Translations under genes and position numbers: made by a program
The notes under the pieces: model-generated
The model's input: only the letters and a program-made list of their open reading frames with translations
The model's database searches: none
What the model was told of the DNA's origin: nothing
Source of the DNA: a virus
Virus record (IMG/VR): IMGVR_UViG_3300025151_000142
Span: 1-34,568 of that record
Strand: one strand, 5' to 3'
DNA length: 34,568 nt
Shown: piece by piece, positions 1 to 34,568 of the stretch
How the letters are laid out: every line of letters begins with the position of its first letter
Position numbering within the stretch: the stretch's first letter is position 1

Positions 1-143
1 AATTGTCAGTTATTCCGAGCGAAGTTGATCGTGTAAAAGTTCTTCTTGAGCAGGCAGCGCCTTTGGCTGGACAGTACTACCGGCTTCGTATTCCCATTAC
101 GGCATCAGCTGATTCAGGTAGTAACTGGGCGGCTACACACTAA
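1..143 (+). CDS. Unknown protein, C-terminal end only (5' end outside window)
   Basis: An open frame enters from the left edge and stops with TAA at 141-143, leaving the last 46 residues. The fragment contains a charged helix-like stretch followed by a segment with LAGQYYRLRIPITASAD and ends SNWAATH. I do not recognise it. It lies on the same strand as the accessory genes that follow and could belong to a longer virion or tail protein, but nothing in the fragment proves that. Confidence 0.5.
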   Translation, partial: LSVIPSEVDRVKVLLEQAAPLAGQYYRLRIPITASADSGSNWAATH

Positions 144-183
144 TTGTTCGCCGTAAACCAGTAATTTCATTTACTATAAAGTT

Positions 184-324
184 ATGAAACGCTGGTTTGC
201 CCGATACAAACAGTGCCTCTCTTTGAACAAGTGGCCAGTGCTAACTCCTGCCGAGTTGAAAGATAACGAACAACGTTTATCAATTAAAAGGCTGTATAAG
301 AATGATGTCTTTAACAAAAAGTGA
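184..324 (+). CDS. Small basic hypothetical protein (46 aa)
   Basis: The ATG at 184 opens a 46-residue frame rich in Lys/Arg and aromatic residues (starts MKRWFARYKQ) and ends in TGA at 322-324. It overlaps the start of the next small gene by 23 nt, a common arrangement of compact phage genes. There is no clear Shine-Dalgarno sequence and no recognisable domain. It is supported only by size, start codon and operon position. Confidence 0.4.
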   Translation: MKRWFARYKQCLSLNKWPVLTPAELKDNEQRLSIKRLYKNDVFNKK

Positions 325-457
325 AGTCAAACTTTTACTTACAGCACTTGAAAAATATGCAGAAAAACGCATCTTCGGCTCACCTGTAGAAGAAGCAACG
401 TATAAAAAAGTCAAGGAAAAACTTACCCTTGCCTTACTTGACTTTGATTTCATCTAA
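302..457 (+). CDS. Small hypothetical protein (51 aa)
   Basis: Tandem ATG codons at 302 and 305 begin a 50-51 residue frame with a largely helical, Lys/Glu-rich composition (TKSEVKLLLTALEKYAEKR near the start). It ends in TAA at 455-457. It overlaps the preceding gene and is followed after 10 nt by another small gene, so the three look co-transcribed. I recognise no family. Confidence 0.45.
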   Translation: MMSLTKSEVKLLLTALEKYAEKRIFGSPVEEATYKKVKEKLTLALLDFDFI

Positions 458-467
458 GCAGAAAAAC

Positions 468-611
468 ATGATTAAAATAACCCCTGAAACGTACGAAAAG
501 ATGAATGAGGAATTTCAAGAGGAAGGTACTCCTTTTTCAATCGTCGTTCCTACACAAGAAACAATTGATGAGTGGTTACAACAGACTAAATTGTTCGCTG
601 CAAACCAGTAG
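468..611 (+). CDS. Small hypothetical protein (47 aa)
   Basis: A 47-residue acidic protein (MIKITPETYEKMNEEFQ at the N terminus) ends at 611, directly before the glutamine riboswitch. A longer reading from 429 is possible, but the first 13 residues would overlap the previous gene and look non-genic. I prefer the ATG at 468, ten bases after the upstream stop. It has no known domain. Its closeness to the riboswitch could mean read-through transcription into the switch, or that the switch has its own promoter in the A/T-rich stretch 611-633. Confidence 0.45.
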   Translation: MIKITPETYEKMNEEFQEEGTPFSIVVPTQETIDEWLQQTKLFAANQ

Positions 612-633
612 CATTTGCTACATTTAATATATA

Positions 634-681
634 CGTTCATCCCTTCTTGGGACGCAAGTAAGCCAGAGGCTGAAGGAACGG
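634..681 (+). promoter_or_regulatory. Glutamine riboswitch (downstream-peptide / glnA class)
   Basis: Closing helix P1 is CGTTC (634-638) with GAACG (676-680). A second hairpin is TCCC (640-643) with GGGA (649-652). A third is AGCC (661-664) with GGCT (668-671). Between and after them lie the hallmark junction strings GACGCAAGTA (651-660) and TGAAGGAACG (671-680), against a remembered consensus of GACGGAAGTA and GAAGGAACG. The one core difference I see is a C where a G is usual in the first string. Glutamine riboswitches of this type occur in cyanobacteria, where they precede nitrogen-regulated genes or short peptides, and the downstream-peptide class has been reported in a cyanophage. A strong ribosome site (GGAGG, 700-704) and a 61-aa peptide follow. 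The mode of control (hiding the ribosome site or ending transcription) cannot be read directly. Confidence 0.9.
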
Positions 682-710
682 GAAATTTCTAAACACTATG
701 GAGGTTTCCA

Positions 711-896
711 ATGTCTAACATCGAAGTGCGTGCAATCGAAAAAGCACGTGATGATCTCAAGCGTGCTCAAAAAGAGTATCGTCGTGCAATGCTACGTGAT
801 ACCCACTATCGCGGTGTATCAACTGTGATTTTCCCTGAAGAACCTCAGGAAGTTCACGGTACGTTTGTCTATCGTGGTATTAAGTACACCAAATAA
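711..896 (+). CDS. PirA/DUF4278-like riboswitch-controlled downstream peptide
   Basis: This 61-aa peptide is the only gene between the glutamine riboswitch and a strong terminator. Its N-terminal half is a charged helix (about residues 6-30, rich in Lys, Arg and Glu). Its C-terminal half carries two YRG motifs, YRGV near residue 33 and YRGIKY near the end, the signature of DUF4278-type cyanobacterial peptides. In Synechocystis the DUF4278-type peptide PirA binds the nitrogen regulator PII and tunes arginine and nitrogen flux. A phage copy could alter host nitrogen assimilation in response to glutamine. Translation is well supported by GGAGG six bases before the ATG. The family assignment rests on motifs and genomic context, not on an alignment. 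Confidence 0.8.
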   Translation: MSNIEVRAIEKARDDLKRAQKEYRRAMLRDTHYRGVSTVIFPEEPQEVHGTFVYRGIKYTK

Positions 897-904
897 TTAA
901 GTGT

Positions 905-933
905 CCTCAGCATAACTGCTGAGGCCTTTTTTT
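905..933 (+). terminator. Rho-independent terminator after the peptide gene
   Basis: A perfect 8-bp stem CCTCAGCA/TGCTGAGG with loop TAAC (905-924) is followed by CC and a run of seven T. It ends the riboswitch-peptide transcript, making it a self-contained unit. Confidence 0.9.
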
Positions 934-955
934 ATTTATTTATTGGTTAACATAT

Positions 956-984
956 TTGAAGCGGTAAGTATATATCGCTATTTA
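956..984 (+). promoter_or_regulatory. Candidate sigma-70 promoter for the beta-barrel gene
   Basis: TTGAAG (956-961) and TATTTA (979-984) are separated by 17 bases and lie between a terminator and the next start codon at 1004. The first hexamer is close to TTGACA and the second is moderately close to TATAAT. A/T-rich sequence gives such matches by chance, so this is tentative. Confidence 0.35.
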
Positions 985-1003
985 TATTAGTTATCTATTT
1001 ATC

Positions 1004-1375
1004 ATGAAATCTGTTATCGCTGCCGGATTGCTCCTGGGCATGGCTCATGGCACTGCAATCGCTGGCCCTTTCGTAAATGTTGAATCTAACTCTGGTTATG
1101 TCGGCAGTGACTGGCAGGGATCTTCTCTGGAGACCCATGTCGGTTTTAGCAATGACTTGGGCGATGCTGCTTCCTGGTATGTCCAGGGTGGTCCCGCTTT
1201 TCTGTCTGCTTCCGGCGTAGATACTGAGACTGAAATTTCTGGCAAAGCAGGCGTTGGTGTTGATCTTACTGAAAAACTCAATGTCTATGGAGAAGTTTCG
1301 TTCTTAACCGAAGATCGTACTTTCGAAGAAGATCTTGGTTTTGGTCTCAAGCTTGGTGGTACTTATAGCTTCTGA
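1004..1375 (+). CDS. Exported outer-membrane beta-barrel-like protein
   Basis: The 123-aa protein starts with a clear signal peptide (MKSVIAAGLLLGMAHGTAIA, cleavage likely after AIA at about residue 20). The remainder alternates polar and hydrophobic residues in amphipathic strands and ends LKLGGTYSF. A terminal Phe after such a strand is typical of outer-membrane barrels. The mature part (about 100 residues) is short for an eight-stranded barrel, so it may be a mini-barrel or half barrel. It stands alone between two terminators, probably with its own promoter. A phage-encoded surface protein could affect superinfection or envelope properties, but that is inference. Confidence 0.65.
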   Translation: MKSVIAAGLLLGMAHGTAIAGPFVNVESNSGYVGSDWQGSSLETHVGFSNDLGDAASWYVQGGPAFLSASGVDTETEISGKAGVGVDLTEKLNVYGEVSFLTEDRTFEEDLGFGLKLGGTYSF

Positions 1376-1397
1376 TAATTCACCTACATTATTACTC

Positions 1398-1424
1398 AGG
1401 GTCGGCTAATGCCGGCCCTTTTTT
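1398..1424 (+). terminator. Rho-independent terminator after the beta-barrel gene
   Basis: A 9-bp stem AGGGTCGGC/GCCGGCCCT (one T-G wobble) with loop TAAT is followed by a T run. It isolates the beta-barrel gene as a single-gene transcript. Confidence 0.9.
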
Positions 1425-1468
1425 ATTGTTTTTAACTTAGAATAATTCTGTTAAGTGATATACAAATA

Positions 1469-2143
1469 ATGAAAAATTTGTTTTTAGGTTTACTATCTGC
1501 AGCTGCTTTATTTCCTGCTCCAGCTTTAAGTGATACTTACACTCCATACACAACATCAGCTCTGGGTTGCATGAAATTAGGAGAATGTATTGATGGGGTT
1601 TTCGAAGTATTTGCTGGGAAGCACTTAGAAGTTTTTGGTGATTTAAATTGGTCTGAACAGGAACGCACAGAGGCTAATGATCTCATTCAAGTTCTAGAAG
1701 ATCTAAATGTCACTGTCTATATTGCTGAGCCTAAATACTTCCCCAGAAGTATGCTTGCAGTTTATTACACAGATATCAATACTATTTTCCTAAATGGAGA
1801 TAGGGATTCTGTTCCGACTTCTATTCTTCAAAGTCTTAGGCATGAGGCTTGGCACACCGCACAGGATTGCATGGCAGGTACAGTCGAGAATACTTTTATG
1901 GCAGTCATCTTCCAAGATGATGAGATTCCTGAAAAGTACAAGCGAATTGCACAAATAAGGTATGGGCGCTTTCGAAGTACAGCTCGTGCAGTTCCTTGGG
2001 AGCAAGGGGCAATTTATGCAGGTGATACTCCTGGGCTTTCCCTGAAGACTCTCAAAATTTGCAAGCAAGGTCGAATGTGGGACACGATTGAACCTACACC
2101 TTTGACCAGAAAATGGTTGGTTAAAGAAGGTTATATAGATTAG
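1469..2143 (+). CDS. Exported HEXXH zinc-metallopeptidase-like protein
   Basis: This 224-aa protein has an N-terminal signal peptide (hydrophobic core at residues 3-18, cleavage near ALS-D at 21) and the zinc-protease motif HEAWH at 125-129 within SLRHEAWHTAQDC. A downstream acidic residue in VPWEQGA (E178) could be the third metal ligand, as in gluzincins. Cys residues near 34, 40 and 134 may form disulfides, consistent with export to the periplasm. I recall HEA.H..QDC proteins in cyanophages and cyanobacteria but know of no proven substrate. The motif TAGAATAAT lies 22 nt upstream of the start and may be a promoter element. Peptidase activity is inferred from the motif only. Confidence 0.7.
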   Translation: MKNLFLGLLSAAALFPAPALSDTYTPYTTSALGCMKLGECIDGVFEVFAGKHLEVFGDLNWSEQERTEANDLIQVLEDLNVTVYIAEPKYFPRSMLAVYYTDINTIFLNGDRDSVPTSILQSLRHEAWHTAQDCMAGTVENTFMAVIFQDDEIPEKYKRIAQIRYGRFRSTARAVPWEQGAIYAGDTPGLSLKTLKICKQGRMWDTIEPTPLTRKWLVKEGYID

Positions 2144-2180
2144 TTATATACAATTAATAAAGGACTAAATATATGAATAG

Positions 2181-2864
2181 ATGCGTAAAGCAGGTCAATT
2201 AATTGCAGAATATTTACGTGAAAAGAAGCTTTCTTCAAACAGAGAATCTCCCATTGGCATGGGTGCTTATGGGCGCGTTTATCCTTCTAATCTCGAAGGT
2301 TATGTGATTAAAGAAAAGCATCGTCCAGGTGAATGGACAAATTATCACGATAATAGTTATACAGATGAAGCAGGGTTACAGGCAGCTGCTGCTGAAATGG
2401 GCATAGCCCCTCAGGTCTCTTCTGTCGAAACATTCCGTGGTGGCATTGGTGATCGCATTGAAATGCAAGATATTCGTAAAAACTTTGAGATGCCCCCAGT
2501 TTCATCCCAATGGCCCACTGGTCAGAACGCTATACGTATTAACCAGCAGTTGGGTCAGTTAGCCCTCAAAGGAATTGACTTAGATGATCGTCACGCTGGT
2601 AATGTTGTCTATAACAAAATGACTGGAAGGCCGATGCAACTTGACTTTGGCCGTGCTTCTCGTGTCGAGGGTGAGATGCAAATTGATGCCTTAACTAGAG
2701 CCACAGCAGATGGATTTGCTGCTGCTGGGCTCAATGATGTTGCTGAGATCTTCAGAGATACCGTTTATGACCTCATGGCTGGTGGTGACTTTAAAGAAGC
2801 CATGGATGTCGCTAAGCAAGGCTTTAGTAGGCTTCAAAAAATTAAAGAGCCTATACTTTCTTAG
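2181..2864 (+). CDS. Protein-kinase-fold protein
   Basis: The 227-aa protein carries the main landmarks of a kinase fold in order. These are a glycine-rich loop GMGAYGRVY (26-34), a lysine in YVIKEK (K44), a helix-C type glutamate (E63), a hinge-like IEMQDI (93-98), a catalytic loop LDDRHAGNVVY with D136 and N141 at the canonical spacing, and a metal-binding DFG (155-157). It lacks the usual C-lobe length and the HRD histidine-arginine pair, so it is a minimal or atypical kinase. ATG 2181 is forced by an in-frame TAG immediately before it. The only ribosome-site-like sequence (AAAGGA, 2158-2163) suits an out-of-frame ATG at 2173 better. Its tail overlaps the convergent gene by 14 nt. Possible roles are host-protein phosphorylation or a virion-carried enzyme. 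Confidence 0.7.
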   Translation: MRKAGQLIAEYLREKKLSSNRESPIGMGAYGRVYPSNLEGYVIKEKHRPGEWTNYHDNSYTDEAGLQAAAAEMGIAPQVSSVETFRGGIGDRIEMQDIRKNFEMPPVSSQWPTGQNAIRINQQLGQLALKGIDLDDRHAGNVVYNKMTGRPMQLDFGRASRVEGEMQIDALTRATADGFAAAGLNDVAEIFRDTVYDLMAGGDFKEAMDVAKQGFSRLQKIKEPILS

Positions 2865-3177
2865 TATTGTCTCGATAAATTCCTGATAAAGGATCAACCA
2901 TTTCTGGGCGCAGTTCTTTCTCTCTTGCTTTCTGCGCACTCAGATCCATCATTCGCAGTTGCTGAATACCAATACCAGCACTTTGTCCGCCAGTCCCTGG
3001 TCTTTGAGTTGTTGTGTTGATTGGTGTATTGGCTTGATAAGCCATCTGCCCTTTATAAGCCTTTGCTCTTTTCAGTGCTAGCTGCTGCGCTCCGGCAGCT
3101 CCTGACTGATTAAAGTCACTGCGATCACGGTACGATAAACGACGTCTGTCAATTGGTGTATTTCTAAATGCAGACAC
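2851..3177 (-). CDS. Hypothetical small protein (108 aa)
   Basis: A basic, Gln/Ala/Arg-rich protein starts with GTG at 3177. It has low-complexity character (for example GAAGAQQLALKRAKAYKGQM) and no recognisable domain. A TAGAATAAA motif lies 20 nt upstream (3198-3206), matching the candidate late-promoter motif seen at other genes, and an AGAGG sequence lies between them. It is convergent with the kinase-like gene, overlapping by 14 nt. The composition resembles minor virion proteins, but no function can be assigned. Confidence 0.6.
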   Translation of the reverse strand: MSAFRNTPIDRRRLSYRDRSDFNQSGAAGAQQLALKRAKAYKGQMAYQANTPINTTTQRPGTGGQSAGIGIQQLRMMDLSAQKAREKELRPEMVDPLSGIYRDNTKKV

Positions 3178-3198
3178 TATTTTACATCAATACCTCTT

Positions 3199-3426
3199 TT
3201 ATTCTACTCCAATTTCTCGTCGCACTTCTTTAACAGCATTTGCCAATGGTCCCATCAATGTCACCATCCGCTTAGGTACTTCGTTGTCAATCCGATCAAT
3301 CGTTTTTTCAATTGTTTCTAGTCTTGCGGCAACAGCACTTGCATTCTTTTTGTACCTACGATCAGTCAAATAAAGACCGCTGCCACTCAGCAATACTGCT
3401 ACTACAGGTCCAATAATAAATTCCAT
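3199..3426 (-). CDS. Small membrane-anchored coiled-coil protein
   Basis: The 75-aa protein has one N-terminal membrane segment (EFIIGPVVAVLLSGSGLYL, residues 2-20) followed by a basic turn and a long charged helix likely to form a coiled coil (residues 30-72). This topology fits an inner-membrane lysis accessory protein or a scaffold at the membrane. No lysis cassette partner is adjacent except other small membrane proteins further along the strand. The identity is unknown. Confidence 0.6.
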   Translation of the reverse strand: MEFIIGPVVAVLLSGSGLYLTDRRYKKNASAVAARLETIEKTIDRIDNEVPKRMVTLMGPLANAVKEVRREIGVE

Positions 3427-3460
3427 CTTATTAGATTACGCTTGCAAAAGTCTAGCGCAA

Positions 3461-3787
3461 TTAAAACATAATCATGTCATCTCCATCGATGTCATCGTCT
3501 TCAAACTCAGTATCCATAATGTCTCCAGGCATTTCATCGTAAGCATTCTGCAATAGCTCTACAAACGTTTCTTCTGAAATAATCTCTGGAAGTCCACCTT
3601 GTAATTCATCTACTTTGAAAATAATGCCATTGGCAAGCAATGTCTGCTGGATGCCATTCTTTTGTTCCATTCGTGTTTTCAATAAACGAACCACAGTTTT
3701 TTCAAGTGCCGGCTTGCTCATTCGAGCTGTTTCATACCTAGCACGTTGTAAAGCGAACCTCTGTTCGATTGTCAATGTGTTTTTCAT
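3461..3787 (-). CDS. nblA: NblA-like phycobilisome degradation adaptor
   Basis: Residues 5-57 fit the NblA pattern: an LTIEQRFALQ start, then an MSKPALEK segment, a second helix with LLKTRMEQ, and LLANGIIF at the end. Compare the family pattern L.lEQqF.L......mS.e.....l..l..qmm.r...y..LLk. NblA dimers tether phycobilisomes to Clp protease for degradation during nutrient stress, and functional viral copies are known from freshwater and marine cyanophages. Unlike the usual 55-65 aa NblA, this protein is 108 aa and ends in a strongly acidic tail (about residues 90-108, EFEDDDIDGDD). Translation is supported by GAGGAAG nine bases before the ATG, inside the end of the HNH gene, so the two are probably coupled. 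The call rests on visual motif matching. Confidence 0.6.
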   Translation of the reverse strand: MKNTLTIEQRFALQRARYETARMSKPALEKTVVRLLKTRMEQKNGIQQTLLANGIIFKVDELQGGLPEIISEETFVELLQNAYDEMPGDIMDTEFEDDDIDGDDMIMF

Positions 3788-4130
3788 CTAATTCTTCCTC
3801 GATAAATCTTTTACATGAGATCCATTCTTCAATGAGTTCTTTGGCCGTTTCATTATAAAATGTTTGGCCTTGAAACCACTCTAACCAAGGTTCTGATCCT
3901 TTTGAGTGATTGCACTCAATGCATGCAGGAAGAAGATTGCTTCGTAAACTTGATCCGCCTCTGCTTCGTGGTTTTAGATGGTCTAGAGTTGTCGCTCGGT
4001 TGCAGCGACAATATGCACATAAGCCGCCCCAGCCGTATTTAATTGACTTGCGAAACTTACGCTTAGCTACCTGTTTAGACAGGCAGGAAAGATCAAACAT
4101 TAGATCCTTCCAGTCTTCAGCGATACCCAT
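3738..4130 (-). CDS. HNH endonuclease
   Basis: The 130-aa protein has a compact zinc-binding HNH domain: CAYC (about 38-41), then TTLDHLKPRSRGG with the first HNH histidine, NLLPACIECNHSKG with the Asn, the second Cys pair and the final His. It could be a homing endonuclease or a phage HNH nuclease used in DNA processing; there is no split host gene around it to prove homing. Its last 50 nt overlap the start of the NblA-like gene and contain that gene's ribosome site, so nuclease and NblA are likely co-expressed. Confidence 0.85.
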   Translation of the reverse strand: MGIAEDWKDLMFDLSCLSKQVAKRKFRKSIKYGWGGLCAYCRCNRATTLDHLKPRSRGGSSLRSNLLPACIECNHSKGSEPWLEWFQGQTFYNETAKELIEEWISCKRFIEEELDEKHIDNRTEVRFTTC

Positions 4131-4190
4131 AGAGTTGTTGTTAGCAACTGCCTACACTTTAACCATGTAACGAATCGTTTTATCCGTTTT

Positions 4191-4352
4191 CTATTCTTCA
4201 GGTAATAAAGCTTCTTTGACAGCCTTAACTGCTAGGTCATCTAATTTATTTTCGCTCTTCTCGGCGAGTGCTGTCAATAAGTCAACAATCATCTGTTTCA
4301 CCTGACGTGACGTGACAAACTTCATCAAAATAGGAGTAATTAATGCAAGCAT
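4191..4352 (-). CDS. Small hypothetical helical protein (53 aa)
   Basis: The ATG at 4350-4352 opens a 53-residue frame (MLALITPILMKFVTSRQVKQ, then an amphipathic acidic helix ending LLPEE). A TAGAATAGA motif lies 20 nt upstream (4373-4381), the same spacing as at several other genes, which supports it as real. The N-terminal hydrophobic stretch is short for a membrane segment. The function is unknown. Confidence 0.5.
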   Translation of the reverse strand: MLALITPILMKFVTSRQVKQMIVDLLTALAEKSENKLDDLAVKAVKEALLPEE

Positions 4353-4382
4353 TTTTTTAGCCAAAAACTGCCTCTATTCTAC

Positions 4383-4682
4383 CTATACTTTTTTATTCAA
4401 ATCTCTTTGATTCTGTGCGGCTAGCATCTTTTCAATGTCCTCTTTTGTCAGAGTCCCTTTACCGTTTCCTTTTGTTGTCTGAATTCCAAATGTAGATAGT
4501 ACCCCAGTAAAAATAGATGCCACAAATGTATTATCAAATTTTTGCTCAGGAATTCCGAGATACGCAGGTAGTTGAATGTAAGCCAATGTAAGGATTGCTC
4601 CACTCCAAACAAGAATACCCAGTCGAACAAATGTTGACAGAATTTCTAAACGTGATTCCTTGTCATTCTCGTGATTGTCCAT
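4383..4682 (-). CDS. Two-TM membrane protein, holin candidate
   Basis: The 99-aa protein has a charged N terminus, two hydrophobic segments (about residues 20-43 and 52-67) and a hydrophilic, Lys/Glu-rich C-terminal tail. Size and topology match class II phage holins, which form the membrane lesions that release endolysin. An M15-type peptidase (probable endolysin) is encoded on the same strand at 9202-9837. The assignment is by topology only; other membrane roles are possible. Confidence 0.55.
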   Translation of the reverse strand: MDNHENDKESRLEILSTFVRLGILVWSGAILTLAYIQLPAYLGIPEQKFDNTFVASIFTGVLSTFGIQTTKGNGKGTLTKEDIEKMLAAQNQRDLNKKV

Positions 4683-4725
4683 GGTTTATAAAAGTTAGAA
4701 TAGAACTGTCGGGCTTTTAAAAAAG

Positions 4726-5094
4726 ATGAAGTATCTTCTTTTATTATTACTTATTCCTGCGCCTTCTCTTGCCCAGTCGGTTACTCCTAACTTCACTTCG
4801 GGAACAATGACTCAAACAGTCACAACCACTCAGACTGTGACAGAAGCTGTTGAGGTTGAACGATTCGGAAGTGAAATTAAAACCTGGAACGGAGATAATG
4901 TCAAAGCTGTTGACTCTGATGGTGCAGAAGTCAATATTATCTCGAATGGCACTGAATTCTTAGTTGTCGATACATCGTTACCATGGCAATTAGATATCGT
5001 AACCAGAGCAGCTGGTGTCGTCGAAACAGAAAGCATCGAGAGAACCATCGAAACAGAATCGACTACAAATACCTTATCTGTCTTTGCACAATAA
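4726..5094 (+). CDS. Exported beta-rich protein, first of a cyanomyovirus-type trio
   Basis: The 122-aa protein has a signal peptide (MKYLLLLLLIPAPSLA, cleavage before QSV). It is followed by Thr/Val/Glu-rich beta-like sequence with a TQTVTTTQTVTEAV repeat, a PWQLDIVTR segment and a C-terminal IERTIETESTTNTLSVFAQ. I recall proteins of this pattern (SVTPNFT at the start, LSVFSQ at the end) in T4-like cyanophages, next to a second exported protein as here; no function is known. TAGAATAGA lies 21 nt upstream (4696-4704). The last 112 nt are overlapped in another frame by the next gene. Confidence 0.65.
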   Translation: MKYLLLLLLIPAPSLAQSVTPNFTSGTMTQTVTTTQTVTEAVEVERFGSEIKTWNGDNVKAVDSDGAEVNIISNGTEFLVVDTSLPWQLDIVTRAAGVVETESIERTIETESTTNTLSVFAQ

Positions 5095-5561
5095 TTTTTT
5101 GTCCGCCAGCACTTGCTGAATCAACTAGTGTTGCTGCAAATCCACAGGCAGCGATAACGGGCTCAGTGGCTAATCAAGCGGTTCAAATCAATCAAGGGAG
5201 TTTAAGTACACAGTCGTTTGGTAATAATATTTTCTGCAATGGGCCTGTTGTGTCTATTACACCTTATGTAATGAGCACTGAAAGCTTCACTAGTAGTTAC
5301 AGTAATACCAACAATTATGGTGCACAAATCAGCCTCTCAATGCCTTTAGATGGAGGTGCTGTCGAGCGCTGTAAACACTTAGCTCAAATTCAAATTGATA
5401 AAGGAAGATTAGATTATGAGCTTGTGAGAATTAAGGAGTGCATTAATATCTATGAAAAGGGGTTCATGATACATCCTTCCTCACCTTTTTACCCCGTTTG
5501 CTCCGACGTGATTCCTTTAGCCTCTCGCGTGCCCAAGTCGGAGCAGGCTCCTTCCCTCTAA
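4983..5561 (+). CDS. Exported Cys-containing protein, second of the trio (start uncertain)
   Basis: The frame has 192 residues if begun at ATG 4983. Residues 30-46 (YLICLCTIIFCPPALA) form a signal-peptide core with cleavage before ESTSV. The mature protein contains SVANQAVQINQGSLSTQSFG and a FCNGPVVSITPYV segment that I recall from cyanomyovirus proteins. The start is odd: no ATG, GTG or TTG lies between 4983 and the hydrophobic core, so the protein has an unusually long Arg/Asn-rich leader. Otherwise it begins at a non-standard codon or by re-initiation or frameshift from the overlapping upstream gene. Its end overlaps the convergent gene by 98 nt. Confidence 0.6.
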   Translation: MAIRYRNQSSWCRRNRKHRENHRNRIDYKYLICLCTIIFCPPALAESTSVAANPQAAITGSVANQAVQINQGSLSTQSFGNNIFCNGPVVSITPYVMSTESFTSSYSNTNNYGAQISLSMPLDGGAVERCKHLAQIQIDKGRLDYELVRIKECINIYEKGFMIHPSSPFYPVCSDVIPLASRVPKSEQAPSL

Positions 5562-6057
5562 TACTGGCTAGTTTTTTCAATACAAATTTAATTGCTGGTT
5601 TGGCTACTTTAGTAACCTGCTCGAATGCTCTACCTGCAGCCATAGTTGCTCCTACAGAAACAACTGCTGCAGTTCCTGCGGTTGTTACTGCTGTTACTAA
5701 TATCTCCTTTGGAGGAACTGGAACCTCAAAATTAGTAAATGGAACTTCAACTGTTTTCATCATTGATTCAGTCTGTTGAGGCTCCCATGGTGGAATACTT
5801 GGCATAGGTGTAATCATTCCGCCTATTTCATCTAGGAGTCCCTCTCGATTTATTCCTTTTGGTTCCTCAGATTCTTCTTCTTTTCCTTTTTTACTGCTTT
5901 CTGTTTCTTTTGTTTCTGCCAACGCTGGTACATCTTCTTTGTACACAGGTACTGTTTCCCACTTAGGCAGCAACGGTTCAGGCATGCCTAACGCTGGCCC
6001 TGGTATCTCAAACTTTGGCGCTAAAGGTATTGTTGGTGGTAAAGGTATTGGATCCAT
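5464..6057 (-). CDS. Proline-rich membrane protein, third of the trio
   Basis: The 197-aa protein has a Pro-rich N-terminal half (MDPIPLPPTIPLAPKFEIPG and further P-rich repeats), an acidic Lys/Glu linker (about 50-70), a hydrophobic Ala/Val/Thr-rich segment that could span the membrane (about 120-147), and a very basic C terminus. The layout, with a stiff extended region then a membrane anchor and cationic tail, could bridge the periplasm or cell wall. It faces the exported pair at 4726-5561 and overlaps the second by 98 nt. A similar Pro-rich neighbour accompanies that pair in cyanomyoviruses, as far as I recall. The function is unknown. Confidence 0.6.
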   Translation of the reverse strand: MDPIPLPPTIPLAPKFEIPGPALGMPEPLLPKWETVPVYKEDVPALAETKETESSKKGKEEESEEPKGINREGLLDEIGGMITPMPSIPPWEPQQTESMMKTVEVPFTNFEVPVPPKEILVTAVTTAGTAAVVSVGATMAAGRAFEQVTKVAKPAIKFVLKKLASIRGKEPAPTWARERLKESRRSKRGKKVRKDVS

Positions 6058-6154
6058 ACCACACTAACTACAGTGGTTTTCTATATACTCTAACCAATAT
6101 TATCTACTGTATTTATTTTGCAGTTTATAGGGAGATGCGTGGTCAGCGTGGTTT

Positions 6155-6271
6155 GTGAGGGCAGACAGTAAATGGATTATCATCAGCATTGCTCTTCTTT
6201 CGATAATTAATATATGGCTCGAACAACTGCCCTCACTTAACTATTTTCGCACAATCAATTATTGTGTGTGA
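6155..6271 (+). CDS. Possible 38-aa membrane peptide (weak)
   Basis: A GTG-started frame encodes a short peptide with one strong hydrophobic stretch (WIIISIALLSIINIWL, residues 7-22) followed by LEQLPSLNY. The look is that of a small phage membrane peptide, but there is no clear ribosome site, the start is GTG, and a 10-bp inverted repeat (6155-6164 and 6227-6236) lies inside it. The stretch may instead be regulatory. Confidence 0.3.
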   Translation: MRADSKWIIISIALLSIINIWLEQLPSLNYFRTINYCV

Positions 6272-6290
6272 AAACGAGTTTACTTAAGTA
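6155..6290. repeat. Palindrome-rich region beside the integrase gene
   Basis: Three palindromic elements fall within 136 nt just past the integrase stop. One is a perfect 10-bp inverted repeat, GTGAGGGCAG (6155-6164) and CTGCCCTCAC (6227-6236). One is CACAAT-N5-ATTGTG (6250-6266). One is TACTTAAGTA (6281-6290). Such clusters can be operators, integrase arm sites or part of an attachment region. No direct repeat proving an att core is visible, and 6058-6154 holds nothing I can name. Confidence 0.4.
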
Positions 6291-6291
6291 G

Positions 6292-7059
6292 TCATTTCAC
6301 CAATTTAATTTGCGAGGCCATATCTTCTGCTAAAACGTCACCATAGCTTGCTGTCATGCCTTGAGGTTTATGTCCCACAATGGCCATAGCAATACTGTAC
6401 TCAACACCTGCCTGCCGCATCCGAGTAATAAATGAATGGCGGATGCCATGAGCTGAAATGCCTGTATGTTTCTTTAGCTTCCGGCTAAAGTAATCACCTG
6501 CGTTTGCGTTTGTTGTAAATGGGAAGCGATCGATATATTTAAAAAACTCTGGATGTATTGGCACCTGCCGTTGCGTGTAGTTGTTCTTACACTTACGGAT
6601 GTGATTGTGTTCAATATTGATATAGGGCACATCGGCATCGGTTACAAAATCTTCAGGCAACAAGCAGGCCACTTCACTAATCCTGAAACCGTGTAGCCAG
6701 ACCGCCATGAACAGTGGATCGTCATGAAACCGCTGAAAGTGATCAAACTTTTTGTGAGGATATTTTTTGTAAGACTTATCTAATCCTTTGAGTAGCCCTT
6801 GCCATGGATTCCATTTGATGATTCCCATGTGGACCCCTCGGTTAAACATGCTGCCGATATAACCAAGTTGTGTGCGTATGTAGCCAGTGCTGTGATTACA
6901 TTCGAGTAGTTCGCAGCGATGATCAATGGCAAAGTCTCGATCAATTTGATCGACCTCTACATTTTCAATATGCCTGGCGGCGTGTCGCCACCCGTATTGG
7001 GTCGAATCAGAAAGTCGTTTGAATGAAAGCGTTCGCTTAAGCAGGTTGGAAATGAGCAT
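6292..7059 (-). CDS. int: Tyrosine recombinase / phage integrase
   Basis: The 255-aa protein has an N-terminal helical core-binding part (1-110) and a C-terminal catalytic domain. The catalytic residues are visible in order: Arg in WLHGFRISEVACL, His and Arg in HGIRHSFITRM, His in AIVGHKPQG, and the nucleophilic Tyr in TASYGDV. It therefore appears intact and able to integrate and excise phage DNA at a tRNA or other host site. It is short (typical phage integrases have 300-400 residues) because an N-terminal arm-binding domain is lacking or reduced. A consensus promoter lies about 125 nt upstream. It is the last gene of the long - strand block, but with its own promoter. Confidence 0.95.
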   Translation of the reverse strand: MLISNLLKRTLSFKRLSDSTQYGWRHAARHIENVEVDQIDRDFAIDHRCELLECNHSTGYIRTQLGYIGSMFNRGVHMGIIKWNPWQGLLKGLDKSYKKYPHKKFDHFQRFHDDPLFMAVWLHGFRISEVACLLPEDFVTDADVPYINIEHNHIRKCKNNYTQRQVPIHPEFFKYIDRFPFTTNANAGDYFSRKLKKHTGISAHGIRHSFITRMRQAGVEYSIAMAIVGHKPQGMTASYGDVLAEDMASQIKLVK

Positions 7060-7183
7060 GGTTGGGATATAAGCATCATCAATGCGAATCTACCGTTGAC
7101 AAAGCAACCGTGTGGGCATATCGTGTGAAATGGCCCATGCGGGTGTTGTGTAATGGTAAGACCACACTGATGGTGGCTTGCTG

Positions 7184-7211
7184 ATTATACCTCAGCCCCT
7201 CGAATTTTCAA
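7184..7211 (-). promoter_or_regulatory. Sigma-70 promoter for the integrase
   Basis: Read on the - strand, TTGAAA (7206-7211) and a perfect TATAAT (7184-7189) are separated by 16 bases. Transcription would start near 7177 and give a leader of roughly 120 nt before the integrase ATG. The leader can fold TGGGC/GCCCA. This is the best promoter match in the window and would let the host RNA polymerase express integrase separately from the late operon. Confidence 0.65.
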
Positions 7212-7215
7212 CCCA

Positions 7216-7374
7216 TTAAACAATTTTATCTGGCTCGCTGGCGGCAGGTTCTTCTGGAGTTTTTGTAGTAACTAAAGGCTCTAAATCATAGAACTGAACG
7301 ATATAAACGACGACAGCAATTACTGCCATAACGAGCAGTACGATGCTCGCATACAGAATCTCAAGGTAGAGCAT
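7216..7374 (-). CDS. Small single-TM membrane protein (52 aa)
   Basis: The start ATG overlaps the stop of the preceding gene in a TAATG junction (7372-7376), a classic translational coupling. The protein has a short N terminus, one long membrane helix (LEILYASIVLLVMAVIAVVV, residues 4-23, extending to about 27) and a Pro/Glu-rich cytoplasmic or periplasmic tail. It could be a small holin or spanin-like lysis protein; nothing more specific can be seen. Confidence 0.6.
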   Translation of the reverse strand: MLYLEILYASIVLLVMAVIAVVVYIVQFYDLEPLVTTKTPEEPAASEPDKIV

Positions 7375-7952
7375 TACATCATTCCTTTCAGTCGGGTCAA
7401 ACGCTCAGCTTGTTTTTTGTGCTTGCTCGATGCACCATGCAATTCATCAATAACGCTGTCCATTTCGTTTGACATTTCATCTGCATCTTTTCCTGTGTCA
7501 ACAGGCAAATCAGGCGAGCACTCATCACGAATTGGTCCGCCATGAACCCAGGCATCGCAAGTTCTATCACCAGCGCATTTGAATTTAAACAGCTGACAAT
7601 AACCAAGATTGCCATTCATAATCACTTGGGCTGGATCGGCAACCGTGTCACGTTCATTAATGCCTTTACCAATGCAGCACATGATCTTCCATGTCTGATC
7701 AAAAGCAGCACAATTTCCGCAACGGGTTGTCTTTGCAATTTCAACACTAGTATTAAAGATATCCGCTTTGGCTTGCCAGAATTCTTCGTCCTCCACATCA
7801 GGATTCATTGGCCCATAGCCAAATTCATCGATCGTCCAATTACGATTTTTGGTGTTTTCATGAACATCAGTTGTTGCTAATGGGCATGACTTGGTCATCG
7901 AAGTGACCCGTCCATTTAGCATCGCTTCTGCTTTACGTTCCTGATGATTCAT
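7374..7952 (-). CDS. Cys-rich metal-binding-type protein of unknown function
   Basis: The 192-aa protein carries a cluster of Cys residues in its middle: RCGNCAAFD (about 78-86), IMCCIGKG, GYCQLFKFKC and RTCDAWVHGG. The spacing suggests a zinc site or an iron-sulfur cluster. Similar CxxC...CxxFxxxC...CDAW proteins occur in marine phages, where they lie among structural genes; I do not know their role. The C-terminal 50 residues are a charged helix. It is coupled to the downstream membrane protein by TAATG and begins three bases after the 76-aa gene ends. Confidence 0.65.
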   Translation of the reverse strand: MNHQERKAEAMLNGRVTSMTKSCPLATTDVHENTKNRNWTIDEFGYGPMNPDVEDEEFWQAKADIFNTSVEIAKTTRCGNCAAFDQTWKIMCCIGKGINERDTVADPAQVIMNGNLGYCQLFKFKCAGDRTCDAWVHGGPIRDECSPDLPVDTGKDADEMSNEMDSVIDELHGASSKHKKQAERLTRLKGMM

Positions 7953-7954
7953 CG

Positions 7955-8185
7955 CTATTTACTGATAATATTTTTGTAGAAGTTTGCCTTCTTCTTCATT
8001 TTACTGGTAGCAGATGGATCCTTTAATACCTGATTGGCGAACTTCTTTCTGCCTTCTGGAGTATCCGGAAAGCCAGCTTTGGTGGCCGCTGCAGTAAATG
8101 TCCCTTTTGTTCCACCTTTTTTACGATGAGACATTTTTTTAAATGCCTTAGCTAATCCTTTTGCTTTTGATCGTTTAGACATCAA
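7955..8185 (-). CDS. Small basic phage protein (76 aa)
   Basis: A strongly basic Lys-rich protein with a conserved-looking core (FTAAATKAGFPDTPEGRKKF, then ANQVLKDPSATSKMKKKANF). Similar short basic proteins are common in marine cyanophages. It overlaps the upstream 84-aa gene by four bases (ATGA type). It may bind nucleic acid or be packaged in the virion, but this is inferred from charge and neighbours only. Confidence 0.6.
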   Translation of the reverse strand: MMSKRSKAKGLAKAFKKMSHRKKGGTKGTFTAAATKAGFPDTPEGRKKFANQVLKDPSATSKMKKKANFYKNIISK

Positions 8186-8436
8186 CTTCTATGGCGAGCT
8201 GTTTTTTTAGCAACATCATCTGGTTGTTTACTGTGTTGTTGCCCTTTACGTATAGAAGCACGTTTTTTAGCTGTCGATCGTGCATATTCCTTATCCGATA
8301 ATGCTGCCCTTGCTTTTTTCGGTAAATAACGCTCACCAGTAGCATCTTTACCTTGAGTTGAATTTTTGCCAGACTTTGTTCCCCAATCTTCTTTAGTCCA
8401 ACTGTCTAAAGACTTTTGTGATTTCGCTTTAGCCAT
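8182..8436 (-). CDS. DUF5872-like small basic protein (84 aa)
   Basis: The sequence SLDSWTKEDWGTKSGKNSTQ near the start, followed by GERYLPKKARAAL and a basic tail (TAKKRASIRKGQQHSK), matches a family of small basic proteins widespread in marine viruses that I recall as DUF5872-like. The function is unknown; the charge suggests DNA or RNA binding. Its stop overlaps the next start by four bases. Confidence 0.6.
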   Translation of the reverse strand: MAKAKSQKSLDSWTKEDWGTKSGKNSTQGKDATGERYLPKKARAALSDKEYARSTAKKRASIRKGQQHSKQPDDVAKKTARHRS

Positions 8437-8438
8437 GA

Positions 8439-8999
8439 TTAACGTACTGGTACAAATGTGCCTGAAATTCCAGCATCCATTTGCGATTGTTGTTGTTCAA
8501 ATGTTCGCTTTAATTCTGGATCTAATTCCATTTTCCCGAATGACCCCAGAAAATCAGGTCTAGAGTTATAGCCTGGTTCATCTCTGTCATCGATGCCATT
8601 GCTGTTAGCATCTTTAAAATCCATTGTTCGAGTAGGGAAAACTTCAGGTATTTTGTCAAATCTGCGGTCGTCAGATTCTGGTCCACCCATGTCTGGAAGG
8701 CGTGGCATATCAGGCATGTGCCTATCTATAGTTCCGTCATATTTATAAGATCCAGGAGGACCAGTAAATACTTGATCTGGAGCGGCTTCATATCCGTGTT
8801 TTTTAATAACGTCTGTTAAAGTGCCAGAAGCGACGGGTTGAGGGAAGATTAAATCTAATATTGGTGCTAAAGCTGGATGTTTTAATGCAGCACCAGCTAA
8901 TCGTCCTTTAACAAAATTACCTGGCGCTCCCTCCAAACGATCTACTAAAAAATCAGGTGCACTACCAGCTTGATGAGTTACTGAAATTAAATTTGGCAT
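8439..8999 (-). CDS. Hypothetical protein with a Ca-binding-type loop (186 aa)
   Basis: An Asp/Pro/Gly-rich protein. Around residue 130 it has DANSNGIDDRDEPGY, which resembles the DxNxNGxxDxxE calcium loops of thrombospondin type-3 or dockerin repeats. The remainder is not recognisable, with a Pro/Asp-rich middle (HMPDMPRLPDMGGPESDDRR). It is probably a minor virion protein given its place between other late genes, with start and stop touching neighbours. Confidence 0.55.
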   Translation of the reverse strand: MPNLISVTHQAGSAPDFLVDRLEGAPGNFVKGRLAGAALKHPALAPILDLIFPQPVASGTLTDVIKKHGYEAAPDQVFTGPPGSYKYDGTIDRHMPDMPRLPDMGGPESDDRRFDKIPEVFPTRTMDFKDANSNGIDDRDEPGYNSRPDFLGSFGKMELDPELKRTFEQQQSQMDAGISGTFVPVR

Positions 9000-9202
9000 T
9001 AGTTTTTGTAGCCTCCACCTTTAGCTTTGTACTCTTTTGCCATCATCTGTGCTTTACGCGCAGACCATTGACCAGGCTTACCGCCTTTACTGCCTGCTTT
9101 TATTCTATTAAAAATTGATTTGCGTAATCCAGGTTTGGTGTAATTACCAGCCTCATTAACGCGGGATTTAGCTTTAGCTTTTGCTTTTTTGCGATCAGAC
9201 AT
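8999..9202 (-). CDS. Small basic phage protein (67 aa)
   Basis: A 67-aa protein rich in Lys, Arg and Gly with the string RIKAGSKGGKPGQWSARKAQ, a motif I recall from short basic proteins in cyanophages and large DNA viruses. It shares single-base overlaps with both neighbouring genes (at 8999 and 9202), showing tight operon packing. Likely nucleic-acid binding or virion-associated; no proven function. Confidence 0.6.
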   Translation of the reverse strand: MSDRKKAKAKAKSRVNEAGNYTKPGLRKSIFNRIKAGSKGGKPGQWSARKAQMMAKEYKAKGGGYKN

Positions 9203-9837
9203 TAGTTTTTACCAAAATAAGATTTGTGCATTTTCATGCCTTCAATAGACGCTTGGCGAGGATCTTCCCTGCGAAGGCGATCGTATTCAGCATCAAGCGC
9301 AGCTTTAGACATTTCGCTGTAATTTGCAGCCCGTTCGTGAGCACTATTCCTCCCAGAAGAATCGTCGGAAGTGGATCCCAAAGATCCTGAAGAACTGGTA
9401 GAGGTTGAGGTTTCAAGTGGTTGGCTAACTCCTGGAAAAGTTGCAAGCTTTCCGCCTGCACCTCCTCCAAATAAAACATTAAATTGATTTTCTGTTAAGT
9501 TAAAAAGGCCATCTTTTGCAGCTAAATGCAAATGTGTATCATGACCTTTTACACCACTATTTGGGCCAAAAACTTCAACACCAGATCCTTTCAGTAAGTT
9601 TTCTAAATTCCCAGTGCGAGTTCGCCAATCAACTCCATCAATTACGTCATCACGCCAATCTTGCACATCAATGGCTTGATTAGCATAGTGATAACTATTT
9701 TTAGAATGAACTGGATCTACTGGATCAAAATGCGGATGCTCGCGAATAGTTAAACCAAAATTATCCCGCAAGCGTTCGCCTAACGCAATGATTGGTACTT
9801 GATAGAAACCATCAGCGGTCTTTGTGTAATTTGCCAT
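9202..9837 (-). CDS. M15-type peptidase, probable endolysin or cell-wall hydrolase
   Basis: The N-terminal domain (about 1-115) has the zinc-site signature of D-Ala-D-Ala peptidases. SYHYANQAID gives S48, H50, N53, A55 and D57 in the S-x-H-x-x-G-x-A-x-D spacing (Gly replaced by Asn), and GHDTHLHL gives H102 and H104. These enzymes cleave peptidoglycan cross-links. A Ser/Thr-rich linker (about 140-165) leads to a charged helical C terminus that may bind the wall or the virion. No signal peptide is present, so export would need a holin (candidate at 4383-4682) unless it is a tail-borne enzyme. Its location among virion genes leaves both options open. Confidence 0.75.
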   Translation of the reverse strand: MANYTKTADGFYQVPIIALGERLRDNFGLTIREHPHFDPVDPVHSKNSYHYANQAIDVQDWRDDVIDGVDWRTRTGNLENLLKGSGVEVFGPNSGVKGHDTHLHLAAKDGLFNLTENQFNVLFGGGAGGKLATFPGVSQPLETSTSTSSSGSLGSTSDDSSGRNSAHERAANYSEMSKAALDAEYDRLRREDPRQASIEGMKMHKSYFGKN

Positions 9838-9838
9838 A

Positions 9839-10123
9839 TCACCATTTCACTTTATGCGACCAATAGCGAGCAGACATCTTGCTGGGCTTTGAATCTTGAG
9901 CGTTGTGCCTGGCGTAATAAGACTTGCGTCTAGCTTTGTCTTTTGCAGAAGAAGGATTTTTGCCTGCACCTTTAACTCCCTGTTGACCAAAACGAATCAA
10001 CTTCTCTTTGCCACCTTCTTTTGCAAGAACGACATGTGACTTGGTTGGGTGATTAGGAGTGCGACGAGGTTTGTTTGGAGTCAGGCTATCTTTCAATGCC
10101 TTTCCAGCCATACGTTTAGCCAT
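9839..10123 (-). CDS. Small conserved basic phage protein (94 aa)
   Basis: A very basic protein whose C-terminal half (EKLIRFGQQGVKG, then KARRKSYYARH, then SARYWSHKVKW) fits a short domain that I recall in many marine phages and viruses, with the pattern F.RARH...YW..K. A TAAAATAGTA motif lies 20 nt upstream (10144-10153), matching the candidate late promoter. The role is unknown; DNA binding or packaging into capsids is plausible by charge. Confidence 0.65.
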   Translation of the reverse strand: MAKRMAGKALKDSLTPNKPRRTPNHPTKSHVVLAKEGGKEKLIRFGQQGVKGAGKNPSSAKDKARRKSYYARHNAQDSKPSKMSARYWSHKVKW

Positions 10124-10154
10124 AGTATTTGATCTCTAATCAATACTATTTTAA

Positions 10155-10301
10155 CTATTCTTTTTTACCCTTTAGTTCCAGTGGATCAGGTTTACCATCT
10201 ACAATTGCACAGGCTCGATGATAATAAAAACTGTCAGTTTTATCAGCTGCTTCTAAAGCATCTTTGATTTTTTGCCAGTTCTCAAGTTCGTCTTTATCCA
10301 T
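10155..10301 (-). CDS. Small hypothetical protein (48 aa)
   Basis: The ATG at 10299-10301 overlaps the end of the 91-aa gene by eight bases. The product is an acidic/aromatic 48-aa protein (MDKDELENWQKIKDALEAAD, then FYYHRACAIVDGKPDP). It fills an otherwise empty gap between 10124 and 10293, and similar tiny ORFs occur in cyanomyoviruses. No function is known. Confidence 0.55.
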   Translation of the reverse strand: MDKDELENWQKIKDALEAADKTDSFYYHRACAIVDGKPDPLELKGKKE

Positions 10302-10569
10302 TTTCAGTAGTAGCGAGGTGTTCCATTTCTGCATGCATCTGATCGCTCAAAGCACACACTTGTGCACAAGCACCAAGAATTAACCCACGCTGATTAGGCG
10401 TGAGTTCAGCGCTTTCTGCGTCTTCTGACAAAACACGGCTAATGTCACCTAACGACATGATGATTGCGGGTAGTCCCCATTTTTCTACCAATCCGTGCAT
10501 GACAGACAACAGTGGGTTTTCCCCACTTTCAATTGCCTTCCAAAACTCTTCTCGGTCAGATGGTGACAT
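10294..10569 (-). CDS. Helical hypothetical protein (91 aa)
   Basis: A mostly helical, mildly acidic protein (N terminus MSPSDREEFWKAIESGENPL) with two Cys near residues 68-72 and no known domain. TAAAATAGTA lies 18 nt upstream (10588-10597) as a probable promoter element. It sits in a chain of small late genes. Confidence 0.6.
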   Translation of the reverse strand: MSPSDREEFWKAIESGENPLLSVMHGLVEKWGLPAIIMSLGDISRVLSEDAESAELTPNQRGLILGACAQVCALSDQMHAEMEHLATTENG

Positions 10570-10594
10570 ACAAAGTGTTCGTAGTATTACTATT

Positions 10595-10780
10595 TTAAGG
10601 CACTATCTGTTCCTTATATTGACCGTCTGCTTGGAACAAACAATCATTGCCAGCGCAGAAAATTTCAAAGAACGTATCTAAAATATCGTCAGAAACTTGA
10701 CCTTCTAAATAATTCCACGCTGCAATCTGATGTGATTCTTCAACATAGACTTTTGCAGCAACTGATAGCTGACTCAACAT
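10595..10780 (-). CDS. Small hypothetical protein (61 aa)
   Basis: A 61-aa helical protein (MLSQLSVAAKVYVEESHQIA at the start) placed 11 nt after the stop of the 62-aa gene and before the 91-aa gene. It has no recognisable motif. Operon position and lack of a competing frame support it as real. Confidence 0.5.
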   Translation of the reverse strand: MLSQLSVAAKVYVEESHQIAAWNYLEGQVSDDILDTFFEIFCAGNDCLFQADGQYKEQIVP

Positions 10781-10791
10781 TGCTCTGTTGC

Positions 10792-10980
10792 TCAGTCTTC
10801 TACTTCGTCATCAAGAAACTCTTCTTCCCCCTCAGCATCATCTTCTGGAGCGTACTCAAGCGTATCTACATATTGAGATACCAGTTGAGATCCAAAAGCT
10901 ACCAAGTTAGGATCATTCGCAGCACGGGCGGCGGCAAAAGAATTAATTGCAGAAATGAGTTCGGATTTCTTACAAGCCAT
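10792..10980 (-). CDS. Small acidic-tailed phage protein (62 aa)
   Basis: The N-terminal part MACKKSELISAINSFAAARA followed by a helical middle and a strongly acidic C terminus resembles short ORFs I recall from cyanomyovirus genomes. The function is unknown. An inverted repeat (10998-11027) lies just upstream, so it may be transcribed separately from the tail-fibre unit or by read-through. Confidence 0.6.
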   Translation of the reverse strand: MACKKSELISAINSFAAARAANDPNLVAFGSQLVSQYVDTLEYAPEDDAEGEEEFLDDEVED

Positions 10981-10997
10981 GTATAAATAAATAACTC

Positions 10998-11027
10998 AGT
11001 GTTCAATCTAGCAAATCATTGAACACT
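10998..11027. repeat. Perfect 10-bp inverted repeat between late genes
   Basis: AGTGTTCAAT (10998-11007) and ATTGAACACT (11018-11027) form a perfect stem with a 10-base loop, just after the stop of the 106-aa gene on the - strand. There is no clean T run (TTATTTATTTATAC follows), so it could be a weak terminator, an mRNA processing or stability hairpin, or an operator. Confidence 0.5.
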
Positions 11028-11038
11028 ATGTGTATTAA

Positions 11039-11359
11039 TTACCAGGGGACTCCCGAACCAGTTACTGGATTCTTTTTAAGTTCAATTTGATCACTTAAGT
11101 TAGTCTCAATAGCAGTAACAGTATCTGCACCAAGAGCACCTTTTACCCAGCCGATGCATGTATCAGCCGTCAAATCTGCATACGGAATAACATCGTCACC
11201 ATCAGCAGGAGCTGCAAGCCCTACGCTTCCATAACTTGAAGCTTGAATATCAGCATCATCATTATCAACTGCAGATGTCCCAAAGTGCACTGTTGAGACA
11301 ATGCCATCAGAAAGTTTTCGTTCGAGTGTATTAATACTCCACGTTGTTGTAACAGCCAT
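11039..11359 (-). CDS. DUF7936-like conserved cyanophage protein (106 aa)
   Basis: The pattern MAVTTTWSINTLERKLSDGI, then VSTVHFG, then IPYADLTADTCIGWVKGALG, ending in GVPW, corresponds to a small conserved family of marine phages that I recall as DUF7936. Members lie near tail-fibre genes, as here. TAGAATAGA lies 17 nt upstream (11377-11385) and would give it its own late transcript after the long fibre gene. A structural or fibre-accessory role is a guess. Confidence 0.7.
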   Translation of the reverse strand: MAVTTTWSINTLERKLSDGIVSTVHFGTSAVDNDDADIQASSYGSVGLAAPADGDDVIPYADLTADTCIGWVKGALGADTVTAIETNLSDQIELKKNPVTGSGVPW

Positions 11360-11426
11360 TTTCTATAACTTAAAACTCTATTCTACTTAATTTATAAGTT
11401 TAAGCAGCTTTAAAGGGTCTAACTAA

Positions 11427-14400
11427 TTAGGTAAAAGTTCCGAATATTGCAACAGCATATGTTGCACTAGCTCCAAGATCATTTCTGATTGTAATGAGGT
11501 TTGAGCCGGCTGTTTTTGTGACACCTGTTGTGTTCGCAACATTATTATTTGCAGTAAAATCGCCGAATGGATCGGAAATTTCCATAATAGTGCTACTTGC
11601 TGTATTAGCAAAGAATGCTCCGCTTGTGCCGTTTGTTACCTCACTGCAGTTGGTCACAGTGATAACAAACAAGGAACCATATCCGATATTAAAAGATGTT
11701 GTAGCATCGTTATCCACTGTGAAAGTACCATTGCTTTTATAAGCTTCTTTTGCAGTTGTAACTTTTACTTCACCACCAAAACTCGCATCTCCATCAGCTG
11801 TAATATGAGCAACATCAGTACTGCTGGCACCTGTCTTAACGGTAAATACTTTTGTCGAACCTGTAGATTCGGTGTTAATTGTGGCCTCGCCGGTGCTCTG
11901 GACAGAGAATTTGCGGTTTCCATTATGAATACCACCAGCGTTAAGTCCGTCATCAAATGTAGCGGATCCAGCAGCTGTAATCAAAGAGGTGTAATTACTT
12001 GAAGACGTACCTCCACGGAAAACATGATTGCCGCCACCATCAGTTCGAGATGCTTGGAAAGCACCGCTTGCGCTGTCGGCACTTACTTGCCCAGTAAACA
12101 CCGCATTTCCGCCGCTGTTGAGTGTTAGCCGTGCGTTTTCAGAAGCACCAGTCCTAAACACAAGTGAATCAGTATTACCACAATCAATACTTGCTTTTCT
12201 ATTTCCACTTCCGCTTATCCAGCCAATTCTGTTTGCATCTCCAGATCCTTCTGGAAGAGTAATTCTATAAGTGATATCAGAATCTTTGCCGACACCCAGA
12301 TAACCTGAGCTTCCATCAATGCGTGCAAACTCACTGCCAGAAGATTTAAATCTGATAAACCCACTGCCGCGTGTGTCAAAGGAGAATCCACCGTTTTCAG
12401 CAAACATTTCCATAATGCCGCCGTTGCCGTCACTTGATTGCAGCCTGATGCCAACAGCAGAATCTGATCCTTGGATTAGCATCCCTTTGTTGATAGCGCC
12501 CAGGGTATTATTTGCAGATCCAGCAGGAACAAAAGTATTGCCAATACCAAAGTTGCCAGCGTAATCAATAATAACTTTGTCTGTATAATTATTGCTATTG
12601 TCATAGCGACGAATTTTAAATGCACCCTCAAGACCGTTATTCGTCTTTCCAGCAATAACTGCTACTGATGGATCACTATCATATGAACCACTTCCTGGAT
12701 CAAGTGTAATTCGATCTTCTGCATCACCACCAAAAAATCCAGTTCCATCACTACCTCTAATTCCAATATTAGCGTCGCTAGTTAAGTCGCCTCCAAGGTA
12801 AAGATCACCGTCTGTTTGCAATCCTGAATGCCAAACGTTAGAGCTTGAGTTTTTAGCAGCCCAAACATAGTGAGCACCGGCAAGGACTGTACCAGTTTGG
12901 AACCAGGACGCAGTTGTTGAATTTTGAGCTGATAAAGAACTTGTTGTAATTGATCCGGCAAACTCTGCGTTTCCGCTGCTGTTTAAAAACAAAGGAATGC
13001 GATTATTGGTTATATCTTTAAAAACAAGACCATAAACTGAGGCACTATTAGGAGCAGCTATTTGCCAGTCATTTGTGGCACCTTTTAAATTTAATACAGT
13101 ATCGCCACTAGCTCCAGTACCTTCAATGCGAACTGTATGATCACCTGTAGCAGCAGCTTTTACATGAAGATCAACAGAAGGATCTCCTGCTCCTATCATT
13201 ACGTTACCTGCATCATTGATTAGTAATCGTTGAGTGCCATTCTGTTCAAATTTAGTTACTCCCGCACTTCCACTCATAAACAATAGATTTGCACTATCTG
13301 CTCTTATATGAACACTGTTATTAGTGCCAGCAGTTCCATGTGAACCTATTGTGATACGTGCGTCAGCAGCACCAGTACCAAATTGAGCATCGCTGGCAAA
13401 CGAGGCAGACCCATCGTGAAAAATGCTTGCTTTATAACCGGCTGTACTGTTAACTTTATATACAGCAAAAGCGCGGTGCGTTGAATCTCCAAGGCCATTA
13501 ACATATAAACCGTAACTGTTATTGTTCCAAAGCTTTGCACTACTTGCTGTAGTTGAAGTATAGTTGCCAAATGTGGCAGATCCATTCGTGTCCAAAATGA
13601 GATTAGAATTGGAAGACGAAGCGTTTCCAGTGTCTTTTAGAAAAATTCCCGAGTCTTTGATGACAATCTGACTGACATTGCCGACACTGACATCGCCCCC
13701 AAACTCCGCATTTCCGGTGCTGGTGATTGTAGCTCTTATTGTTTCACTAGAGCCTGTCTTAAATATGATTCCTGCATCTTTTCTATTATTAATTTCTATA
13801 TTTCCTGCGGCTGAATGTAAAATGCTTGCATAATCTGCGCCTGTGCCGTCTCCATTTGAATCTCCATCCAAGATAATTTGTGCAGCATTAGAATCAGTTG
13901 AGCCAACTAAAAGCCCCTGACTACCGGCACCCCTGACTTCTAGTTGATAATTTCCTGATGTGTGTCCCCCAATCAACACCCGCCCCGAGCTGTCGATCAT
14001 CATTGCAGGCGTAGAGCCTGGCGTTGTGCCACCATTAGCTGTTGATTGCCAAAACTCAAGAGCACCAGCAACGTTGTAGTTTGAACCTACAAACCAAGTT
14101 TTTGTGCCTGATGCGCCGTGATAATTAGTGTAAGAACCGCCGGAAACGGAGCTACTACCTAGTGTTAGTTTTGCAGTACCAGATGATGGAGTAAGGTTAA
14201 TTGAGCCAATCGTATTTATGTTGCCGTTGCCTGAATCAATAGACAATCTTGCATCGCCAACCGAATCTGAACTGGTTCCAATTAATAGCGAACCATACTT
14301 TGAGATTCGGCTTGAAAGTCCAGTTGGAGTGCTAGATCCTTGGACTTTAATTTCACCAGCAGATGCAATTGCGCCATCAAACTCCGCATTTCCGGTGTTG

Positions 14401-17400
14401 GTGATGGTTAGCCGTTTTGTTGATGATGCACCATCTGCTGCTCCTGTATAAAACTCAAGCTGACCAGAAGACGATCTAATTTCTAAATCATTACCCGCGA
14501 GCTGCATATATGCCTGATAGTCGCCACCATCATTTAATTTGATGGCTGGAATGCTAGCTCTATAGATCTCAACAGCTGCACCTGGACTGTCCGTACCTAT
14601 ACCGACGTGTCCGCCACTATTAATTCTTAGAGCTTCAGTATTTCCCGTAGAAAATACCATACTATCAACGCTGTGCTGGTAATAGATACGTCCTGCTCGG
14701 TTTTCCGCATTTCCATTTGTGCCGTCTGCAAAATGGATTGCTCCATAAGGAGAACTACCACCACTTCTAATAGTGATACCTGCATTGCCGGATTCATCGG
14801 CAACTAGAAGAGTTTGTGCAATGCCATCGTAAGAAGTATTGTTGTTTGCGCCAATGCCAACTCGTCCAGAGCTGTCAATCCGCATCCGCTCTGCGCCAGC
14901 AGTTGCCCATTTCAAATAATTTGCGCTGTGATCGTACTGAACATATCCTTGATATTCTGCAGAACCAGAAGTACCATCAGAAAAGAAAATTGTTCCAACA
15001 CTGCTTGTGCCAGAGCGTAAGGTAATTCCACAATGTCCAGAGTCTGCAATAGTTAAATTATCAGCAGTTGCTTCTCCTTCGGTTGTAGTTCCAATTAACA
15101 CTCTTCCCGAGCTGTCGAGAGTTAACTTTTCAGTACCATTGACATGGAATATATGACTAAAAGCCTCGTATTTAGCGTTTGCCCATCTGGTTGCAGTACC
15201 GCCAGTAAAATATATTGAGTTGGTTGCATCTCCGTTAGCATTTGCACCAGCTGTAGTTGCTAAATTTAAAACTCTATCAGCTGTTCCTGTTGTTAAAACT
15301 GAAAGCTTTTGTCCGGGTGATGAATTTCCAATTCCTACATTGCCAGAGCTGGTGATCCTCATTGCTTCATTATTACCAGCACCAGTCGAAAGAGTTTCGA
15401 ATGCCAGAGAATCTCCGTCATGACGATAGATAATTCTTCCGCGTCCTGACGTGCCATCAGAGAATAAAAGCTCTTGTTGTGCAGAAGAGCTAGTGCTCTT
15501 AAACTCTAAGTTTCCTGTTGCACCTAATCTTAATCGTTCAGTTATCGTTCCATCTACAGAAGTAGAGAAACGCATGCCACCTGTATCATCACCAATACCA
15601 TCAATAGCACCACCATCATTAGCTGTATTATCTAAAAGAAGACGCGAATAATTAGTAGCATGGTCACGTTCAATATGAACGGTTGGATAACCTCCTTTAA
15701 CATGCAAGGCAGCATCTGGACTTGCGCCAATTCCAACATCTCCTGAGCTATTAATGTGAATAGCCTCGACTTCAGCTGATCCGCCAACATTAAAAGTGAT
15801 TGGACTATTTGCATAGCTAAGAATACTTGTCTCAGCAGATGTCGCATTAAATTCTGCTCGTAATGTTGAACCTGTATAGAAACCAAGTGACGGAGCGTTG
15901 TTATCTTGAATCGACAATAACTTTCCAGGACTGTCAGTTGCAATTCCAACTAGGCCTGTGTTTTTAACAACAATACTTTTGTTATTATTCGATAGCAACT
16001 CAAGATCAAAATTACCAGTTGTACCAACTTGCAGGACACTTGCTGAGTTCAGGACTGAACTATCGCCGCTTGGCTGACTAAAGGATCCGTTAACTGTTAA
16101 GTTGCCAGGAATAGTAATATTGCCAGAACTGTCAATTGTTAATCTTGAAGTTGTATTAGATGCTGTGCAGAATTTAAACGAATTGGTTGCATGTACATAT
16201 TGAATTAAACCAGCATCTTCATCATCAGTATCACCAAAATTAATGTCTGAAGAAGCAGCATTGCCAGCTACAATCGCAATCTTTGCGCCATGTCCTGTCG
16301 TAGAACTTCGTTGGAATAAAGCAACTGTTTGTGATTGAGCTGTGAAAGTGCTTCCCGATTGCCGAACAACTAAATTTGCAGATGGATTTGTCTCGTTAAT
16401 ACCGAAATTACCTGAGCTAGTAACACGGATGCGTTCAGCATTTGCAGTGTAGTCATAAACAGCCAGTTGACCATCAACGCTTGTGTACCAACCATATTTA
16501 CGTCCGCCACTGCCCGTTGATTCAAGCAGCATTCTTGCAGTGGTGCTATCAGTTATCTGCAGCGTTTTTGTTGATGCAGTGGAGGTAGGCGAACCACCAA
16601 TACCAAAATCACCATCTGGGTCAAATCTGGCAACTTCACCATCGACATTAGAAAACTTCAGTGACCCACCACTGCCTAGGTATTTAATACCTGCAGATCC
16701 GTTTGTTCCTGTCTGCCCTAACTCAAGATAATAACCACCTGAAGTTGTTCCACCAACTTTTAAAGCATAATCATCATCGTTAATAACCTCAAGTTTTCGA
16801 CTTGGACTGGTCGTATTAATGCCAACATTTCCAGTACTGTTAATAACAGCCTTCACTCCAGCATTAACGGTAAAGCTCAGTTGATTGTCAGTATGAGCGT
16901 ATTGAATTTTTGCTATATCATTATCTTGCGGATCAGCAAATGCTAAATATCCACTTTTATTATTTGGAGAGCCAATTGTAATCCCCCCATCATCATCGTT
17001 TTCAATGAATAATGTGTCATGAGTAGTATTCGGTGTTACTCCGCTTTCGCCTTCTTTGACATGCAGGATGCCTACCGGAGATACTTCGTTGATACCGACA
17101 CGACCTTCTGTATCAATTCGGAGCCTCTCATTCGAGGATCCATTGGTATAGAACCGAAGAGGGCCAGTTGTATCTGTTCCGATGAATGCACCGTCGCTAG
17201 CTGAAGTTCCAGCTGGACCTAAACGTAAGGTTGAATTGCTTTGTGTTTGACGAATATAAGCATTACTCGCATTTGAAATATCAAGTGCATGGCTTGGGGA
17301 AGATACACCAAAACCTACATTGCTTGTAAAGTTAGCAGTGCCGCTAATGTCAAGAGTATTGGTGACATCTAAATCAGCAATTGTCGTTAATAGAGGTTCA

Positions 17401-17699
17401 GCTCTAACCCATGCACTACCTGTATAGACATAAAGTCTATTGTCATCAGTATCGAAATACTGGTTACCAGCTACTGGATTTGATGGGGCAGTAGCAACAA
17501 TTGGGACTTGTGTTTGTCCCATCCCAACTGCGTTTTCACCGCTAATTCTAACTACTTGATTATTACTATCCTTCATGAAAATAGAAGGATCAGTAGTGCT
17601 AAAATTAACTGCTAACTCTCCATATTCCAGCTGATCTGCACTTGGAGTTTTTGCACTACCACTAACTAATACACTACTGCGCTTCAGCTGAATTTTCAT
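11427..17699 (-). CDS. Giant repetitive tail fibre / receptor-binding protein (2090 aa)
   Basis: Residues 1-100 (MKIQLKRSSVLVSGSAKTPS, then QLEYGELAVNFS and a NQYFDTDDNRLYVYTGSAWV segment) match the virion-attachment start of cyanomyovirus and other fibres. The long shaft contains about twenty copies of a loop-and-strand motif of the type SG(N/R)VGIG..SP or TGNAEF.G, alternating with sugar-binding-like beta segments (LRLGATGNLEF, ERMRIDSSGRVGIG). This implies a long beta-structured, probably trimeric rod. No S74 intramolecular chaperone signature is visible at the end; the last ~100 residues form a different beta domain (SFNIGYGSLFVITV, ending YAVAIFGTFT), probably the receptor-binding tip. 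It is 18 percent of the window. It probably sets host range, and repeat number may vary by recombination. Confidence 0.85.
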   Translation of the reverse strand: MKIQLKRSSVLVSGSAKTPSADQLEYGELAVNFSTTDPSIFMKDSNNQVVRISGENAVGMGQTQVPIVATAPSNPVAGNQYFDTDDNRLYVYTGSAWVRAEPLLTTIADLDVTNTLDISGTANFTSNVGFGVSSPSHALDISNASNAYIRQTQSNSTLRLGPAGTSASDGAFIGTDTTGPLRFYTNGSSNERLRIDTEGRVGINEVSPVGILHVKEGESGVTPNTTHDTLFIENDDDGGITIGSPNNKSGYLAFADPQDNDIAKIQYAHTDNQLSFTVNAGVKAVINSTGNVGINTTSPSRKLEVINDDDYALKVGGTTSGGYYLELGQTGTNGSAGIKYLGSGGSLKFSNVDGEVARFDPDGDFGIGGSPTSTASTKTLQITDSTTARMLLESTGSGGRKYGWYTSVDGQLAVYDYTANAERIRVTSSGNFGINETNPSANLVVRQSGSTFTAQSQTVALFQRSSTTGHGAKIAIVAGNAASSDINFGDTDDEDAGLIQYVHATNSFKFCTASNTTSRLTIDSSGNITIPGNLTVNGSFSQPSGDSSVLNSASVLQVGTTGNFDLELLSNNNKSIVVKNTGLVGIATDSPGKLLSIQDNNAPSLGFYTGSTLRAEFNATSAETSILSYANSPITFNVGGSAEVEAIHINSSGDVGIGASPDAALHVKGGYPTVHIERDHATNYSRLLLDNTANDGGAIDGIGDDTGGMRFSTSVDGTITERLRLGATGNLEFKSTSSSAQQELLFSDGTSGRGRIIYRHDGDSLAFETLSTGAGNNEAMRITSSGNVGIGNSSPGQKLSVLTTGTADRVLNLATTAGANANGDATNSIYFTGGTATRWANAKYEAFSHIFHVNGTEKLTLDSSGRVLIGTTTEGEATADNLTIADSGHCGITLRSGTSSVGTIFFSDGTSGSAEYQGYVQYDHSANYLKWATAGAERMRIDSSGRVGIGANNNTSYDGIAQTLLVADESGNAGITIRSGGSSPYGAIHFADGTNGNAENRAGRIYYQHSVDSMVFSTGNTEALRINSGGHVGIGTDSPGAAVEIYRASIPAIKLNDGGDYQAYMQLAGNDLEIRSSSGQLEFYTGAADGASSTKRLTITNTGNAEFDGAIASAGEIKVQGSSTPTGLSSRISKYGSLLIGTSSDSVGDARLSIDSGNGNINTIGSINLTPSSGTAKLTLGSSSVSGGSYTNYHGASGTKTWFVGSNYNVAGALEFWQSTANGGTTPGSTPAMMIDSSGRVLIGGHTSGNYQLEVRGAGSQGLLVGSTDSNAAQIILDGDSNGDGTGADYASILHSAAGNIEINNRKDAGIIFKTGSSETIRATITSTGNAEFGGDVSVGNVSQIVIKDSGIFLKDTGNASSSNSNLILDTNGSATFGNYTSTTASSAKLWNNNSYGLYVNGLGDSTHRAFAVYKVNSTAGYKASIFHDGSASFASDAQFGTGAADARITIGSHGTAGTNNSVHIRADSANLLFMSGSAGVTKFEQNGTQRLLINDAGNVMIGAGDPSVDLHVKAAATGDHTVRIEGTGASGDTVLNLKGATNDWQIAAPNSASVYGLVFKDITNNRIPLFLNSSGNAEFAGSITTSSLSAQNSTTASWFQTGTVLAGAHYVWAAKNSSSNVWHSGLQTDGDLYLGGDLTSDANIGIRGSDGTGFFGGDAEDRITLDPGSGSYDSDPSVAVIAGKTNNGLEGAFKIRRYDNSNNYTDKVIIDYAGNFGIGNTFVPAGSANNTLGAINKGMLIQGSDSAVGIRLQSSDGNGGIMEMFAENGGFSFDTRGSGFIRFKSSGSEFARIDGSSGYLGVGKDSDITYRITLPEGSGDANRIGWISGSGNRKASIDCGNTDSLVFRTGASENARLTLNSGGNAVFTGQVSADSASGAFQASRTDGGGNHVFRGGTSSSNYTSLITAAGSATFDDGLNAGGIHNGNRKFSVQSTGEATINTESTGSTKVFTVKTGASSTDVAHITADGDASFGGEVKVTTAKEAYKSNGTFTVDNDATTSFNIGYGSLFVITVTNCSEVTNGTSGAFFANTASSTIMEISDPFGDFTANNNVANTTGVTKTAGSNLITIRNDLGASATYAVAIFGTFT

Positions 17700-17754
17700 G
17701 GTAAAAACCTATATAGACTGGATAAAAACCCTTTTCTTATTATAAAACACGTAA

Positions 17755-18000
17755 TTATAATTTACCGTTGTCTTTAGCCTCGTCGATACTCATGACTTTT
17801 GTGAACTGCTCAAGGTTTTGAGTAATTTGTTCTCGCAGAAGTCGATTTAAAATATGTTGATAGCGCATCATCAGTGACGAGCACTGCTTAAGCTGCTCTC
17901 GCAAGACATTAATATCAGTACATTTATCAATGTCATCATTAATGATACGCTGCCTTAATTTGTCTTCAAGCTTCAACTCAAAATCTTCCGAGTTAAACAT
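17755..18000 (-). CDS. Small helical cyanophage protein (81 aa)
   Basis: A highly helical protein (MFNSEDFELKLEDKLRQRII, then LREQLKQCSSLMMRYQHILN) whose sequence resembles conserved short ORFs of cyanomyoviruses, as I recall. It is probably a coiled-coil dimer. An ATAAATATA element lies 16 nt upstream (18017-18025), similar to T4-type late promoters. It sits between the 618-aa structural protein and the tail fibre, so a fibre-assembly or chaperone role is possible but unproven. Confidence 0.65.
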   Translation of the reverse strand: MFNSEDFELKLEDKLRQRIINDDIDKCTDINVLREQLKQCSSLMMRYQHILNRLLREQITQNLEQFTKVMSIDEAKDNGKL

Positions 18001-18050
18001 AATTGATATTGCTAATTATATTTATGCTAACTCTCTGAAAGCAATGACGT

Positions 18051-19907
18051 TTAAAACTCAGTTTTAAGAATTACATATGCAAGTTCAGCATCATCCATAT
18101 TCAATGCTTCAGCCATTGAAAAAATAATTTCGATCATTGACAGATCGCTCCTTTCATAACTTAATGTAATCTCGTCACCGACATCATTAATTTCCTGTTC
18201 AAGTTTATCTTCAAACTTTGAACGAGTAGCAAACGATGGATATGAATCTGGCTCCTTCGTCTTAATGCGATTAATAAATTTAGAAGCAATTGAATGTTTG
18301 CATTGTTTGTATGACCCTTTATATTCTTTAGTTGCCCACGACTGCATCAGACCAGCAGTTTCTGTCAATGCACCTTCAGTAAAACGATCGAGACTTTTTG
18401 CAGTTGGAATTGGATATTGTTTCTGTCGGTTGACTTTGCGGTTGCTACTGCTTTCAGTAGCTTGAGGCATTCTTAATTGAGCATGTGAATGGTCCGGACA
18501 GCTACATGCATAAACAGTCGCTGGAACCAAAGGATTAGAAGTATTAAAAACTGCACTTGACCATGGATCGATATCAGTTTCCAGTCTCTTCCAAAGTGCT
18601 AATTCTGTTCCACTTGCATCATACTTTCGTTCGTGATTGTAGCTTCCATCTGCATCGTAATCAACAACTTCCTTTGTAAAAGAGTTCTGCGCAAATATAA
18701 GAGTTGCTTGATTTCCCAATGGTACAAATAATTTTATTTCACTAGTAAAAGGTATTGACGTTAATTCAACTGTTGTGTTCAACTCTTTCACCGATTTAAT
18801 AGTGAAAGGATTAATGATGAATGATGCGGTTGTTGCTTCACTTTCAATAACCTCAGCAGTTAGATACTTTTTGCCAAAATACTTTTGATAGTCATTTTTG
18901 TCAACAACATAAGTTCCATCAATTACATACGAAGCAGACGTCGATGAGAATAAAGATGTTAACCCTGAGATATCAAGCAGGCTAGGTGGCAGCTCTTGAT
19001 TCTGATCTAGTAAATCAACTGAAATACTTGTCTTTGTCAAGTCTACGTCGATAGCTGCAAAGCGTTCGTTACCTTCAAAAGTTTCATACGTAGATCCTTC
19101 TGCAAACGTAAACGATGAGTTAATTGTTTGCTCTACATAAAACTCTTTTACGTATGCAAGTTTATTCACTAATACTTGGAAATCTCCACCGGCATTTTGA
19201 ACAACCGAAGATGCTGCTAATGCAGTTTTATCGATAATAAGTTTAATTGTTGTAGGCTTTGATCGTAACGATTTTCCAATATAAATACTTGGTTTACCTT
19301 GGCTTGTAAGTATGTTTTTCAAAGATGCTTCCGATTCCCCATCACTTATTCTTTCACCTATCATTGTGCGAAGCATAAATGAATTTGCAGTCGTATTTAT
19401 ATCAACGTATATTTCTTTGTTTTCAAAATTATCTGTGTAGACAAGTTTATCGTTCTGTACGGCATTAACTGTTCCCAACGATGGAGGGTTGACTGGAGTT
19501 CTTACTAATACATAGTGATTAGCAGTATCTGAATTTGTAGTGGCAAATCTATAACCGTCAAATTTAACGTTAATTTCTCCCGCCGTTCCTTGATACAATT
19601 TGGTATTGATCTCGAAGTCTACATACTTTTCGCTTGTTACATCGTATGGATCAAAATTAGGATTAATGCGTTGCAAACGATTCCACGCTGCTCGCATGTA
19701 AAATTCAAAGCCTTTTCTCCAACGACTCCATCCGCTGTCAATATCATATTGCTCAATGGCACTACGAGTTATTGTAGAACCAAATGTACGATCACTTGGA
19801 TATAAACCCGCAGCGCCTGGAGACTTACTACGATCAACTTTATTGTTTACTTTTTTAAAACCAAATGACGATGCGTTACCAAAGCCATTTTGTTTCCTAG
19901 GCATCAA
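18051..19907 (-). CDS. Virion structural protein with a SWIM-like Cys/His pattern (618 aa)
   Basis: The N terminus is basic and Gly-rich; residues 60-460 are mainly beta-strand, as in tail or baseplate proteins. Near the C terminus, ACSCPDHSH (C468, C470) and QCKHSIASKF (C536, H538) reproduce the CxC...CxH order of SWIM zinc fingers, including the typical CPD and CKH-I-A contexts, but with an unusually long 65-residue spacer. The last 60 residues are helical. It overlaps the upstream 160-aa gene by four bases. Position, upstream of the fibre gene and downstream of other virion genes, suggests tail, baseplate or fibre connector. The zinc-finger reading is inference. Confidence 0.65.
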   Translation of the reverse strand: MMPRKQNGFGNASSFGFKKVNNKVDRSKSPGAAGLYPSDRTFGSTITRSAIEQYDIDSGWSRWRKGFEFYMRAAWNRLQRINPNFDPYDVTSEKYVDFEINTKLYQGTAGEINVKFDGYRFATTNSDTANHYVLVRTPVNPPSLGTVNAVQNDKLVYTDNFENKEIYVDINTTANSFMLRTMIGERISDGESEASLKNILTSQGKPSIYIGKSLRSKPTTIKLIIDKTALAASSVVQNAGGDFQVLVNKLAYVKEFYVEQTINSSFTFAEGSTYETFEGNERFAAIDVDLTKTSISVDLLDQNQELPPSLLDISGLTSLFSSTSASYVIDGTYVVDKNDYQKYFGKKYLTAEVIESEATTASFIINPFTIKSVKELNTTVELTSIPFTSEIKLFVPLGNQATLIFAQNSFTKEVVDYDADGSYNHERKYDASGTELALWKRLETDIDPWSSAVFNTSNPLVPATVYACSCPDHSHAQLRMPQATESSSNRKVNRQKQYPIPTAKSLDRFTEGALTETAGLMQSWATKEYKGSYKQCKHSIASKFINRIKTKEPDSYPSFATRSKFEDKLEQEINDVGDEITLSYERSDLSMIEIIFSMAEALNMDDAELAYVILKTEF

Positions 19908-20386
19908 TAGAACCCGCCTTGTGCTCCAATAACTGGACTGTCATCTGAATTAACAGGACTTGTTCCTTGAAGTGATACCCAAAGGTTAGATCCTTTTGGT
20001 ATATAGAGAGCATTTAATTGAGCATCGGAGCCAACTTGCGCAACTGGCGCTAAAATATTTGGAAGATCAGTAGATGATGTTCTTACTCCTTTAGTCGTAG
20101 AACTAGCTAGTTTGCCAATATAAACTGCTTCTGTTGGACGCAAAAAATCAATCGCCGTACTTAAATAAAACAGAAGTGTGTACGCAGTTGTTGAACGCGC
20201 AATAACATATAGATCCTCAATAATTGCCCCATCATTGGCATTGCAATTTACAAGAATAGCTGATTCATTCGTGCCAGTAATATCCAAGTTAGTGGCGTGG
20301 CCAGACACTAGTGTGTTTGCTTTAATAGCCGAATGAAATACTCGGTCAATTAAAAGTGGTTGTTTATTTGTAGCTGTTGTTGCCAT
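19904..20386 (-). CDS. Beta-rich virion protein (160 aa)
   Basis: A Ser/Thr/Ala-rich protein with alternating hydrophobic residues (AIIEDLYVIARSTTAYTLLF, then YIPKGSNLWVSL) that looks like a jelly-roll or Ig-like virion protein. GAGGTAA lies just upstream of the ATG, a good ribosome site. It overlaps the 618-aa gene by four bases, so the two are probably translated together and may work together in the tail. Confidence 0.6.
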   Translation of the reverse strand: MATTATNKQPLLIDRVFHSAIKANTLVSGHATNLDITGTNESAILVNCNANDGAIIEDLYVIARSTTAYTLLFYLSTAIDFLRPTEAVYIGKLASSTTKGVRTSSTDLPNILAPVAQVGSDAQLNALYIPKGSNLWVSLQGTSPVNSDDSPVIGAQGGFY

Positions 20387-20397
20387 TGTTATTTACC

Positions 20398-21084
20398 TCA
20401 AGCAGGTGGAGTGTTTCTTGCGCCCATACCCATGTTCATTCCCATGGGTTTGACTGATGCATCTGATTGCCCTTGAAGCCCAAGGCTATCAGCGCTTTGC
20501 ATTGTGTTTTGCATCGCGATAGCTCCTGGATTCGTAATGGCTTCTTCAATACTGCCTAGTGGCATCATGCCCATTGGGCCAGGCAGATAAGGAGGTGGAG
20601 TTTCTTGACCATACAATTTACTAGCTTGCGTTGCTGCAGATTGTGCAAGACCCATGCTTGGAAGCATATCCATCGTCTCAATTCCAGGCTGCATTTGCTC
20701 GTTATAGTTTGTTTGATTCAAGCGAGTGCCAGGAATAACATTTTGGCCTAAATTTGAACGTTGGGAAAATCCAACTGTTCCAAGTTTATCTGCTGCATCA
20801 GGAGCAAGCACATCGTCTCCGTATGCCGTTTGAGGTGCTCCTGAAATAGTCCCTCTTTGTGGCTGGCCCCCACCCATTGATTCTGCAACTTGAGGGTTGT
20901 TCATCAAATTACCTTTTCCTTGCGGCTGGTTAGGAATAGGCTGCGCAGGCATTCCCATGTAGCCCATTGAATTGTTATTGGATGGTGGCGATCCGGGCAT
21001 GGTGGTATTAGACATTGCCACCTGTGAAGGATCTACATCACCTGCTGCTTTACGTCGATTAATTTTCTGATTATTCATGTTCAA
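20398..21084 (-). CDS. Met/Gly/Pro/Gln-rich low-complexity protein (228 aa)
   Basis: Composition is dominated by Met, Gly, Pro, Gln and Asn (for example MGYMGMPAQPIPNQPQGKGN), with no folded domain visible. Such disordered proteins occur in phage virion clusters as assembly factors or internal proteins. It overlaps the 143-aa gene by four bases, indicating co-translation. Confidence 0.6.
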   Translation of the reverse strand: MNMNNQKINRRKAAGDVDPSQVAMSNTTMPGSPPSNNNSMGYMGMPAQPIPNQPQGKGNLMNNPQVAESMGGGQPQRGTISGAPQTAYGDDVLAPDAADKLGTVGFSQRSNLGQNVIPGTRLNQTNYNEQMQPGIETMDMLPSMGLAQSAATQASKLYGQETPPPYLPGPMGMMPLGSIEEAITNPGAIAMQNTMQSADSLGLQGQSDASVKPMGMNMGMGARNTPPA

Positions 21085-21512
21085 GCACCGTAAACTTGTG
21101 GGCGATTATTAAGTCCTTGATACTGGCCTCCTTGCTGCATCATTGCAATTCTAGCCATTGCATTTTGATTCATAGAGGTAGGATCTGTTTGTGGCTCTAC
21201 TGTTGATGAGACACCTCCAGCCAAGAAACCTGTTTGATTGTATGGATCAGAAATAACGGAGTTTCCAGCGCTATCAGTTGATGGTTTAAAGTTACCAACT
21301 TGGCCATCAAGAATATCACCGGTTACCATATTAGGGTTGCCATATTGTGGGCTGCGAGACATTTTGGCTTCATAGCCAGGACCAAATGTTTGAACCTGCT
21401 GCATTCCCCACATATAGCTATTAATAGCATCAGCTTGAGCTAGGGCAGCTGCTTTCTTGGATTCGAAATCAGTATCCCTATTCCGTCCCATGGTAATTTT
21501 TTGTGTTGCCAT
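21081..21512 (-). CDS. Hypothetical virion-cluster protein (143 aa)
   Basis: A Gln/Met/Gly/Asn-rich protein with a short helical N-terminal region (SKKAAALAQADAINSYMWGM) and a mostly disordered remainder, similar in flavour to its downstream neighbour, which it overlaps by four bases. TAGAATAGA lies 23 nt upstream (21536-21544), so it probably begins a late transcript. The function is unknown. Confidence 0.6.
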   Translation of the reverse strand: MATQKITMGRNRDTDFESKKAAALAQADAINSYMWGMQQVQTFGPGYEAKMSRSPQYGNPNMVTGDILDGQVGNFKPSTDSAGNSVISDPYNQTGFLAGGVSSTVEPQTDPTSMNQNAMARIAMMQQGGQYQGLNNRPQVYGA

Positions 21513-21547
21513 AGTAATTTTTTCTAATGCCTAGATCTATTCTACAA

Positions 21548-22030
21548 TTATCGCCAATATTCGTTTAAAAAGATCCGACTACCAACTGCTGTATCTGCTG
21601 GACCTGGAACTGACAAAATAAATTCTGAACCTGAACGTTCGTACGCATATCGTCTTGTTTCAGGCCTCCTGTAGTTTGGTACATACAGTGTTTCAGCTAG
21701 TCGGTCAACTTCACGCAGATAGATTTCCCTGAAGTATTCATCACCTTTCAGTGGATCAGATGTTGAAATCGTACGTTGAACGTCACCAGCAATTTGCTCT
21801 AATCGACTGTAGTTAGGAGATCCGGCTGAGCTTGTTGGGAAGTATTCACTATTTTCCCAAGCTGTGTCACAACGTCGTATTTGATATTCAATCTGAGTGT
21901 ACCAGTACTCATCAGGAATCAATGCCATTGCTTCTTCCAAACGGGCTCTATCACCTGCTGGAATTTGAGCACCGGCATTAAAACCTAAGTGAAATCTTGT
22001 TTTAGATTTTAAGTATTCATTTAATTCCAT
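21548..22030 (-). CDS. Hypothetical virion protein (160 aa), possible connector
   Basis: A well-folded looking, charged protein with many Tyr and Arg (DEYWYTQIEYQIRRCDTAWE, then YFREIYLREVDRLAETLYVP) and a C-terminal segment SRIFLNEYWR. Its start overlaps the preceding stop by one base (TAATG). Its place after the capsid block and before tail genes is where head-tail connector proteins usually sit, but no signature supports that strongly. Confidence 0.55.
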   Translation of the reverse strand: MELNEYLKSKTRFHLGFNAGAQIPAGDRARLEEAMALIPDEYWYTQIEYQIRRCDTAWENSEYFPTSSAGSPNYSRLEQIAGDVQRTISTSDPLKGDEYFREIYLREVDRLAETLYVPNYRRPETRRYAYERSGSEFILSVPGPADTAVGSRIFLNEYWR

Positions 22031-22428
22031 TAGATGATCCCTTGCTGACTAAGCGCTTTACCTAACAAGTTTTCCAAAATAATTTTATCCATCTCAGTTA
22101 CATCACCCTGAGCCTGGATCTTGGCTAAAAGCTTCGCTTCTGCTGGAGCTTCTTGCATGGCTGCATTTTGATAGGCAGCTCCTAATCCACCACCAACAAT
22201 TGCGCCAAGCAGTCCTCCTGCCATACGTGCACCAGGCTTCATAAGGCGGTTTCTACCTGTCATGTTGCCAATGCCTTTGCCAATAGCGTGAACAGGAATT
22301 CCTGCTAACACTCCACCAATTGCACCACCTGCCGCTCCAATTCCAGCAATATCCTGAACTGACGGACGCTCTTGATTCTCTTTAATAATTTGAGCCAATA
22401 ACAGCTCTTCAGGACTAGGGACCGCCAT
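22030..22428 (-). CDS. Glycine-zipper membrane-active protein (132 aa)
   Basis: Two Gly/Ala-rich hydrophobic stretches with GxxxG spacing (GIGAAGGAIGGVLAGIPVHA and GGLLGAIVGGGLGAAYQ) are flanked by helical charged ends. Such glycine zippers insert into membranes and are found in phage DNA-ejection proteins and some holins. TAAACTAGTA lies 19 nt upstream (22448-22457) and GAAGGAAG directly before the ATG. A DNA-ejection role fits its virion-operon context. Confidence 0.6.
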   Translation of the reverse strand: MAVPSPEELLLAQIIKENQERPSVQDIAGIGAAGGAIGGVLAGIPVHAIGKGIGNMTGRNRLMKPGARMAGGLLGAIVGGGLGAAYQNAAMQEAPAEAKLLAKIQAQGDVTEMDKIILENLLGKALSQQGII

Positions 22429-22454
22429 CTTCCTTCAACGTATGTATTACTAGT

Positions 22455-22886
22455 TTAACTAATGAAGATAAGGTCTTCTTCAATTAGTTGTTCCCAGTTA
22501 ACGCGAGGGATATTTTCAAGCTGTTTAAGGTTACTAAATCTTTCTCCTGACAATGACATACGTAGCTCTACAATTTTTTTGGCAGTTGAATAGCCGACTC
22601 CAGGCAAACGTTTTGCAATTTGTTCTGGTGGAGCTGTGTTTAAGTTCAAACGTGTATCTTCAAGAGGCACAACACGCTCAGGTAGTTTTTCTTCTTTCTC
22701 TACAGCAATTTCAGGAGCTGCAATTTTTGAAAGCCGTCCTTTCTCTGTGTCATACGGAACTAAATGATCGCAGCCGACATAGCTTACATTGCCTGCACTA
22801 TCGCGAATCATTGCATATTCCTTGTCGTGTTTGCTGATAAATTCAACCAGCTTACCCGTCCTAGTATCTTGGAATAAATTTGACAT
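22455..22886 (-). CDS. Helix-hairpin-helix (ComEA-like) DNA-binding protein
   Basis: Residues 79-143 form a double helix-hairpin-helix: LNLNTAPPEQIAKRLPGVGY, then TAKKIVELR and LKQLENIPRVNWEQL, close to ComEA/PilW-type modules that bind duplex DNA without sequence preference. Residues 1-60 look like a small beta domain (KLVEFISKHDKEYAMIRDS). It lies immediately past the terminator of the capsid transcript. A DNA-binding protein here might act in DNA packaging, ejection or as an internal head protein. Confidence 0.7.
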   Translation of the reverse strand: MSNLFQDTRTGKLVEFISKHDKEYAMIRDSAGNVSYVGCDHLVPYDTEKGRLSKIAAPEIAVEKEEKLPERVVPLEDTRLNLNTAPPEQIAKRLPGVGYSTAKKIVELRMSLSGERFSNLKQLENIPRVNWEQLIEEDLIFIS

Positions 22887-22920
22887 AATCTATCTTTAGC
22901 GTCACTATAATTATAGGCAC

Positions 22921-22946
22921 AAAAAAAGCGCCCGTGTTTGGACGCT
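22921..22946 (-). terminator. Rho-independent terminator after the capsid/decoration unit
   Basis: On the - strand, AGCGTCC and GGGCGCT pair (one wobble) around a six-base AAACAC loop and are followed by seven T. It ends transcripts covering the major capsid and decoration-like genes, allowing those to be expressed at higher level than the genes beyond. Confidence 0.85.
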
Positions 22947-22968
22947 CTTTCTGTATTGATCAAATGAA

Positions 22969-23562
22969 TCAGGCGCTTTGTCCTGCTTCGATTTGATAAC
23001 CAACATGCACATCATCAGCGTCAGGAGCGCCTGCATCTTTGTAGTAGCAGACTTCGACGATAACGTAGGCTTGCTCTGAAGTATCAACGATAGACAGAGT
23101 GCCGGAGTACACGGCGGTAATGGTCTTAGCAGACGATTCAACAGAAACGTTACTGCCGTTGTCAGCGTCGGTGTCCAGACCAGTAAAGGACGTAGTAGCA
23201 CCAGCTGTGGGGAACACACCGCTAGATGCAGCCAGAGAGGCTTCAGTACCAGCAGTTGTGGTCAGACCGTCGACACGAACAGTCTCAGTGCCAGCGGCTT
23301 TCAGGTTTACGACTTGAATAGCAGTGCGATAAACAGTAGAGCCAGCAGGGACAATGAAAGACTTGTCGAGACGAGGCTTGTCGTCAGAACGCAGGTCCGG
23401 GGAAGGGATGGACAGAGTTAAAGTTCCACCACCGCTCAGGTTAGAAGTAACCTTAGCGATACCAACGAGCTTATAAAACTCAACACCAGGAAGAGCAACA
23501 ACACCTTGCTCTTTGTATGCATTTAAGTGGCTAACGTAGTTGCCAGGAAAAATCACGGTCAT
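22969..23562 (-). CDS. Capsid decoration-like virion protein (197 aa)
   Basis: A Thr/Val/Ser/Gly-rich, beta-strand protein (GGGTLTLSIPSPDLRSDD, then VRVDGLTTTAG, then YSGTLSIVDTSEQAYVIVEV) directly downstream of the capsid gene with a 16-nt gap. Its ribosome site AGGAGGT is a near-perfect Shine-Dalgarno, and its codons are richer in G/C than the neighbours, both signs of high expression. Together with the terminator right after it, this suggests an abundant head protein such as a decoration or fibre-like capsid subunit. No signature motif proves the exact class. Confidence 0.65.
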   Translation of the reverse strand: MTVIFPGNYVSHLNAYKEQGVVALPGVEFYKLVGIAKVTSNLSGGGTLTLSIPSPDLRSDDKPRLDKSFIVPAGSTVYRTAIQVVNLKAAGTETVRVDGLTTTAGTEASLAASSGVFPTAGATTSFTGLDTDADNGSNVSVESSAKTITAVYSGTLSIVDTSEQAYVIVEVCYYKDAGAPDADDVHVGYQIEAGQSA

Positions 23563-23578
23563 TTTAAGTTACCTCCTA

Positions 23579-24733
23579 TCAATAAACGAAAGAGTAACCA
23601 ACCGTGATGAAGTCCTTGTTCAGGATTTCAAAACCGGCAAACAGCGACCAGATCATGATAATAAAACGCGAGAAGTCGTCGTTGTTATTTAAAAGAATCT
23701 GAGCGTTGTTACCACCAATACCTACACCGACAGCTTGAGGTCCGAAGAAGATCAGCTGGCTTGCGCCGTAATCAGCAGCGGAACTACCTGCAGTCGCGTC
23801 GTTCACAACGAGGTTATAGGTGGTTTCAGGGAGGTTGGTTGACTCGAACCAACGGACGCCTTCAAATAGAAAGCCAGTGGGCATCACGGGCTGACCAGCA
23901 ACGAAACCAGCCTGACCGTATGCAGGACCCATGCCTTGATAGAAGTTGGCGTTAGGTGCCTGATTGGGCTGCATGGGGTTAATCATGCCTGAGCCCGGAT
24001 AGCGTGCGATCTCGCGGAAATCGCTGTCCTGACGCAGATGCATCATCGCGGTCGGATCCACGATGCAGCGGTAGTACCCATCGGCGAAGGTCGGGACATT
24101 GCGCTTACGCATATCCTTAACAACTTCCAGCAGGTCGGTGCTCACATCAAACTTGGCAGATTCGCCAGCTGCATAAGTCACACCCAAAGTGCCACCAGAT
24201 CCACCTTTGGCTTTACTGCCAGGCAGGTAGTAACCACCTTGCTCTGAGTTTGCTTCGCCATTGGCTTCAGCTTTCAGAAGTTCGTTAGCGAACACCCGGT
24301 CGCGCCAGCGGCGGTAGTCGTCCAACAGCGTAAGTGAACCAATGCTTTGATGGAAGACATTGAGGTTGCCGGTGTCCAGAAGCAGGCGCTGCGCGGTGAT
24401 CAGGGTTTCCCGAGCCACTTTGAAGGTGGAAGGCTGGGCCGTATCACGAGTATCAGCAGGTCCCGTATATTCACGAAGCGTTACTAATACCTTGTCTTTT
24501 ACAATGTTGCGGGCGGATGCGGTGCCAAGAGTTTGGTCAGCGGTCCGCTCACGGGACTCCTTAGTGCCAGGCTTGCCCCAGAAGCGGTATCTATCCAGCT
24601 GGACCGTTTGACCGGGCTGTTTGCTGAAATCGTGGACTACCACTGGCTCAACTGCCATCTCAATGATGTAGGCAGGATGAGGACGGTAAAGCTCTGCACC
24701 AAGAAGCTTGGGAAAATCATTATCAATCCACAT
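23579..24733 (-). CDS. Major capsid protein (HK97-fold, N4 gp56/P22-type family)
   Basis: The 384-aa protein has the typical organisation of this capsid family: an N-terminal arm (MWIDNDFPKLLGAELYRPHP), a segment around FSKQPGQTVQLDRYRFW with the conserved framework Gly and hydrophobics, a spine helix region (WRDRVFANELLKAEA), a YYRCIVDPTAMMHL core strand typical of such capsids, and a C-terminal FEGVRWFESTNLPE block. The length suits a shell protein. G/C-rich codons set it apart from surrounding genes, as expected for the most abundant virion protein. CGGAGA lies nine bases upstream of the ATG. The family choice is by pattern; capsid identity is also supported by order (portal, scaffold, then capsid). 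Confidence 0.8.
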   Translation of the reverse strand: MWIDNDFPKLLGAELYRPHPAYIIEMAVEPVVVHDFSKQPGQTVQLDRYRFWGKPGTKESRERTADQTLGTASARNIVKDKVLVTLREYTGPADTRDTAQPSTFKVARETLITAQRLLLDTGNLNVFHQSIGSLTLLDDYRRWRDRVFANELLKAEANGEANSEQGGYYLPGSKAKGGSGGTLGVTYAAGESAKFDVSTDLLEVVKDMRKRNVPTFADGYYRCIVDPTAMMHLRQDSDFREIARYPGSGMINPMQPNQAPNANFYQGMGPAYGQAGFVAGQPVMPTGFLFEGVRWFESTNLPETTYNLVVNDATAGSSAADYGASQLIFFGPQAVGVGIGGNNAQILLNNNDDFSRFIIMIWSLFAGFEILNKDFITVGYSFVY

Positions 24734-24767
24734 GGGATGATATCTCCGTAAGCTAAAAGGTTTATAA

Positions 24768-24786
24768 GTGACTTCGACTTAGTCAC
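24768..24786. promoter_or_regulatory. Palindromic element in the capsid gene leader
   Basis: GTGACT (24768-24773) and AGTCAC (24781-24786) pair around a seven-base loop within the 108-bp gap between the capsid gene and the opposite-strand HNH gene. On the capsid strand TTATAAACC follows. It may be an mRNA leader hairpin that stabilises capsid mRNA or an operator. Confidence 0.4.
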
Positions 24787-24847
24787 ATAATACGATAATA
24801 CTGTTTATTATTGGTATTGTTGATACCTACCCCAAGATATTGTGGTT

Positions 24848-25225
24848 ATGGAATTTATAGATAGTTCTGTGTGGATTCCTGTTCATACATTACCTGGATA
24901 TGAGTGTTGCATTGAATATTACGTTAACGCTGAAGGACAAGTAAAAAGTACTAAAGGACAGATCGAAAGATTGTTGAAACCAAAAATCAAAAAATCGGGA
25001 TACAAAGTGGTAAATTTGACTCAGCGAATTGGCAGAAAGAAAACTATCACTGTCCCTATACATACTTTAGTCGCCTTTGCTTTTCTTGGCAACCCTCCAA
25101 CTCCTTATGGGAGAACTAAAGGTTGCTCAATCGTCAAACATATAAATGGTGATCGTGCGGACTGTCGATCTTGCAATTTAAAATGGATCAAACATTCAGA
25201 ATCAAAAGCCTTAAAATATAGATAA
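24848..25225 (+). CDS. NUMOD4/HNH homing endonuclease
   Basis: The protein begins with the NUMOD4-like WIPVHTLPGYECCIEYYVNA (about residues 9-28 from the ATG), followed by GQVKS, a basic LLKPKIKKSGYKVVNL segment, then IHTLVAFAFLGNPP and an HNH-type end (KHINGDRADCRSCNLKWIKHSE) with the catalytic His and Asn. This order is standard for phage free-standing homing endonucleases. ATG 24848 is preferred; GTG 24842 would add two residues. It points against all neighbouring virion genes, next to the capsid gene, a classic target region for such invaders. Confidence 0.85.
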   Translation: MEFIDSSVWIPVHTLPGYECCIEYYVNAEGQVKSTKGQIERLLKPKIKKSGYKVVNLTQRIGRKKTITVPIHTLVAFAFLGNPPTPYGRTKGCSIVKHINGDRADCRSCNLKWIKHSESKALKYR

Positions 25226-25242
25226 GTATTTAGTCAAATCCT

Positions 25243-25857
25243 ATGGCCGATAGAGTGATTTATAAAGGCGGTAAAACCGTTACCAATGCGGTTGGGAATA
25301 TCAAACTGGTACTACCAACTAATGGAACTATGCATAAATTCCCTCGTTGGTGGAAGAAAAAGCATGGTGCTTACATCGACTGTGCAATCTTTAATGTTAC
25401 TTTAGAGAATGGCGTTGTAGTGCGATTAGTTGTACCCGCTGTTGAACGTATGCATCTCGAAATTAGGCACGACGGTTACGGTAATTTTACGTTCCCTGTC
25501 AGTCGTGTTGATCGTATTGCTGTTGTTGCAATTGACAGCCCAGAACTCTTGGTTGAATATCAATTTTCCAAAATCAGCGGAGGTAAAGTCCTCAAACGAA
25601 TAGTCGCTGGTATTCCCTCTCCAACTGCTCCAGAGCCTCAACCCGCTCCTGAACCAGAACCTATTGTTGAAGTAGAAGCAGAAGAAGCTCCAAAAATTCA
25701 AGTCCAAGTTCATCCGAGTCAACCTAAAGTTGATTTAGATAAAATGACTAAAAAACAACTGCTTGAGTGGAGTTTAGAGCAAGGGCATGATTTAGTAAAT
25801 AACCATTCCAAAGCAGAGTTGCTATCAGAATGCCAAGAAATACTCGATAATCTTTAA
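25243..25857 (+). CDS. Hypothetical protein with Pro-rich linker and SAP-like C terminus
   Basis: Residues 1-125 are beta-rich (VGNIKLVLPTNGTMHKFPRW, then FNVTLENGVVVRLVVPAVER). A Pro/Glu/Ala linker (about 130-165, PEPQPAPEPEPIVEVEAEE) leads to a small helix-turn-helix-like domain KMTKKQLLEWSLEQGHDLVN then SKAELLSECQEIL, which resembles SAP/HeH DNA-binding modules. It follows the HNH gene by 17 nt on the + strand and meets the opposite gene tail to tail (4-nt overlap). It may be cargo of the homing gene or a moron; a nucleoprotein role is inferred only from the C-terminal module. Confidence 0.6.
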   Translation: MADRVIYKGGKTVTNAVGNIKLVLPTNGTMHKFPRWWKKKHGAYIDCAIFNVTLENGVVVRLVVPAVERMHLEIRHDGYGNFTFPVSRVDRIAVVAIDSPELLVEYQFSKISGGKVLKRIVAGIPSPTAPEPQPAPEPEPIVEVEAEEAPKIQVQVHPSQPKVDLDKMTKKQLLEWSLEQGHDLVNNHSKAELLSECQEILDNL

Positions 25858-26534
25858 GCTGGTGTAAGTCGTCTTTGAGTGTCTGTCATGTTGTAGAAAC
25901 TTAAATATTCTCGACCAATATCTACTTCAACATTGTACGGCAGCCTTTTCGTGTTTCTTGCATGGAATCCTACATAAAAATGATCACTAGGTTTAATGTA
26001 AAGAGTTTCTCCATCGAACTCTTCTTTGTTCTTGGTGTATATTCTTACATCGAACCAGTTGTCTAAATACTTGTTTCCTGTTTTTAAATTTCTAAGATCT
26101 ATACGAATATACAAGTTTAAAATATCACTTAAACCATCTTTTGTTCCAGCGGTCACATAATCACCACTGGGATCACTTGTATCTACACTAAAATCTATAT
26201 TTGCAGTTTCGTAATCATTAAGTGTGCCAAATTCTCTTGACACCCAAACAGGAGTAAAATTGTTTACTTGAATATCTAGATTGGAAAATATTGATCCTTC
26301 ACCTTGAATATCAAGTTTTATTTTGACAAATCTGTTCTCTGCCCCAAATAAACCTATTTTGTCTTCGTACTTAAATGTAAAAGGAATTGCAGTAATAACT
26401 TCCTCTGGGGCTGTATTAATGTTGATGCCCTGAGCAAAGTTGAGTGATTTTGTAGCGGAGTAATTATTTACATTGCTGCTACTATAGCCACCCAGCTTTA
26501 GAATTTTATTTTCAATAGCTTGCGTTACGTCCAT
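25854..26534 (-). CDS. Beta-rich structural protein (226 aa)
   Basis: ATG 26534 is preferred; a GTG directly before it (26537) would add one residue. The protein starts helical (MDVTQAIENKILKLGGY) and then is mainly beta-strand with many Asp/Asn and Phe/Tyr (KIGLFGAENRFVKIKLDIQG, then YIRIDLRNLKTG, then HFYVGFHARNTKRLPYNVEV). It looks like a virion protein of head or neck. No family is recognised. It follows the sigma gene by about 30 nt in the same direction. Confidence 0.6.
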   Translation of the reverse strand: MDVTQAIENKILKLGGYSSSNVNNYSATKSLNFAQGININTAPEEVITAIPFTFKYEDKIGLFGAENRFVKIKLDIQGEGSIFSNLDIQVNNFTPVWVSREFGTLNDYETANIDFSVDTSDPSGDYVTAGTKDGLSDILNLYIRIDLRNLKTGNKYLDNWFDVRIYTKNKEEFDGETLYIKPSDHFYVGFHARNTKRLPYNVEVDIGREYLSFYNMTDTQRRLTPA

Positions 26535-26567
26535 CACTTTTAGTTCGAGTCCTATGTTTATTGTAAA

Positions 26568-27509
26568 TTACAACAAACCATTTATCTCCTGACCTAACTC
26601 TCGCAGATTCCTAATTGCTTTTTGCTCTAATGTACGTACACGATCTCTGCTCATATTTAGTATTTGCCCGATTGCTGTCATAGACATAGGTTCAAGCACA
26701 TCTTCACCAATTCCATATCTCATGCTGATTACTGCTGCTTGCATCTCTGGTAAGTCGCCAATCAGCTCCCTCACATCTTCTTTTATACAAGCACGCTCTA
26801 GAAGCATTTCTGGTAATTGAGTTTCGTCTTCAAGTAAATCAATCAATGCTGTATCTCGATTCTCACCAATTTTTATTTCCAATGAAGTTGGTTGCCTAGC
26901 TTTGCACATCAGATCTTTCACAGCATCTGCCGTTAGTTCAAGCTCTTCTGCAAGCTCTGCTACGGTCGGCATGTAACCGTTAATTTGGCTTAATTCACGC
27001 TGAGCTTTCTTAAGGCGGTTGAGGTTTTCTGTAACATGAATCGGTAAGCGTATTGCCCTTGATTTCTCCGCAATGGCCCGCGTGATACCTTGCCGAATCC
27101 ACCAATAAGCATAAGTAGAGAACTTGTAGCCACGACCAGGATCAAACTTCTCCACACCACGAACCAAACCAATGGTGCCCTCCTGGATGATATCCAGTAA
27201 TTCCATGTTCCGTTTAGTGTATTTCTTGGCGACTGAAACAACAAGCCTGAGATTAGCAGTGACCATTTTGTCTTTTGCCTTTGTGCCATCTCGCAGCTCA
27301 CGTCGAAGCTCCTGTTTTGATAGTCCTAGAGAAACGGCCAATTCTTCTGTTGTCGGGTTTCCCAATAACTCTTCGCATGCTTTAATCTCCATTAGTCGTT
27401 GTACTTTTCGACCTAACAAGATTTCCTCATCATGTTCTAGTAACGGGATTCTTCCAATATCACGCAGATATGCACGAACAGAATCACCGGAGATTTTTGG
27501 TTGCGGCAT
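26568..27509 (-). CDS. Cyanobacterial-type RNA polymerase sigma factor
   Basis: The 313-aa protein is a sigma-70 family member of cyanobacterial group-2 type. It has region 1.2 (DSVRAYLRDIGRIPLLEHDE, about 9-28), regions 2.1-2.4 (NLRLVVSVAKKY, LLDIIQEGTIGL, YKFSTYAYWWIRQGITRAI), region 3 (RLPIHVTENLNRLKKAQREL), and regions 4.1-4.2 (VISMRYGIGED, MTAIGQILNMSRDRVRTLEQ). It lacks region 1.1, like group-2 sigmas. The promoter-recognition parts look intact, so it should bind host core polymerase and redirect it. It is embedded in the late operon. A phage-borne host-type sigma differs from the short gp55-like late sigma typical of T4-like cyanophages. Confidence 0.95.
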   Translation of the reverse strand: MPQPKISGDSVRAYLRDIGRIPLLEHDEEILLGRKVQRLMEIKACEELLGNPTTEELAVSLGLSKQELRRELRDGTKAKDKMVTANLRLVVSVAKKYTKRNMELLDIIQEGTIGLVRGVEKFDPGRGYKFSTYAYWWIRQGITRAIAEKSRAIRLPIHVTENLNRLKKAQRELSQINGYMPTVAELAEELELTADAVKDLMCKARQPTSLEIKIGENRDTALIDLLEDETQLPEMLLERACIKEDVRELIGDLPEMQAAVISMRYGIGEDVLEPMSMTAIGQILNMSRDRVRTLEQKAIRNLRELGQEINGLL

Positions 27510-27531
27510 ATGTTATCTTCACTGAAACCTT

Positions 27532-27561
27532 ATCATAGCACCTAGGTTATATTTAAGGCAA
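27532..27561 (-). promoter_or_regulatory. Candidate promoter for the sigma gene
   Basis: On the - strand TTGCCT (27556-27561) and TATGAT (27532-27537) are 18 bases apart, about 20 nt before the sigma ATG. An inverted repeat AAGGCA/TGCCTT (27555-27560, 27571-27576) overlaps the first hexamer and could be an operator. This would allow the sigma factor to be made earlier than the surrounding late genes; the match is modest. Confidence 0.35.
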
Positions 27562-27585
27562 CATAATATCTGCCTTGGTTAACAT

Positions 27586-27876
27586 TTAAGCGCCGTAAAT
27601 GCCAGCAAACCGGATGCTTTCAATTGGGTTTTCTCCACTTTCTAAACTTTCTACTGCCATAGCTTGGGCAGCATGTTCGTTGAATCCTCTCTCTTTGTAA
27701 TTACTAAGGTTACGCTCATATTGCTCAATTGAACTTTCAAAATCTTCACCATGATGCAGCATCTCAGCAGTCATGTGATTTGCTGCTTGATCTTCCATTC
27801 CATCAGTTTTTAGGTGTTTCCAAATAGTTTGGAATACTTCAGGTTCCGTTTGTGAAATGTCAGCAGCTTTACGCAC
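27586..27876 (-). CDS. Hypothetical acidic protein (96 aa)
   Basis: A GTG start gives a helical, acidic, Ala/Glu/His-rich protein (MRKAADISQTEPEVFQTIWK, then LHHGEDFESSIEQYERNLSN). A TAAATAGTA element lies 13 nt upstream (27890-27898). It is located between the scaffold/portal block and the sigma factor. No domain is recognised. Confidence 0.55.
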   Translation of the reverse strand: MRKAADISQTEPEVFQTIWKHLKTDGMEDQAANHMTAEMLHHGEDFESSIEQYERNLSNYKERGFNEHAAQAMAVESLESGENPIESIRFAGIYGA

Positions 27877-27934
27877 GGCACTATTTATTTACTATTTAAA
27901 TTGTAGTAAATTAACCTAAATATTGATTTATTGT

Positions 27935-28387
27935 TTATGCCTTCATTGCCATAGCAATTGCATTGCTTGTTGCCATATTATTATCAAACCCTTCTCTGTC
28001 CGTCATCATTCTTTCATTTAAAGCTGCAATATTCTGTCCACCGCCGCTTGCTTCAATTACCATGGCCATTTTATTGTTTAAGTCTTGTTGAGCACGACTT
28101 GCAGCATCTGATTCTTCTACGATTGCAGTCCGTACTTGCCCCATTGCTCCTGCAGCAGCTTGAGGTCTTGCACTCGACATATTTTGGTCAATATCCTGCA
28201 TTTCATATTGATTTTGACGCTCTGCCTGAGAATTTAAAAAAGGATCAAGACGTCCATCATCCATATTTGTCATGCCAGGATTGGGTGGATTCATGCCTCC
28301 TAATCCACGCTGCAATGAAGCATAAGGGAGTGCTTCTCTTGCGTAAGGCATACTGCCTGCCGGCATATCAGAAATACGTTGAGCCAT
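27935..28387 (-). CDS. Hypothetical helical/disordered protein (150 aa)
   Basis: Pro/Gly/Met-rich N-terminal half and helical C-terminal half (IVEESDAASRAQQDLNNKMA). TATAAATA (28405-28412), identical to the T4 late-promoter core, lies 17 nt upstream of the ATG. It follows the scaffold-like gene. It may be a head assembly protein, by position only. Confidence 0.6.
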   Translation of the reverse strand: MAQRISDMPAGSMPYAREALPYASLQRGLGGMNPPNPGMTNMDDGRLDPFLNSQAERQNQYEMQDIDQNMSSARPQAAAGAMGQVRTAIVEESDAASRAQQDLNNKMAMVIEASGGGQNIAALNERMMTDREGFDNNMATSNAIAMAMKA

Positions 28388-28451
28388 TTCAATACTTCAA
28401 TCAATATTTATATTGTAGGGGATACAGAGTTGCATCCCCTTCTGAACTTAA

Positions 28452-29465
28452 TCAGCTATCTTGAACCAGCACTTTGGTGGTAAATGCCTGAGCAGGTGCA
28501 CTGGCTAAATACTGCCATGCATTCTCAGGATTGTTGTCCATCAGTGCGCTGAAATCACCCCAGAAGCCACGGGCACCTTCACCGGAGCGCTGACCGGGAG
28601 TCGGCATTTCCATTTGAGGCCGTTGGAAGTTCTGAGGAACGCCGCGCTGCTCTTGAGCCTGAATCTCAGCTTCAAATTGAGCTGCAGCTTCTTGCTGTTG
28701 GCGGACCTGGGTTTCGTCAGCGGTTTCTGTCGGATAAGGACCGCTAGGACCAAAGAAATCGTTAACGTAATCAGCCAGGATGTCTGGATTAGTCAGCATC
28801 AGATTCATCGCAGCACGCTCTTCGCCAGCAGCTCCAAGCATCAGGTTCATGTCGTTATTACGACCGACCTGCTCAATTAGAGCATCTTCAACAGCGCAGG
28901 CATACTGATTCAGCAGTGCAGGAGCTTCAGCACCAAAGTGCTCCAGAACCTCAAGGCTGTTGTCAGAAATCTGACTTAAATAACTATCACCCGCTGGGGC
29001 GGCGTTTTGCGCGGTTTGGGCCTGTGCGAGGGCCTGCAGCTGCTCTTGTGAATAAGTTGGGGTTGAAACTTGGGGACTGTAAGTCTGGGCTGCCTGGTAT
29101 TGGGGCTGAGCCTGTGGCATTTGCGGTGCCTGTGAGGCCCAAGTTGCCTGGGTACTGGCCTGTGGGGTCGGTGTCTGATAAGCCGAGTACGACGCCTGGG
29201 CCGGGGACTGCTGCGGCGTATTCAGGCTTGCGCTCAGTGCCTGGAACGCCTGCTGCCATGGATTCCCCTCCGGTGCCGAAGCCTGCGGGGCCGCTGTTGG
29301 TTGGTAGGCCGGAACCTGGGGTTCCGCCACCTGCTGAACCTGAGCCGCCTGGTAAGCGGACGGGTCGCTCATCACGGGTTGGGAGACCGATGTCGGCACG
29401 CTTGCGGTCGGCGTCGGAGAGCTTACTTGCGGCGTCGTCGCCACTGTTTGGTTGATACTTTCCAC
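28452..29465 (-). CDS. Scaffold-like protein beginning inside the portal gene
   Basis: The 337-aa protein starts with GTG at 29465, backed by AAAGGAG about ten bases upstream. Residues 1-160 are extremely Gln/Ala/Pro/Ser/Thr-rich and disordered; residues 160-337 are acidic and helical (LEVLEHFGAEAPALLNQYAC, then EAAAQFEAEIQAQEQRGVPQ), a pattern common to phage scaffolding proteins that guide capsid assembly. Its place between portal and capsid supports that role. The first 479 nt overlap the portal gene in another frame, an exceptional amount. G/C content is high here, partly explained by double coding. Scaffold function is inferred from composition and position. Confidence 0.65.
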   Translation of the reverse strand: MESINQTVATTPQVSSPTPTASVPTSVSQPVMSDPSAYQAAQVQQVAEPQVPAYQPTAAPQASAPEGNPWQQAFQALSASLNTPQQSPAQASYSAYQTPTPQASTQATWASQAPQMPQAQPQYQAAQTYSPQVSTPTYSQEQLQALAQAQTAQNAAPAGDSYLSQISDNSLEVLEHFGAEAPALLNQYACAVEDALIEQVGRNNDMNLMLGAAGEERAAMNLMLTNPDILADYVNDFFGPSGPYPTETADETQVRQQQEAAAQFEAEIQAQEQRGVPQNFQRPQMEMPTPGQRSGEGARGFWGDFSALMDNNPENAWQYLASAPAQAFTTKVLVQDS

Positions 29466-31221
29466 TGTAACTTAACTCCTTTCTTAAGAATTCGAGAGAT
29501 CTATATAGGAACCCTGTAATGTCAAGATTAGGATCTGACGCTAAGGGCATATTGGGCATCTGTGGGTGCGGTAGCTGATACAGCTGACCCAGCATTCCCA
29601 CAAATGTATTGAACGATTGTTGTGACTGCTGAACCATGCGGAACGGATAACCCGTTAACATTGCCGCACGTTCTTCGTCAGTCTTAGATGGGAACAGGTA
29701 CTTAAGTGCTTCAATCGAATCAACACCTAATTCCTGTAAGTTGCGAACAACAATACTATTGTTAAGAATGCCTTGTGAATCCTCTTCAAAGATTTCACCA
29801 GTCCAACGCCAGCTAACTTTTGTGCTGCCGTCTGGGATAAGACCAACTACACCTTTCGGGATATCACCTGCCTCAATACTAGCACTAAACAGTTGATCAC
29901 GACTTTCTTCGAATGTAGCTAACTTCTCTTTATAATCAGCATCAGCCAGGGCATATCCTTCTGGATTACCTTCAAATTCTTCAGGCAGTGGGATACTTGG
30001 TTTTTCTAGCCCCATCGCTTGAGCAAACGATTCCATGAATAGGTATTCTTCATGCTGAATCATCATTGCAAACAGTTGGCATAGACCATATTTGAAAAGT
30101 GCTTTCGCTTTCTTTTCTGCAGTAGCTGCAACTCTTCCGTAAAGAGATTTCATCTCATATGCCGTAGAAGCTGTTCCAATATCAATGTCGTCAACACCTC
30201 CTAATGCAAGCCTAATCTCAGAACGATATTGCTTCACATACAAATTCTGATCTCCGCTAACCGCATCAGGTGTCATATAACTAACGCGATCAGTCGGCTC
30301 AAGATTGGCGATAACACGGGGGACCTTGATCTGTCCGTCTAGAGGTGATGCGCCGCCGAATGGTTGGCTCACCCTTGTAGAGGGCCTATCCATCGCATAG
30401 AAGCCAGCCTGAGAGCTGATTGTGGGTCTAAAGGATGAATCCCCGTCAGACTCGACAATGTCGTGTTTTGGCCTACTAGAGACTAAAGTTGGATTTCCAA
30501 AGAACCTCATGTTCTTTCGGACATTCCTTACAAGCTCATCATGGAACAAGATCTGATGTGCCAACCAATCAAACTCACCAGTACCTGTTGCTTCCCCTGT
30601 GCAGTCCAAATGATTAAAGACTTCAACTGCCGGAATAAACCCTAAACTATTGACTAATACTTCTGTCTGCCCTGGTTGGGTCAGGTTAGGCATTCCAATA
30701 TCGTTTTCAAACTCAATCTTCTCATTACTGATTGTTTGCTCGATCCGATCTTTGTAGACACGCAGCTTGATGTACTTTTTCTTTCCTCCGCGTTTACCCT
30801 GTTCAGAGAATGGATTTGCAAGATTGGTCTCTTTGACAGCAAACGAATACACTAAAACAACATTGTCAATTTCACCAGTTTGGTTGCGATAGCATCTATA
30901 GCTATCTTTGGGGAAATACAGCATCTGATAGGTGTCCCCGTTAGGCCTGAAATAGAACAGACCTTGACCGTCACACAAGAAATAATCAACAATACTTTCT
31001 AACTTCATCTCCATCATGTTTTCTTCAAACACGTTGGCTATGAATTCTCTACGCCCTCCATACGAATCTTGTTCGCAGTAAAACTCTACGCCACGCCGTA
31101 AGATAAATAGCCGCATCTGTGCAAGATGCGACGATACAATCATTGTGTCAATTGTAAGATCACCACGCCGCTCTTTAGCTGCATGGATAATCTCTTCAAA
31201 CTGATTACTTGGATTATTCAT
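28987..31221 (-). CDS. Portal protein with long disordered C-terminal extension
   Basis: The 744-aa protein has features of tailed-phage portals: a long mixed N-terminal part with virion-type strands, an HLDCTGEATGTGEFDWLAHQ segment, a YRSEIRLALGGVDD segment followed by TASTAYEMKSLYGRVAATAE, which is the stem/crown helix pattern of large portals, and VSWRWTGEIFEED near 470. The last ~160 residues are Gly/Pro/Ser-rich with a basic end (NRAKRRPSG) and are encoded within the scaffold-like gene in another frame. There is no in-frame stop before 28987, so the tail must be translated unless frameshifting occurs. The order terminase, 789-aa protein, portal, scaffold, capsid is consistent. Confidence 0.8.
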   Translation of the reverse strand: MNNPSNQFEEIIHAAKERRGDLTIDTMIVSSHLAQMRLFILRRGVEFYCEQDSYGGRREFIANVFEENMMEMKLESIVDYFLCDGQGLFYFRPNGDTYQMLYFPKDSYRCYRNQTGEIDNVVLVYSFAVKETNLANPFSEQGKRGGKKKYIKLRVYKDRIEQTISNEKIEFENDIGMPNLTQPGQTEVLVNSLGFIPAVEVFNHLDCTGEATGTGEFDWLAHQILFHDELVRNVRKNMRFFGNPTLVSSRPKHDIVESDGDSSFRPTISSQAGFYAMDRPSTRVSQPFGGASPLDGQIKVPRVIANLEPTDRVSYMTPDAVSGDQNLYVKQYRSEIRLALGGVDDIDIGTASTAYEMKSLYGRVAATAEKKAKALFKYGLCQLFAMMIQHEEYLFMESFAQAMGLEKPSIPLPEEFEGNPEGYALADADYKEKLATFEESRDQLFSASIEAGDIPKGVVGLIPDGSTKVSWRWTGEIFEEDSQGILNNSIVVRNLQELGVDSIEALKYLFPSKTDEERAAMLTGYPFRMVQQSQQSFNTFVGMLGQLYQLPHPQMPNMPLASDPNLDITGFLYRSLEFLRKELSYSGKYQPNSGDDAASKLSDADRKRADIGLPTRDERPVRLPGGSGSAGGGTPGSGLPTNSGPAGFGTGGESMAAGVPGTERKPEYAAAVPGPGVVLGLSDTDPTGQYPGNLGLTGTANATGSAPIPGSPDLQSPSFNPNLFTRAAAGPRTGPNRAKRRPSG

Positions 31222-31251
31222 TTATTTACGGGCTTTTTTAAAGTCTAACGA

Positions 31252-33621
31252 TTAGCTGTATCTTTTAGCAATTTCCTCGATGTTATTTGTAGGTGGCTTA
31301 TACGGTTCAGGCATAACAAATGTTGGTGGTCTAAATGCATAGGTATCACCTAAATACCTATTCTGCTGATTAATCATCATGTTCTGGAAATATTGCGGCT
31401 GCATTGCTGCGTTATAACGTAACTGATTTGCACTTTCTCGTGCTCCTGTAGTCTGTTGAGCACGTGCTGAGGCTTGAGCTGCTCTGGTTGAACCACTGAA
31501 TTGAGATTGAGACTTGGCAAAGGCATTATCATTTAAAGCGCCAAGTGCTGCGCCGCTGAACATATTATCCATCATGGGATTGTATGAACCCGTTCCGGAA
31601 CCACTTCCAGATCCACCCGCTTGATTACCAACGTTGTTATACCCGATAGTCACGCTATAATCTGCACCTTGGTTGTTGTTCCCAATAAATGTGCCAGTGT
31701 TATCAAAGATATTTGTCTGGTCGCCCATCGTTTTACCAACATTAGCATTCATATCACCACCCACAGCAACACTGCCAGTGCCAATTACACGTGTATTCTG
31801 CGGAGCTTCTCTCAATCTTGGTGGAGCAATACGATTTCTTGGTCTACGTTCTTTTTTCGGAGTTTTAGTTGGTGTTGTGCCAGGTGGCTGTACTGGCCTT
31901 CCCAAATCCCACTCAATTTGCTGTATCGCATCTGGCGATGGTATTGAGATCAATGGGTTTCCTGCTCCGTGCTGGATGCCTTGAGGAGGGATTGCACGTG
32001 TGTTTTCAAGGAACGGCTGAGGAAGGCGTTCACCGAGGAGACCACGATTTAACTGCTCTTCTGTTGGTGCAAATGGATCGATTTCACCATATCCTCGACC
32101 AATTGGATTCATGTTTGAGTCCATTTGTGTCGGCTGACCCATCATTGGATTAGCGTCACGCCTTTGAGTTTCTGCCCAATCATCCATCCCTAATTCACCA
32201 CCACCAGTTTTATATTCCGCAAATCTGTTGTTTTTATTTTGTTCGCGCAGATGGCTTGACCACTCCTCATCTGTTGATGGTTCTAAACCAACAACGGAAC
32301 GTAATTGATCAAATGCTGAACGTGTTGTCCCGCCAGCAGCCTGCATATCTTTAATAGCATTATTTACACTTGGACCTGATTGCTGTGGTCCACTTGTGGT
32401 GTTTTTAAAGTAATCCTCGTTTAATACAACGCCACCGTCATTGTGAGTATATGTTTCTCCAGTTTCCGGATTTGTAATGGTTTTCAATGCTTGTGTCACT
32501 GCCATGCCGTCTCCGCTTGTTTTCACCCAATCAGGCATAGATCCATCTCTGTAGCTATAGGCTTTTGGCCCTTGATTAGGTTGCTCCGTAGCAGTTAATC
32601 CAGGGTTTTTAGCATTAAATTTCACGTTTGGCCGTTGCTGAGCATTCATCATGCTTGCAACTGATTGATTACTGTTATTTACATTGCCAGCAGTGTTAGA
32701 GCCTGTTGTAGTGCTGTAATCAGCTCCTTGATTATTGTTCCCAATAAATGTTCCAGTGTTACTAAAGGTGTTAGTTTGATCTCCCATCACCTTCCCAACA
32801 TTTTGATTAAGATCACCGCCAACAACAAAGTCACCAGTTCCTTTGTAAACAGATGTAGATCCTCCACCGTTAGCTGAACTTCCAGTTTCAGTTGCATCTG
32901 AACCTCCCATATTAATTACATTGCCACCACGTTGGCTATTATCAATTGTTTGAGAGTTGTCCGTGACAGTAGTGTTAATATCTCCAGTTGGAACAGGCTG
33001 AGGAGTTGCAGTTGGCTTGGTGTTAATGACTGGCGAACCATCTCCTGCATCTGTTACATCTGTAGCAGGCTGCTGTGTCATTGCATTTAATCGTTCATTT
33101 AAAAATGACTGTGCATTAGTGCCAAAACTGTAGTTATTCTTTTTTGCCCAATCATTAATATCTCCAGCACTGAAATTACTGTCTTTTAGTAAGAACTTTA
33201 CTTCTGATTTGCTAAGATCTGCGCGTTCGGTTCCATCTTCTTTGGGAGCTGTTCTTCCCATAGAACCAACATCATAGTCGTCTAAACTTGCAGGTTTTGA
33301 GGCAGCACCGTGAATACCAAACTTCCGCTGAACAGATGCTTTCACATTTCCAACACCAGCACGTTCTGCAACACTTTTAATTTGAGCTTGAGAGAATCCC
33401 TGCTCCTCCATCTTTCTTACATCTTTGCTTCCAACAGTTTTCCCAAAATCATAATTATCTGCTTGCTGCTGATTTTGATATGACTGTGCAATAGCCTTGG
33501 CACTACTAGCGTCTCCACCTGATTTTGCTACTTGTTTTTTGGCGGCTTTAAACGCTTTTTTATCTCCACCATATGCTTGTTTTTCTTTATCAGATAATTC
33601 AGACCACTTTGCCCTAGCCAT
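31252..33621 (-). CDS. Large virion protein with an internal duplicated module (789 aa)
   Basis: The N terminus is Lys/Ala/Gln-rich helical (MARAKWSELSDKEKQAYGGD). The middle contains two copies of a ~55-residue Gly/Asn-rich beta-like module, GTGDFVVGGDLNQNVGKVMG... and GTGSVAVGGDMNANVGKTMG..., each ending GTFIGNNNQGADYS, separated by about 350 residues. The C terminus is Gln/Met/Pro-rich. Such Asn/Gly repeats suggest a beta-solenoid or fibrous virion part. It lies between terminase and portal, five bases from the terminase stop. It may be a neck, internal or ejection protein; nothing recognised points to a specific function. Confidence 0.65.
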   Translation of the reverse strand: MARAKWSELSDKEKQAYGGDKKAFKAAKKQVAKSGGDASSAKAIAQSYQNQQQADNYDFGKTVGSKDVRKMEEQGFSQAQIKSVAERAGVGNVKASVQRKFGIHGAASKPASLDDYDVGSMGRTAPKEDGTERADLSKSEVKFLLKDSNFSAGDINDWAKKNNYSFGTNAQSFLNERLNAMTQQPATDVTDAGDGSPVINTKPTATPQPVPTGDINTTVTDNSQTIDNSQRGGNVINMGGSDATETGSSANGGGSTSVYKGTGDFVVGGDLNQNVGKVMGDQTNTFSNTGTFIGNNNQGADYSTTTGSNTAGNVNNSNQSVASMMNAQQRPNVKFNAKNPGLTATEQPNQGPKAYSYRDGSMPDWVKTSGDGMAVTQALKTITNPETGETYTHNDGGVVLNEDYFKNTTSGPQQSGPSVNNAIKDMQAAGGTTRSAFDQLRSVVGLEPSTDEEWSSHLREQNKNNRFAEYKTGGGELGMDDWAETQRRDANPMMGQPTQMDSNMNPIGRGYGEIDPFAPTEEQLNRGLLGERLPQPFLENTRAIPPQGIQHGAGNPLISIPSPDAIQQIEWDLGRPVQPPGTTPTKTPKKERRPRNRIAPPRLREAPQNTRVIGTGSVAVGGDMNANVGKTMGDQTNIFDNTGTFIGNNNQGADYSVTIGYNNVGNQAGGSGSGSGTGSYNPMMDNMFSGAALGALNDNAFAKSQSQFSGSTRAAQASARAQQTTGARESANQLRYNAAMQPQYFQNMMINQQNRYLGDTYAFRPPTFVMPEPYKPPTNNIEEIAKRYS
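31625..32843 (-). repeat. Diverged duplicated module inside the 789-aa gene
   Basis: Copy one is at about 32685-32843 and copy two at about 31625-31786. Shared stretches at DNA level include CCCAATAAATGTxCCAGTGTTA, and protein identity of GDQTN(T/I)F(S/D)NTGTFIGNNNQGA is nearly complete. The copies are separated by about 900 nt and are in the same frame and direction. Confidence 0.7.
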
Positions 33622-33626
33622 TTCAA

Positions 33627-34568
33627 TTACAAATCAAAACTATCTTCATTGTAGTCTAATTGTAAACTACCCCTTCTCAACAACCCGCCTATAGTTAGCA
33701 CCATAGAATCCACTGCATCATCGTGTTGTGAATGTCCAAAGTTTATCAATTCTTCTTCTAAAATATTCCATGTTCGCCACTTGTTCCAAATAATTTTTTT
33801 ATGTTCAAAAAGACCAAGCACTCCTCTTAGTCTTGCTAATTTATCTCCTTTAAATCCTTTTACTGGAGAGCATTGTAAATTATATAGCGCTCTATCTTCG
33901 AACATTATACGTTTAAAATCTCCTTCAAATGATGACTGGTAGGCGACTGCTTCTGGCCATATTACACATGGCGACATTGTTGGAAAAAATTGTTTCTCAT
34001 CATTTTCAATCAATATATTCCAGTCACCTAGCATTTCGCACAGAGTATCCATCTTTTCAATGTTGCCCATTGACCTACATCTCCTTTGGTCAATAAGATA
34101 TATTTTTCCATCTTTAATACCACCAAGTGTAAATACAGTCCAGTCGTTCTTTTCTGATAATCCTGCGCTTAAGTCAATGCCTACACCGAGGCAATCATAT
34201 TCTTCAGGTACTTCGCCTTTGATAAGCAGCTCTGGTGATATACCTACTTCAGTTGATTGGACAGCTGTGTTTAAGTACTGATATGCAAAAGCAACTCTAT
34301 CCTCAAGCTTGCGTTCGTTCAAGTATTTCATTGACCAGAACTCAGGCCAGTATGAGCGCTGGCGTCCGTCAGCGTCTGTAATGACTGCTTTTTGAATTAT
34401 TTGCTTCCAATTATTCTTGGGAACAAAGAGGGTCGCGTGAATATCGTCAAAGTGGAAGCGGGTTCCCAGACAGATAGCCCGTGCACCTTGGAACATCGTT
34501 GGTGCGATAACGTTAGACCACGTCTGCTCCATCTCACGGCGAATATCTGGGTTGTTGATCGAAGCGGC
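33627..34568 (-). CDS. terL: Terminase large subunit, 3' part (5' end beyond window)
   Basis: The frame is open to the right edge and the visible 313 residues are the C-terminal part. Near the start, ARAICLGTRFHFDDIHATLF is the TR(F/W)H..D segment seen at the end of terminase ATPase domains. The nuclease domain follows: GVGIDLSAGLSEKNDWTVFT holds the first RNase H-like Asp, a middle Glu/Asp region (NILIENDEKQFF) and the closing GHSQHDDAVDSM hold the other metal ligands. TerL packages and cuts phage DNA through the portal. The N-terminal Walker motifs must lie outside the window. Confidence 0.9.
   Translation of the reverse strand, partial: AASINNPDIRREMEQTWSNVIAPTMFQGARAICLGTRFHFDDIHATLFVPKNNWKQIIQKAVITDADGRQRSYWPEFWSMKYLNERKLEDRVAFAYQYLNTAVQSTEVGISPELLIKGEVPEEYDCLGVGIDLSAGLSEKNDWTVFTLGGIKDGKIYLIDQRRCRSMGNIEKMDTLCEMLGDWNILIENDEKQFFPTMSPCVIWPEAVAYQSSFEGDFKRIMFEDRALYNLQCSPVKGFKGDKLARLRGVLGLFEHKKIIWNKWRTWNILEEELINFGHSQHDDAVDSMVLTIGGLLRRGSLQLDYNEDSFDL

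What the first reader, a model, noticed from the sequence alone, without database searches (positions are those of the whole stretch)
634..933. Phage-borne glutamine riboswitch driving a PirA/DUF4278-like peptide
Seen: a full glutamine-riboswitch architecture (P1 CGTTC/GAACG, two inner hairpins, GACGCAAGTA and TGAAGGAACG), GGAGG ribosome site, a 61-aa peptide with two YRG motifs, then a strong terminator. Known: in picocyanobacteria this RNA senses glutamine and precedes short peptides; PirA-type peptides bind PII. Inference: the phage senses host nitrogen status through RNA and releases a PII-targeting peptide. The G-to-C change in the junction may alter ligand affinity.
Basis: partly seen in the sequence, partly recalled or inferred. 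Interest (0 to 1): 0.85.

Follow-up and report, generated by a model that had tools for sequence, protein, structure and literature searches.

The report
Phage glutamine switch before small peptide
A virus of a photosynthetic Synechococcus-type bacterium carries an RNA element of the known glutamine-sensing type that probably releases a small basic peptide when the host is rich in nitrogen; the sensor is a known kind, but its re-wired core and the hairpin it shares with the start signal appear to be new.

Summary
Window 632-684 (+) is a glutamine-I riboswitch (RF01739, 49.3 bits, threshold 35), followed by a Shine-Dalgarno (SD) site, a 61-aa peptide (711-896) and a terminator (905-934). The phage is related to Synechococcus phage S-EIV1. 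The 'G-to-C change' is at linchpin base 23 and is compensated by G at base 60: of 193 distinct collected aptamers with the P1 5' strand nearby, 192 can form this pair. Base 60 also opens a hairpin that buries the SD, in 84 of 84 C-G-type leaders with a start codon nearby. I infer a translational ON switch at high glutamine. The peptide belongs to a cyanophage family (phrog_545) and is DUF4278-like but below the Pfam cut-off. PirA kinship and a PII target are not supported; nitrogen assimilation, perhaps glutamine synthetase, is my untested guess. In T4-like cyanophages the aptamer is split, and in 66 of 84 distinct places a whole small ORF lies inside it, from a start codon next to or in the P2 stem to a stop codon in the core, while P2 and P3 still pair with compensatory changes. 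New variant of a known kind.

The parts
593..631 (+). promoter-like region: GTTCGCTGCAAACCAGTA (593-610), GTAN8TAC (608-621), -10-like TACATT (619-624), so that the RNA would begin at the aptamer
   Evidence: Element 593-610 recurs at 146-163; 2 matches, 0.08 expected, but the pattern was drawn from these very sequences. GTAN8TAC as such is not enriched in the window (5 found, 4.84 expected). The -10 assignment is by eye; the sigma-70 scan found no promoter here.
632..684 (+). glutamine-I riboswitch aptamer (P1 634-638/676-680, P2 and P3 hairpins, AAGUA/GAA loop)
   Evidence: RF01739 49.3 bits, gathering 35; P3 supported by changes on both sides at 4 of 4 pairs in 39 leaders
655..655 (+). base 23 of the linchpin pair, here C
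   Evidence: RF01739 consensus G; C in 41 of 43 loci
681..681 (+). base 60, here G; expected partner of C655 when glutamine is bound, and first base of the SD hairpin
   Evidence: pair known from papers; covariation; hairpin
681..709 (+). hairpin that buries the ribosome-binding site (expression platform)
   Evidence: -11.5 kcal/mol for 681-713, z -4.33; SD unpaired probability 0.01 or less; changes on both sides at 3 of 5 counted pairs
700..704 (+). Shine-Dalgarno GGAGG
   Evidence: sequence
711..896 (+). 61-aa basic peptide with two YRG motifs, phrog_545 family
   Evidence: phrog_545 E 1.5e-8; PF14105 13.8 bits, below cut-off; tblastn matches at E up to 1 in 272 phage records, all named Synechococcus phage, cyanophage or Prochlorococcus phage, all under 60% identity
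905..934 (+). intrinsic terminator
   Evidence: 8-pair stem 905-924, 4-nt loop, then CCTTTTTTTA

Best explanation
A cyanophage of the S-EIV1 kind transcribes a short RNA that starts near a glutamine-I aptamer and ends at a terminator behind one small gene. With little glutamine, base G681 (position 60) closes a strong hairpin, 681-709, that hides the SD, and the peptide is not made. With glutamine bound, C655 (position 23) swings into P1 and pairs with G681, as the linchpin pair does in known glutamine-I aptamers. This takes away the closing pair of the SD hairpin and favours translation: an ON switch for nitrogen-replete cells. Shown by computation: the aptamer, the covarying linchpin, the conserved SD hairpin that shares base 60, and a conserved basic peptide. 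Inferred: glutamine binding, ON polarity, the transcript's ends, and that the peptide, a basic helix plus a DUF4278-like YRG hairpin, acts on host nitrogen assimilation (glutamine synthetase more likely than PII).
For: RF01739 at 49.3 bits. Linchpin: of 193 distinct collected aptamers with a CGTTC strand within 45 nt upstream, 192 have bases 23 and 60 that can pair, as C-G, as G-C, or once as G-U. The pair is described as G23-C60 in glutamine-I (PMC11477058, passage) and as C19:G41 in glutamine-II (PMC6698751). SD hairpin: in the C-G subtype base 60 pairs within 14 nt of the start codon in 84 of 84 leaders counted and the SD is at least 75% paired in 78 of 84; over all 190 leaders counted base 60 does so in 114, against 10.8% in shuffles that keep the SD. 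Covariation on 39 leaders: the score is above all 500 shuffles in both forms of the structure; 3 of 5 measures (bound form) and 4 of 5 (SD-hairpin form) are reached by 0 of 500. In L029, where base 60 is C, its hairpin partner is G. Sites with C at base 23 precede a YRG peptide in 75 of the 76 cases where an ORF was found. Host glutamine riboswitches activate expression and are mainly tied to DUF4278 genes, such as PMM1846 of Prochlorococcus (PMC6316151, passages). AlphaFold2 model: helix 3-31 and a C-terminal beta hairpin, pLDDT 80.7, pTM 0.40. The 27 aligned peptides are basic, net charge +2 to +8.
Against: Blocking base 681 in the folding model costs about 4 kcal/mol but leaves the SD paired, so the linchpin alone does not explain full opening. 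In the G-C subtype base 60 pairs near the start codon in only 30 of 105, so the shared-base design is not general. The peptide misses the DUF4278 cut-off, has no relative among solved structures by sequence and no significant one by fold. No host homologue was reached: the one genome scan returned three contigs, all from metagenome-assembled genomes. The closest isolate, S-EIV1, has no glutamine riboswitch at Rfam threshold (record scanned in two halves). Many of the aptamers are closely related, so the counts are not independent events.
Confidence: 0.55

Rival explanations
1. The peptide is a PirA-like PII binder that blocks PII signalling.
For: PirA is a short basic, nitrogen-regulated peptide (PMC8092223, passages); the phage peptides are short and basic.
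Against: PirA is reported absent from marine picocyanobacteria, though the window's host may be a lake species. No sequence link to PirA was found, but its sequence was not in reach. A 12-column fold match to a GlnK chain (E 8.6) has no weight.
Confidence: 0.08
2. Same riboswitch, but the peptide has nothing to do with nitrogen; the phage uses glutamine only as a clock or fitness cue for one of many early host-takeover peptides.
For: Sites with G at base 23 precede mostly other short peptides (90 of 109 with an ORF have no YRG). A phage tmRNA is said to lie under a glutamine riboswitch too (PMC9004378, passages).
Against: Sites with C at base 23 nearly always precede a YRG peptide (75 of 76 with an ORF), the kind tied to glutamine riboswitches in hosts.
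Confidence: 0.3
3. The SD hairpin is a static attenuator and the aptamer acts as an OFF switch or acts on RNA stability.
For: The SD stays paired in the model even when base 681 is blocked.
Against: Host relatives are ON switches (PMC6316151; PMC6698751); the conserved sharing of base 60 predicts that bound aptamer and hairpin compete.
Confidence: 0.12

Closest known systems
Glutamine-I (glnA, type 1) riboswitch, RF01739
   Same: P1-P3 junction, AAGUA/GAA loop, GAAGGAACG, above the Rfam threshold
   Different: Linchpin pair swapped to C-G against the Rfam consensus; base 60 begins an SD hairpin; phage-borne
Glutamine-II (Downstream-peptide, type 2) riboswitch, RF01704
   Same: Also has a long-range C:G pair (C19:G41; PMC6698751) and precedes short peptides in picocyanobacteria (PMC2864571 passages; PMC6316151 passages)
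   Different: Pseudoknot fold; the window keeps the P3 hairpin of type 1, and RF01704 is not at threshold in it
gifB/IF17 and PMM1846: glutamine riboswitch plus DUF4278 protein of cyanobacteria
   Same: Glutamine aptamer in the 5' UTR of a small DUF4278-type gene (PMC6316151, passages)
   Different: Phage peptide has a basic helix before the YRG part, a sub-threshold DUF4278 score, and no IF17-like part was shown; host sequences were not compared
Glutamine riboswitches of T4-like cyanophages and of the OM43 phage Melnitz
   Same: Phage-borne; mentioned in PMC9964418 and PMC9602691 (passages) and PMC9004378 (passages)
   Different: The passages I saw tie none of them to a YRG peptide; Melnitz's sits by a tmRNA; the window is S-EIV1-like, not T4-like
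PirA (Ssr0692) of Synechocystis
   Same: Short basic nitrogen-linked peptide
   Different: No homology shown or tested; reported absent from marine picocyanobacteria

Membership tests
Glutamine-I riboswitch RF01739 | Covariance-model score at or above gathering | tested here: met
   49.3 against 35 bits
Glutamine-I riboswitch RF01739 | P1, P2 and P3 three-way junction | tested here: met
   Folds so; P3 varies on both sides at 4 of 4 pairs; P1 never varies because the search patterns fixed it
Glutamine-I riboswitch RF01739 | Linchpin pair between bases 23 and 60 | tested here: met
   C655-G681, the swapped form; 192 of 193 collected aptamers with P1 nearby can pair here
Glutamine-I riboswitch RF01739 | Selective binding of L-glutamine | not testable with these tools
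   needs in-line probing or ITC
Glutamine-II riboswitch RF01704 | Score at or above gathering | tested here: not met
   No RF01704 match at threshold in the window
DUF4278 (PF14105) | Score at or above the curated cut-off | tested here: not met
   13.8 against 25.3 bits; 19 of 27 relatives match at E up to 0.1
phrog_545 (family of unknown function) | Significant profile match | tested here: met
   E 1.5e-8 for the window peptide; 22 of 27 members at E up to 0.001
PirA | Sequence homology to Ssr0692 | not tested
   PirA's sequence was not in reach of the tools used; literature reports it absent from marine picocyanobacteria
PirA | Binding to PII | not testable with these tools
   needs a pull-down
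S-EIV1-like cyanophage | Homologous major capsid protein | tested here: met
   68.2% identity over the 383-aa query, the only record matched; relatives in 4 of 17 riboswitch-bearing records searched

The most novel reading that the evidence does not exclude
Viruses of cyanobacteria, and perhaps of other marine hosts, use a re-engineered glutamine-I aptamer as a general gate for small takeover peptides. The window is the simple form, where one base (60) serves both the ligand-locked junction and the hairpin over the start signal. In T4-like cyanophages the aptamer has been split and a whole protein gene is built into it: the start codon lies at or in the P2 stem, the stop codon in the ligand-binding core, and the two halves rejoin through P2 and P3. 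Translating the inner gene and folding the sensor would then exclude each other, so that one RNA couples glutamine sensing to the order in which two peptides are made.
Probability: 0.5. Interest if true: 0.85.

Novelty: new variant of a known kind. Interest (0 to 1): 0.62.

Why it matters
It would show that phages read host nitrogen directly through RNA, with a sensor wired so that one base decides between ligand binding and ribosome access. It offers a natural compensatory swap of a linchpin pair known from crystal structures, which is easy to test. The peptides are candidates for phage control of cyanobacterial nitrogen assimilation. The split form in T4-like cyanophages, if its fold is confirmed, would be a protein gene built into a riboswitch aptamer; three searches of the held library (listings) showed me no report of one, and most subscription papers are not in that library.

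Tried and rejected
PirA reading: not supported by the literature seen and no sequence link was found, though PirA's sequence was not in reach. Fold search of the peptide: best solved structure at E 2.6; in the viral library nothing at E 0.001 or better, best 0.13; ranks 2, 5 and 10 are cyanophage proteins named DUF4278, none significant. NCBIfam: nothing above cut-off. Plasmids: no match, with a relative of the window peptide as query. DNA search of 560-960 in phage records: no match at E 1e-5. Host relatives by genome scan: one peptide pattern, 8 stretches, 3 confirmed, all on contigs of metagenome-assembled genomes not labelled cyanobacteria; L054 has RF01739 above threshold, L055 only below threshold (split form), L056 none. 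NtcA: GTAN8TAC lies at 608-621 and 161-174 and in 12 of the 22 rows (11 of the 14 rows that precede a riboswitch), but TAC overlaps the -10-like box and the motif is not enriched in the window, so it is a lead only. A first count of charges covered 10 of 27 peptides because row names collided; it was repeated on all 27. Of 209 aptamer-like sites, 9 cannot pair at 23-60; 8 of these have no CGTTC within 45 nt upstream and look like chance matches, two of them being one site held twice; the ninth (L343) has CGTTC and is mismatched. Eight further sites that can pair also lack CGTTC there.

Full report
What is there. The window is a 34,568-base virus record. At 632-684 on the + strand Rfam finds a glutamine riboswitch aptamer (RF01739, 49.3 bits, gathering 35), the only match at gathering in the window. 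The RNA folds into P1 (634-638/676-680), P2, P3 and, directly after P1, a hairpin 681-709 that contains the SD GGAGG (700-704); the ATG is at 711. A 61-aa ORF follows (711-896), then a terminator-like stem 905-924 with a T run.

Whose it is. The capsid protein (23579-24733, -) is 68.2% identical to one of Synechococcus phage S-EIV1 over its length, and no other phage record matched; the host of S-EIV1 came from a high arctic lake. The window also encodes part of a terminase, a sigma-factor-like protein, an integrase-like protein and a cyanophage outer-membrane-like protein (PF24653). S-EIV1 itself has no glutamine riboswitch at threshold. I searched 17 of the 44 riboswitch-bearing virus records then held; 4 encode the same capsid protein at 88-98% identity, and the others may be fragments. 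A near-identical locus, L007, carries the same riboswitch (52.4 bits) and a peptide 98% identical.

The changed base. The RF01739 consensus has G where the window has C655. By my alignment with the crystallised sequence printed in PMC5393176 (passage) this is base 23. A review says that glutamine binding inserts G23 into P1, where it forms a linchpin Watson-Crick pair with C60 (PMC11477058, passage); in glutamine-II the like pair is C19:G41 (PMC6698751, parts 1-3 of 5 read). In the window base 60 is G681, so the pair is kept as C-G. In 43 loci found with a pattern that left base 23 open, 41 are C/G and 2 are G/C (34 and 2 distinct); none is mismatched. With two wider scans, one for G and one for the other bases at 23, and the loci already held, 209 distinct aptamer-like sites were collected: 113 G/C, 86 C/G, 10 others. 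Base 60 was left open in all of them. Of the 193 with CGTTC within 45 nt upstream, 192 can pair (one as G-U) and one cannot.

The expression platform. Base 60 is also the first base of the SD hairpin. In 39 distinct leaders it pairs in 38 and the SD is fully paired in 32. In the wider set with a start codon near (190), base 60 pairs within 14 nt of the start codon in 114, against 10.8% of shuffles that keep the SD; all 84 of the C-G subtype do, but only 30 of 105 of the G-C subtype. Pairs covary: P3 at 4 of 4 pairs, the SD hairpin at 3 of 5, and no shuffle of 500 reaches the observed covariation score; the number of pairs with a change on both sides is reached by 36 of 500 shuffles for the bound form and 3 of 500 for the hairpin form. 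P1 never varies because the patterns fixed it. In L029 the linchpin is G-C and the hairpin partner of C60 is G; L028, also G-C, has no such hairpin. So base 60 has two exclusive partners. Taking it away costs about 4 kcal/mol in the model, but the SD remains paired. The ON direction therefore rests on this competition and on the ON behaviour of host relatives (PMC6316151, passages; PMC6698751), not on a calculation.

The peptide. It belongs to phrog_545 (E 1.5e-8), found in T4-like cyanophages too: tblastn gave 272 phage records at E up to 1, all below 60% identity. In an alignment of 27 relatives the C-terminal YRG..Y is invariant, 22 have two YRG and 5 have one, and all are basic, net charge +2 to +8. 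Pfam DUF4278 is matched below cut-off by the window peptide (13.8 against 25.3 bits) and at E up to 0.1 by 19 of 27; a 50-aa peptide behind the riboswitch of L028 passes (26.5 bits). The AlphaFold2 model has a helix 3-31 and a C-terminal beta hairpin, pLDDT 80.7, pTM 0.40. No relative of known structure was found. Formal DUF4278 membership is thus not met; 'DUF4278-like' is fair. In cyanobacteria glutamine aptamers are mainly tied to DUF4278 genes, and DUF4278 covers the N-terminal part of the glutamine synthetase inhibitor IF17, a part said to be dispensable for its function but to add stability (PMC6316151, passages). Hence the guess that the phage peptide touches nitrogen assimilation; its target is unknown. 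PirA is not supported.

The wider class. Sites with C at base 23 (90) precede a YRG peptide in 75, another ORF in 1, none found in 14; sites with G (114) precede another short ORF in 90, a YRG peptide in 19, none found in 5. The ORF was taken as the first one behind an SD-like motif, and many sites are related. Still, aptamer subtype and gene travel together.

The split form. Upstream of the homologous peptide in T4-like cyanophages (L001-L006) lie two half-aptamers. In 66 of 84 an ORF of 49-65 codons starts 9-11 bases after the start of CGTTCA (59 at 10, 4 at 11, 3 at 9), next to or in the 5' arm of P2, and ends at the TGA inside the core GACGCAMNNNNNTGAAGG; its last residues are DAND in 51, DAHD in 13 and DANG in 2. 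Of the other 18, 5 have a short hairpin and no ORF, 10 another insert, and 3 run off the contig. P2 still pairs across the ORF: all 66 have at least 4 consecutive pairs, of which the search pattern fixed the letters of the first two on one side; the summed length is 350 pairs, against a mean of 315 and a maximum of 327 in 500 redeals of the 3' arms. Examples of change are TCCC/GGGA, TCCT/AGGA and TCTA/TAGA. The 5' arm of P3 lies in the first half and the 3' arm in the second: of 65 places with both, 59 have AGTCG/CGACT, 2 AATCG/CGATT and 1 AGTCA/TGACT (compensated), 3 have a G-U, none is broken. Bases 23 and 60 are C and G in all 84 second halves, where the scan fixed base 23, and in all 65 first halves, where it did not. 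The inner gene is annotated with this very start in syn9 (gp197), S-SM1 (SSM1_203) and one ACG-2014a record; in Syn33 the annotated start lies further upstream. Three examples match phrog_504 (2) and phrog_13397 (1), both of unknown function. The half-aptamers of five of the six phages L001-L006 score below the Rfam threshold and the sixth (L004) gave no hit, which may be why this was passed over; a survey of tandem riboswitches counted them only where no ORF intervened (PMC9481103, passages). I saw no report of it in the listings of searches of the held library, which lacks most subscription papers and the paper of Klahn et al. 2018.

Verdict. A real, well-supported phage glutamine riboswitch of a swapped-linchpin subtype with an SD-hairpin platform, in front of a small basic YRG peptide. 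The kind is known, the variant is new, and the nested form in relatives deserves a bench test.

Noticed in passing
L001-L006, L055, L057-L136 (for example L006:1186-1410): Split glutamine aptamer of T4-like cyanophages with a whole small ORF inside P2 and its stop codon in the core in 66 of 84 places; P2 and P3 pair between the halves with compensatory changes.
   Followed up: partly
L003:607-1195: In phage S-H68 an annotated 573-nt ORF (621-1193) also lies between the two half-aptamers; its C-terminal end looked by eye like the end of a homing endonuclease. Not searched.
   Followed up: no
L178-L297: Viral glutamine aptamers with G at base 23 precede many different short peptides, some with two aptamers in tandem (for example L200, L249, L287).
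   Followed up: no
window 142-181 and 589-627: Two copies of AATTGTTCGCYGYAAACCAGTA-N8-TAC just before -10-like boxes; several riboswitch loci share the element. It may be a phage promoter or an NtcA-like site.
   Followed up: partly
window 2181-2864: 227-aa protein with a non-significant ABC1/kinase match (E 0.17); by eye similar proteins lie downstream of the peptide in L010, L031, L032 and L040.
   Followed up: no
window 26568-27509: Sigma-factor-like protein (phrog_351, E 2.2e-81), which might recognise the promoter elements above.
   Followed up: no
G005 (record of L020) C1:22122-23247, and G010 (record of L032) C1:75354-76495: Capsid gene read in two pieces in both, with one in-frame TGA in G005: frameshifts or assembly errors.
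   Followed up: no

Follow-up and report, generated by a model that had tools for sequence, protein, structure and literature searches.

Phage NblA is usually described as the product of a short, host-like accessory gene. Cyanobacteria take their light-harvesting antennae apart with the help of NblA, a small protein. Its length averages 63 amino acids; a motif close to the N terminus binds ClpC, and phycobiliproteins are bound close to the C terminus (PMC4103541). Among phages, Ma-LMM01 and PaV-LD are established carriers of NblA. According to a review, nblA genes from marine viral metagenomes caused phycobilin loss in S. elongatus in earlier work (PMC9602691).

Here we describe an NblA-like protein encoded in a virus record of 34,568 bases (the window, by which we mean this whole stretch), which is classed as linear and is probably a fragment. 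The open reading frame lies on the minus strand, from an ATG start at 3787 to a stop codon at 3461-3463 (feature 3461-3787), and encodes 108 amino acids (MKNTLTIEQRFALQRARYETARMSKPALEKTVVRLLKTRMEQKNGIQQTLLANGIIFKVDELQGGLPEIISEETFVELLQNAYDEMPGDIMDTEFEDDDIDGDDMIMF). A sequence-only reading of this DNA, from which the minus-strand location was absent, had proposed that the protein is an NblA homologue of nearly double length with an Asp/Glu-rich tail, that it may form a nitrogen-recycling module with a nearby glutamine riboswitch, and that the tail could alter the choice of protease partner or bring about self-turnover. The length is indeed nearly twice the NblA average. Our own interpretation, to which we give modest confidence, is that this phage protein belongs to the NblA family and bears a C-terminal module specific to its lineage, and that phycobilisome degradation is its most economical function.

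The NblA match and the phage relatives

The best Pfam match of the window protein is NblA (PF04485; residues 5-50, E=5.2e-5), at 24.0 bits and so just below the curated cut-off of 25 bits. In scans of viral contigs, 78 relatives came to light, giving about 80 related loci in all; relatives reach 30-33 bits against PF04485, and 13 of the 21 long records lie above the cut-off. The family alignment has 64 members of 107-114 amino acids, every one with the C-terminal extension. NblA is matched by 63 of these 64 (Pfam, E<=0.01; best 7.2e-8), and the sole other Pfam family matched in the set is DUF4606, by one member. Against PDB chains, the family profile ranks S. elongatus NblA (3cs5) first, with E=3.6e-5. 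When the 64-sequence alignment was compared by hhalign with ten NblA sequences, drawn from plasmids and two phage records (short NblA fragments used as tblastn queries returned no phage NblA), the score was 38.5, whereas none of 150 column-shuffled controls exceeded 19.9.

It might be argued that unrelated two-helix proteins have come to resemble each other by chance, given that short helical hairpins match easily and that the window protein alone falls just short in Pfam. We find this scarcely credible, because relatives pass the Pfam cut-off and two divergent groups (the second is introduced below) each score far above shuffles against NblA, in an identical register. The resemblance of the window protein to NblA is beyond chance, and the homology first proposed from the letters has survived a search for a profile match, which was found by Pfam, by hhalign against shuffles and in nearly all family members.

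Several weaker matches were set aside. Nonagvirus proteins (tblastn, E 0.2) were taken as chance, the protein being of 253 amino acids, in an unrelated context and with a profile alignment outside the NblA region; PHROG matches at E 0.01 were likewise taken as chance. Neither PF04485 nor the family profile matched anything in S-TIM5, Syn5, P-SSP7, P60, S-RIP1 or S-SCSM1, and the 'nblA' calls published for some of these phages either lie below this sensitivity or concern a different family.

Among 50,697 phage records, the sole matches to the portal and terminase of the window were those of the isolate S-EIV1 (48% and 55% identity respectively), and it was via S-EIV1 that a sister group was discovered. 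The S-EIV1 protein AHV82245.1 gives a weak profile match (E 0.009) and has NblA as its only Pfam match (E 0.014); the group that includes it spans at least 554 contigs. Against NblA this sister group scores 38.1 by hhalign, with a shuffle maximum of 17.9. Direct hhalign of the window family against the sister group gave 26.9 in one comparison and 25.7 in another, whose shuffled controls reached 28.2, which is no proof by itself that the two are each other's closest relatives. Each group matches NblA better than it matches the other, so that the extension could either be shared by descent or have arisen twice.

The status of the gene within the lineage was examined in a small sample picked by the portal gene and not by the NblA-like gene, which keeps it non-circular. 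Exactly one NblA-like copy is present in all eight such contigs above 60 kb and in one of 39.7 kb; in the four of 39-45 kb without the gene, its expected site, ~25 kb downstream of the portal, falls past the contig end. The NblA-like gene is a single-copy core gene of the window's lineage. That the hosts are cyanobacteria follows from psbA, found in 16 of 21 long marine records, and from the isolation of S-EIV1 on Synechococcus. Three MAG loci in the collection (L091-L093) are contigs of 8-9.6 kb in which the phage neighbourhood is found; they are probably phage DNA that was mis-binned.

Predicted fold, binding residues and the C-terminal extension

For the window protein, AlphaFold (AF2; single chains, 64-sequence alignment) places two helices at residues 7-21 and 25-52. 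A third helix, more weakly predicted, spans 72-82, and the tail beyond it is predicted to be disordered. The pLDDT averages 71.8; it is about 81-91 in blocks over residues 11-50 and near 90 over 11-40, and falls to about 46-59 in the tail; pTM is low (0.35), and only secondary structure was therefore used. The first two helices, of 15 and 28 residues with a 3-residue turn, make up the NblA domain placed by AF2 and hhalign at residues 5-52 (3632-3775, minus strand). The same 15-3-28 layout is predicted in the sister group, where a third helix again follows and the acidic end is again disordered. The helix-turn-helix monomer fold of NblA is thus predicted for both groups, and the homology claim withstood this comparison of folds as well. 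Foldseek against the PDB retrieved no NblA structure, a search that is uninformative for a two-helix model, and VIA-align 2 likewise yielded nothing of use.

The N-terminal helix carries the LxxEQxF motif, to which ClpC binding is assigned (PMC4103541) and of which L5, E8, Q9 and F11 are invariant in all 64 members, a matter of sequence presence and not of binding. At the other end of the domain, the residues to which phycobiliprotein binding is assigned in Anabaena NblA, L51 and K53, align in the hhalign register to T49 and L51 of the window protein. The K53 position is basic in all eight classical NblAs of the ten-sequence set that reach it; in the marine family the same column holds methionine in 35 members, leucine in 13, alanine in six, arginine in five, histidine in three and glutamine in two, and in the sister group it is alanine in nearly all. 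The L51 column (49) is mainly threonine in the marine family, although L51 varies among classical NblAs too. The canonical phycobiliprotein-binding residues are thus largely missing from the marine family, in which T predominates at column 49 and M or L at column 51. Judged by these residues, the ClpC side appears to be kept and the canonical cargo side not. As the cargo-binding residue is not kept, antenna breakdown cannot be read off homology; and because the protein has neither the cargo residues nor the short length of NblA, we have not filed it as a canonical NblA, although it may well work like one. Domain net charge differs also, being +4 to +7 in 64 of 64 members versus -5 to +1 in the ten NblAs; the sister-group domain is acidic (-3).

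Beyond the NblA domain, columns 67-75 are near-invariant (PEIISEETF) and lie directly N-terminal to, and run into, the third helix (residues 72-82; 3542-3574, minus strand). There follows the acidic tail, residues 83-108 (3464-3541, minus strand), with hydrophobic residues at its end and a net charge of -12 over the last 26 residues, which agrees with the Asp/Glu-rich tail noticed from the letters. In the 64-member alignment, P67, E68, I69, S71, E72, T74, F75, L79, E96, D99 and D103 are invariant after the domain; within the tail, D92, E96, D99, D103 and L105 are conserved, and the last 25 residues are 36-52% D/E, lacking K or R in 60 members. Close pairs give a dN/dS of about 0.03 in the domain and 0.05 in the tail, rough values with synonymous sites near saturation. 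The acidic tail is not peculiar to the window phage: about 80 related loci have conserved it.

By homology with NblA, phycobilisome degradation is the likely function. The helix-turn-helix domain would pair into an NblA-type dimer, a four-helix bundle, its N-terminal LxxEQxF helix would hold the host ClpC unfoldase, and the protein would bring phycobiliproteins to it; antennae would be dismantled and degraded, probably late in infection, which would free amino acids and lower the absorption of light. As for the C-terminal module of third helix and acidic tail, it would most probably supply further contacts with cargo or ClpC, take the place of existing ones, or set the rate at which the adaptor is itself consumed. 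This reading is supported by the near-absence of any Pfam family but NblA among the matches, by the hhalign scores that the window family and, independently, the sister group reach against NblA, by the helix layout predicted in both, by the invariant N-terminal motif, by the cyanobacterial hosts and by the phycobilin loss that marine viral nblA reportedly caused in the work reviewed (PMC9602691). Against it stand the K53 position, which is not basic in most of either group, the basic domain where NblA is mildly acidic, the finding of no phycobilin or cpeT gene in the long records, and a near-universal presence that exceeds expectation for a patchy accessory gene.

The main alternative is that the adaptor has been retargeted: the NblA scaffold and ClpC-facing helix would be kept, and the C-terminal module would replace phycobiliprotein binding, aiming Clp at some other host or phage protein. 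The invariance of the N-terminal motif beside the loss of a basic K53-position residue in both groups would fit this, as would the constraint on the residues past the NblA domain, which equals that on the domain, and the syntenic, single-copy, core nature of the gene. We nevertheless consider it unlikely: published marine viral NblAs, possibly including the window family, reportedly cause phycobilin loss (PMC9602691); the variability of L51 even in classical NblAs suggests that contact residues may vary; and no cargo is known. The wider proposal is that a widespread class of cyanophages has made NblA into a different Clp adaptor and holds its gene as core: the ClpC-facing helix would be kept, and the phycobiliprotein-binding end would have given way to a conserved third helix and acidic tail through which other cargo is chosen. 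This too we rate as improbable.

Gene neighbourhood and the glutamine riboswitch

Just upstream of the NblA-like gene is an HNH endonuclease gene (3738-4130, minus strand; Pfam HNH E 6.3e-8), found in about 80 of 82 loci, the 3' end of which overlaps the NblA-like start out of frame by 50 nt (3738-3787); overlaps of 50-185 nt occur in most loci. Downstream comes the gene for a small protein with an N-terminal hydrophobic segment and a coil (3199-3426, minus strand), in the same order in 81 of 82 loci and usually starting about 31-38 nt past the NblA-like stop. The last gene of this minus-strand run (2851-3177; 79 of 82 loci) encodes a conserved 108-amino-acid protein without a match in Pfam or PHROG. 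The order of these four genes is kept in 74 of the 79 loci examined, and the NblA-like gene sits at the end of the strand that bears the structural genes.

This setting could suggest that the protein is no longer a Clp adaptor, and instead serves in structure, packaging or DNA metabolism on an NblA fold, with the tail as a docking peptide like those of SSB tails. Besides the constant company of an HNH nuclease gene and two small genes on the strand of the structural genes, such a role would suit the combination of basic domain and acidic tail, which resembles acidic-tailed nucleic-acid-binding proteins, and the tails of S-EIV1-type proteins, which end LxPF in 18 of 18 where the S-EIV1 SSB ends DEPF. 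However, the marine group lacks the PF end, the window protein finishing in DDMIMF and not in an SSB-type acidic run closed by P-F, an ending that even the S-EIV1-type group has only in part; the acidic domain of the sister group means that DNA binding would not be common to both; and no structural or packaging family was matched in Pfam or PHROG. We regard a structural or DNA-related role as distinctly unlikely, and as less likely than retargeting of the adaptor.

S-EIV1-type NblA-like proteins (L152-L231; L095:34403-34720) have an acidic run and LxPF end like those of bacterial SSB tips, and phage SSBs end DEPF in S-EIV1 and EVPF in one relative. A relative with QLF at the end of its SSB has SFL at the end of its NblA-like protein. 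Such cases are very few.

The riboswitch to which the sequence-only reading drew attention is genuine. The feature it gave as 634-896 comprises a glutamine riboswitch aptamer (RF01739) at 632-684 on the plus strand (cmscan 49.3 bits, E 4.8e-8, versus a gathering score of 35) and the plus-strand 61-amino-acid ORF which it leads, at 711-896 (phrog_545, with weak similarity to DUF4278). The joint module envisaged there would have the NblA-like protein release nitrogen and the riboswitch gene read glutamine, the two acting together. The two elements are indeed present and close in 17 of 19 relatives scanned, always on opposite strands, but inherited synteny within one lineage suffices to account for such a conserved neighbourhood. 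In the window they lie about 2.8 kb apart with genes between them, and their transcripts converge to a meeting point near 2.85 kb. The gene led by the riboswitch is a different one, and no shared regulation or shared regulatory element was seen. We therefore think a nitrogen-recycling module very improbable, and this part of the original proposal is not supported.

Other features of the window include a tyrosine integrase (6292-7059), also present in 48 related loci, which suggests a temperate lineage; a family A DNA polymerase, in whose C-terminal end the window begins (3-143); a DUF6450 (PF20048) protein (4386-4682; E 4.9e-32); and a repeat-rich ORF of 2,090 amino acids (11427-17699), probably a tail fibre. 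In relatives, exonuclease and polymerase are encoded as separate ORFs (L033:10239-12563; L055:12493-14705).

Comparison with known systems

Flores-Uribe and coworkers reportedly described, in 2019, an uncultured marine cyanophage lineage in which nblA occurs together with an integrase and a DNA polymerase in split form, and Nadel and coworkers are said to have dealt with its NblA in the same year. The window lineage is probably this one: it shares the NblA-like gene, the integrase (in 48 loci) and the separate exonuclease and polymerase ORFs, a likeness in described gene content. The window gene may already have been reported and tested, and this probable earlier report of the lineage's NblA limits the novelty of our finding. 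For S-EIV1, the portions of the literature on this phage and nblA available to us contain no NblA assignment.

What emerges is an extended NblA form that is fixed and single-copy in one marine cyanophage lineage, with a divergent form common in S-EIV1-like phages. If antenna degradation proves true, all these phages carry that function; if it does not, this would be a case of phages turning a host protease to new targets through changes in an adaptor already known.

With cyanobacterial NblA (PF04485; 3cs5, 1ojh, 2q8v, 2qdo) the window family shares the helix-turn-helix, the LxxEQxF motif and the register of the whole 48-residue domain; the cyanobacterial proteins differ in their length of about 63 amino acids, in having no third helix or acidic tail, in a basic K53 position and in a mildly acidic domain. 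The freshwater phages Ma-LMM01 and PaV-LD likewise carry a phage-borne NblA domain, but theirs are short, lack the acidic tail, score 52 and 45 bits in Pfam and belong to other phage lineages. S-EIV1 AHV82245.1 and its group combine NblA domain, third helix and acidic tail as the window family does, yet have low sequence similarity to it, end in PF, possess an acidic domain and, in S-EIV1, are encoded by a gene that follows a lysozyme gene, unlike that of the window.
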